From Dokdonia sp. (GTDB lineage Bacteria; Bacteroidota; Bacteroidia; Flavobacteriales; Flavobacteriaceae), in assembly GCA_023299935.1 (NCBI GenBank), contig JALZVV010000099.1, forward strand, positions 1-38,829: a stretch of DNA of 38,829 nucleotides, written 5' to 3'. The notes beneath the pieces were generated by a model. That model saw only the letters and a program-made list of their open reading frames with translations, did not search any database and was not told the origin of the DNA. Below, in pieces: positions 1 to 38,829 of the stretch (its first letter is position 1; every line of letters starts with the position of its first letter). The translations under genes were made by a program, and so were the position numbers.

Positions 1-318
1 CAGTTTGAGATTAAAGGGACACTGGATGCTATTAACTCTGAAACCTTTATTAGAGCAGGATTAAGTGCAAATGCGAGTATAATTCTAGCCAAGGCAGACT
101 CGGTACTAGCGGTTAAGGAAGCGCTTGTGCAGTATGATCCAGAGACAAAAAAACCTTTTGTTGAGATTGCTACAGGAGATCAAGAGTTTGAGCGTCGTGA
201 TATTGAGACCGGGGTGAGCGATGGGATTTTTGTGGAGGTACTCAGGGGTGTTTCAAAAGAAGATGAGATCAAAGTTTGGAATCAGATAGTGGCTCCTGCC
301 GGCTTTGGTAGAGGATAA
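1..318 (+). CDS. Periplasmic adaptor subunit of a tripartite efflux pump, C-terminal fragment
   Basis: The reading frame is open from the first base of the window to a TAA at 316-318, so only the last 105 residues of a longer protein are present. The fragment contains the beta-barrel and membrane-proximal end of a membrane fusion (MacA/HlyD-type) adaptor: the segment IRAGLSANASIILAKAD corresponds to the 'LRPGMSA' strand of the family, followed by a typical C-terminal domain with 'FVEIATGDQEFERRDIETG'. Such proteins bridge an inner-membrane pump to a TolC channel. The TolC gene begins 140 bp downstream on the same strand, which supports the call. The pump subunit would lie outside the window. 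Whether the partner is an ABC (MacB) or RND pump cannot be decided here. Confidence 0.8.
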   Translation, partial: QFEIKGTLDAINSETFIRAGLSANASIILAKADSVLAVKEALVQYDPETKKPFVEIATGDQEFERRDIETGVSDGIFVEVLRGVSKEDEIKVWNQIVAPAGFGRG

Positions 319-348
319 AATCCCTTATATTTTGAGTTGTAAGAATGC

Positions 349-384
349 GCTTTCGCTAAACTTGTCCCGAATTTATAGGGAGGC
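349..384 (+). repeat. Composite inverted repeat, copy 1 (degenerate GCTTTCGC half plus TCCC...GGGA hairpin)
   Basis: Between the adaptor fragment and tolC. It starts with GCTTTCGCTAAA, a decayed form of the window's common palindrome, followed directly by CTTGTCCCGA and TAGGGAGGC, which form a short TCCC/GGGA hairpin. The same order of blocks is found in inverted orientation at 32741-32774, and the second half at 15099-15123. It may act as a weak terminator or be a REP-like element; there is no T-run. Confidence 0.5.
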
Positions 385-458
385 TTGATAAAAAAATTAA
401 TAGTTAGTTGTAACATAAACACGTTTCAATAGTCATATTGGACATCAATCGATAATAG

Positions 459-1904
459 ATGAAAAAATTAGTAAGTCTTTGTTTTACGCTTTTGATTGCT
501 ATAGCCGCTTATGGGCAAGATCAGAATTGGACTTTGCAGCAGTGTGTTCAGCACGCCATAGACAATAATATTACGATAAAACAAACCGAGCTCGATCAAG
601 AAAGTGCTGCTATAGATAGAAAGGGGGCAATAGGAAATTTCCTTCCTAGACTTAACGGTAGTGCTTCCAATAACTGGAATAGTGGTCTTACCCCAAATAT
701 TACAACGGGTATTCTTGAATCACAAACCATTAGAAACTCTTCTTACAGTGTCACGGCTGGTGTACGTATTTTTGGAGGGCTAGCAAACATAAGAACCTTA
801 GATCGAGCAGATTTATCTAAAATTGCTGCAGATTATAATGTAGCTCGACTTAAAGATGATATTGCACTTAATGTAGCTGTAAGTTATTTAGGGATATTAC
901 TTAATAAGGAAAATCTAAAAGTATTAGAAGCTCAAAATACAGTCACCCAAGAACAAATTGAGCAAACTCTACTTTTAGTAGATGGAGGTGTATTACCTCG
1001 AGGAGATTTGTTAGAAATCCAAGCAACTAATGCAGGTGAACAGCAAAATATTGTTGCCGCTAAGAATGCAGTAACCATTTCCTTAATCAACCTTGCCCAA
1101 CTATTAAATGTTGAAGATTATAAGAACTTTGATATTGCTGAGCAAGATTATAACTTAATTGGAGAGGAAGTACTTGATAATATTCCAGAAGTCATTCTTG
1201 ATAAGGCAAAAGAGACGCGTTTTGATCTAAAGATCGCTGAACAGAATCTAGAGATTGCAAAAAAGGATTTGCAAATAAGTAAATCAAGCTTGACGCCTAC
1301 TTTAGATGGCTTCTTTAATTACAATACTAGAGAGCAAGGTGGCGCGGTAAGTTTTAATGAAGGTATAGATGCTACAAATCCATTCTTAACACAAAATATT
1401 GGAGTGGTAGAAGGTACTGGGGAGAATGTTATTGCACAAGTTCCTAATACTGTCGTGACAACACAAGATTTAGGATTTATTGAACAACTTTATCTTAACG
1501 ATGGTATTTCCTATGGATTATCACTTAATGTACCTATATTTAATGGTTGGTCAGTTAAAAATCAAGTTAAAAGAAGTGAGATTAATTTAAGGCGACTTGA
1601 GTTTGTAAAGGAGCAAGCAGAACTTGATCTTGAAACAGCAGTTTATCAGGCTTATACAGATGCTAAGGCAGCAAAAGAGGCTTATACCGCTGCACAAACC
1701 TCTGTCGTATCACAGAATCTGGCCTATGATTACGCAAAAGAACGTTACAATAACGGACTAACAAATGCATTTGATTTTAGTCAAGCAAAATTTCGTTATG
1801 ACAATGCACAAATTGAATTAACACGATCTAAATACGATTATATTTTCCGTATTAAGGTATTGGAACTCTATTTTGGAGTACCTGCTACCGAACTTAAATT
1901 CTAA
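459..1904 (+). CDS. TolC family outer-membrane efflux channel
   Basis: A 481-residue protein, the usual length for TolC-type channels. It starts with a signal peptide (MKKLVSLCFTLLIAIAAYGQ) that is probably cut just before DQNW. Two related halves follow, each rich in long helices with heptad-like Ala/Glu/Gln/Leu spacing (about residues 125-215 and 375-470), as in the duplicated outer-membrane efflux protein domain; 'YNNGLTNAFDFSQAKFRYDNAQ' near the end is the typical conserved helical segment. It forms the trimeric exit duct for a tripartite pump. It sits between two adaptor genes, and the downstream one begins 5 bp after its stop codon, so the two are almost certainly co-transcribed. The substrate cannot be told from sequence. 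Confidence 0.93.
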   Translation: MKKLVSLCFTLLIAIAAYGQDQNWTLQQCVQHAIDNNITIKQTELDQESAAIDRKGAIGNFLPRLNGSASNNWNSGLTPNITTGILESQTIRNSSYSVTAGVRIFGGLANIRTLDRADLSKIAADYNVARLKDDIALNVAVSYLGILLNKENLKVLEAQNTVTQEQIEQTLLLVDGGVLPRGDLLEIQATNAGEQQNIVAAKNAVTISLINLAQLLNVEDYKNFDIAEQDYNLIGEEVLDNIPEVILDKAKETRFDLKIAEQNLEIAKKDLQISKSSLTPTLDGFFNYNTREQGGAVSFNEGIDATNPFLTQNIGVVEGTGENVIAQVPNTVVTTQDLGFIEQLYLNDGISYGLSLNVPIFNGWSVKNQVKRSEINLRRLEFVKEQAELDLETAVYQAYTDAKAAKEAYTAAQTSVVSQNLAYDYAKERYNNGLTNAFDFSQAKFRYDNAQIELTRSKYDYIFRIKVLELYFGVPATELKF

Positions 1905-1909
1905 CCAAA

Positions 1910-3199
1910 ATGAGTAAAAAGACATTAATAATTTTACTTACAATCGCGATAATTGCGATTGTAGGACTAGTGGCTGCTAAAAAATCTGGAGCTTTTGGTA
2001 AGTCCGGTAACTTTAAAACCGTTGAGCTAGAAAAGATTGAACTAGGGACTATTATAGAAACCGTTGCGGCTACAGGAAAAATTCAACCCGAAGTAGAGAT
2101 AAAGCTTTCTTCTGAAGTATCTGGAGAAATTATTGAGTTACCTATTAAAGAAGGTCAAGATGTATTGAAAGGAGATCTTTTAGTACGTATCAACCCAGAT
2201 TTAGTACAAAGTGCCTTAAATCAAGCTCAAGCTGGTTTGCAGAACGCAAGAGCAGGACTTGCTCAAGCAGAGGCGAGTCTTAAAGTTGCTAAACTTAGTT
2301 TTGACCGTAATGCTCCATTATACGAAAAAGGAGTAATCTCAAAATCAGATTTTGAACGAGCACAATCAGATTTTGAAGTGGCACAAGCTAATAGACAGAG
2401 TGCTTTTTATAATGTACAAAGTGTATCTGCATCTGTAAAACAGGCTAGTGATAACCTAGGCAGGACTACGATTTATGCCCCTAGAGCTGGAACAATCTCT
2501 ATGCTTAATGCAGAGCTAGGAGAACGCGTAGTGGGAACAGCGTCTATGGCGGGAACAGAAATTGTGAGACTGGCAAACCTTACTAATATGGAAGTTGAGG
2601 TAGATGTAAATGAAAATGATATAGTAAAAATTTCTGTAGGTGATTCTACTATTGTTGAGGTAGATGCTTATTTAAAGAAAGAATTTAAAGGATTAGTAAC
2701 AGAAATTGCAAACTCGGCCGAAGCAACACTTACGGCAGATCAGGTGACTAACTTTAAAGTGAAGGTTCGTATCCTAAAAGAGTCCTATGAAGATTTATTA
2801 GTCGATAGGCCTGTAACCTATTCTCCTTTTAGACCGGGTATGACGGCTACAGTAGATGTAATTACAAAAAAGCGTGAGAATGTAGTTACTGCCCCAATAA
2901 GTGCAATTGTAGTTAAAACAGATACCAGTAGTACTAAGAAAAAAACGCCTAAGCGCGATAGTAGTATAGAGCAAGAAAAGTTTGAGTGTGTCTTTGTGAA
3001 GAATGGCGATGAAGCAAAACTTAGAGTGGTAACTACTGGAATTCAAGATGATTCTAGCATAGAGATATTAACTGGTCTTGAAGATGGGGATGAGATTATC
3101 ACAGGCCCTTATACCTTAGTTACAAAAACGCTTAAAACCGGAGATAAAATTGAAGTTGAGAATGAAGACGATAAAGAGGATGAGGCAACAGAAGAATAA
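1910..3199 (+). CDS. HlyD/MacA-type periplasmic adaptor subunit
   Basis: A 429-residue membrane fusion protein. Residues 4-24 form one N-terminal membrane anchor. Then come a beta-barrel/lipoyl half ('GTIIETVAATGKIQPEVEIKL', 'GEIIELPIKEGQDVLKGDLL'), a coiled-coil hairpin at about residues 98-180 rich in Ala/Gln (NQAQAGLQNARAGLAQAEAS), and the second lipoyl half ('TIYAPRAGTISML'). The barrel strand 'FRPGMTATVDV' follows. The C-terminal tail is very acidic (EVENEDDKEDEATEE). A Lys/Ser/Thr-rich insert (TSSTKKKTPKRDSS, about 343-356) breaks the C-terminal domain. It follows tolC by 5 bp and precedes tsaB by 3 bp. No pump gene lies next to it, so its inner-membrane partner must be encoded upstream of the window or elsewhere. 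Confidence 0.92.
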   Translation: MSKKTLIILLTIAIIAIVGLVAAKKSGAFGKSGNFKTVELEKIELGTIIETVAATGKIQPEVEIKLSSEVSGEIIELPIKEGQDVLKGDLLVRINPDLVQSALNQAQAGLQNARAGLAQAEASLKVAKLSFDRNAPLYEKGVISKSDFERAQSDFEVAQANRQSAFYNVQSVSASVKQASDNLGRTTIYAPRAGTISMLNAELGERVVGTASMAGTEIVRLANLTNMEVEVDVNENDIVKISVGDSTIVEVDAYLKKEFKGLVTEIANSAEATLTADQVTNFKVKVRILKESYEDLLVDRPVTYSPFRPGMTATVDVITKKRENVVTAPISAIVVKTDTSSTKKKTPKRDSSIEQEKFECVFVKNGDEAKLRVVTTGIQDDSSIEILTGLEDGDEIITGPYTLVTKTLKTGDKIEVENEDDKEDEATEE

Positions 3200-3202
3200 T
3201 CT

Positions 3203-3877
3203 ATGAGTACAATATTATGTTTAGAGACAGCCACCACAAATTGTTCGGTGGCTTTGTCTATTAATGGAGAAGTGGTAGGAATACAAGAAGACTATGATAT
3301 AAAGTATTCGCACGCAGAGCGCTTGCATTCATATATAGAAGAGGTTCTCGCTGCTGCGAAAACAAAAAAATCCCAACTCACGGCTATTGCCGTAAGTAAA
3401 GGACCTGGAAGTTACACTGGACTTAGAATAGGGGTTTCAGCAGCTAAAGGATTGTGCTATGCCCTAGATATCCCTTTACTATCAATCCCTACCTTAGATT
3501 CTTTAAGTCATCAAGTGCAGGAGAAAGAGGCACGTTATATTATCCCAATGCTAGATGCTAGAAGGATGGAAGTATATAGTGCTGTTTATGACGGCAATCA
3601 TAAAGAAGTAAGAGAAACACAAGCCCAAATTCTAGAACCTAATTCTTTTGAAAAATATCTGGAGCTTGGGAAAGTTTATTTTATCGGGAATGGCGTGGCT
3701 AAGTTTAGAGAAATCTGCGAGCATTCCAATGCTGTTTTTGTAGCAGATAAATTACCGTCATCAAAAGAACTTTGTACGCTAGCACATCAAAAATTTGAGG
3801 CTTCTCACCTAGAAGATGTTGCCTATTTTGAGCCGTATTATCTTAAAGATTTTATCGCAGGGGTTAAAAAAAAATAA
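3203..3877 (+). CDS. tsaB: TsaB, subunit of the tRNA threonylcarbamoyladenosine (t6A) modification complex
   Basis: A 224-residue protein of the ASKHA fold. The start MSTILCLETATTNCSVAL and the segment SKGPGSYTGLRIGVSAAKG are the two most diagnostic TsaB signatures. TsaB pairs with the TsaD catalytic subunit and TsaE to transfer threonylcarbamoyl to A37 of ANN-decoding tRNAs; TsaB itself is a scaffold and lacks the metal-binding residues of TsaD. It starts 3 bp after the adaptor gene, so it is probably read from the same transcript even though the functions are unrelated. Its stop codon lies inside the left arm of a strong bidirectional terminator. Confidence 0.95.
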   Translation: MSTILCLETATTNCSVALSINGEVVGIQEDYDIKYSHAERLHSYIEEVLAAAKTKKSQLTAIAVSKGPGSYTGLRIGVSAAKGLCYALDIPLLSIPTLDSLSHQVQEKEARYIIPMLDARRMEVYSAVYDGNHKEVRETQAQILEPNSFEKYLELGKVYFIGNGVAKFREICEHSNAVFVADKLPSSKELCTLAHQKFEASHLEDVAYFEPYYLKDFIAGVKKK

Positions 3878-3904
3878 GGCGATACTTATACATATCGCCT
3901 TATT
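3873..3904. terminator. Bidirectional intrinsic terminator between tsaB and the MscS gene
   Basis: A 12-bp perfect stem (AATAAGGCGATA at 3873-3884, TATCGCCTTATT at 3893-3904) with an 8-nt loop, flanked by an A-run (3866-3874) on the left and T-rich sequence on the right. It separates two convergent genes and can serve both. The left arm includes the tsaB stop codon. Confidence 0.85.
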
Positions 3905-3924
3905 CCTAATATATCTTAAAGATA

Positions 3925-4770
3925 TTATTCTTCTTTGTGAATTTCTACACTGTGTGGGTAAGGAATTTCAATACCAGCTTTATCAAGCTCGACTTTACAA
4001 TTTTCTATAGTCTGGAAATAAACATCCCAGTAATTCTCTGGAGTTGCCCACGGACGAACTACATAATTTACAGAGCTATCTGCGAGTTCTCCCATATTAA
4101 CTGTAGGAGCAGGGTCTTTTAGTACTTTATCTTGAGACATCATAGCACTCATAAGAACCTCCTTAGTTTGCTTAATATCTGCATCATAAGATACCCCAAT
4201 AGTAAGATCTACTCGTATCTGTCCTAATTCTGTATAATTTTTGATATTGCCATTAGATAATGTTCCATTAGGAATAATGACAAGCTTATTATCTGGAGTT
4301 GCTAGTTGGGTTGTGAAAATCTGTATTTCTTTTACAACACCTACTTCTCCTTGAGCTTCTATAAGATCACCTACTTTAAACGGTTTAAAAAGCATAATAA
4401 GTACTCCTCCAGCAAAGTTAGAAAGAGATCCTTGTAAAGCGAGACCAACAGCAAGACCAGCTGCTGCAAGGATAGCTGCAAAAGAAGCGGTATCAATACC
4501 TAATTGCCCTAAAATAGCAATAATAAGCAGGACAAGTAAGATCGTGCGTACGAGATTAGACAGAAATTTTTCTAAAGTAGTGTCCATATTAGGACTTTTA
4601 CTGATAACCTTTTTAAATATTTTGACAAGCTTATTGATTATCCATTTACCAACAATCCATATAACGATTGCTGTAATAAGTTTAATGCCGTATTCTGTGC
4701 CATATTCTATGGCTGTGTTCACCCAATTTTTAGATGTTTCTGCAATGTTTTCGACGTCTTGAAAATTCAT
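3925..4770 (-). CDS. Small-conductance mechanosensitive ion channel, MscS family
   Basis: A 281-residue MscS protein, about the size of E. coli MscS. Three predicted membrane helices lie at about residues 28-48, 70-90 and 94-125. The third is Gly/Ala-rich (FAAILAAAGLAVGLALQGSL), as expected for the pore-lining helix. The cytoplasmic beta domain follows with 'LFKPFKVGDLI' and the family signature IIPNGTLSNGNIKNY. The channel opens under membrane tension to release solutes during hypo-osmotic shock. It is transcribed toward tsaB and shares the terminator with it. The upstream neighbour on the same strand is 200 bp away, so it probably has its own promoter, but I could not see a clear TAnnTTTG box. 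Confidence 0.95.
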   Translation of the reverse strand: MNFQDVENIAETSKNWVNTAIEYGTEYGIKLITAIVIWIVGKWIINKLVKIFKKVISKSPNMDTTLEKFLSNLVRTILLVLLIIAILGQLGIDTASFAAILAAAGLAVGLALQGSLSNFAGGVLIMLFKPFKVGDLIEAQGEVGVVKEIQIFTTQLATPDNKLVIIPNGTLSNGNIKNYTELGQIRVDLTIGVSYDADIKQTKEVLMSAMMSQDKVLKDPAPTVNMGELADSSVNYVVRPWATPENYWDVYFQTIENCKVELDKAGIEIPYPHSVEIHKEE

Positions 4771-4887
4771 GTTTTTCGTTGAGTATTTTGCTTTAGTGTC
4801 TTGCCGGAAAACATCTAAGGCGTTAATGATGTGTTGAAAATATTTACAGGACTAATTTAATCAACCATAAAGATTGATTTTTAATTA

Positions 4888-4908
4888 AAACCAAGTTGGT
4901 ATTGGTTT
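4888..4908 (-). terminator. Possible terminator downstream of the thioredoxin-domain lipoprotein gene
   Basis: A 7-bp stem (AAACCAA at 4888-4894, TTGGTTT at 4902-4908) with a 7-nt loop. Read on the minus strand it ends in TTGGTTTTAATT. It lies about 60 nt after the stop codon at 4972. AT-rich and therefore weak. The rest of the 4771-4971 gap holds no gene that I can support. Confidence 0.35.
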
Positions 4909-4971
4909 ATCTCTTAATTGGACCTTAGTAGCGTTGTCTTTGCATTTTATCTAATGTAAAAGATGCAAAAA

Positions 4972-7086
4972 TTATTTTTCAATGAGTTTTAAAGCTTCAG
5001 TTACTGTTCTAACAGGGAGCTTACAAGCATTGTTTACACATACATAAATAAGGGTATTGTCTTCCAGATATCTACCTTCAAAAATCTCCTGCGAGCTTTG
5101 CGATTCTGAAGCGGCAATAAGTTTATTGGGCAGGTAAAAATCGTTGAGTTCTTTTAAGGTTGATTTTGCATTTTCACCTACAACAACAAGTTCGTAATAT
5201 GGCTGAGTGTAATTGAGCATCATATCCATCCAATTGCTATAACTGGTTGGGTATTTAGTCATATCTGCTTGTATGTTATTAAGCATAGTGGCAGCAGCAT
5301 CTGTATATTTCCTATCTAGGTAGTAATGCGATAGGGTAAAAATGTTTTTGGCCATTACAGAGTTTGACGCTGGAATTACATTATCTAAAAATTCTATATT
5401 TCTAGTTACTAGACTCGCATCTTCATCTGATGTGAAGTAAAACATAGCGTTCTCTTCATTTTGGAAGTGAACAAAGGTATAATCTGTAAGTTGCTTTGCT
5501 TCTTCCAACCAGGCACTGTCTGTTGTGATTTCAAACAAGGCAATAAAGGCGTCTATGGTAGCGGCATAGTCTTCAAGGTATGCATTAATGGTGCTTTTTC
5601 CATCTTTATACGTGCGATTGAGGCCACCATCATCGCGTTTCATTTTGGTTCGTATAAAGTTTGCATTTTTGAGTGCAGCCGTTAAGAAGGCTTCTTCTTG
5701 GAAAACGCGGTATGCATCTATATATGCCTTTGTCATAAGACCATTCCAGCCGGTAAGCACCTTATCATCGAGGCGAGGACGGGGTTTCTCGCTTTCGCGA
5801 AAGCGCAATAACACCTCTCCCCATTGTTTCTTTTTAATCTGGAATTCTTCAAGATACAGCCCGTGTTCTTTTACAAATGGCTCGTCTAAATCCTGACGGA
5901 TAAGTACATAATGATCTTTTTCCCATTTTCCATAGGAGTTAATATTGTAGTACTCTGCAAATAAATCAAAGTCCTTGTCTAATAGTTGCTCTAGCTCTTC
6001 TTTAGTCCAAACGTAATAGGCTCCTTCTTCTAATTTGCCTTCTTTATCTAAACTATCTGCATCTAATGCCGAATAAAATCCACCTTGTTCTGTAGTCATT
6101 TCACGAGCCACAAAGTCTAAGGTTTGATAGACAGTCTCTTTGTACAAGTTGTTTTGTGTAGCCAGATATGCATCACTATATAGGCTTACAAGCTGGGCGT
6201 TGTCATATAGCATTTTTTCAAAATGAGGAACGTGCCATTTTGTGTCTGTACTATACCTTGAGAACCCTCCTCCTACGTGATCATTAACCCCTCCAAAAGT
6301 AATTTGCTCAAGGGTGGTATTTACATAATCTAATATTTCCTGATCCTGATTTTGATGCCCATATCGTAATAAGAAGTGGTAGTTATTGGGCATCATGAAT
6401 TTAGGCGCTCTATTAAGACCGCCCTGCCTTGTATCCCAAGATCTTGCCCAGGATTCTATGGCAACTTGAAGGCTATCTTTTGTAAAACTGGGTTTATTGG
6501 GATTAGGTGTAACTATATCCATGGTTTTGATTCCCTCTTCTAGCTTATCTGCATACTCTACTAATTTATTAGGGTCTTCTTGATATAAATTAGCGATTTG
6601 CTCTAGAGAATTAATCCAATCGTCTTTTGGGAAATACGTGCCTCCCCAGATAGGACGTCCATCAGGAAGCGCAATAGCATTTAATGGCCAGCCTCCTCTT
6701 CCTGTCATAAGTTGTACTGCGTTCATATACACATTATCAACGTCTGGTCGTTCCTCCCGGTCAACTTTAATATTAATAAAATTATTATTCATAACACTAG
6801 CCACAAGAGAGTCTTCAAAACTTTCTTTTTCCATAACGTGACACCAGTGACAAGAGGAATATCCAACACTAATTAGCAGGAGTTTGTTTTGAGTTTTTGC
6901 TTCTTGCAATGATGTCTCACTCCAAGCTTTCCAGTCTACAGGATTGTGCGCATGTTGCAATAAGTAGGGACTCGTTTCATTAATTAGCTTATTAGTATGT
7001 GCGTGCATAGTATCATCATTTTGTCCTTTACAATTCCATAATAGAATTGCTAATAGTACTGCGAGTAGGAAACGACTTATTTTCAT
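4972..7086 (-). CDS. Thioredoxin-domain protein of the YyaL/SSP411 (DUF255) family, predicted lipoprotein
   Basis: A 704-residue protein, matching the full length of the YyaL/spermatogenesis-associated protein 20 family. After a short signal ([19 protein letters not shown]) with a lipobox-like Cys at residue 19, the family N-terminus appears ([20 protein letters not shown]). Next is a thioredoxin-like domain with a CHWC motif at residues 79-82 ([11 protein letters not shown]) and '[15 protein letters not shown]'. The remaining ~500 residues form an alpha/alpha-toroid of the six-hairpin glycosidase type ('[27 protein letters not shown]', '[13 protein letters not shown]'). The biochemical role of the family is not established. 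The lipoprotein signal would place this member in the envelope, although Asn just before the Cys is not a classical lipobox residue. The palindrome GCTTTCGCGAAAGC sits in frame at 5791-5804, encoding RFRES before the conserved [11 protein letters not shown] segment. Confidence 0.9.
5791..5804. repeat. GCTTTCGCGAAAGC palindrome, exact copy inside a CDS
   Basis: Perfect 14-bp palindrome, extended to 16 bp by C at 5790 and G at 5805. It lies in frame in the YyaL-type lipoprotein gene and encodes RFRES on the gene strand. Confidence 0.9.
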
Positions 7087-7103
7087 AGGTTAAAAATACA
7101 AAC

Positions 7104-7130
7104 AAAAAAATCCTGTAGCTAGACAGGATT
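7104..7130 (-). terminator. Intrinsic terminator of the dodecin gene
   Basis: Stem AATCCTGT (7109-7116) / ACAGGATT (7123-7130), 6-nt loop. On the minus strand the stem is followed by a run of seven T (A-run at 7104-7110 on the plus strand). It lies 22 nt after the dodecin stop codon, and also just upstream of the next minus-strand gene (ATG at 7084-7086). Confidence 0.75.
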
Positions 7131-7152
7131 CTTAAAATGTATGTGGGAGTAC

Positions 7153-7353
7153 TTATCGCACTTCAAAAGTAATTTTCAAGTTTACTCTAAACTCAGTTAC
7201 TTCTCCATCTTTTACTACTGCACTTTGGTCTGATACGTATACAGAACGGATATTCTTTAGCGTTTTAGACGCTTCTTTTACTGCTTTCTTAGTTGCATCT
7301 TCCCAACTCGTGTTTGAATTAGAAAGAATTTCTAGCACCTTCATAATTGCCAT
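7153..7353 (-). CDS. Dodecin family flavin-binding protein
   Basis: A 66-residue protein, the normal size of a dodecin subunit. The sequence shows the expected beta-alpha-beta-beta order: MKVLEILSNSNTSWEDATKK, then a helix (KAVKEASKTL), then 'IRSVYVSDQSAVVKDGEVTEFRVNLKITFEV'. Trp17 in NTSWEDA aligns with the tryptophan that stacks on the isoalloxazine ring in other dodecins. Dodecins assemble into hollow 12-mers that store riboflavin or related flavins and buffer free flavin. The gene is apparently monocistronic, with a good terminator after it. Translation could also start at the second Met (residue 4). Confidence 0.92.
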   Translation of the reverse strand: MAIMKVLEILSNSNTSWEDATKKAVKEASKTLKNIRSVYVSDQSAVVKDGEVTEFRVNLKITFEVR

Positions 7354-7434
7354 AATATTCTATTTTTTTAGATTAAAAATTTATTTCTTCATTAAAAATA
7401 CGAATTGCATCTTAATTAAGAGTCAAATACTATT

Positions 7435-7460
7435 AAAAAAAGCCTATCGGTATATGACTT
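7435..7460 (-). terminator. Weak terminator candidate after the Nfu gene
   Basis: On the minus strand, AAGTC (7460-7456) can pair with GGCTT (7444-7440), including a G-T pair, followed by seven T (7441-7435). The stem is short and the loop is 11 nt, so only a low-confidence call. It lies about 30 nt past the stop codon at 7489. Confidence 0.3.
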
Positions 7461-7488
7461 CTCTTATGTGATAAAGTGTTGATTTAAT

Positions 7489-8391
7489 CTATCCATTAAT
7501 GGCTTCTACCATATTAATTTTTCCTGGCAACATTTGTTTAAGCATATTTTCTATACCATTTTTTAACGTAAATGTAGACGATGGACAGCCGCTGCAGGCA
7601 CCTTGTAAGACTACCTGCACATTTTGTGTCTTCTCATCGTAATTTTTAAATACAATATTACCTCCATCACTAGCTACAGCAGGTTTTACATACTCTTCAA
7701 TAATATTTACAATTTCCTTAGATGTGTCGTCAAGAGTTTCAAATTCTTTTTCGGCAATGGTTTCAACCTGTTGCGGGGTCTTTAAAAGTTCTGGCGACAC
7801 TATTTCCTTGCCGTCTTGAATATAATCTCGAATAAACTCTCTAGTTTCTGTGACCACCTCATCCCATTCTGTGACTTCATATTTTTGAACACTTACATAG
7901 TTCTCGTCCATAAATACTTCTTTTACAAAAGGAAGATGGAATAGCGCTTTAGCGAGTGGAGCGTGCGCAGCCTCATCAATCGATTTAAAATCAAAAGGAT
8001 TGGTTACTAGTTTTTTATTTGCTACAAACTTAAGGGTAGATGGGTTTGGAGTGCTTTCAGCATATACCGTTACGGGTATTTTTTTTGCTTGAATGTCCTC
8101 AATAATAACGACACCATTATCATTAAGATAATCTTCAATTTGCGTAGAAACTTCTTTCTGAATATCAATCCACTCTACAATATTGTACTTCTCTATTGCT
8201 ACAAAATTTTGTGCGATATAAACGGTTTTTACAAAGGGAAGGTAAAATAGTTGCTGTGCTAACGGAGAATTAGAGGCCTCATCAATATTATTGAACTCGT
8301 AGCTATTGTGGTTGACTAGAAATTGATCTGCTTGAAATTTTTTTATAGCTGGATTAGATGTGCCTTCTATGGAGATACTGTATTTGCTCAT
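7489..8391 (-). CDS. Nfu/NifU-type iron-sulfur cluster carrier with duplicated N-terminal domain
   Basis: A 300-residue protein counted from ATG 8391. Two copies of the Nfu N-terminal domain lie in tandem (about 3-90 and 107-195); both have the pattern 'TxNPxxxKF', 'FxxIDEAxxxPLAxxLFxLPFVKxV' and 'QxxVxxxxYxVxEW'. The C-terminal NifU domain (about 225-300) carries the cluster ligands in GACSGCPSS (Cys266 and Cys269). It is expected to receive and hand on Fe-S clusters in the cytoplasm. A TTG five codons further upstream (8406) would extend the frame, but it overlaps the predicted -7 promoter box at 8404-8411, so ATG 8391 is preferred; it also gives the family-typical start MSKYSISIEGTSNPA. 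Confidence 0.93.
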   Translation of the reverse strand: MSKYSISIEGTSNPAIKKFQADQFLVNHNSYEFNNIDEASNSPLAQQLFYLPFVKTVYIAQNFVAIEKYNIVEWIDIQKEVSTQIEDYLNDNGVVIIEDIQAKKIPVTVYAESTPNPSTLKFVANKKLVTNPFDFKSIDEAAHAPLAKALFHLPFVKEVFMDENYVSVQKYEVTEWDEVVTETREFIRDYIQDGKEIVSPELLKTPQQVETIAEKEFETLDDTSKEIVNIIEEYVKPAVASDGGNIVFKNYDEKTQNVQVVLQGACSGCPSSTFTLKNGIENMLKQMLPGKINMVEAING

Positions 8392-8403
8392 TGCATTTTT
8401 TTT

Positions 8404-8411
8404 CAAAGATA
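8404..8411 (-). promoter_or_regulatory. -7 promoter box for the Nfu gene
   Basis: TATCTTTG on the minus strand matches the Bacteroidota TAnnTTTG consensus. Transcription would begin about 4-7 nt later, some 6-9 nt before ATG 8391. No clear -33 TTG at the usual spacing. The box overlaps the alternative TTG start at 8406 and argues against it. Confidence 0.55.
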
Positions 8412-8512
8412 ATGAACATGTCTAACAGAGCTAAGAAGGAAATAACTAAATAATAGTGCGGTTATTCAATATTACACTAGAATTTGCGTTACACAAACAA
8501 TAAGGGCATGAT

Positions 8513-8526
8513 GCTTTCGCGAAAGC
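8513..8526. repeat. GCTTTCGCGAAAGC palindrome, exact intergenic copy
   Basis: Perfect 14-bp palindrome in the divergent nfu/porP region, about 110 bp upstream of the nfu -7 box and 117 bp upstream of the porP box. Not followed by a T-run, so not an obvious terminator. Confidence 0.9.
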
Positions 8527-8642
8527 GAGAATTTTGATTTTGAAATAGTACTATGTATTGAACTGAATATTTTTTCAGCTTGAAATAAGCAGTTTGATAG
8601 TTTTATAGGTGTTAAACTCTTAAGCAGTACGTTAAAAAGTTA

Positions 8643-8650
8643 TATATTTG
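8643..8650 (+). promoter_or_regulatory. -7 promoter box for porP/sprF-like gene
   Basis: TATATTTG matches TAnnTTTG. The start of transcription would be near 8654-8657. That leaves the upstream ATG at 8662 with almost no leader and gives about 55 nt before ATG 8710, where the signal peptide begins. No convincing -33 element. Confidence 0.5.
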
Positions 8651-8709
8651 ACTCTTGCTGTATGGAATATAGTAATATACGGCATGACATTCCCCATAAT
8701 GGAAACTAC

Positions 8710-9711
8710 ATGAAAATGAAAAAATATTATGTAATTCTTGCGCTAGTTGTTGCGCAATTTGCTTCGGCTCAAGAGGGTATACCTGTATTATTTGATTACC
8801 TACAAGATAATTTATACTTATTGCATCCATCCATGGCGGGTGCTTCGCAAACAACAAAATTGAGAGGGACAGCAAGAAGTCAATGGGCTGGATTAGAAAA
8901 TGCACCAGCATTGCAAACGGTTAGTATAAATAGCAGGATAGGCGAGAAAGTAGGCGTGGGAGGAATACTATTTAATGATAGTAACGGTTTTTTTTCTCAG
9001 CAAGGTGCGTATGCAACCTTTGCGTATCACCTTCTATTATCAAGGGGTTATGTAGAACTTAATCAATTGTCGTTTGGGCTTAGTCTTGGATTAATTCAAG
9101 GAAGTCTGGATGAAACTAATTTTGATCTTACAGATTTTGATCCTGTTATTGCGGGTATTGTGCAATCTGATTCTTATTTAAATATTGATTTTGGGGTATC
9201 ATATAACTTTCTCAATTTCTCATCACACTTCACGGTTAAGAATGCAATACCAGCAGAAAGAGATATTTTTAGTGCTAATTTTGAACCTAATAACCAACGT
9301 AGATATTTACTTTCATTAGGTCAGACCATATCACCTAATTTCTCAGATTGGAGTTTTGAACCTTCGATTTTATTCCAATTAACAGATGAGACTCAAGAGG
9401 CAACATTTGATATTAATGCAAAAGCATATTATAGCTTAGATTGGGGTAAAATATGGGGTGGATTGTCTTACAGAAGGAGTCTAGATGGTGCCGAATTTAC
9501 ACCTAACGGAGCAACTGTAGACATTCAAAAACTACAACAAATCACTCCATTTGTAGGAGGGAAGTATAATAAGTTCATATTTGGATATACGTATACGTAT
9601 CAGGCTAATTCTGTAGTTTTAGTAGATGCAGGTTTTCATCAGATTACTTTAGGTTATAATCTTGGAGATGATAAAGATCCTTATGATTGTAATTGTCCTG
9701 CCGTAAACTAA
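8710..9711 (+). CDS. PorP/SprF family type IX secretion system outer-membrane protein
   Basis: A 333-residue protein counted from ATG 8710. The start was chosen because MKMKKYYVILALVVAQFASA is a standard signal peptide that would otherwise be buried behind 16 extra residues from ATG 8662. The mature part has the PorP/SprF opening 'PVLFDYLQDNLYLLHPSMAGA' and 'LRGTARSQWAGLENAPALQ', followed by alternating short hydrophobic/aromatic strands of a beta-barrel. It ends with a Cys-containing tail (DPYDCNCPAVN). Members anchor to the outer membrane and support type IX secretion or attachment of secreted adhesins such as SprB. Many flavobacteria have several stand-alone paralogues, each usually next to its cargo gene; here no large CTD-bearing cargo gene is adjacent. 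Confidence 0.9.
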   Translation: MKMKKYYVILALVVAQFASAQEGIPVLFDYLQDNLYLLHPSMAGASQTTKLRGTARSQWAGLENAPALQTVSINSRIGEKVGVGGILFNDSNGFFSQQGAYATFAYHLLLSRGYVELNQLSFGLSLGLIQGSLDETNFDLTDFDPVIAGIVQSDSYLNIDFGVSYNFLNFSSHFTVKNAIPAERDIFSANFEPNNQRRYLLSLGQTISPNFSDWSFEPSILFQLTDETQEATFDINAKAYYSLDWGKIWGGLSYRRSLDGAEFTPNGATVDIQKLQQITPFVGGKYNKFIFGYTYTYQANSVVLVDAGFHQITLGYNLGDDKDPYDCNCPAVN

Positions 9712-9730
9712 TATTATTTTCTTATCATAT

Positions 9731-9764
9731 TAAAAAGCCCCATCGCTTGCGATGGGGCTTTTTA
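9731..9764. terminator. Strong bidirectional terminator after porP
   Basis: A 15-bp stem (TAAAAAGCCCCATCG at 9731-9745, CGATGGGGCTTTTTA at 9750-9764) with loop CTTG. T-runs lie on both sides, so it can end transcription from the plus strand and from the convergent VWA gene. It starts 19 bp after the porP stop codon. Confidence 0.92.
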
Positions 9765-9901
9765 ATTTTAACTAAACTTATTGTAAGAGTATAGGTTCAA
9801 ATAATAGGTAACAACGATTTCTAGGCTAATGGATATTCCGGATAGATTTTAGCTATGGGTGTCATAAAGAATTTAGTGAATATCTGTAGGAGTACATTGT
9901 A

Positions 9902-11059
9902 TTACTCCCAAGTATATTCTTTTTTTGTGGCTTGCTTCTTAATTGCGTCAAGCATTGCGTTACGTAACTCATTATCACTAGCTTTTTCTTTTGTGGCCAC
10001 ATAGTCAAGGCGCTTTTTATTAAGGGTAGCTATCTCTTTTTGTATTTGTTCGCGTTCTTGGCGTTTTGTTGCTACATATTGTTCGATTTCTTTAGTGGAT
10101 TTACCCTGTAATTCTTTTGGGAGAGAGGCTTGAGCGACATCTTCTAGATTCAGATTTTCTTCTTCAACTGCATCTACAAGATCCCAACTGCTGTTTTTGT
10201 AAAAGTGAGAACTCTTGCTCACAGCTCTTTTTACTGCATTTGCTTGACCGTATTGAGATGCATTATTATCCTGTTCTGTCTGCATAGCAGCTTTTGCTTT
10301 ACCTTGAATACCATAACGTACATAGGTCGCATTGAGTGCTCTATTCTTTTCTAAAATATGATCATCATAGGGAGAAGGAATGTGCACTGTTTGCTTGTCG
10401 TGATTGATGGCAATATAATCTCCTTGGGTAAGTCTAGCACCGTCTTTCCAATAGGTATTTGTACCTTGATTGTATTCACCACAGAAAATAGTATTTATGG
10501 TCACGTCCTTTGCGCAAGCATTACTGGCAGCATTTTTATAATCTACAGGACCTTGATTAAAAGCTTCGTTGCCAGCTATAAAAATAAGATTAAGATCATG
10601 TGCTCTTTCGCCCCAATTTAACTGGTTTAATGAGGTTTGTATTACCTGACCACAATATTCATTTCCACCATTTGTTGTAAGAGCAAACAACTGTCCGGAA
10701 ATTTCATCTAAGTCATTTGTAAAAGGGCTAACCTGTCGTATAAAACCTTCACGGGCATTCAATCTATCATTCCCATATTCATAGAGTGCGATTTGAAGGC
10801 TAGGTTGGACATCATTACCATACTTTGCATAAGACAACTCATTTACGAGTTCCCAAAGCTGTGCTTTTGCCTGGTCGATAAGGCCATCCATACTATTTGA
10901 GGTGTCTAAGAGGATGGCAACTTTTATAACATTGTTATCTGGATCTGAGTCCGCTTTCGCGAAAGCGTGTGCGTTAGAATCCATTGTAGTTTCATAATTT
11001 GTTGCGCCTAATACTGCGGTAGTGAATAGTGTTGTGATTGCGATTGCGATTGTTTTCAT
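9902..11059 (-). CDS. Secreted von Willebrand factor A (VWA) domain protein
   Basis: A 385-residue protein with signal peptide MKTIAIAITTLFTTAVLGA. The VWA domain begins at about residue 45 (VIKVAILLDTSNSMDG) with a MIDAS metal site D52-x-S54-x-S56. Conserved later parts include the TTNGGNEYCG and LIFIAGNEAFNQGP segments. The C-terminal 90 residues are charged and helical, possibly coiled coil (EIEQYVATKRQEREQIQKEI). No membrane anchor follows the domain, so it is probably periplasmic or released. VWA domains bind proteins or matrix through a divalent metal; the partner here is unknown. The palindrome at 10953-10966 encodes AFAKA (residues 32-36) in the linker between signal peptide and domain. 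The gene is divergent from the sensor kinase, with an array of 21-bp-phased repeats between them. Confidence 0.85.
   Translation of the reverse strand: MKTIAIAITTLFTTAVLGATNYETTMDSNAHAFAKADSDPDNNVIKVAILLDTSNSMDGLIDQAKAQLWELVNELSYAKYGNDVQPSLQIALYEYGNDRLNAREGFIRQVSPFTNDLDEISGQLFALTTNGGNEYCGQVIQTSLNQLNWGERAHDLNLIFIAGNEAFNQGPVDYKNAASNACAKDVTINTIFCGEYNQGTNTYWKDGARLTQGDYIAINHDKQTVHIPSPYDDHILEKNRALNATYVRYGIQGKAKAAMQTEQDNNASQYGQANAVKRAVSKSSHFYKNSSWDLVDAVEEENLNLEDVAQASLPKELQGKSTKEIEQYVATKRQEREQIQKEIATLNKKRLDYVATKEKASDNELRNAMLDAIKKQATKKEYTWE
10953..10966. repeat. GCTTTCGCGAAAGC palindrome, exact copy inside a CDS
   Basis: Perfect palindrome, 16 bp with the flanking C/G at 10952 and 10967. Encodes AFAKA in the linker of the VWA protein, a place where an insert should be tolerated. 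Confidence 0.9.
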
Positions 11060-11120
11060 AATATTTAAGTTTGATGAATTTTAAGTAAAAGTATTCCGAA
11101 ACGTGAGGTGTAGAAATATG

Positions 11121-11213
11121 GAATGAGGGAATGCTACATTTTAATGAGTAAAGTGTGCTTTGTAATGAGTAGTGCTATCTTTTTTGTGAGTAAAAAGGTC
11201 TATTTTAAGAGGG
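11121..11213 (+). promoter_or_regulatory. Array of 9-bp direct repeats at exact 21-bp steps, candidate LytTR regulator sites
   Basis: Five related 9-mers start at 11121 (GAATGAGGG), 11142 (TAATGAGTA), 11163 (TAATGAGTA), 11184 (TTGTGAGTA) and 11205 (TTAAGAGGG). Each step is exactly 21 bp, two helical turns, so all copies face the same side of the DNA. GAG at unit positions 5-7 and C at position 17 are the same in all five. LytTR-family regulators are known to bind pairs of 9-bp direct repeats separated by about 12 bp, which is this geometry, and the operon that follows encodes a LytTR regulator. The array ends 40 bp before the kinase -7 box and lies 62-154 bp upstream of the divergent VWA gene start. 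A sixth, weaker TGAGG at 11104 is out of step by one base. Confidence 0.65.
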
Positions 11214-11252
11214 ATTACATCCTACTCAATTTTTTTGCTGCAATTTTTGCAG

Positions 11253-11260
11253 TAAGTTTG
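11253..11260 (+). promoter_or_regulatory. -7 promoter box for the sensor kinase, giving an almost leaderless transcript
   Basis: TAAGTTTG matches TAnnTTTG. The last base is only 6 nt before ATG 11267, so the expected transcription start falls on or within 3 nt of the start codon. A TTTG at 11234-11237 is upstream, but at 15 bp rather than the usual ~19 bp. Confidence 0.5.
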
Positions 11261-11266
11261 GCCTAG

Positions 11267-13480
11267 ATGAAAAAATGTACATACATATATATTCTGTTAA
11301 TAATTGGATTGAGTTTAGCATTCCAATTACCTGCTCTTGCCCAGGAAAAGAATACATATCTAAAACGTTCTGAAACTCCACTTCTCACGATTAAAGGGAG
11401 TGTTCTAGATGTCCAAACCATGAGTCCTATATCTAAAGTTAATGTAGAGGTTAAAGGAGGAGATTATACCGCTACAAATGGAAGTGGTGATTTTACAATA
11501 AGAGCTAGAGTAGGAGATGAGCTTGTTATTAGAAATGCGGGTTTTGAAACAGTGTATTATACGATAACAGATACTGAACGTATACGCATTGAAGTGCATC
11601 CAGAAGCTTTAGAACTAGATGTAGAAGAGACTGTTTTAGATGATTTTGAACAAAGACAATTAAGCTTTGAAGATAATCTTGAATTAGGAAGGGTAAATTA
11701 TAAGAAGGACGCCGCTCAAGGATTGGATTACGTTGCCAATGCACTTGGAGATAAAACGATTTCTTCTCAGCAACGGGCAGAGGCCTTTGCTTTACTCGCA
11801 GAGATTTATTCGTATTGGAAGCAATATGATCTAGCAGTTACAAATTATAGATTAAGTCTTAGAGAATTTAGCTCATTAGACAGACAGATAGCGCTGGCAA
11901 AAACCTATCATCTCAACAAGAACTATCAGGAGAGTATTGAATTGTCAAGTACGATTTTTAAATCTAGACTACGATCTCCTATCAAAATGGAGGTACAAGA
12001 AAATCTAGGTGATAGTTATACGGCAACAGGTGATATAGCTAATGCTGAGAAGGTGTATCAAGCCTTGCTGGGTGAAGCTAAATCTCGAAATGATAGAACT
12101 ACTTCAACCAGAATTACAACAAAGTTGGCTAATTTATTTGCTAACTCTGGAGCGCAACAAAAAGCAAAATCTCTTTATGATGATGCTTTGGAAATATCTA
12201 ATCAAGAAGTTTCTGCAAATTCGGCTAAGGTAAAAGTTCAGGCAGCAGATTATTATAATAAAACTAAATCTTATGATGAAGAGATAGCATTGCGAAAAGA
12301 AGTTTTAAATAGTCTCAATGAAGCGGTTTTAGATTCTTTATCTAATGAAGAGCCGATCACTTCTCAAAAACAAAACTATAAGATTGCAAGTGCCTATGTC
12401 TCTAAAAAAGAGCTAGATGAAGCAATCCCCTTTTTTGAAAAGAGTATTGCAGAAGCAGCAGAAAGAGAGGATTTGATCGTCGAGAAAGACGCTACTAGAA
12501 GACTTTCGGAAGTTTTTAGGGATAAAGGAGATTTTGAATTAGCCATCGCTAGTCTTGAACGTTATCAGGAACTTGTAGATGAGAATTATATTCAAAAAGA
12601 ACAAGAATTAGCACAAGCAAGACGTTTTGGAAAAGAACTTGCCGAAAAGCAAAACCGTATTGCTAGTCTTGAGAAAGATAGAGCCCTCAATGAAAGTAGA
12701 TATCAACTGGCATTTAGGGATCAAGAATTAACAGACGGAAGAAACCTGCGTCAGAACATAATTATTGGGGCCTTAGCTTTGATTACCATAATGCTTTTGT
12801 TAACCGCTTTTGCTATGTATAGGAGCTCAAAGCAGCAAAAATATGCTAATAATCTGCTTGCTTTGAAGGGGCTTCGTTCTCAAATGAATCCTCACTTTAT
12901 TTTCAATGCCTTAAATTCTGTTAATAGCTTTATTGCCTCAAATGATGAACGAACTGCTAATAAGTATTTATCTGACTTTTCGATTTTAATGCGATCAGTT
13001 TTGGAGAATAGTGAAGAAGACTTTATTCCCTTATCTAAGGAGATTGAGCTTATCGAAAAATACGTTATGCTAGAACATTTTAGATTTAAAGACAAGTTTG
13101 AATATAGCTTGGAGATTGACCCAGATCTAGATGTTGAAGCCTTTGAGATTCCGCCTATGTTATTGCAGCCTTATGTGGAGAATGCTGTATGGCATGGCAT
13201 GCGTTATAAAGAAGAGAAAGGGTCGCTTAAGATAGAGTTCACACAAAAGGATACTGACACGGCAATAATTACGGTTACAGATGATGGAGTTGGGAGAACA
13301 AGAAGTAAGGAGCTAAAAACAGATAATCAAAAGAAACAAAAAAGTAAGGGTATGAGTAATATCAAAAAACGTATATCCATACTTAATGAGATGTATGGAG
13401 ATAGGGTAGATGTTGCGATTTCTGATGTATATACTACTGGAGAGGGGACTAAAGTTTCACTTACCATAAAAAAGGACTAA
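11267..13480 (+). CDS. TPR-containing LytS-type sensor histidine kinase
   Basis: A 737-residue sensor. The order is: signal peptide (MKKCTYIYILLIIGLSLAFQ...), a carboxypeptidase-regulatory-like Ig domain (about 40-110; LTIKGSVLDVQTMSPISKVNV), TPR repeats (about 140-440), a coiled coil, one membrane helix (about 497-519) and a cytoplasmic kinase of the LytS/YehU class (His_kinase, PF06580). The phospho-acceptor is His543 in SQMNPHFIFNALNS. The ATP-binding part shows LLQPYVENAVWHGM and DDGVGRTRSKELK. The sensing region is thus placed in the periplasm. The regulator gene starts one base after its stop. This architecture is common in Bacteroidota; the ligand is unknown. Signal peptide position supports ATG 11267 despite the lack of a leader. 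Confidence 0.93.
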   Translation: MKKCTYIYILLIIGLSLAFQLPALAQEKNTYLKRSETPLLTIKGSVLDVQTMSPISKVNVEVKGGDYTATNGSGDFTIRARVGDELVIRNAGFETVYYTITDTERIRIEVHPEALELDVEETVLDDFEQRQLSFEDNLELGRVNYKKDAAQGLDYVANALGDKTISSQQRAEAFALLAEIYSYWKQYDLAVTNYRLSLREFSSLDRQIALAKTYHLNKNYQESIELSSTIFKSRLRSPIKMEVQENLGDSYTATGDIANAEKVYQALLGEAKSRNDRTTSTRITTKLANLFANSGAQQKAKSLYDDALEISNQEVSANSAKVKVQAADYYNKTKSYDEEIALRKEVLNSLNEAVLDSLSNEEPITSQKQNYKIASAYVSKKELDEAIPFFEKSIAEAAEREDLIVEKDATRRLSEVFRDKGDFELAIASLERYQELVDENYIQKEQELAQARRFGKELAEKQNRIASLEKDRALNESRYQLAFRDQELTDGRNLRQNIIIGALALITIMLLLTAFAMYRSSKQQKYANNLLALKGLRSQMNPHFIFNALNSVNSFIASNDERTANKYLSDFSILMRSVLENSEEDFIPLSKEIELIEKYVMLEHFRFKDKFEYSLEIDPDLDVEAFEIPPMLLQPYVENAVWHGMRYKEEKGSLKIEFTQKDTDTAIITVTDDGVGRTRSKELKTDNQKKQKSKGMSNIKKRISILNEMYGDRVDVAISDVYTTGEGTKVSLTIKKD

Positions 13481-13481
13481 A

Positions 13482-14219
13482 ATGAATACATTAAAAACCA
13501 TTATTGTAGAAGATGAGAAAACGAGTAGAGATACATTACATAATTATCTTAAAAAATACTGTCCTCAAGTAGAACTTGTGGGCGAAGCAGAGAACATCGC
13601 TCAAGGTCTTGAATTGATCAGAAATCATAAGCTAGATCTTGTCTTCTTAGATGTAGAAATGCCACACGGGAATGCTTTTGATTTACTAGAGCAAGTAGGT
13701 GATCGTTCCTTTGAAACTGTTTTTGTTACTGCTTACAATCAATATGCCATAGAGGCCTTAAATACCCACGCTTCCTATTATATATTAAAACCTGTGTCTA
13801 TTGATGAGCTAATCAAAGCGGTGGATTATGTTGCCGCAATAAAGAAAAAAGAGATAGCTCTTGAAAATAAAGTGCTCACTACTAATACTGCTCAAAAACA
13901 AGGTAAAATTACGCTGCCAGTACAAGATGGATTTGAGGTTATTGCCGCAGAAGATATTCTCTATTGCCAGGCAGATGATAATTATACTCAAATCTTCCTG
14001 AAAGAAGGCAAGAAAAAATTAATTAGTAAGACGCTTAAGTATTTTGAAGAGGCCTTAACCGATTTTGGCTTTGCTAGAGTACATAAATCTTACCTAGTTA
14101 ATGTAGATCAAATTACTGGGTATAAAAAAGGTAAAGGAGGTTCTGTAGTCTTGAGCAATGGAAAAGAAGTAATGGTTTCTGCTAGCCAAAAGGCTAATTT
14201 ACTTGCGCATTTTAAATAG
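13482..14219 (+). CDS. LytTR family response regulator
   Basis: A 245-residue protein with an N-terminal receiver domain (1-125) and a C-terminal LytTR DNA-binding domain (about 145-244). Receiver landmarks are the acidic pair in IIVEDEKTS, the phospho-acceptor Asp57 in LVFLDVEMP, the Thr in VFVTAYNQYA, and the YILKP lysine. The LytTR part shows 'ILYCQADDNYTQIFL' and 'FARVHKSYLVNVDQI', both typical. One base separates it from the kinase gene, so they form a cognate pair. LytTR proteins usually bind two 9-bp direct repeats spaced 12-13 bp, which fits the array at 11121-11213 and suggests autoregulation. Its stop codon directly abuts the murI stop codon on the other strand; no terminator is visible between them. 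Confidence 0.95.
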   Translation: MNTLKTIIVEDEKTSRDTLHNYLKKYCPQVELVGEAENIAQGLELIRNHKLDLVFLDVEMPHGNAFDLLEQVGDRSFETVFVTAYNQYAIEALNTHASYYILKPVSIDELIKAVDYVAAIKKKEIALENKVLTTNTAQKQGKITLPVQDGFEVIAAEDILYCQADDNYTQIFLKEGKKKLISKTLKYFEEALTDFGFARVHKSYLVNVDQITGYKKGKGGSVVLSNGKEVMVSASQKANLLAHFK

Positions 14220-15032
14220 TTAAAAAGCTTCTCTTTTAATCTGCATTTTTAAATTCTTACTGTTTTTGCTTTCGCCAAAGTTTTCAATAAAATAAGTAAG
14301 CACATCAAGTTCTCCGTTAGTAAGTAACAAGTGTTTTGGGTTGTGTGCATTTGTTTCTATTAAATCAAGAGATTTAAGCACGTGTTGCGTTTGTTTTGCC
14401 ACCGCTTCTCCAGAGTCAATAATTTGTATATGAGCAGGTAGCAATCCTCTCATTAAAGGGATGAGATAAGGATAATGACTACATCCTAAAACCAGATAGT
14501 CTATACGAGCATCTACCATAGGGGCTAAATATTTTTTTAATAGATATACTAATTCAGGGTTTTCTAAATCTCCTTTTTCTATGAGGGGCACAAGGCCTTC
14601 TCCCATGATTTCCACGACTGCTATGTCTTGTGTATATCTTGCTGCGGTATCATTAAAAAGTTTGCTATTTAAGGTGCCTTTTGTGGCAAGGATGCCTACG
14701 CTTTTATGTTTGGATTGCAGAGCAGCGGGTTTTATGGCCGGTTCAATGCCAATAAAAGGAATAGGGTAAGTTGCTCTTAAGTAATCTATGGCGTTAGTAG
14801 TAGCTGTATTGCAGGCAACAACAATAATTTTAGCTCCCAACGCAATAAGCTTTTCCGTATTTTTTATGCATAGTTCAAGGATTTGCTTCTCATTTTTGTT
14901 ACCGTAAGGTGCATTAGTACTATCTGCAAGATAAATTGTAGATTCTTTAGGCAGTAAGGTCACAATCTCCTTCCATATAGAGGTTCCGCCTACACCACTG
15001 TCAAATACTCCTATAGATTGTTGTGATTGCAT
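14220..15032 (-). CDS. murI: Glutamate racemase
   Basis: A 270-residue protein of normal racemase length. It starts with the family signature IGVFDSGVGGTS. The two catalytic cysteines are visible, Cys74 in VVACNTATT and Cys184 in LVLGCSHYP. It makes D-glutamate for peptidoglycan precursors in the cytoplasm. It is the last gene in the minus-strand envelope block, but a terminator-like hairpin lies only 13 nt before its start codon, so its expression from the upstream ompH transcript may be reduced. A two-mismatch relative of the window palindrome (14268-14281) encodes GESK near the C-terminus. Confidence 0.96.
   Translation of the reverse strand: MQSQQSIGVFDSGVGGTSIWKEIVTLLPKESTIYLADSTNAPYGNKNEKQILELCIKNTEKLIALGAKIIVVACNTATTNAIDYLRATYPIPFIGIEPAIKPAALQSKHKSVGILATKGTLNSKLFNDTAARYTQDIAVVEIMGEGLVPLIEKGDLENPELVYLLKKYLAPMVDARIDYLVLGCSHYPYLIPLMRGLLPAHIQIIDSGEAVAKQTQHVLKSLDLIETNAHNPKHLLLTNGELDVLTYFIENFGESKNSKNLKMQIKREAF
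14268..14281. repeat. Degenerate GCTTTCGCGAAAGC palindrome inside murI
   Basis: GCTTTCGCCAAAGT differs from the exact element at two positions. It lies in the non-conserved C-terminal tail of murI. Possibly a decayed copy; chance cannot be excluded for this one alone. Confidence 0.4.
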
Positions 15033-15045
15033 ATTCTGCTAAAAT

Positions 15046-15078
15046 AAAAAACTGCCCTCATTATGAAGGCAGTTTTTT
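15046..15078 (-). terminator. Terminator-like hairpin between ompH and murI
   Basis: Eleven-bp stem, AAAAAACTGCC (15046-15056) and GGCAGTTTTTT (15068-15078), 11-nt loop. On the minus strand it ends in GGCAGTTTTTTATTTT. It follows the ompH stop codon by about 60 nt, and its T-tract ends 13 nt before the murI ATG. It therefore looks like a terminator or attenuator inside the gene string. Confidence 0.75.
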
Positions 15079-15098
15079 ATATTGTTTAATGTTATTCT

Positions 15099-15123
15099 TC
15101 CCGATAATTGTCGGGACAAGTTT
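15099..15123 (-). repeat. Composite inverted repeat, copy 2 (TCCCGA hairpin half)
   Basis: TCCCGATAATTGTCGGGA (15099-15116) is an 18-bp near-perfect inverted repeat followed by CAAGTTT. Read on the minus strand, AAACTTGTCCCGA matches copy 1 at 358-370. It sits just upstream of the ompH-murI terminator. Confidence 0.6.
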
Positions 15124-15141
15124 CTGAATAAGGAGTAAAAT

Positions 15142-15657
15142 TTATATCCCTAAATCTGCTTTTACATCATTCATTAGATCATATCCATCAGCCATAATTA
15201 CTCCACCAGCACCTGGCGTAGAATCTAATACAAATTGGAATCCTTTTGTTCTTGCCACTTTTTGAATAGCTACACGAGCTTGCTCAAGCAAAGGTGCTAA
15301 AAGGTCTTGCTCTTTAGTCTGAAGATCTTTTAACGCATTTTGACGGTACTCTACGATGTTCTGGTTAGTTTCCTGAACTTCTTTCTGACGTCTAAGATTT
15401 TCTTCGTCTGTTTGAGTCTCTACTTCACGTCCATAACGTTCCATTGTCTTTTGCAACTCTGTTCCCATTTCATTAATCTGACTATCATATGAACGTTGTA
15501 ATTTCTCAAGATCTCCAAGAGCTGCTTTGTAGCTAGGCATAGCTTCTACTAGTTCTTGTGTATTAATATGGGCTACTTTAGAATCCTGTGCTTGAACTGC
15601 ACTTGTCATTCCTACTACTAATGCAACTGCTACTAATACTTTTTTAATCTGTTTCAT
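15142..15657 (-). CDS. OmpH/Skp family periplasmic chaperone (shorter paralogue)
   Basis: A 171-residue protein, close to E. coli Skp in length. Signal peptide MKQIKKVLVAVALVVGMTSA, cut before QDSKVAHIN. The mature start KVAHINTQELVEAMPSYKAA is the OmpH hallmark strand. A long charged coiled coil follows (about 45-125), forming the tentacles, and the C-terminal strand 'QFVLDSTPGAGGVIMADG' closes the small beta core. Skp trimers hold unfolded outer-membrane proteins on their way to the BAM complex. It lies 40 bp downstream of a longer OmpH paralogue and two genes below bamA, which agrees with that role. Confidence 0.93.
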   Translation of the reverse strand: MKQIKKVLVAVALVVGMTSAVQAQDSKVAHINTQELVEAMPSYKAALGDLEKLQRSYDSQINEMGTELQKTMERYGREVETQTDEENLRRQKEVQETNQNIVEYRQNALKDLQTKEQDLLAPLLEQARVAIQKVARTKGFQFVLDSTPGAGGVIMADGYDLMNDVKADLGI

Positions 15658-15697
15658 TGTAATTTAATTTATTAAGTTAAGTGTTATAAAATTTTAA

Positions 15698-16693
15698 TTA
15701 TTGACCGCCTCCTTCTTCATTATCTGGAACTGGCGGAGCGTTCCTATTCTTTCTTGCGTTTAATATAGAATCTCTTCTTACTTTTCGGGCATTAAGTATC
15801 GAATCTTTACGTCTTTTACGGGCTTCCAGCGCAGTTACTCTAGCATCAGCAGGTTTTGCATTGTCACCTGCAGGCTTTTCTTTAGAGGTTTTAATTTCTG
15901 ATTTGGCTAACCGTATCGCAGCAAGAGAATCTTTTTTACGCTGTCTTTCTTCAAGTAAACGTTGTCTTCTTTCTTCAAAAGCCTTTTGGCGTTCTTCTTT
16001 TTCTGTTGCACGTGTAGAAGCTCTTTCCTCAAGAGCTGCTTCTCTTTCGCTCTTTTTAGCTTCAATTTGTCTTTGTCTCTCTAAAGTTGCCTGGTCTTCT
16101 TCTACAGTCTTAGATTCATCTCTGTCAAATGCATCCTCATCTTTTTTGCCGTTTATTTGTTTACGCTTGGATGATCTAGTAATACTACGTAATACCTGAT
16201 CGCTTATGTCATGTCTATCTGCTGCATATAACATAAGAACTTCAGACTTATTCATTACATAATCATATTTCTTATTTGCAGAGATTTCTTGTACTGCATT
16301 GAAAACTTGATCTTGTACAGGCTCTACGAGTTGTCTTTTTTGGATGGCTAAATCTCCTCCTGGTCCAAAACGCTTTTGTTGATAGTCTAATATTTGATCT
16401 TCTTCAAAAGTAATCTCCTCATTTCGTTCTTCTATCAATTCTGCGGTAAGCAAAGGGCGTTCATTTTCCAATTGCTTTTTCATTGCGTCTACAGAACCTA
16501 TCTTGGATTCAATTTCTCCCTTCCATCTATTTACTTTATCATCTAGCTGTTTTGAGGCTTCTTGAAATTCAGGTACATTTTCAAGAATATAATCCATATC
16601 AATATATCCTATTCTAATGCTGCGCTGCGCATTTGTAGTTTGAAGGGTCATCATTAATGTACCCACTAGAAATAAAAAAACTTTTGTATTCAT
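15698..16693 (-). CDS. OmpH/Skp family chaperone with a long charged C-terminal extension
   Basis: A 331-residue protein, twice the usual Skp size. The signal peptide ends near TTNAQ, followed by the OmpH core (about 24-175): IRIGYIDMDYILENVPEFQE, a coiled-coil tentacle, and 'YDYVMNKSEVLMLYAADRHDIS'. Residues 176-331 are an added tail very rich in Lys, Arg, Glu and Asp. It is probably helical or disordered. It contains two 11-residue tandem units ending in DSILN (291-301 and 302-312) and a Gly-rich end (NEEGGGQ). The core suggests binding of unfolded outer-membrane proteins next to BamA. The tail might bind the inner membrane, peptidoglycan or lipopolysaccharide, but nothing in the sequence proves it. 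It starts 39 bp after bamA. Confidence 0.88.
   Translation of the reverse strand: MNTKVFLFLVGTLMMTLQTTNAQRSIRIGYIDMDYILENVPEFQEASKQLDDKVNRWKGEIESKIGSVDAMKKQLENERPLLTAELIEERNEEITFEEDQILDYQQKRFGPGGDLAIQKRQLVEPVQDQVFNAVQEISANKKYDYVMNKSEVLMLYAADRHDISDQVLRSITRSSKRKQINGKKDEDAFDRDESKTVEEDQATLERQRQIEAKKSEREAALEERASTRATEKEERQKAFEERRQRLLEERQRKKDSLAAIRLAKSEIKTSKEKPAGDNAKPADARVTALEARKRRKDSILNARKVRRDSILNARKNRNAPPVPDNEEGGGQ
15746..15823 (-). repeat. Tandem 33-bp coding repeat in the long ompH gene
   Basis: Encodes residues 291-316: two consecutive 11-residue units (ARKRRKDSILN, ARKVRRDSILN) and the beginning of a third (ARKNR). The nucleotide units have diverged, while the peptide stays basic plus DSILN. 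Confidence 0.7.
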
Positions 16694-16732
16694 AATCAGT
16701 CAAAGTTGTTTTAGAAATAATCGTGCCAAAAA

Positions 16733-19309
16733 TTAAAACTGCTGTCCGATAATGAAGTGAGTTTCCCATCCATTAGGCGATGTAAGCCCAGGAATAGGAT
16801 CGAATCCATATCCAAAATCCAGCCCTAATAATCCAAAGGCAGGCATAAATATACGAATTCCTGCTCCAGCAGACCTGCTCAATTGAAACGGATTATAATC
16901 TCTAAAATTGTCATAAGAAGATCCACCTTCTGTAAATGCGAGTGCATAAATGGTTGCCGCTTGACTAAAAGTGATAGGATATCTAAGCTCTAAACTAAAT
17001 TTATTATAGATAGTAGCACCATCATTTGCAGTTGTTGTTGTCGCTATACCTCTATCTTGCGGAGTTACAGATTGATTAGGATAACCTCTTAATCGAATAA
17101 TTTCACGACCGTCCAATGAGAAACCGCCTAAACCATCTCCTCCTAGGAAAAAGCGTTCAAATGGAGGAACACCTCTTTGTTGATTATAAGCTCCTAGCCA
17201 TCCAAATTCTACATTAGATTGCAGCACAAACTTCGATCCTAGACTGGTATACCATTTACCCGCAAACTTTACTTTATAGTACTCTAAGAATCTAAATCGT
17301 TCTTGGTCTATTTCTCCAATCGCACTTGCGTCTTGAGCTTCAACAGCTAGAATTCGGTCCTCAGCTAATTGACCATAATCTACGCCATTCCATGCAGAAT
17401 AGGGTAAAGTAAGTTTTGCACTAACGCTCCATTCTGATCCTCCTGTAGGAAAAATAGGATTGTTAAAAGTGTTATTTCTACTCAATCCTATGGTATAGGC
17501 TAAGTTTTCTGAAGCCCCATCACCAAAAGTAAATAAGCCAGTATTAAAGTTTACAAGATCAAAATGTTGATAACTTAATGCATGGGACAGCGTAAAATTG
17601 CGATCTGGCCAAGTCAAACGTTTTGCTAGTCCTACAGATCCTCCTGTAATATTAAAACGACTATTCCTATCCACACGATCTGCTTGAGAAGTAGCAAGGT
17701 TATTAAATAAGAATTGTATTGTATGAGATAGTGATGCACTAAATTGTACAGGTTTTTTTCCTCCAAACCAAGGATCAGTTAAAGAGATAGTATAAGTTTG
17801 AAAAAACTGACTGGCCTGAGCTCTTAAGGAAAACTGCTGACCATCTCCCATAGGCAAGGGTCTGTATGCATCTTTATTAAATATATTTTGGATGGAAAAA
17901 TTGTTAAAGGATAAACCTAGAGTTCCTACAAATCCACCTCCACCAAATCCACCTTGCAATTCTATTTGGCTGGCCCCTTGTTCTACAACATTGTATTCTA
18001 AATCTACTGTGCCACCTATTTGATCAAAGTTTTTAAACTCAGGAGTAAGTTGCTGTGCATCAAAAAATCCTAGTCTTCCTAATTCTCTAATAGTTCCTAC
18101 TACGGCTTCTTTACTGTAACGCTGTCCCGGTTTAGTAAGAAGCTCACGATAAATTACCTTATCCTTAGTCTTATCATTTCCTTTTACTTCTACACGATTG
18201 AAATAGGCCAGTTTACCTTCAGAAATACGCACTTCAAAATTAATAGTATCTTGATTTACACCAGTTTCTACGGCATTAATATTGGAGAATAAGTATCCGC
18301 TATTTTGATATAAATTTGCTAGATCATCTGCGTCTGGATCCCCTTCTTTTTGCACTCTTTCTTTTAACAAAACACCATTATAGACATCCCCTTTACGCAA
18401 GCCTAACTTAGTTTGTAATTGAGCATCACTATAAACTGTGTTTCCAATAAAATTTATATCACCTATATAATAACGTTTCCCTTCTTGAACATCTAGCTTA
18501 AGAGTAATATCGGTCCCATTGTCACTGTAGATGGTGTCCATAAGAATACGAGCATCCCTAAATCCTTTTTCTTTGTATTTGTTTACCAAGGCAACTTTAT
18601 CGTCCTCATAGTCACTTTCAATAAATTTAGATCTCTTCCAAAAACGCCAAAGTTTTTTCTTCTTTGTGTTTTTCATGGCAGCGGTCAATCTCTTATTTTG
18701 GAGTTCTTGTCTCCCGTCAAAAACAATGTCTTTAATTTTTACTCGTTCTCCTTTATCAATATTAACGACTAAGTCTACTTTATTTTTCGATACACTGTCT
18801 TCTTTCGTTATAGAATTGACAAAAACTTTAGTGTTCAAATACCCCTTGTTTCTGTAATTGTTCTCAATGTAATTTTTTGTATTGGTAATAAGGTTTTCGG
18901 TAACTTTTGCACCTTTATTTAGTCCATTGTCCTTAATAAAGGCAACTCCCTTTTTTTCTTTAATACCTCTAAATTTAACTTCATTAAGTTCTGGCACTTC
19001 CTTTATATCCAGCTGTAACTTAACCTTGTCGCCATCCAAGTCGGTGACAAATAGATTGATGTCAGAAAATAATTCTAAACCCCATAATTTCTTTATTACA
19101 TTACTAATTTTCTCCCCAGGCAGATAAAGTCTTTCGCCAACTCTTAGCCCAGTAAATGCTATAACTGTATTTTCGTTGTAAGTAGTTGTGCCAGTTACAG
19201 TAATATCTGCTACTTCATATTTAACATCAGGATCCAGAGGTAAATCTCTTTGAGACAAAACAGTTAAGCTTGCAAAAAAAGCAAGTAATAGGGTAATTTT
19301 TTTTATCAA
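16733..19309 (-). CDS. bamA: BamA, outer-membrane protein assembly factor
   Basis: An 858-residue protein counted from a TTG codon at 19309. The TTG was chosen because it starts a clear signal peptide (LIKKITLLLAFFASLTVLSQ) 16 bp after the uppS stop; the next Met in frame upstream would require about 65 bp or more of overlap with uppS. POTRA domains occupy roughly residues 30-430, with repeats such as VADITVTGTTTYNENTVIAF and GDINFIGNTVYSDAQLQ. A 16-strand barrel follows, including the lid-lock-type segment 'FFLGGDGLGGFSLDGREIIRLRG' rich in Gly, and the chain ends in an aromatic residue (IIGQQF), as outer-membrane barrels do. BamA inserts barrel proteins into the outer membrane. It is in one string with uppS upstream and two OmpH chaperones downstream. 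Confidence 0.93.
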   Translation of the reverse strand: MIKKITLLLAFFASLTVLSQRDLPLDPDVKYEVADITVTGTTTYNENTVIAFTGLRVGERLYLPGEKISNVIKKLWGLELFSDINLFVTDLDGDKVKLQLDIKEVPELNEVKFRGIKEKKGVAFIKDNGLNKGAKVTENLITNTKNYIENNYRNKGYLNTKVFVNSITKEDSVSKNKVDLVVNIDKGERVKIKDIVFDGRQELQNKRLTAAMKNTKKKKLWRFWKRSKFIESDYEDDKVALVNKYKEKGFRDARILMDTIYSDNGTDITLKLDVQEGKRYYIGDINFIGNTVYSDAQLQTKLGLRKGDVYNGVLLKERVQKEGDPDADDLANLYQNSGYLFSNINAVETGVNQDTINFEVRISEGKLAYFNRVEVKGNDKTKDKVIYRELLTKPGQRYSKEAVVGTIRELGRLGFFDAQQLTPEFKNFDQIGGTVDLEYNVVEQGASQIELQGGFGGGGFVGTLGLSFNNFSIQNIFNKDAYRPLPMGDGQQFSLRAQASQFFQTYTISLTDPWFGGKKPVQFSASLSHTIQFLFNNLATSQADRVDRNSRFNITGGSVGLAKRLTWPDRNFTLSHALSYQHFDLVNFNTGLFTFGDGASENLAYTIGLSRNNTFNNPIFPTGGSEWSVSAKLTLPYSAWNGVDYGQLAEDRILAVEAQDASAIGEIDQERFRFLEYYKVKFAGKWYTSLGSKFVLQSNVEFGWLGAYNQQRGVPPFERFFLGGDGLGGFSLDGREIIRLRGYPNQSVTPQDRGIATTTTANDGATIYNKFSLELRYPITFSQAATIYALAFTEGGSSYDNFRDYNPFQLSRSAGAGIRIFMPAFGLLGLDFGYGFDPIPGLTSPNGWETHFIIGQQF

Positions 19310-19325
19310 AATCTGCTTTTTTCCT

Positions 19326-20066
19326 TTATTTAATCTGTTCGCTCGTCTTTCCAAATCGTCGTTCTCTTTTCTGATAATTATAAATAGCATCGTGCAGATG
19401 TTCTTTTTTGAAATCTGGCCATAATACAGAAGTGAAGTAAAACTCTGCATAGGCAATTTGCCATAACAAAAAATTACTTACTCGTTGTTCACCACTTGTC
19501 CTGATGAGTAAATCTACATCGGGCATGTCATGGGTGTAAAGATGCCTATTAATAAGAGACTCATCAATCTCAGAAGGCGAAATTATGTTATTTTTAACTT
19601 TAATGCTTATTTCTTGTAAAGTTTTAAGAATTTCTTCACGTCCTCCGTAACTCAGAGCGAGCGTTACTCTTAATCTTTTGTTAGTTTTTGTCTTTTCAAT
19701 GACCTCTTTTAATTCTTTTTGTGCCTTCTTCGGAAGTGTGTCTGTATTTCCAATAGTATGCAAAGCAACATCGTTTTCTTGTAAGGTCTTTAATTCTTTT
19801 TTTAAAGAAGACACAAGAAGGTTCATTAGAATATCAATTTCCTTTTTAGGTCTATTCCAATTCTCAGTAGAAAAAGCATATAGTGTCAAGTACGGTATGC
19901 CAAGTTCAGCACATCCTTCTACAGCTTGCTTAACGCCTTGTGTGCCTTTTTTGTGCCCAGCGGCTCTAAATAGTCCTTGTTTTTTTGCCCATCGACCATT
20001 TCCGTCCATGATAATGGCTACATGTTGTGGTAATTTGTTTCGATCAATGTGCTCTATAATCTCCAT
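19326..20066 (-). CDS. uppS: Isoprenyl transferase (undecaprenyl diphosphate synthase)
   Basis: A 246-residue cis-prenyltransferase counted from ATG 20066. The longer frame from 20105 would overlap the upstream gene by 32 bp, whereas 20066 leaves a 7-bp gap and gives the typical short N-terminus. Signatures: HVAIIMDGNGRWAKKQG with catalytic Asp21, 'LTLYAFSTENWNRP', and 'DLLIRTSGEQRVSNFLLWQ' near the end. It adds isoprene units to farnesyl diphosphate to give the C55 carrier for peptidoglycan and surface polysaccharides. It lies between a DUF6089 barrel gene and bamA, the usual order in flavobacteria. Confidence 0.95.
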   Translation of the reverse strand: MEIIEHIDRNKLPQHVAIIMDGNGRWAKKQGLFRAAGHKKGTQGVKQAVEGCAELGIPYLTLYAFSTENWNRPKKEIDILMNLLVSSLKKELKTLQENDVALHTIGNTDTLPKKAQKELKEVIEKTKTNKRLRVTLALSYGGREEILKTLQEISIKVKNNIISPSEIDESLINRHLYTHDMPDVDLLIRTSGEQRVSNFLLWQIAYAEFYFTSVLWPDFKKEHLHDAIYNYQKRERRFGKTSEQIK

Positions 20067-20073
20067 TTTTAAC

Positions 20074-20757
20074 TTAAAATGCGCAAAAACATGGTTTTTT
20101 TCCAAAAGTATATGTTATCGTAAATCCAGTAAACATATACCAATCATCATTACTAATATTACCAAAACGAAAATTTCCGTTTGGATCATTCTTAGGAGCA
20201 CTGCCGTCAATGTTATCAGTTAAAGCGTATCGCGCTCCTATTTCAAAGGCAAAGACAAAGTTTTGTGCAAATGCAAATTTATAACCTAATACCATTGGTA
20301 TTGCAAAATTTAAAATACCACCTAAACTTACAGAATTATTAGGGGTAGTTCTTAAATCATCTTGATTAAAAACTGTTAGACCTGTATATAAATATGGAGT
20401 AGATGGATTACGTTCTTTAAACATATCAAAATCCCAAAATGTATATTCAAGGCCCAATGATACTTCTGTGATATTATTTTCAAAGGATGATCCTCTTAAT
20501 TGTCTGCGAGATTCAGCACTATCTGTATCATCTCCCACTAACTGTGCAAAAATTGCAGAGAATCTAAAACTATGTCTAGCACTTCTATTCCATTTTCCAA
20601 CAATCCCTACTGCTGGAGCATTAGGAGCAATAAAACTTGTTGACCCAACATCTCCAACAAAATTAGCTCCGCCAGCATAAAGTCCTATTTCATAGGTTTG
20701 TGCAGGGGAATTAGAACTAAAAAATAAGGCTATTATAACAACCGTCAGATACCTCAT
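20074..20757 (-). CDS. DUF6089 family outer-membrane beta-barrel protein
   Basis: A 227-residue protein with a signal peptide (MRYLTVVIIALFFSSNSPAQ). The mature chain begins TYEIGLYAGGANFVGDVGS, typical of the small OmpW/OmpA-like barrels annotated DUF6089, and it alternates polar and hydrophobic residues in strands up to the end (WYMFTGFTITYTFGKKPC). The family regularly lies next to uppS and bamA in Bacteroidota, as here, which hints at a role in envelope assembly, but no function is known. It has its own promoter box at 20775-20782 and is separated from nadK by a 159-bp gap with an exact palindrome, so it probably heads the bamA transcript. Confidence 0.85.
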   Translation of the reverse strand: MRYLTVVIIALFFSSNSPAQTYEIGLYAGGANFVGDVGSTSFIAPNAPAVGIVGKWNRSARHSFRFSAIFAQLVGDDTDSAESRRQLRGSSFENNITEVSLGLEYTFWDFDMFKERNPSTPYLYTGLTVFNQDDLRTTPNNSVSLGGILNFAIPMVLGYKFAFAQNFVFAFEIGARYALTDNIDGSAPKNDPNGNFRFGNISNDDWYMFTGFTITYTFGKKPCFCAF

Positions 20758-20774
20758 ATAACTACAAAAGTTTG

Positions 20775-20782
20775 CAAATATA
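20775..20782 (-). promoter_or_regulatory. -7 promoter box for the DUF6089-uppS-bamA-ompH string
   Basis: TATATTTG on the minus strand matches TAnnTTTG; expected leader 11-14 nt to ATG 20757. No clear -33 TTG. It gives a plausible start for the five-gene envelope transcript. Confidence 0.55.
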
Positions 20783-20839
20783 ACAATAATGTGTGCCTAT
20801 TAATCATAAGTTAGAGAAATGTTAAAAAAAAAGAATACC

Positions 20840-20853
20840 GCTTTCGCGAAAGC
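20840..20853. repeat. GCTTTCGCGAAAGC palindrome, exact intergenic copy
   Basis: Perfect palindrome (16 bp with the C/G flanks) between nadK and the DUF6089 gene, about 60 bp upstream of the DUF6089 -7 box. An A-run at 20824-20832 lies next to it, so on the minus strand it could also serve as a terminator for nadK, although the A-run is 7 bp away from the stem. Confidence 0.9.
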
Positions 20854-20916
20854 GTAAAGCTCTAACCCTATTTTTAATACACCTAGGATAAACATAAATA
20901 AGAAAGAATTATTGTT

Positions 20917-21801
20917 CTAGTTGCGCTTATCTTCTCCCCATAAGAGCTTCTTCCGAATCGTTTTTAAAAAACTTTCACCTCTTAGTGTAATAAGTTTAAT
21001 AGTAAAAGGTGCTTTTCTTAGCGTTATTAAAGTATCGTTATCAAGGGTTAATATGCGTGAGTCTAAAGAAATGAGATGCTGTTCTTCACGTCCTGAAACC
21101 TGTAATGTAATTACGGTGTCATCTGGCACTACTAGGGGTCGAGCATTTAAATTGTGAGGTGCAATAGGTGTTAGAACTATGCTTGATGTTCCTGGTGCAA
21201 TAACTGGGCCTCCGCAACTTAGTGAATAGCCAGTGCTTCCCGTTGGAGTTGCTACAATAAGGCCATCTGCCCAATAATTTGTTAGTTTTTCTTCGTCTAA
21301 ATGCGTCGTAACAGAAATCATACTCGTGGTATTTTTTCTATTTACGGCGATTTCATTAAGTGCGAAGTCTAATTCTCCCAAGGTATCTTCATTGCCTTCT
21401 ATTTTTGCTTGTATGAGACTCCTATTTGACAGTTCATATTGTCCATCTAATATCTTATCAATAGAATCTGCAATCTCTTCCTTCTTAATAGTAGCTAAAA
21501 AACCTAACCTTCCTGTATTAATACCAGCAATAGGAATATTAAGGTCTCTGATGTAAGTCACAGTTTTCAATATCGTTCCATCACCTCCAATACTAAAAAA
21601 CAAATCATAACTATTATCTAGTTCTTCAAATGTGCTAAAGTGATCGTAGTTAGCCTGGATCTGGTCGTGCTCATTAATAAGGTTCAAGAAGTTTTTCTCT
21701 ATAATTACCTCTATTTGTTTTTTACCTAAGATATCCAAAAGTTCTTGAACATAGCGGGCTGCTTCTTTATGATAAAATTGACCATAGATACCTACTTTCA
21801 T
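20917..21801 (-). CDS. nadK: NAD kinase
   Basis: A 294-residue protein of normal length. The ATP-NAD kinase signatures are GGDGTILK (residues 72-79, with the catalytic Asp74), INTGRLGFLAT, the NE motif in 'FALNEIAVNR', and the Gly-rich 'TPTGSTGYSLSCGGP' region. It phosphorylates NAD to NADP in the cytoplasm. It starts 7 bp after the CBS-protein gene and is surely co-transcribed with it. Confidence 0.96.
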   Translation of the reverse strand: MKVGIYGQFYHKEAARYVQELLDILGKKQIEVIIEKNFLNLINEHDQIQANYDHFSTFEELDNSYDLFFSIGGDGTILKTVTYIRDLNIPIAGINTGRLGFLATIKKEEIADSIDKILDGQYELSNRSLIQAKIEGNEDTLGELDFALNEIAVNRKNTTSMISVTTHLDEEKLTNYWADGLIVATPTGSTGYSLSCGGPVIAPGTSSIVLTPIAPHNLNARPLVVPDDTVITLQVSGREEQHLISLDSRILTLDNDTLITLRKAPFTIKLITLRGESFLKTIRKKLLWGEDKRN

Positions 21802-21808
21802 AGCTTTG

Positions 21809-22465
21809 TTAGATGTTAAGATATTTTTCTAGATACTTCGATCTGTTTCTTAGGTCTGTTAAAAAGGTGTCTTCTTGATGGCTAGAAACTACTTTGTAAC
21901 TATACCTTCTAAAGGTCGATAGGATATCATTAAAGTTAGATCTGCCTAATTTTATTGAAATTTGAGCCAAGTCATTTTCTATTCTTGAAATAAACATCCC
22001 CCAAATTTTACCGTCATTGGATTCTACTATTTGACTGATTTCACTAAATGAGTAATCCAAAACTCCTTTTTCTATTATAACCACACTGCCAGGTTCTCGA
22101 ATAAACGGCGTATTGTTAAAAAAGTTCATTACGTCTTCTAGTTCATAATACCCTAGATACTTGCCAGAACTATCTAGAACAGGCATTATGTTTGTACGAT
22201 GCTGGGCAAACATTTCTAAAATGTCAAGCCAGTTTGTTTCATAGCGCACAAAAAAGGGATTTAGCGAGTGAGTATAATCCTCAACAATACAAGATGCATC
22301 ATAACAATGCACATCATTTTCATCCATACAACCCGCATACACATTGCTATTAGTAACAGGCACATGAGAGTAGGTGGTTTGCGAAAAAAGAGATTGTAAA
22401 TCTCCGATTGCCTGACTTGCAGAAACGGGTTTAATATCGTTTATGATAAAATCTGTAATGATCAT
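21809..22465 (-). CDS. CBS domain protein
   Basis: A 218-residue cytoplasmic protein. The N-terminal ~130 residues hold a CBS domain pair: 'FIINDIKPVSASQAIGDLQSLFSQTTYSHVPV' and 'HRTNIMPVLDSSGKYLGYYELEDVMNFF' show the usual 'xxxxPVxDxxGxxxG' pattern of the second motif. The C-terminal ~80 residues (SVVIIEKGVLDYSFSEISQI...) resemble a small ACT-like regulatory fold, but that is only an impression. CBS pairs bind adenine nucleotides. Linkage to nadK (7 bp gap) makes a link with nucleotide-cofactor sensing plausible. It is divergent from pdxJ. Confidence 0.8.
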   Translation of the reverse strand: MIITDFIINDIKPVSASQAIGDLQSLFSQTTYSHVPVTNSNVYAGCMDENDVHCYDASCIVEDYTHSLNPFFVRYETNWLDILEMFAQHRTNIMPVLDSSGKYLGYYELEDVMNFFNNTPFIREPGSVVIIEKGVLDYSFSEISQIVESNDGKIWGMFISRIENDLAQISIKLGRSNFNDILSTFRRYSYKVVSSHQEDTFLTDLRNRSKYLEKYLNI

Positions 22466-22510
22466 ATTGCAAAATAATGAAAAAATAAGCTGCTACGCCT
22501 TGTCTATTTG

Positions 22511-22518
22511 TATTTTTG
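22511..22518 (+). promoter_or_regulatory. -7 promoter box for pdxJ
   Basis: TATTTTTG matches TAnnTTTG and predicts a transcript start at about 22522-22525, 18-21 nt before ATG 22543. It overlaps an in-frame start at 22516, which is therefore rejected. No -33 TTG at proper spacing. Confidence 0.6.
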
Positions 22519-22542
22519 TACGCAAATAATATTCCACACTTA

Positions 22543-23259
22543 ATGACAAAGCTTAGTGTTAATATAAATAAGGTAGCGACCTTGCGCAATGCGCGAGGAG
22601 GAGATGTTCCTAATTTAATCCAAGTAGCAAAGGATTTAGAGCGTTTTGGGGCAGAAGGCATTACGGTACATCCGCGACCTGATGAACGCCATATTAAATA
22701 TCAAGATACTCGGGATCTGGCAAAGATTGTCACTACAGAGTTTAATATAGAAGGTAATCCTAATCAGAAATTTATTGATCTTGTACTAGAGACTAAACCT
22801 GCTCAGGTTACTTTAGTACCAGATGCTGTAGATGCAATAACTAGCAATGCCGGTTGGGATACGATAAAGCATATTGATTTTTTGAAAGATGTCATTGCAT
22901 CTTTTAAAAATGCAGGTATACGAACCTCTATTTTTGTGGATCCTGTGGCTAGTATGATAGAAGGTGCTAAGAACACCGGTACAGATCGTATAGAATTATA
23001 TACAGAAGCCTATGCACAGGGATATGCTCATAATAAGGAAGAAGCAATTAAACCGTATATAGAAAGTGCACTCATTGCAAACGATCTAGGTCTTGGGATT
23101 AATGCAGGACACGATTTGTCCTTAGAAAACATCACTTATTTTAAAAATAGTATTCCGCGATTGCTTGAAGTATCTATAGGTCATGCCCTTATTTCAGAGG
23201 CTTTATACTTTGGATTTGAAAAGGTGATTTATGGATATCTTGAAAAGCTAAAAGAATAA
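22543..23259 (+). CDS. pdxJ: Pyridoxine 5'-phosphate synthase
   Basis: A 238-residue TIM-barrel enzyme of normal length. The start at ATG 22543 gives the family N-terminus MTKLSVNINKVATLRNARGG. Further signatures: 'GAEGITVHPRPDERHI', 'FNIEGNP' and 'GINAGHDLSLENI', each with active-site residues. It condenses 1-deoxyxylulose 5-phosphate with 3-amino-2-oxopropyl phosphate to pyridoxine phosphate in the DXP-dependent vitamin B6 route. An alpha/beta hydrolase gene follows after 7 bp and is likely in the same transcript. Confidence 0.96.
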   Translation: MTKLSVNINKVATLRNARGGDVPNLIQVAKDLERFGAEGITVHPRPDERHIKYQDTRDLAKIVTTEFNIEGNPNQKFIDLVLETKPAQVTLVPDAVDAITSNAGWDTIKHIDFLKDVIASFKNAGIRTSIFVDPVASMIEGAKNTGTDRIELYTEAYAQGYAHNKEEAIKPYIESALIANDLGLGINAGHDLSLENITYFKNSIPRLLEVSIGHALISEALYFGFEKVIYGYLEKLKE

Positions 23260-23266
23260 AAGAATA

Positions 23267-24034
23267 GTGGAGTTATACAGCAAAATAATAGGAGAGGGAA
23301 GACCCCTTATAATATTACATGGGTTTTTGGGTATGGGAGATAACTGGAAGACCTTAGGAAGGAAGTTTTCTCAAAATGGCTTTCAAGTGCATCTTGTAGA
23401 CCAACGTAATCACGGTCGCAGTTTTCATCATACAGATTTTAGTTATGAAGTTATGGCTAATGATCTACAGCAATATGCAAGTGATAATAGTCTGCAACAA
23501 TTTGCGCTATTAGGACATTCTATGGGTGGTAAGACAGCCATGTTGTTTGCAACTAACTATCCTCAAATGATTGATAAGCTCGTGGTGGCAGATATTGGTC
23601 CAAAGTTCTATCCTCAGCATCACGATCATATTCTGGAGGGATTGAAAGGTTTGATAGAGAATGAAGATGCCCTAAAAAGTAGGCAGGCAGCAGATCACTA
23701 TCTGAGTCATTATTTAAAGGAGATAGGAATTCGCATGTTTTTACTTAAAAATTTATATTGGAAAGAAGCTGGAAAACTAGGATTGAGAGTAAATCTAGAA
23801 GTGCTAATGAAGAATATTAGTGAGATAGGTAAGGCCTTAAGTACAACAAAAAGTTTTGAAGGCGATACACTGTTTTTAAAAGGAGAACGCTCTAATTATA
23901 TCTTGCCAGAGGATGAAGATGGATTGTATCAAGCTTTCTCGAAAGCTAAAATCAAAGTAATAAAACGAGCTGGTCACTGGCTACACGCAGAAAATCCTGT
24001 AGATTTTTATCAAGAAGTGATAAATTTTTTATAA
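23267..24034 (+). CDS. Alpha/beta hydrolase (YbfF-like esterase)
   Basis: A 255-residue single-domain hydrolase starting at a GTG codon. The oxyanion segment is ILHGFLGMGDNW, the nucleophile elbow is GHSMGG (Ser85), and the catalytic His is in RAGHWLHAENP (His237). 'VDQRNHGRSFH' is highly characteristic of the YbfF/ABHD11 group of esterases. No signal peptide, so cytoplasmic. The substrate is unknown; proximity to pdxJ is probably only transcriptional. A one-mismatch copy of the window palindrome at 23933-23946 encodes AFSKA in a surface region near the C-terminus. Confidence 0.9.
   Translation: MELYSKIIGEGRPLIILHGFLGMGDNWKTLGRKFSQNGFQVHLVDQRNHGRSFHHTDFSYEVMANDLQQYASDNSLQQFALLGHSMGGKTAMLFATNYPQMIDKLVVADIGPKFYPQHHDHILEGLKGLIENEDALKSRQAADHYLSHYLKEIGIRMFLLKNLYWKEAGKLGLRVNLEVLMKNISEIGKALSTTKSFEGDTLFLKGERSNYILPEDEDGLYQAFSKAKIKVIKRAGHWLHAENPVDFYQEVINFL
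23933..23946. repeat. One-mismatch GCTTTCGCGAAAGC palindrome inside a CDS
   Basis: GCTTTCTCGAAAGC, one change from the exact element, encodes AFSKA in the alpha/beta hydrolase. Confidence 0.55.
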
Positions 24035-24083
24035 CATTGCTTAAGTAATTTATTATGTATGCATAATAAATTGTGTTAAAAAA

Positions 24084-24113
24084 TTGAGAACTATTCAAAA
24101 TACCATATTTTTG
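24084..24113 (+). promoter_or_regulatory. Complete Bacteroidota promoter for the FadL-type porin operon
   Basis: TTG at 24084-24086, exactly 19 bp, then TATTTTTG at 24106-24113. This is the best -33/-7 match in the window. The predicted leader is about 44-47 nt to ATG 24164. Confidence 0.75.
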
Positions 24114-24163
24114 CAATCGATTTATTAGAGAATTTTTAATATACCCTTAACCTAAATTAAATT

Positions 24164-25447
24164 ATGAAAAAAGTATTAAGTGTTTTTACACTCTTGCTCT
24201 TAAGTGCCGTGGTTTATGCCGGTGGTTACCGTGTGAGTTTGCAAGGAAACCGCGCACTCGCTATGGGACACACAGGTGTTGCCGTAGTAAACAGTGCCGA
24301 GTTAGCCTTTTTTAATCCAGCGGGATTAATACATCTAGAAAATAAATTCAACATTTCTGCTGGAGGATTTGCTGTTTTTTCTGATGTCGCGTATCAAAAC
24401 ACCAATCTTGGAACCTCTGCACAAACAGATAGTCCAGTAGGAACACCAGTATATTTATATGCGAGTTATAGAGTTAGCGATCAGTTTGCTTTGGGACTAG
24501 CGGTGTATACGCCTTATGGGAGTACTGTAGAATATCCAACAGATTGGGCGGGTTCTCACCTGGTAAATTCTATTGAATTGCAATCTATTTATGTACAGCC
24601 ATTGTTCTCGTGGGAAGTGGTAGAAGGAAGATTTAGTATAGGTGGAGGACCTATCCTTGCTATAGGATCGGTAAACTTTAATCGTAATCTTAATAGAGAT
24701 TTGACAGATTTAGAAGGTAATAGATCTAATGTAACTATTGATGCGAGTGGTATCACAGAATTTGGATTTTCTTTTGGAGCTTTACTTAATCTAGATGACA
24801 ATGATAAATGGAAACTTGGTTTCAACTATCGATCTCTTATCGATGTAAATGTTGAAGCAGGAGATGGTGTAGCAACTTTTGCTAATTTACCAGATTCGGC
24901 ACTTGCACCTATCGATAATGGAGAGTTTGATTTTACTGCTTCTCTACCTTTACCGGCAGAATGGACAGTTGGATTATCGTATAAGCCTAATGATAAATGG
25001 TTATTTGCGTTGGATTACAATTATGCAGAGTGGAGTGCTTATGAATCTTTAGATCTTCAATTTTTAGGATCTGATGGATCTGTAGCCTTAGAGTCTATTA
25101 ACCCTCGTAATTATGAAGATGCAAGTACGATTCGGGTAGGAGCACAATACTCTCTTAATGAAAAACTCGATTTACGTGCGGGATATTATTTTGATGAGTC
25201 TCCAGTACAAGACGGATTCTTTGCTCCAGAAACTCCTCGTAATGATTCTAATGGTTTTACAGGAGGATTTACTTATAATATTAATGAAAAATTAGCCATT
25301 GATGCTTCTTTCTTATATCTAAGTTTTAAAGAAATTGACGCTTCGTTTGATTCCTTTTTTGAGGCAGATGGCACACCAGTGCCTTTTGAGGGAACCTATA
25401 AATCTTCTGCTGTAGTAGGAGGATTAGGAGTAAGTTACAAACTATAA
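24164..25447 (+). CDS. OmpP1/FadL/TodX family outer-membrane transporter
   Basis: A 427-residue barrel protein with a signal peptide (MKKVLSVFTLLLLSAVVYA). The mature protein starts GGYRVSLQGNRALAMGHTG, then AELAFFNPAGL; the NPAGL motif is the N-terminal hatch signature of FadL. The remaining chain is made of amphipathic strands with Asp/Asn-rich turns and ends in YKL. FadL-type porins take up long-chain fatty acids or other hydrophobic molecules across the outer membrane. The gene has a strong promoter and is followed after 3 bp by an SGNH/GDSL lipoprotein gene, which suggests hydrolysis of a lipid ester followed by uptake of the product. Confidence 0.93.
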   Translation: MKKVLSVFTLLLLSAVVYAGGYRVSLQGNRALAMGHTGVAVVNSAELAFFNPAGLIHLENKFNISAGGFAVFSDVAYQNTNLGTSAQTDSPVGTPVYLYASYRVSDQFALGLAVYTPYGSTVEYPTDWAGSHLVNSIELQSIYVQPLFSWEVVEGRFSIGGGPILAIGSVNFNRNLNRDLTDLEGNRSNVTIDASGITEFGFSFGALLNLDDNDKWKLGFNYRSLIDVNVEAGDGVATFANLPDSALAPIDNGEFDFTASLPLPAEWTVGLSYKPNDKWLFALDYNYAEWSAYESLDLQFLGSDGSVALESINPRNYEDASTIRVGAQYSLNEKLDLRAGYYFDESPVQDGFFAPETPRNDSNGFTGGFTYNINEKLAIDASFLYLSFKEIDASFDSFFEADGTPVPFEGTYKSSAVVGGLGVSYKL

Positions 25448-25450
25448 TAC

Positions 25451-27037
25451 ATGAAAACGATGAAAAAATTTATAAAATATATTGCCATCCCAGCAATTGC
25501 ATTTGGATTTGTGGGCTGTGAACCAGAATTTGATGAGTCAGTAACAGATGCTGGTTTCTTCACAAGTGGAGAAGCAGATTTTTCAAACTATGTAGCTGTT
25601 GGTAATTCACTTACAGCAGGATTTGCAGATAGTGCCTTATACATTACAGGACAAGAAAATTCTTATCCTAATATAATGGCAACCCAGTTTGCACTTGCTG
25701 GAGGAGGAGTTTTTAATCAGCCTTTAGTAGATGATAATTTAGGAGGATTACTTTTAGGAGGCAATCAAATTACTCAGAACAGATTTGTTCTAGCGACAGA
25801 TGAGAATGGTAATCCTGGGCCGGCTATTTTGGCAGGAAGCCCTACTACAGATATTTCAAATGTAATTTCTGGAAACTTCAATAATATGGGGGTTCCTGGA
25901 GCAAGAAGTTTTGATTTGCTATTTCCAGGCTACGGGAATGTAGCTAATTTCCCTCTCGCTAATCCTTATTTTATACGTTTTGCTTCTGAGCCTAACGCAA
26001 CGGTAATAGGAGATGCGGTAGCTCAAAACCCGTCATTCTTTTCTTTATGGATAGGAAACAATGACATCTTAGGTTTTGCTACTTCTGGTGGAGCAGGTGT
26101 GGATCAAACCGGTAATTTAGATCCGTCTACCTACAGTACTAATGATATTACAGATCCTAATGTATTTGCAAGTGCTTATGCTCAACAGGTACAGGCCTTA
26201 ACTGGAACTGGAGCTCAAGGGGTACTTGTAAATTTACCAGATGTAACGTCTATTCCTTTCTTTACAACAGTTCCATCACAAGCAATACCACTTGATGCTG
26301 CAACGGCAGGAGCGCTTAATACTGCTTTTGGGGCATATAATACCCAGGTGCTTCCTGGTTTAGCCTCTTTTGGGATTATAACTGCGGCTGAGGCGGCTGC
26401 CAGACAAGTTAACTTTGTAGATGGGGTTAACTTTGTAACACTGCAAGATGATAGTCTTACAGATATTTCTGCTATAGTTCAAGGACCTCCATTTAATTTA
26501 GATCCTTTAACGGCAGGAGTATTGTCTACTTTGCGTCAGGCAACTGCGGCTGATATTGTTCCGTTAACGGCGGCAGGAGTTTTAGGTACTCAAGATCAAG
26601 CAACATTTGATTTTCTTGTAAGTTTAGGCTTTCCAGCAGAGCAAGCGGCACAACAATCTGTTAATGGGGTTACCGTGCCCTTAGCAGATCAATTTGTTTT
26701 AACTAGTACTGAACAAGCTGCAATAACAACAGCTCAAGCATCATACAATGCGACAATAGAAGGTCTTGCTGCTGCAAATGGCCTTGCCTTAGCAGATGCA
26801 CAAAGCGCTTTACAGCAAGTGGCTAGTGGCGGTACTCCTTTTAATGGAGGTGTGCTTACATCTACCTTTGTAACCGGAGGTGCTTTCTCATTGGATGGGG
26901 TTCACCCAACACCTAGAGGATATGCACTAACAGCTAACGTTATTTTAGATGCGGTTAATGCGCAATACGGTTCTACTATTCCTAATGTAGATATAGGGAA
27001 TTTTTCAACAGTTACTATAAGTGATGATGTAAATTAA
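25451..27037 (+). CDS. SGNH/GDSL-family hydrolase lipoprotein
   Basis: A 528-residue protein. A lipoprotein signal ends in FGFVGC with the lipidated Cys23. SGNH blocks: I = VAVGNSLTAG (Ser53), II = Gly147 in NNMGVPGARS, III = IGNND (residues 201-205), V = DGVHPTPRGY (Asp482, His485). All four catalytic elements are thus in place. The region between blocks III and V (about 210-470) is a long Ala/Thr/Gln-rich insert with a partial internal repeat (DPLTAGVLSTLRQATAAD and VPLTAAGVLGTQDQATFD). It is expected to be an outer-membrane-anchored esterase or lipase. It is 3 bp downstream of the FadL-type porin and ends at a strong terminator. Confidence 0.9.
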   Translation: MKTMKKFIKYIAIPAIAFGFVGCEPEFDESVTDAGFFTSGEADFSNYVAVGNSLTAGFADSALYITGQENSYPNIMATQFALAGGGVFNQPLVDDNLGGLLLGGNQITQNRFVLATDENGNPGPAILAGSPTTDISNVISGNFNNMGVPGARSFDLLFPGYGNVANFPLANPYFIRFASEPNATVIGDAVAQNPSFFSLWIGNNDILGFATSGGAGVDQTGNLDPSTYSTNDITDPNVFASAYAQQVQALTGTGAQGVLVNLPDVTSIPFFTTVPSQAIPLDAATAGALNTAFGAYNTQVLPGLASFGIITAAEAAARQVNFVDGVNFVTLQDDSLTDISAIVQGPPFNLDPLTAGVLSTLRQATAADIVPLTAAGVLGTQDQATFDFLVSLGFPAEQAAQQSVNGVTVPLADQFVLTSTEQAAITTAQASYNATIEGLAAANGLALADAQSALQQVASGGTPFNGGVLTSTFVTGGAFSLDGVHPTPRGYALTANVILDAVNAQYGSTIPNVDIGNFSTVTISDDVN

Positions 27038-27056
27038 AACATCATTTTTGATATAT

Positions 27057-27091
27057 AAAAAAGCGCATTGTTTGTACAGTGCGCTTTTTTT
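27057..27091 (+). terminator. Strong terminator after the SGNH lipoprotein gene
   Basis: A 15-bp stem (27057-27071 with 27076-27090, one G-T pair) around a GCGC core, 4-nt loop, ending in a seven-T run. Starts 19 bp after the stop codon. Confidence 0.9.
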
Positions 27092-27117
27092 GTATCTTAC
27101 TTTAAAACAAGTCTATT

Positions 27118-27468
27118 ATGAAAATGATTTTAAAACTGTTGCTCACCGCTCTAGCGGTGTTTGTGTTGGCCCATATCCTTCCAGGTGTAAGTCTGGATGG
27201 TTATACATCTGCTTTAATTGTAGCGGTAGTATTAGGAATATTGCGTTTAATCGTTAAGCCTATACTTGTGATTTTAACTTTGCCCATCACAATCTTGACT
27301 TTAGGTTTGTTTCTACTTTTTATTAATGCTTTTATTATTTTGATGGCAGATTACTTTGTAGATGGGTTTGCCGTTAAGAATATCTGGTATGGTATCCTTT
27401 TTAGTGTATTGCTGAGTATTTTCCAGAGTATCCTATATACTTGCTTAAAAAGTGACAAACGGTCGTAA
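27118..27468 (+). CDS. Phage-holin-family small membrane protein (PF04020-type)
   Basis: A 116-residue protein made almost entirely of four hydrophobic helices (about 3-22, 27-44, 50-75 and 90-110). The order and wording match the '4 TMS phage holin superfamily IV' family: ILPGVSLDGYTSALIVAVVL, VKPILVILTLPITILTLGLF, then 'FIILMADYFVDGF'. Despite the family name it is a common chromosomal gene in non-lysogenic Bacteroidota, and nothing phage-like is nearby. The function is unknown. It stands alone between a terminator and the tig promoter. Confidence 0.88.
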   Translation: MKMILKLLLTALAVFVLAHILPGVSLDGYTSALIVAVVLGILRLIVKPILVILTLPITILTLGLFLLFINAFIILMADYFVDGFAVKNIWYGILFSVLLSIFQSILYTCLKSDKRS

Positions 27469-27488
27469 ATTCAAAGGTTTTAAGATTG

Positions 27489-27517
27489 TTGAGGTGTAAA
27501 AAAATTACGTATTTTTG
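27489..27517 (+). promoter_or_regulatory. Promoter of tig
   Basis: TTG at 27489-27491, 18 bp, then TATTTTTG at 27510-27517. Predicted leader 14-17 nt to ATG 27538. Confidence 0.7.
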
Positions 27518-27537
27518 CGCCCTCAAATAAAGCTAGC

Positions 27538-28860
27538 ATGAATATTACAAAAGAACAAATAGACGACTTAAATGCGGTAGTAAAAGTAGCTATTGCAAAA
27601 GATGATTATCACGATAAGGTGTTGTCTATTCTTAAAGACTATAGAAAAACAGCAAATATTCCAGGATTTAGAAAAGGACATGTGCCTATGGGTCTTGTGC
27701 AAAAACAATACGGGATGGCTGTACGTGTAGATGAGGTAAACAAACTACTTCAAGATGCTTTAGGGAAGTTTCTTTCTGAAGAAAAAATAGATGTTTTAGG
27801 AAATCCATTACCTAAAAACCAAGAGCACTTTGATTGGAATGTTGAAGATTACACTTTTGAGTTTGACTTAGGAATGGCGCCTAAATTTGATATCAACCTA
27901 CAACCTAAAAAAGGGATATCTGCCTATGAAATTACGGCAGATGATAAGATGATTGATAATCAGATTACCACTATTCGTAAGCAGTATGGAAAGTTAGTTT
28001 CTAAAACAGAAGCTACAAAAGATGATGAAGTTACAGGTTCTTTTAAAAATGAAGAAGCAGGGATTGAAAGTCCAACAACTTTAGAACTTAAACGTCTCAA
28101 AGGAAAGAAAAATCTGAGTGCTTTTGTAGGGACTAAAGTAGGTGAAGTGGTTACAGTAAAAACAAAAAGCTTATTTGACGAAACTGTAGATTATCAGACA
28201 CATCTTAAGATAAATGAAGAGGAAGCAAAAGAACTTAATGCTGAAGTTTCTTTTGAAATAACAGAGATAAATAATAGAGAGCTTGCAGACTTGGACCAAG
28301 AACTTTTCGATAAACTTTTTGGAAAAGACGCAGTAAAATCAGCAACAGAGCTTAAAGATAAAATCAAGGAAGACTCAGAGCGTCAGTTTGTGCAACAAAG
28401 TGATCAGCAGTTAATGAATGATGTCACAGAACATCTTATTAAGGAAACAAAGTTTGATTTGCCAGCTGAGTTTTTACAGCGATGGATACAATCTACAGGG
28501 GAGAAAGAAATGTCTCCTGAAGAGGCAAAAGAAGAGTACGAACGTTCAGAAAAAGGACTGCGCTATCAGTTAATAGAAGGTAAGATTGTTGCAGATAATA
28601 AGCTTCAAGTAACTTTTGATGAGCTTAAAGATTATGCTAAGGATATGATCAAAGCGCAAATGATGCAATATGGTCAGATGAATCCGGAAGATAAAGAGCT
28701 AGAGGACATAGCAGCCCGTATTCTTGGCAATCAAGAAGAAGTAAAAAGGCTATCTGAGCAGCTCATGAATGTAAAAATGCTTAGCTTTTTTAAGGAAAAC
28801 GTAAAACTCAAGACTAAGAAAGTAACGTTTGATCAATTCGTTAAGGAAGTATACAATTAG
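27538..28860 (+). CDS. tig: Trigger factor, ribosome-associated chaperone
   Basis: A 440-residue protein. The N-terminal ribosome-binding domain shows IPGFRKGHVPMGLVQKQYG, whose FRK docks on ribosomal protein L23. The middle domain (about 150-245) takes the place of the FKBP-type prolyl isomerase ('KDDEVTGSF', 'LSAFVGTKVGEVV') and is strongly diverged, as in many Bacteroidota, so isomerase activity is doubtful. The C-terminal part (about 250-440) is the helical substrate-binding cradle. It receives nascent chains at the ribosome exit. The order tig-clpP-clpX is a widespread quality-control cluster, but here a terminator separates tig from clpP. Confidence 0.95.
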   Translation: MNITKEQIDDLNAVVKVAIAKDDYHDKVLSILKDYRKTANIPGFRKGHVPMGLVQKQYGMAVRVDEVNKLLQDALGKFLSEEKIDVLGNPLPKNQEHFDWNVEDYTFEFDLGMAPKFDINLQPKKGISAYEITADDKMIDNQITTIRKQYGKLVSKTEATKDDEVTGSFKNEEAGIESPTTLELKRLKGKKNLSAFVGTKVGEVVTVKTKSLFDETVDYQTHLKINEEEAKELNAEVSFEITEINNRELADLDQELFDKLFGKDAVKSATELKDKIKEDSERQFVQQSDQQLMNDVTEHLIKETKFDLPAEFLQRWIQSTGEKEMSPEEAKEEYERSEKGLRYQLIEGKIVADNKLQVTFDELKDYAKDMIKAQMMQYGQMNPEDKELEDIAARILGNQEEVKRLSEQLMNVKMLSFFKENVKLKTKKVTFDQFVKEVYN

Positions 28861-28890
28861 AATACTTGTGTATTTATAAGTATCTTTAAG

Positions 28891-28920
28891 GCGTTTTACT
28901 GATCTCAGTAAAACGCTTTT
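28891..28920 (+). terminator. Terminator between tig and clpP
   Basis: Stem GCGTTTTACTG (28891-28901) / CAGTAAAACGC (28906-28916), loop ATCT, then TTTT. Lies 30 bp after the tig stop codon and 30 bp before the clpP start. Confidence 0.85.
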
Positions 28921-28949
28921 GTTTTAATAAAATTTGCAGTAGCAGCTAT

Positions 28950-29624
28950 ATGGATTACGGAAAAGAATTTAAAAAATTTGCCACAAAGGATCAAGGAGTA
29001 AACCCTATGTACTATGATCAGATAGTAAGTAGTATGATGCCTATGGGCTTGACCCCGAATATTATAGAAGAACGTCAGATGAACATTGCAATTTTTGATG
29101 TATTCTCACGACTTATGATGGATAGAATCATTTTTCTTGGTACAGGAATTAATGATCAGGTAGCAAATATTGTACAAGCCCAATTATTGTTTTTAGAAAG
29201 CACAGATGCAAATAAAGACATTCAGATATATATAAACTCCCCAGGAGGAAGTGTTTATGCTGGTCTAGGGATATATGATACGATGCAGTTTATAAAGCCT
29301 GATGTCGCTACAATTTGTACAGGAATGGCCGCATCTATGGGGGCAGTATTGCTATGTGCAGGAGAGAAGGGAAAGCGCAGCGGTTTACCACACTCTAGAG
29401 TGATGATACACCAGCCTATGGGAGGAGCACAAGGACAGGCGACAGATATAGAAATCACGGCAAGAGAGATATTAATTCTTAAAGAAGAGTTATATAAAAT
29501 TATCTCTAAACATTCAGGTCAAGATTATGACAAGGTATATGCAGATAGTGACCGTGATTATTGGATGAAAGCAGATAAGGCTTTGGAGTACGGTATGATT
29601 GATGAAATCTTAAAAAGAGACTAA
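28950..29624 (+). CDS. clpP: ATP-dependent Clp protease proteolytic subunit
   Basis: A 224-residue ClpP with all three catalytic residues: Ser129 in TGMAASMGA, His154 in RVMIHQPMGGA, and Asp203 in 'DSDRDYWM' (spacing 25 and 49 as in E. coli ClpP). IQIYINSPGGSVYAGLGIYD is the classical head-domain signature. The N-terminal ~30 residues are longer than in the mature enzyme and may be a processed propeptide. It forms the double-ring barrel fed by ClpX, whose gene is 50 bp downstream. An exact palindrome sits in the gap between the two genes. Confidence 0.97.
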   Translation: MDYGKEFKKFATKDQGVNPMYYDQIVSSMMPMGLTPNIIEERQMNIAIFDVFSRLMMDRIIFLGTGINDQVANIVQAQLLFLESTDANKDIQIYINSPGGSVYAGLGIYDTMQFIKPDVATICTGMAASMGAVLLCAGEKGKRSGLPHSRVMIHQPMGGAQGQATDIEITAREILILKEELYKIISKHSGQDYDKVYADSDRDYWMKADKALEYGMIDEILKRD

Positions 29625-29637
29625 GTAAAGCAGTAAC

Positions 29638-29651
29638 GCTTTCGCGAAAGC
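29638..29651. repeat. GCTTTCGCGAAAGC palindrome, exact copy between clpP and clpX
   Basis: Perfect palindrome (16 bp with flanking C/G at 29637 and 29652), 14 bp after the clpP stop and 24 bp before the clpX start. No T-run, so it should not stop transcription but could fold in the mRNA between the two cistrons. Confidence 0.9.
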
Positions 29652-29674
29652 GGACTCAACACAACTAGTGTATT

Positions 29675-30907
29675 ATGGCTAAAGAAGAATTAGAATGTTC
29701 ATTTTGTGGCAGAAAAAAGCCTGAAACTAATTTATTAATTGCAGGGCTTGACGCGCATATTTGTGATAAATGTATTGAGCAGGCTCACGGTATTGTGGTT
29801 GAAGAATCTCGAGATACTGACAATCAGGATTTAGAAAGTGAGTTAATGCTTAAAAAGCCTAAAGAAATTAAGGCTTTTCTAGATTCATATGTAATAGGTC
29901 AAGAATACACTAAGAAAGTAATGTCTGTTGCTGTATACAATCACTACAAGCGATTATTGCAGACTAAAACAGAGGATGATATAGAAATCCAAAAAAGTAA
30001 TATCGTAATGGTAGGTCAGACCGGAACAGGAAAAACCTTAATTGCGAAGACTGTTGCTAAAATGCTTAACGTACCCCTTGCTATTGTAGATGCTACTGTA
30101 TTGACAGAAGCAGGATATGTAGGAGAAGACGTAGAGAGTATATTAACTCGCTTATTACAAGCTGCAGATTATAATCTAGAGAAAGCACAACGAGGCATTG
30201 TATTTATAGACGAGATTGATAAAATAGCTCGTAAAAGTGATAACCCTTCAATAACAAGAGATGTCTCTGGTGAAGGCGTCCAACAGGCTTTATTGAAACT
30301 ATTAGAAGGAACGGTAGTTAATGTGCCACCTAAGGGAGGACGTAAGCACCCAGATCAAAAATTTATAGAAGTAAACACAGAACACATTTTATTTATTGCA
30401 GGAGGCGCCTTTGATGGTATTGAGCGTCATATTGCGAAGCGTATGAATATGCAGGCCATGGGCTTTAGTGCGAGTAAAACAGATGATGTTATTGATACTG
30501 ATAACCTACTTCAATATATTATTCCTAAAGACCTTAAAGATTTTGGACTAATTCCGGAGATTATTGGAAGATTACCAGTACTTACCCATATGAACCCATT
30601 AGATTCAGGAACCTTAAGAGCTATCCTTACAGAACCTAAGAATGCTATCATCAAGCAGTATGAAAAACTGTTTGCAATGGATGATATCGCGTTTAGTATT
30701 ACCGAGGGGGCTTTAGAATTTCTTGTAGAAAAGGCGATAGAATACAAACTCGGGGCTAGAGGATTACGCTCTTTATGTGAGGCTGTATTGACAGATGCGA
30801 TGTTTGATATGCCAAGTTCTGATGAGAAAGAATTGAATGTTACCAAATCCTATGCAGAAGGAAAGCTCAATAAATCTACATTGAATAAACTCAAGGCAGT
30901 TTCTTAA
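29675..30907 (+). CDS. clpX: ClpX, ATP-dependent unfoldase of the Clp protease
   Basis: A 410-residue protein of normal length. The N-terminal zinc-binding domain has Cys8, Cys11, Cys30 and Cys33 ([10 protein letters not shown]... HICDKC). The AAA+ module has Walker A GQTGTGKT (114-121), pore loop GYVG (147-150), Walker B IVFIDE (175-180), and '[11 protein letters not shown]'. The C-terminal small domain includes '[18 protein letters not shown]' with sensor 2 Arg. It unfolds tagged proteins and feeds them to ClpP. Confidence 0.97.
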
Positions 30908-31205
30908 TAATTGCGCGATACACACCATCTAGAATAAGCAAACGTTTTGCATAAAAAAACAGTTGCCAATCCCCCAATCGACAACTGCTGAGTAAGTATT
31001 TAACGTATGCTTTGTTTACATTGTTTGCTCTAATATAATGGAAGAATCTTCAGGTCATTAAACTTTTCTCAACTTTTAGATAAGGTGCTTTTTTTTTATG
31101 CTGAAAAGAATAAAAATATAAGTTTCTGATATTTAGTAGTCTAACAGTCTTACAAATTGAATTTTACTTAATTAAAATTCTATAATTTTTCTGACAAAAT
31201 GTTGT
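30908..31205. other. 298-bp intergenic region between the convergent clpX and GH3 genes
   Basis: Unusually long for a convergent gap in this window. It contains the hairpin at 30953-30987, an AT-rich stretch and a nine-T run near 31089-31097. No ORF with recognisable family features was found on either strand, and I see no convincing tRNA or known RNA fold. Confidence 0.5.
30953..30987 (-). terminator. Hairpin with T-run on the minus strand, candidate terminator of the GH3 transcript or of a small RNA
   Basis: CAGTTG (30960-30965) pairs with CAACTG (30982-30987); imperfect inner pairing extends the stem. Read on the minus strand it ends in CAACTGTTTTTTT. It lies 220 nt beyond the GH3 stop codon, a long 3' tail for this genome. 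Confidence 0.5.
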
Positions 31206-32723
31206 TTATAATCGATTAAGTGCTGCTAACTCTTCTAGAAAAGCTCTAGAATTTGATAATCGTGGGACTTTATGCTGCCCACCTAACTTGTCTTTGGTCT
31301 TGAGCCAGTCGTAGAACAGGTTTTCACGAGCAGCGTGAATAGTGGGTTCTTTTAAAGTAATGTTGTTAAAACGTTTGGCTGCATAATCACTATTGACATC
31401 TTGCAGTTTTTGGTCTAGCGCTTTTGCGAAAGCATTAAAATTTGCAGGGGCTTTTTTAAACTCAATAATCCACTCGTGAGCCCCTTTTTCTTTTCCCTCC
31501 ATAAAAATAGGCGCAGCTGTATAGTCTTTGATGTCGCAGGCAACCTCTCTGGATGCACTCTTTAAGGCCTCTTCTGCATTTTCTATGATAAGTTCTTCAC
31601 CAAAAACATTAATGTGATGCTTCGTACGACCACTTACACGTATTCTATAGGGTGTAGTAGAAACAAAACGCACAGTATCACCTATTTTGTATCGCCATAA
31701 GCCAGCATTTGTAGTAATAACCACAGCATAGTTTTTACCAATCTCTACTTCTGTGAGAGGGATAATGGATTCCTCTTTAGTGCCATAGGTGTTCATAGGA
31801 ATAAACTCATAAAAAATGCCGTAATCTAACATTAAGAGAAGGTCTTTACTATTATTGCGATCCTGAATCGCAAAGAACCCTTCTGAGGCATTGTAGATTT
31901 CATAATATTTAATCTTGTCAGACGGGAGTATGTTATGATACTGGTCTGTATAAGGGTCAAAATTAACACCACCGTGAAAGTAGACTTCTAGATTAGGCCA
32001 TACTTCTAGTATGGATTTCTTCTGAGTAGTTTCTAGTACATTATTTAGAAGCACTAACATCCAAGAAGGCACACCCGCAAGACTCGTTACATTTTCTAAT
32101 ATGGTTTCATCTACGATGGCCTGCATTTTAATCTCCCAATCACTCAGGAGTGACACATCATTTGGTGGCGTGCTACTAAACTCTGCCCAGAAGGGCATAT
32201 TGTCAATTAATATTGCTGAGAGATCGCCATAAACGGTTCCGTTAGATTCGTAGAGATCCTTACTACCGCCTAATCGAAGGCCTTTGCCAGAGAAAAGTTG
32301 TGACCCTTCATTGTTATTAAGATACATACATAGTAAGTCTTTACTGGCTGCATAATGGCAGTACTCTAGGGATTCTGGACTTACAGGGATGTATTTACTA
32401 CGTGCATTAGTAGTACCGCTACTTTGCGCAAACCATTTGATAGGTGTAGGCCAGAGGATATTGTTTTCTCCCTTTCTACTGCGCTCTATATATTCTTGAT
32501 TTTCTTCGTAAGTGGTGATGGGAACTTGATCGGCAAAATTTGCATAACTTTTTATTGAATCAAAACCATACTTTTTACCAATCTCAGTATCCTTAGCCCT
32601 ATCTATAAGTTGAAGCAATAATTCATTCTGAACCTCGTCTGGATACTTCAAGAAAAGTTCCATCTGATGGATTCGCTTTTTTAAGAACCAAGAAGCGATA
32701 GAATGTACTAATGGGATAGGCAT
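31206..32723 (-). CDS. GH3 auxin-responsive-promoter family adenylating enzyme
   Basis: A 505-residue protein, close to bacterial GH3 length. The ATP-binding motif of acyl-acid adenylases is visible as 'FAQSSGTTNARSKYIP' (about residues 88-103). 'LEVYFHGGVNF' and 'YEIYNASEGFFAIQD' match the second and third adenylation motifs, and 'YRIRVSGRTKHHINVFGEELIIENAEEAL' marks the hinge to the C-terminal domain. Plant GH3 enzymes couple amino acids to hormones such as auxin through an acyl-AMP intermediate; bacterial members have no settled substrate. No signal peptide, so cytoplasmic. It stands alone. A one-mismatch palindrome at 31420-31433 encodes AFAKA in the C-terminal domain. Confidence 0.9.
   Translation of the reverse strand: MPIPLVHSIASWFLKKRIHQMELFLKYPDEVQNELLLQLIDRAKDTEIGKKYGFDSIKSYANFADQVPITTYEENQEYIERSRKGENNILWPTPIKWFAQSSGTTNARSKYIPVSPESLEYCHYAASKDLLCMYLNNNEGSQLFSGKGLRLGGSKDLYESNGTVYGDLSAILIDNMPFWAEFSSTPPNDVSLLSDWEIKMQAIVDETILENVTSLAGVPSWMLVLLNNVLETTQKKSILEVWPNLEVYFHGGVNFDPYTDQYHNILPSDKIKYYEIYNASEGFFAIQDRNNSKDLLLMLDYGIFYEFIPMNTYGTKEESIIPLTEVEIGKNYAVVITTNAGLWRYKIGDTVRFVSTTPYRIRVSGRTKHHINVFGEELIIENAEEALKSASREVACDIKDYTAAPIFMEGKEKGAHEWIIEFKKAPANFNAFAKALDQKLQDVNSDYAAKRFNNITLKEPTIHAARENLFYDWLKTKDKLGGQHKVPRLSNSRAFLEELAALNRL
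31420..31433. repeat. One-mismatch GCTTTCGCGAAAGC palindrome inside the GH3 gene
   Basis: GCTTTTGCGAAAGC, one change from the exact element. Encodes AFAKA, the same peptide as the exact copy in the VWA gene. Confidence 0.65.
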
Positions 32724-32740
32724 AAAGTTGGTATATTTAC

Positions 32741-32774
32741 GCCTCCCAATCTGTTGGGATAAGTTGCGCTAAGC
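32741..32774 (-). repeat. Composite inverted repeat, copy 3
   Basis: TCCCAA (32744-32749) and TTGGGA (32754-32759) form a hairpin, followed by TAAGTTGCGCTAAGC. On the minus strand, the order GCTTAGCGC-AACTTATCCC-...-GGGAGGC parallels copy 1 at 349-384. It lies in the predicted GH3 leader. Confidence 0.5.
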
Positions 32775-32798
32775 TAATTTAACCATTTTCTTCACATT

Positions 32799-32806
32799 CA
32801 AAAATA
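32799..32806 (-). promoter_or_regulatory. -7 promoter box for the GH3 gene
   Basis: TATTTTTG on the minus strand; TTG (32828-32830) lies 21 bp upstream. Predicted leader about 70 nt, including composite repeat copy 3. It is immediately upstream of the divergent DUF2797 start. Confidence 0.5.
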
Positions 32807-32818
32807 GAAAACTCACTT

Positions 32819-33613
32819 ATGAATTATCAAGGTGTCTTACGAAAAATGCAAACAGAGCATACGGAGCCTATCAATTATTACCTTGAGCTTGCTGATAGCT
32901 ATGTTCATATGAATCAGCTCATTGATAAAAGAATTCATATCGAGTTTGTAAAATACCAATGCCTCGCTTGTGGAGAAAACAAGAAGATATTTAGACAAGG
33001 TTACTGTTACGATGATTTTTATAAGGTACCTCAGGCTGCAGACTGGATTATGAAACCAGAATTGTCACAAGCACATCTGGATATTGAAGAACGGGACTTA
33101 GCCTATGAAAAAAGTGTACAGCTACAACCGCATATCGTATATCTGGCTAATTCTAGTAATGTAAAAGTGGGAGTAACCAGAAAACAACAAGTTCCTACGC
33201 GCTGGATTGATCAAGGAGCACACGAAGCATTAGAAATTGTAGAAGTGCCTAACCGTTACTTAGCAGGTATAACCGAAGTCGCGTTAAAGGCTTATGTGGC
33301 AGACAAGACGAACTGGCGTGCTATGCTTAAAAATGAGATAGAAGATGTTGATTTAAAGTCGCACAGAGATGCGCTTAAACAGTATATACCTAAGGAAGTA
33401 CACCAGTACTTTATTGATAGTAAGGAAGAGACACAAATTGTCTTTCCCGTAAAACGTTATCCAGAAAAATTAAAAACCCTCAATCTTGATAAGACCCCTG
33501 CTTATGACGGCTTGTTAAAAGGCGTGAAAGGGCAGTACTTACTATTTGAAGATGATACGGTGTTTAATGTGCGTAGTTGGGAAGGCTATGTAGTGCGATT
33601 AGAAATTCTCTAA
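32819..33613 (+). CDS. DUF2797 family protein
   Basis: A 264-residue cytoplasmic protein matching DUF2797 in length and order: a short N-terminal part (MNYQGVLRKMQ), a metal-binding-looking motif CLACG...GYCYDDF (three Cys at about residues 43-64), 'AHLDIEERDLAYEK', 'HIVYLANSSNVKVGVTRKQQ' and 'RWIDQGAHEALEIVEVPNRYLAGITEVAL'. The region with VGVTRK...RWIDQGA recalls GIY-YIG-like folds, but that is only a suspicion. The function is unknown. Its stop codon overlaps that of the convergent lysE-type gene by 3 bases. Confidence 0.85.
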   Translation: MNYQGVLRKMQTEHTEPINYYLELADSYVHMNQLIDKRIHIEFVKYQCLACGENKKIFRQGYCYDDFYKVPQAADWIMKPELSQAHLDIEERDLAYEKSVQLQPHIVYLANSSNVKVGVTRKQQVPTRWIDQGAHEALEIVEVPNRYLAGITEVALKAYVADKTNWRAMLKNEIEDVDLKSHRDALKQYIPKEVHQYFIDSKEETQIVFPVKRYPEKLKTLNLDKTPAYDGLLKGVKGQYLLFEDDTVFNVRSWEGYVVRLEIL

Positions 33614-34218
33614 AACAACAATAGTTTCAGGCCTTGGATAAAGGCTAGTCCTATTAAAACAGAGCCAATAAGTACATTGATATTAGACTTAAAGTTGTCT
33701 TTTTTGGTAGCTAGATGAGTTCCTAATTTACTATAACCATAAAGCGTTAATACTTTCCCTAAAAAGACACCCATTACAAAAAGACTGAGTAAAACACCAT
33801 CTAAGCCCACGTCAAGGGTCGCGTTCAAAAAGGAAAATACAAGCACCCAATAAATAAGCACCGGAGGATTAATTACACTTAGTAAAAAACCAGTGATATA
33901 TTTAGAGCCTATAGTGCTAGACTTTTTTTTGTATTCCTTCTTGTGTATCAATAAAAAAGCCCCAATTAATGCAAGCGTAACAAAAACGGCAATTTGTACC
34001 CAGAGGTGCATAGTGATGAAGTCTTGAACAATCATCCCAAATGAAAATGCAGTTAAGGCCAAGAAAACTTCTCCTATACCAGCACCATAACTTATTTTAA
34101 GTGATTCCTGCAGGTTCTGCTGTACCGTAGTTTTAATTACGGCTAGGTTAGAGGCACCTGGAGGAATCGCTCCAATTACGGTTGCTATAAATCCAATAAA
34201 AAATATGGAATAAATCAT
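33610..34218 (-). CDS. LysE/RhtB family amino-acid exporter
   Basis: A 202-residue membrane protein counted from ATG 34218; the frame can be extended two codons to a TTG at 34224, with no support. Five or six hydrophobic helices. The family signature is at the start (FIGFIATVIGAIPPGASNLA; compare the 'PGP' loop), and 'GFLLSVINPPVLIYWVLVF' carries the 'NP' motif of the fourth helix. LysE-type carriers export basic amino acids, homoserine or other small metabolites; the substrate cannot be predicted. An exact palindrome lies 17 bp upstream of the start codon. Confidence 0.88.
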   Translation of the reverse strand: MIYSIFFIGFIATVIGAIPPGASNLAVIKTTVQQNLQESLKISYGAGIGEVFLALTAFSFGMIVQDFITMHLWVQIAVFVTLALIGAFLLIHKKEYKKKSSTIGSKYITGFLLSVINPPVLIYWVLVFSFLNATLDVGLDGVLLSLFVMGVFLGKVLTLYGYSKLGTHLATKKDNFKSNINVLIGSVLIGLAFIQGLKLLLF

Positions 34219-34234
34219 AAGCAATTAGTAGAGC

Positions 34235-34248
34235 GCTTTCGCGAAAGC
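34235..34248. repeat. GCTTTCGCGAAAGC palindrome, exact copy upstream of the LysE-type gene
   Basis: Perfect palindrome, 17 bp upstream of ATG 34218 on the minus strand and about 195 bp upstream of the der promoter box. Close enough to the start codon to fold in the leader of the exporter mRNA. Confidence 0.9.
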
Positions 34249-34442
34249 TTACACATGGTAATGATTTAATGAGATAATGTGATGAGGTGGTGATGAGCTG
34301 TTTGGTATAAGCAATAACTAACCTAGGTGGTTGAATGATTGCTAGGCAATGAAGTAGAGTAAATATTGCATCCAACCCATAATCCTAATACACACAGGTT
34401 TTCTTCTCCTATAATTATACACGCATACTTATTTCTTAAACG

Positions 34443-34450
34443 TATCTTTG
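34443..34450 (+). promoter_or_regulatory. -7 promoter box for der
   Basis: TATCTTTG matches TAnnTTTG; predicted leader 12-15 nt to ATG 34469. It overlaps an in-frame TTG at 34448, ruling that out as start. No clear -33 TTG. Confidence 0.6.
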
Positions 34451-34468
34451 CGCTTTCAAACAAAGTAT

Positions 34469-35773
34469 ATGAGTGCCATAGTAGCCATAGTTGGGAGACC
34501 TAATGTAGGAAAATCTACCTTTTTTAACCGCTTGATACAACGTCGTGAGGCGATTGTAGACGCTGTGAGTGGGGTTACCCGTGACCGTCATTATGGAAAG
34601 ACAGATTGGAATGGTCGCGACTTTACCGTTATTGACACTGGTGGATATGTGGTAGGGAGTGATGATATTTTTGAAGCCGAAATCGATAAGCAAGTAGAAC
34701 TAGCCATAGATGAGGCAGATGTTATCATTTTTATGGTAGATGTAGAGCACGGTGTAACAGGAATGGATGAAGAGGTAGCTCAACTCTTGCGCAGGGCTAA
34801 AAAACCAATCTTTCTAGCAGTAAATAAAGTAGATAATAACAAACGTGCAGAAGATGCTGTAGAGTTCTATAATCTAGGACTTGGCGACTTTTTTACCATT
34901 GCGGCAACTAATGGCAGTGGTACTGGAGACCTTCTAGATGCCGTGGTAGAGGCCTTACCAGAAAAAGAAGAACGGGAAGAAGATGAGTTGCCTAGATTTG
35001 CTGTAGTAGGACGTCCTAATGCGGGAAAATCATCTTTTATTAATGCCTTAATAGGCGAAGAACGTTATATCGTAACGGATATCGCAGGAACGACGCGTGA
35101 TTCTATAGATACTAAATACAACCGTTTTGGTTTTGAGTTTAACCTAGTTGATACTGCCGGAATACGCCGTAAGGCCAAGGTCAAGGAAGATCTTGAGTTT
35201 TACTCAGTGATGCGCTCTGTGCGCGCTATTGAGCATGCAGATGTATGTCTTGTAGTGGTAGATGCCACGAGAGGTTTTGATGGGCAAGTACAAAACATTT
35301 TCTGGCTTGCAGAACGCAATAGAAAAGGGGTGGTTATCCTTGTCAATAAATGGGACTTGGTAGATAAAGAAACCAATACTATGAAAGAGTTTGAAAAACA
35401 CATCAGACAGCAGATAGAACCCTTTACAGATGTACCTATTGTCTTTATCTCTGTACTCAATAAACAGCGAATTTTTAAAGCGATAGAAACCGCTGTAAAA
35501 GTATATGAGAGTAAGACTAAAAAACTTAAAACCAGCGAGCTTAATAATTTTTTCTTGCCTCTAGTAGAAGCTTTCCCACCACCTGCATATAAAGGTAAAT
35601 ACATTAAGATTAAGTATGCAACGCAATTGCCTACACCACAACCGCAGTTTGCCCTGTTCTGTAACTTACCGCAATACTTAAAAGAACCCTACAGACGTTT
35701 TCTAGAGAATAAGCTGAGACAGGCTTATGACTTTTCTGGAGTGCCTATTTCTATTTATTTTAGGAAGAAGTAA
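34469..35773 (+). CDS. der: GTPase Der (EngA), ribosome assembly factor
   Basis: A 434-residue protein with two consecutive GTPase domains, unique to Der. The first P-loop is GRPNVGKS (9-16), with DTGG (56-59) and NKVD (119-122). The second P-loop is GRPNAGKS (181-188), with DTAG and NKWD. The C-terminal ~90 residues are the KH-like domain ('[20 protein letters not shown]'). It acts in maturation of the 50S ribosomal subunit. The start at ATG 34469 gives the standard N-terminus [16 protein letters not shown]. Confidence 0.97.
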
Positions 35774-35834
35774 GTATAACTACTTATAAGTTTAATCCGT
35801 TTTATCGTCTAAGAAAGCACAAATAATCTAAAAC

Positions 35835-36737
35835 ATGCGTGCATTAGTCATATCAGGAGGAGGAAGTAAAGGCGCTTTTGGAGGCGGTGTAGCTCAATAT
35901 CTTATAGAAGAGTTGGGTCATTCCTATGATATGTTTATTGGGACGTCTACAGGGAGTTTACTTATCTCGCATCTTGCCTTAGGCAAGGTTCAAAAAATAA
36001 AAGAGGTGTACACCTCCGTAAATCAATCTTCTATTTTTAGTAATTGCCCGTTTACCACAAAAAAGACTAAAAATGGTCTGGAAGAGATAGGAATCAACCA
36101 CTTTAATGTCATTTTCAATTTCCTTAGAGGGAAAAAGACTTTTGGAGATAGTTCCAATTTGCGACAACTCATTCGAGATAATTTTACCATACAAGAGTTT
36201 AATCAATTAAAAGAGAGTCATAAAGATGTTGTGATTACGGTTTCTAACCTGTCTCTCAATAGTGTGGAGTACAAATCCCTAATTGAGTGTAGTTATGATG
36301 ATTTTTGTGACTGGATATGGATTTCTTGTAATTATGTGCCTTTTATGAGTCTAGCTCAAAAAAATGGTTGTGAATATGCAGATGGTGGTTTTGGGAGTAT
36401 GGTACCTATAAAAGAAGCTATAGATAGAGGCGCTACAGAAGTAGATGTGATTGTTCTAGAAACTGAGGTGACCTATTTCAATAGATTGCCTTCTAAAAAT
36501 GTATTCTCTCTCATCACAAATCTTCATGCTTTTATGGTAGACCGTATTGAGAAGCAAAATATCACTATCGGTAAGTTTGCTGCAGCTCACGAGAATGCGA
36601 TAATCAATCTGTATTATACACCTACAGTCTTAACGACTAATTCCTTAATCTTTAATAAAGAAAAAATGAAGGATTGGTGGCAAAAAGGCTTTGCCTATGC
36701 CTCACAAAAAAACCAGGAGACCAGTGAGGTGAAATAA
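35835..36737 (+). CDS. Patatin-like phospholipase
   Basis: A 300-residue patatin-fold hydrolase. The oxyanion motif is GGGSKG (residues 8-13), the nucleophile motif is GTSTG (36-40, Ser38), and the catalytic Asp is in DGGFGS (Asp183); the Ser-Asp dyad is thus complete. No signal peptide is present, so it is probably cytoplasmic or acts at the inner face of the membrane, hydrolysing acyl esters of phospholipids or lysophospholipids. It lies 60 bp after der and converges with the AsmA-like gene. Confidence 0.92.
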   Translation: MRALVISGGGSKGAFGGGVAQYLIEELGHSYDMFIGTSTGSLLISHLALGKVQKIKEVYTSVNQSSIFSNCPFTTKKTKNGLEEIGINHFNVIFNFLRGKKTFGDSSNLRQLIRDNFTIQEFNQLKESHKDVVITVSNLSLNSVEYKSLIECSYDDFCDWIWISCNYVPFMSLAQKNGCEYADGGFGSMVPIKEAIDRGATEVDVIVLETEVTYFNRLPSKNVFSLITNLHAFMVDRIEKQNITIGKFAAAHENAIINLYYTPTVLTTNSLIFNKEKMKDWWQKGFAYASQKNQETSEVK

Positions 36738-36745
36738 ATAAGATT

Positions 36746-36759
36746 TTGGCGCAAGCCAA
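36746..36759. terminator. Small hairpin between the convergent patatin and AsmA-like genes
   Basis: TTGGC / GCCAA with a GCAA tetraloop, in the 25-bp gap between the two stop codons. No T-run, so termination strength is uncertain. Confidence 0.35.
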
Positions 36760-36762
36760 CTT

Positions 36763-38829
36763 CTAATACACCGTATCCTTAACCGCTTCTTGTTGTTTCT
36801 TTTTCCTTCTTCCAAAAAGTCCACCTAGGATGTCATTAGCAGCATCTTTAATAATATCATCTGCCTTAGGCTTGGTATCAGTGTTAGAAGGTGTTGAGGT
36901 ATTTGTGCTAGTGCTGTCTTGTGCTGCAGTGCTTTCGTCTTTATTACCGCCTAAAATACCGCCTAACACATCTTTAATTACATTACCCGCATCACCACCT
37001 ACATTATCAGAAATAACATCGTCTATCACATCCTCAATAATATCATTGCCTTTATCCTTAAGATGCTGTTTTTGGATTTCGATAATCTGATTGGTAAGAT
37101 TACCTATTGCAGCTTGAGTATTGATCTTAATATTAGGCTTGGTCATATTGCCAGAAAAGGTGATTGGCAATGGAACGTGAAGACTTTCTTTTTCTTCCTG
37201 AGTGAGTTTAGATAATAAACTGCTTACATCATTACCTAAGTATTGTGCAGGCACGTCTAGGGTAATAGCATAATCCAGAATATTATCAAAACTATGACCG
37301 CCACTTACATTTGCATTAATGCCTTTAATATCAAAATCAAAAGGAGCAACGATTACTTTGCCGTCTTTGAACTGCAGCGACGCAGCCAGTTCATCTAGAT
37401 TCAAATCTTCTATGTCTATAAAATTGAGTTGGTCATCAAGCGACGAGAGTAAAGGCATTTTTTCTGTATCTACCTCTGTCGTTTGCACCTGGGCAATGGC
37501 ATTACCGGCAACCGTACTTAAAATGGGCACCATATTAGCATCCAATTGTCCGCTTAGGTTTATCTCTGTAGATAGCGCTCCTTGCAAGGCCTTAGCAATT
37601 GGTGCAAGGCTTTTTAATAAAGGAAGTTGACTAAAGGATTGGTCTATATCTATCTGACTTAAATCTAAGTTGATGTCAAAAACAGGGAAATCATTTTTTG
37701 TAGAAACATTGCCATTAAGCCCTGCTTGTCCACCAAAAATACTCGAAGTCAAATTCGTTAAGCTCGCTTGCTCTTCGTGAATAGAAACTGTCCCTTTCAT
37801 ATTTTCTAAAGTGAGGTCATCATAGATCACTTTCTTAGCTGTAAAATCCACACCTGCATCTAGAAAATCAGGTATTTTGATGCTACTGTCTTCTACAGGA
37901 ACATTGCCTCTACCATCGCCTCCAGACGTATAAGAAGTATTTTCATTTACTGAAAAATCATTGAGGTCAAACACATCTGAGACTATCTTAAAACGTCCTT
38001 TTAAATCTTCCTTAGCCATCACAAACGGTATCAAATTCTCAATACTCCCGGTTGCATTAATATCTGTAGCTCCCGTTTTTCCATTAAATTTTGTGAGTTC
38101 AATTATTCCAGGCTTAAAGTTTACACTTGCGTCTGTAATGGTGATAGCCTTAGGTAATTCTTCAGAAGTATAGGTAAAGCCAGCAAGGCTTGCCGTTCCC
38201 GAACTATTAATCCTGCCATAGTCGTGATTCTCCACACTATTCATATCAAAATTAGTAGTAAAATCTGCATTTAATATCCCACTAAGCGACTCTTTAAGGT
38301 TTAAAGGATACACCTTCTCGATATTGGCAAGGTCAAGTTTCCCTTTTAAGGCAAGATTAACCAGCATATTTGCTGTGAGATTTTTCAAACTCCCATCTGC
38401 AGAAAATACATCATCATCAATCTTAAAATTGAGCGTATTAATCATTACATAGGTATCATCTACCTGGCCGGTCGTATTCAAAATACGTGTGTCAATATTA
38501 ATCCCATCCATACGTTTGGGCAAATTAGGATATTTAAAAGAGGCATTATTGGATACAATAGCCACATCAAGATTAGGAATACTAGTGTCTGTAGATTTAC
38601 CTTTTATTTTCCCGCTTACGCGAAAATCGCCGCTGGTATCCACCCCGTCCAAATTTTTTGCATAGGTCTTTGGGATAATGGCGAGGAAGTTTTTGAAATC
38701 TGCATCTGGAGTTTCAAAAGTGATATCCATTGCAGTCGCATCTTCTTCCAATTGCACAAAGCCATCAAATTGTAAGGGCAAGGCATTAATCTTAGCCGTG
38801 TTTTCTTTAAAGCTGTATTTTTTATTTTC
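36763..38829 (-). CDS. AsmA-like outer-membrane biogenesis protein, N-terminus beyond the window
   Basis: The frame is open to the right edge of the window, so at least 688 residues are present and the true start is outside; the TTG at 38781 is an internal leucine codon. The protein shows the repeated amphipathic beta-strand pattern of AsmA/TamB-type lipid-transfer proteins (LNLSQIDIDQSF, 'ISTEINLSGQLDANM', 'KGINANVSGGHSF'), with the AsmA C-terminal domain at about 38300-37100. The end contains two Gly/Asp/Ile-rich short repeats (NVIKDVLGGILGG and DIIKDAANDILGGLFG) around a Ser/Thr linker, then a basic cluster GRRKKKQQ. Such proteins bridge the periplasm to move phospholipids or support barrel assembly. 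A strongly decayed palindrome (38614-38627) encodes FRVS. Confidence 0.87.
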   Translation of the reverse strand, partial: ENKKYSFKENTAKINALPLQFDGFVQLEEDATAMDITFETPDADFKNFLAIIPKTYAKNLDGVDTSGDFRVSGKIKGKSTDTSIPNLDVAIVSNNASFKYPNLPKRMDGINIDTRILNTTGQVDDTYVMINTLNFKIDDDVFSADGSLKNLTANMLVNLALKGKLDLANIEKVYPLNLKESLSGILNADFTTNFDMNSVENHDYGRINSSGTASLAGFTYTSEELPKAITITDASVNFKPGIIELTKFNGKTGATDINATGSIENLIPFVMAKEDLKGRFKIVSDVFDLNDFSVNENTSYTSGGDGRGNVPVEDSSIKIPDFLDAGVDFTAKKVIYDDLTLENMKGTVSIHEEQASLTNLTSSIFGGQAGLNGNVSTKNDFPVFDINLDLSQIDIDQSFSQLPLLKSLAPIAKALQGALSTEINLSGQLDANMVPILSTVAGNAIAQVQTTEVDTEKMPLLSSLDDQLNFIDIEDLNLDELAASLQFKDGKVIVAPFDFDIKGINANVSGGHSFDNILDYAITLDVPAQYLGNDVSSLLSKLTQEEKESLHVPLPITFSGNMTKPNIKINTQAAIGNLTNQIIEIQKQHLKDKGNDIIEDVIDDVISDNVGGDAGNVIKDVLGGILGGNKDESTAAQDSTSTNTSTPSNTDTKPKADDIIKDAANDILGGLFGRRKKKQQEAVKDTVY

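Follow-up and report, generated by a model that had tools for sequence, protein, structure and literature searches.

A probable LytTR operator array between a VWA gene and a kinase/regulator operon of Dokdonia sp., with similar sites across Flavobacteriaceae

Arrays of direct repeats that serve as LytTR operators are already known as a kind. AgrA/ComE-type sites of Firmicutes are 9-bp direct repeats with 12–13 bp spacers, the half-site of BtsR ends in CTCA and recurs at a 21-bp step, and LytTR Regulatory Systems pair the regulator with a membrane protein and have no histidine kinase. According to excerpts of PMC6193735, the repeats of HdrR/BrsR and other LytTR Regulatory Systems of Streptococcus mutans are mostly 12 bp apart and lie immediately upstream of the −35 element, repeats also occur upstream of the regulator's own operon, and activating LytTR sites tend to lie about 10 bp upstream of −35. 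Excerpts of PMC11347149 describe three repeats at 18–21 bp for CoxC and spacers of 12–13 bp for RcoM1. BtsS/BtsR of gamma-proteobacteria is a LytS/LytTR two-component system, in which a LytTR response regulator acts with a kinase (excerpts of PMC5552118).

Here we examined a locus of Dokdonia sp. in which an array of short direct repeats sits between a kinase/LytTR operon (11267–14219) and a divergent VWA gene. The window, that is the whole stretch of 38,829 nucleotides analysed, is contig C99 of a 2.6-Mb assembly with a completeness of 85%. The genes at the locus are the following.

9902 to 11059, minus strand: gene of a VWA-domain protein (PF00092) of 385 aa, divergent from the operon and judged by eye to be secreted; putative main local target of the array
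11267 to 13480, plus strand: sensor kinase gene, with CarboxypepD_reg-like, TPR, His_kinase (PF06580) and HATPase domains
13482 to 14219, plus strand: LytTR response regulator gene, with Response_reg and LytTR (PF04397) domains; putative binder of the array, co-occurring with the sites

The CarboxypepD_reg-like domain and TPR repeats of the kinase are preceded by an apparent signal peptide. With its His_kinase and HATPase domains, this partner differs from the membrane inhibitor of LytTR Regulatory Systems, which come without a kinase. The system shares with BtsS/BtsR the pairing of a LytTR response regulator with a kinase; however, among NCBIfam families the window regulator matched BtsR (NF008677) best, with 119.5 bits, far below the family cut-off of 246, which places it outside the BtsR equivalog, and its putative targets and phylum are different. 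The nearest named relatives of the regulator are from Dokdonia, and in a structure search with its DNA-binding half only 3d6w (E 5e-4) surfaced as a credible relative. The code TTYMCTMA (= TKAGKRAA) described below presumably does not fit the AgrA/ComE consensus beyond a partial GTT core. As in the S. mutans systems, repeats are found upstream of the regulator's own operon, but three conserved units in a common divergent region replace the repeat pair of HdrR/BrsR-type systems (excerpts of PMC6193735). RcoM1 and CoxC resemble the present case in that a LytTR domain reads three direct repeats about two helical turns apart; they differ in repeat sequence (TTCNNGCA / TTNNNGCN), and CoxC, unlike the window system, holds sensor and DNA-binding domain in one protein (excerpts of PMC11347149).

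Five 9-mers start at 11121, 11142, 11163, 11184 and 11205, at exact 21-bp steps, as a sequence-only reading of the window had proposed, and GAG at unit positions 5–7 and C at position 17 are present in all five. The five-copy lag score of 66 was the highest in the window among steps of 11–45 bp, and no dinucleotide shuffle reached it, neither for the whole window (0/300, all 11–45 bp steps) nor for the intergenic region (0/2000, step 21); chance repeats were rejected on these shuffles. With a matrix built from sites elsewhere, units 1, 2 and 4 were strong (14.2, 11.4 and 11.4 bits) and units 3 and 5 weak (−3.0 and −0.9). The unit cores are located as follows.

11124 to 11131, plus strand: unit 1, TGAGGGAA (in the sense of the VWA gene TTCCCTCA); strong, within one mismatch in 67 of 90 relatives, separated by 30 bp from the predicted −7 box of the VWA gene
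11145 to 11152, plus strand: unit 2, TGAGTAAA; strong, within one mismatch in 85 of 90 relatives
11166 to 11173, plus strand: unit 3, TGAGTAGT; degenerate in the window, its position conserved in the family (71 of 90)
11187 to 11194, plus strand: unit 4, TGAGTAAA; strong in the window, rare in relatives (3 of 90)
11208 to 11215, plus strand: unit 5, AAGAGGGA; weak, rare in relatives (1 of 90)

Conservation of the array was examined in Flavobacteriaceae, where 94 of 118 kinase-upstream loci were retained after removal of 8 duplicates and exclusion of 16 further loci (kinase match absent at E 1e-30, open 5′ end, missing ATG or less than 250 bp upstream). A motif model with free spacers and no imposed periodicity, seeded with a single Dokdonia region (L013) and placing one array per sequence by construction, converged on three T[GT]AG[GT][AG]AA units at 21-bp steps with variable spacers. 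This conserved core takes the place of the unit sequence TAATGAGTA that the sequence-only reading had given. Column similarity across the upstream regions peaked at lags 21 (0.40) and 42 (0.37), the remaining lags giving 0.23–0.32. Under the three-unit model, 90 of the 94 regions scored above 15, a cut-off chosen after inspection of the scores (the lowest retained was 18.6, and the four rejected had 9.7, 2.7, −0.6 and −9.6). All of units 1–3 were found within one mismatch in 49 of these 90 loci, two in 35 and one in 6, thus at least two in 84, at a chance rate of about 0.004 per position for a unit, as measured beside off-locus sites. Counted in the same way, units 1–5 were present in 67, 85, 71, 3 and 1 loci, and the five phased sites proposed at first were cut to three on account of these counts and of the weak units 3 and 5 of the window. 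The 21-bp phasing is kept in relatives. C at position 17 had to be given up as invariant, being only mildly preferred in the family (C frequency 0.36–0.48 vs a background of 0.13). One locus below the cut-off (L048) has an exact unit pair 262 bp farther upstream.

The repeats are real and resemble a conserved operator. Periodicity arising by chance, or a minisatellite in decay, without any regulatory function could account for the imperfection of units 3 and 5, and a tandem run of almost perfect 21-bp units found in a different genome (G066, C1:605112-605308) indicates that minisatellites matching the pattern can arise; nevertheless, the shuffles, the conservation of units but not of spacers, and the fixed register with promoter boxes described next leave this explanation a negligible probability.

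The array is flanked by predicted elements of two divergent promoters.

11086 to 11093, minus strand: predicted −7 box of the VWA gene (L129), which reads TACTTTTA in gene sense and has its start at exactly +30 relative to unit 1
11114 to 11116, minus strand: T-rich element of −33 type in the VWA promoter, with TTT occupying gene-sense positions +7 to +9, assigned by eye and matching the column profile of other putative targets
11230 to 11237, plus strand: T-rich TTTG, −33-like element of the kinase operon promoter, assigned by eye
11253 to 11260, plus strand: predicted −7 box of the kinase/regulator operon, TAAGTTTG, +79 from the end of unit 3 and 14 bp before the kinase ATG

Sigma-A promoters of a Flavobacterium have the −7 consensus TAnnTTTG (excerpts of PMC9723704). 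On the VWA side, 83 of the 90 loci have a TAnnTTT box whose start is exactly 30 bp away from unit 1; six loci lack a box at +28 to +33, and in four of them (L036, L070, L072 and L114) the VWA gene was not found either. A divergent VWA homologue was identified upstream in 85 of the 94 loci. Among the nine loci where it was not found, L037 and L038 are only distantly related, and L036 and L064 have little upstream DNA. TAnGTTT was detected on the kinase side in 77 of the 90 loci, 69 bp from unit 3 in 51 of them and 79 bp in 17, two distances that differ by one helical turn; 4, 3, 1 and 1 loci have it at 78, 75, 51 and 1 bp, and 13 loci have no TAnGTTT.

We then considered the sites elsewhere in the genomes. 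The pair TKAGKRAA-N13-TKAGKRAA matched 92 times in 18 Dokdonia genomes vs 14 times in the reversed control (7 vs 0 in the own genome), any three-unit array being counted twice, so that distinct arrays are fewer. With the step reduced to 20 bp (12-base spacer) there were 2 matches vs 6 in the control. Paired sites at 21 bp recur genome-wide. Direct repeats of 8–9 bp with 10–13 bp spacers, about two helical turns from one to the next, are the general form of LytTR operators, and both the array and the genome-wide pairs follow it with their 21-bp step. When two mismatches were allowed, no enrichment was seen in the own genome (175 matches vs 246 in the control).

Of 115 distinct sites, 91 lie outside open frames of at least 150 codons; for 80 of the 91 an ORF begins on the opposite strand, in 48 cases 50–66 bp away. 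With 11 home, 23 in-frame and 16 TTAG-TTAG sites set aside, 65 intergenic sites away from the home locus remained, all containing TGAG. At 59 of them an ORF of 100 aa or more starts within 180 bp on the opposite strand, and at 11 on the same strand, as called from mechanical ORFs. TAnnTTT was found at exactly +30 on the gene side of 48 of the 65 sites and on the other side of none (0/65). The share was 39/48 for Dokdonia sites, many of which represent the same promoter in several species and are not independent, and 9/17 for other genera. Of 16 places in the own genome that match with ≤1 mismatch, six have the +30 box (L129, L149, L150, L151, L157 and L160). In gene sense, the end of TTYMCTMA-N13-TTYMCTMA is followed after about 7 bp by a T-rich stretch and after 30 bp by the −7 box; the T-rich columns, +7 to +10, come from a profile of 46 sites pre-selected for a gene start 50–66 bp away. 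The site therefore lies just upstream of the −35/−33 region of the predicted promoters. A third unit is nearly confined to the home locus, with 2 distal and 1 proximal cases among the 65 off-locus sites. The array appears to be one among the sites of a regulon, not a device of this locus alone.

The largest recurrent target group comprises 34 heterogeneous proteins, many with a CarboxypepD_reg-like start as judged by eye, and is held together by BLAST links that arise at least partly from the common CarboxypepD_reg domain, not by orthology. Other recurrent targets are VWA proteins, DUF6146-like lipoproteins (7), A2M-like (4) and VIT-like (2) proteins, and a protein of 210–237 aa (5) whose gene adjoins a sigma-factor-like gene in the own genome; the labels A2M-like, VIT-like, sigma-factor and secreted were assigned by eye. 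Pfam identified DUF6146 in L149 and CarboxypepD_reg with VWA in L130, and gave no match for L150, L151 and L152, the last covered only partly.

Register and orientation at the home locus match those of the other putative target promoters, which argues for the divergent VWA gene as the canonical target. The sequence-only reading had the array controlling its own operon and possibly the VWA gene; the second part gained from these data, while the operon is the less certain target. Autoregulation is possible, and we give it about an even chance: the third unit is nearly confined to the home locus and the distance to the divergent kinase promoter is almost fixed, which suggests that the kinase/regulator operon, too, is tuned by the array. 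It could even be that the array serves only this autoregulation and that the VWA register just follows from the compactness of the divergent region, since the array is kept in L070, L072, L108 and L114, whose available upstream DNA showed no VWA gene, and the kinase −7 box keeps the two preferred distances given above. That is very unlikely, as the +30 register recurs at 48 of the 65 putative target promoters elsewhere, and in L053, L056, L113 and L117, where another gene comes before the VWA gene, the array is 59–71 bp from the start of that gene; L111 has its first in-frame ATG at +20, and L048 is an exception with its pair located elsewhere. Moreover, L090, the rejected locus with a score of 9.7 and no VWA gene found, has a degraded array, which speaks against a strong second role at the kinase operon.

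An orthologue of the regulator (E ≤ 1e-70) was detected in 83 of 149 family genomes. Pair matches numbered 205 (reversed control 66) in these 83 genomes and 26 (control 57) in the 66 genomes without it, counts which include TTAG-TTAG sites ascribed to a sister system. After removal of home-locus matches (within about 5 kb, among the matches listed, the tandem matches of G066 counted as one), 108 matches remained in 57 resolved genomes (mean 1.9) vs 26 in the 66 genomes without the regulator (mean 0.39). With home matches read place by place, the difference between the 57 and 66 genomes has p = 3e-9, and p = 9e-8 when lower bounds for the other 26 regulator-bearing genomes are added, kinship being ignored in both; the genomes without the regulator are also phylogenetically distinct. 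A crude correction, in which 2 matches were subtracted per regulator-bearing genome, gave p = 0.08, but it over-corrects because many home arrays are inexact matches. The sites thus co-occur with the LytTR regulator encoded beside them, kinship ignored. The reading that any LytTR protein binds them was weakened by the genomes without this regulator, where matches did not exceed the control.

Taken together, the array is probably the operator of the neighbouring LytTR regulator (13482–14219), our confidence being slightly lowered because the share of sites with the +30 box is weaker outside Dokdonia. Comparative genomics gives good support to the core of the sequence-only reading, a LytTR operator array whose specificity presumably differs from the AgrA/ComE consensus. 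Binding mainly by another paralogue, or by several with overlapping specificity, is unlikely. The own genome holds 13 further matches to the regulator at E ≤ 0.001, of which seven have E values of about 6e-18 or lower, and some of the sites could therefore be bound by a paralogue; a related class, TTAGTGAA-N13-TTAGTGAA, is found in or beside the genes for another LytTR-type regulator (L153, L196 and L242); on the other hand, site counts track the orthologue of this regulator, and the array is present at this operon in 90 of 94 regions.

The TTAGTGAA-N13-TTAGTGAA (TTAG-TTAG) class has TAnnTTT at 28–32 in 11 of 16 sites and exactly at +30 in 3 of 16. In L131, L195 and L199 its sites are 91–95 bp before a gene, one of which encodes a 'GRDWYVSKTTG' protein. 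The class probably belongs to a sister LytTR system that uses a similar code.

If the neighbouring regulator is the binder, each 8–9 bp unit (TTYMCTMA in gene sense) would be bound by one LytTR domain, and the exact 21-bp step would set neighbouring monomers on one face of the helix. The kinase would activate the regulator, which would then occupy units 1–3 just upstream of the VWA −33 region and recruit RNA polymerase. A two-unit site at the same position would activate a regulon of mostly secreted proteins, proposed to include VWA proteins, CarboxypepD_reg proteins with VWA, DUF6146 lipoproteins, and, by eye, A2M-like and VIT-like proteins. The location just upstream of a T-rich stretch, as in activating LytTR sites, favours activation of the VWA gene and the regulon. 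The LytTR protein CoxC, whose operator has three direct repeats, acts as a repressor (excerpts of PMC11347149), and the present regulator might likewise repress from these sites; this is improbable, since the CoxC operator overlaps the −35 box, whereas the present site stops short of the −33 region (first strong T column at +7), in the position of the activating LytTR sites described in excerpts of PMC6193735. We find it fairly probable that the system as a whole is an envelope-signalling regulon of Flavobacteriaceae, in which a CarboxypepD_reg/TPR kinase and a LytTR regulator use the TTYMCTMA/21-bp code for the joint induction of secreted VWA, CarboxypepD_reg, A2M-like and VIT-like proteins, and in which the three-unit array serves two divergent promoters in helical register.

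Among the open-access titles and abstracts listed, none described a LytTR operator or regulon in Bacteroidetes, and this operator code, an array in register with two divergent promoters and the regulon were not found among the open-access literature matches listed; in the main text of PMC9723704 the word LytTR is absent. If the proposed operator and regulon hold, they would provide an operator code that can be used at once, together with a candidate regulator and a list of target genes to test in a large marine family, and would connect several uncharacterised VWA and CarboxypepD_reg proteins through a common signal. The −7 box at one exact distance would allow simple target prediction in new genomes.

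Some minor observations were also made. The run in G066 (L223) consists of 21-bp units in which the operator pattern matched seven times, nearly in tandem and apparently in an open frame; it is likely a minisatellite. A palindrome, GCTTTCGCGAAAGC, has 385 copies in the 2.6-Mb genome (reversed control 0), about 1 per 6.8 kb, and is located in the window at 5791, 8513, 10953, 20840, 29638 and 34235. We take it to resemble a HIP1-type genome signature, and an open-access literature search found no paper on this 14-mer. Among 89 candidate targets, 8 carry AFAKA in their first 60 residues, close behind an apparent signal peptide, namely the window VWA gene, L119, L125, L126, L143, L145, L148 and L204. 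In the window VWA gene, the AFAKA stretch is encoded by a copy of the palindrome (10953–10966).
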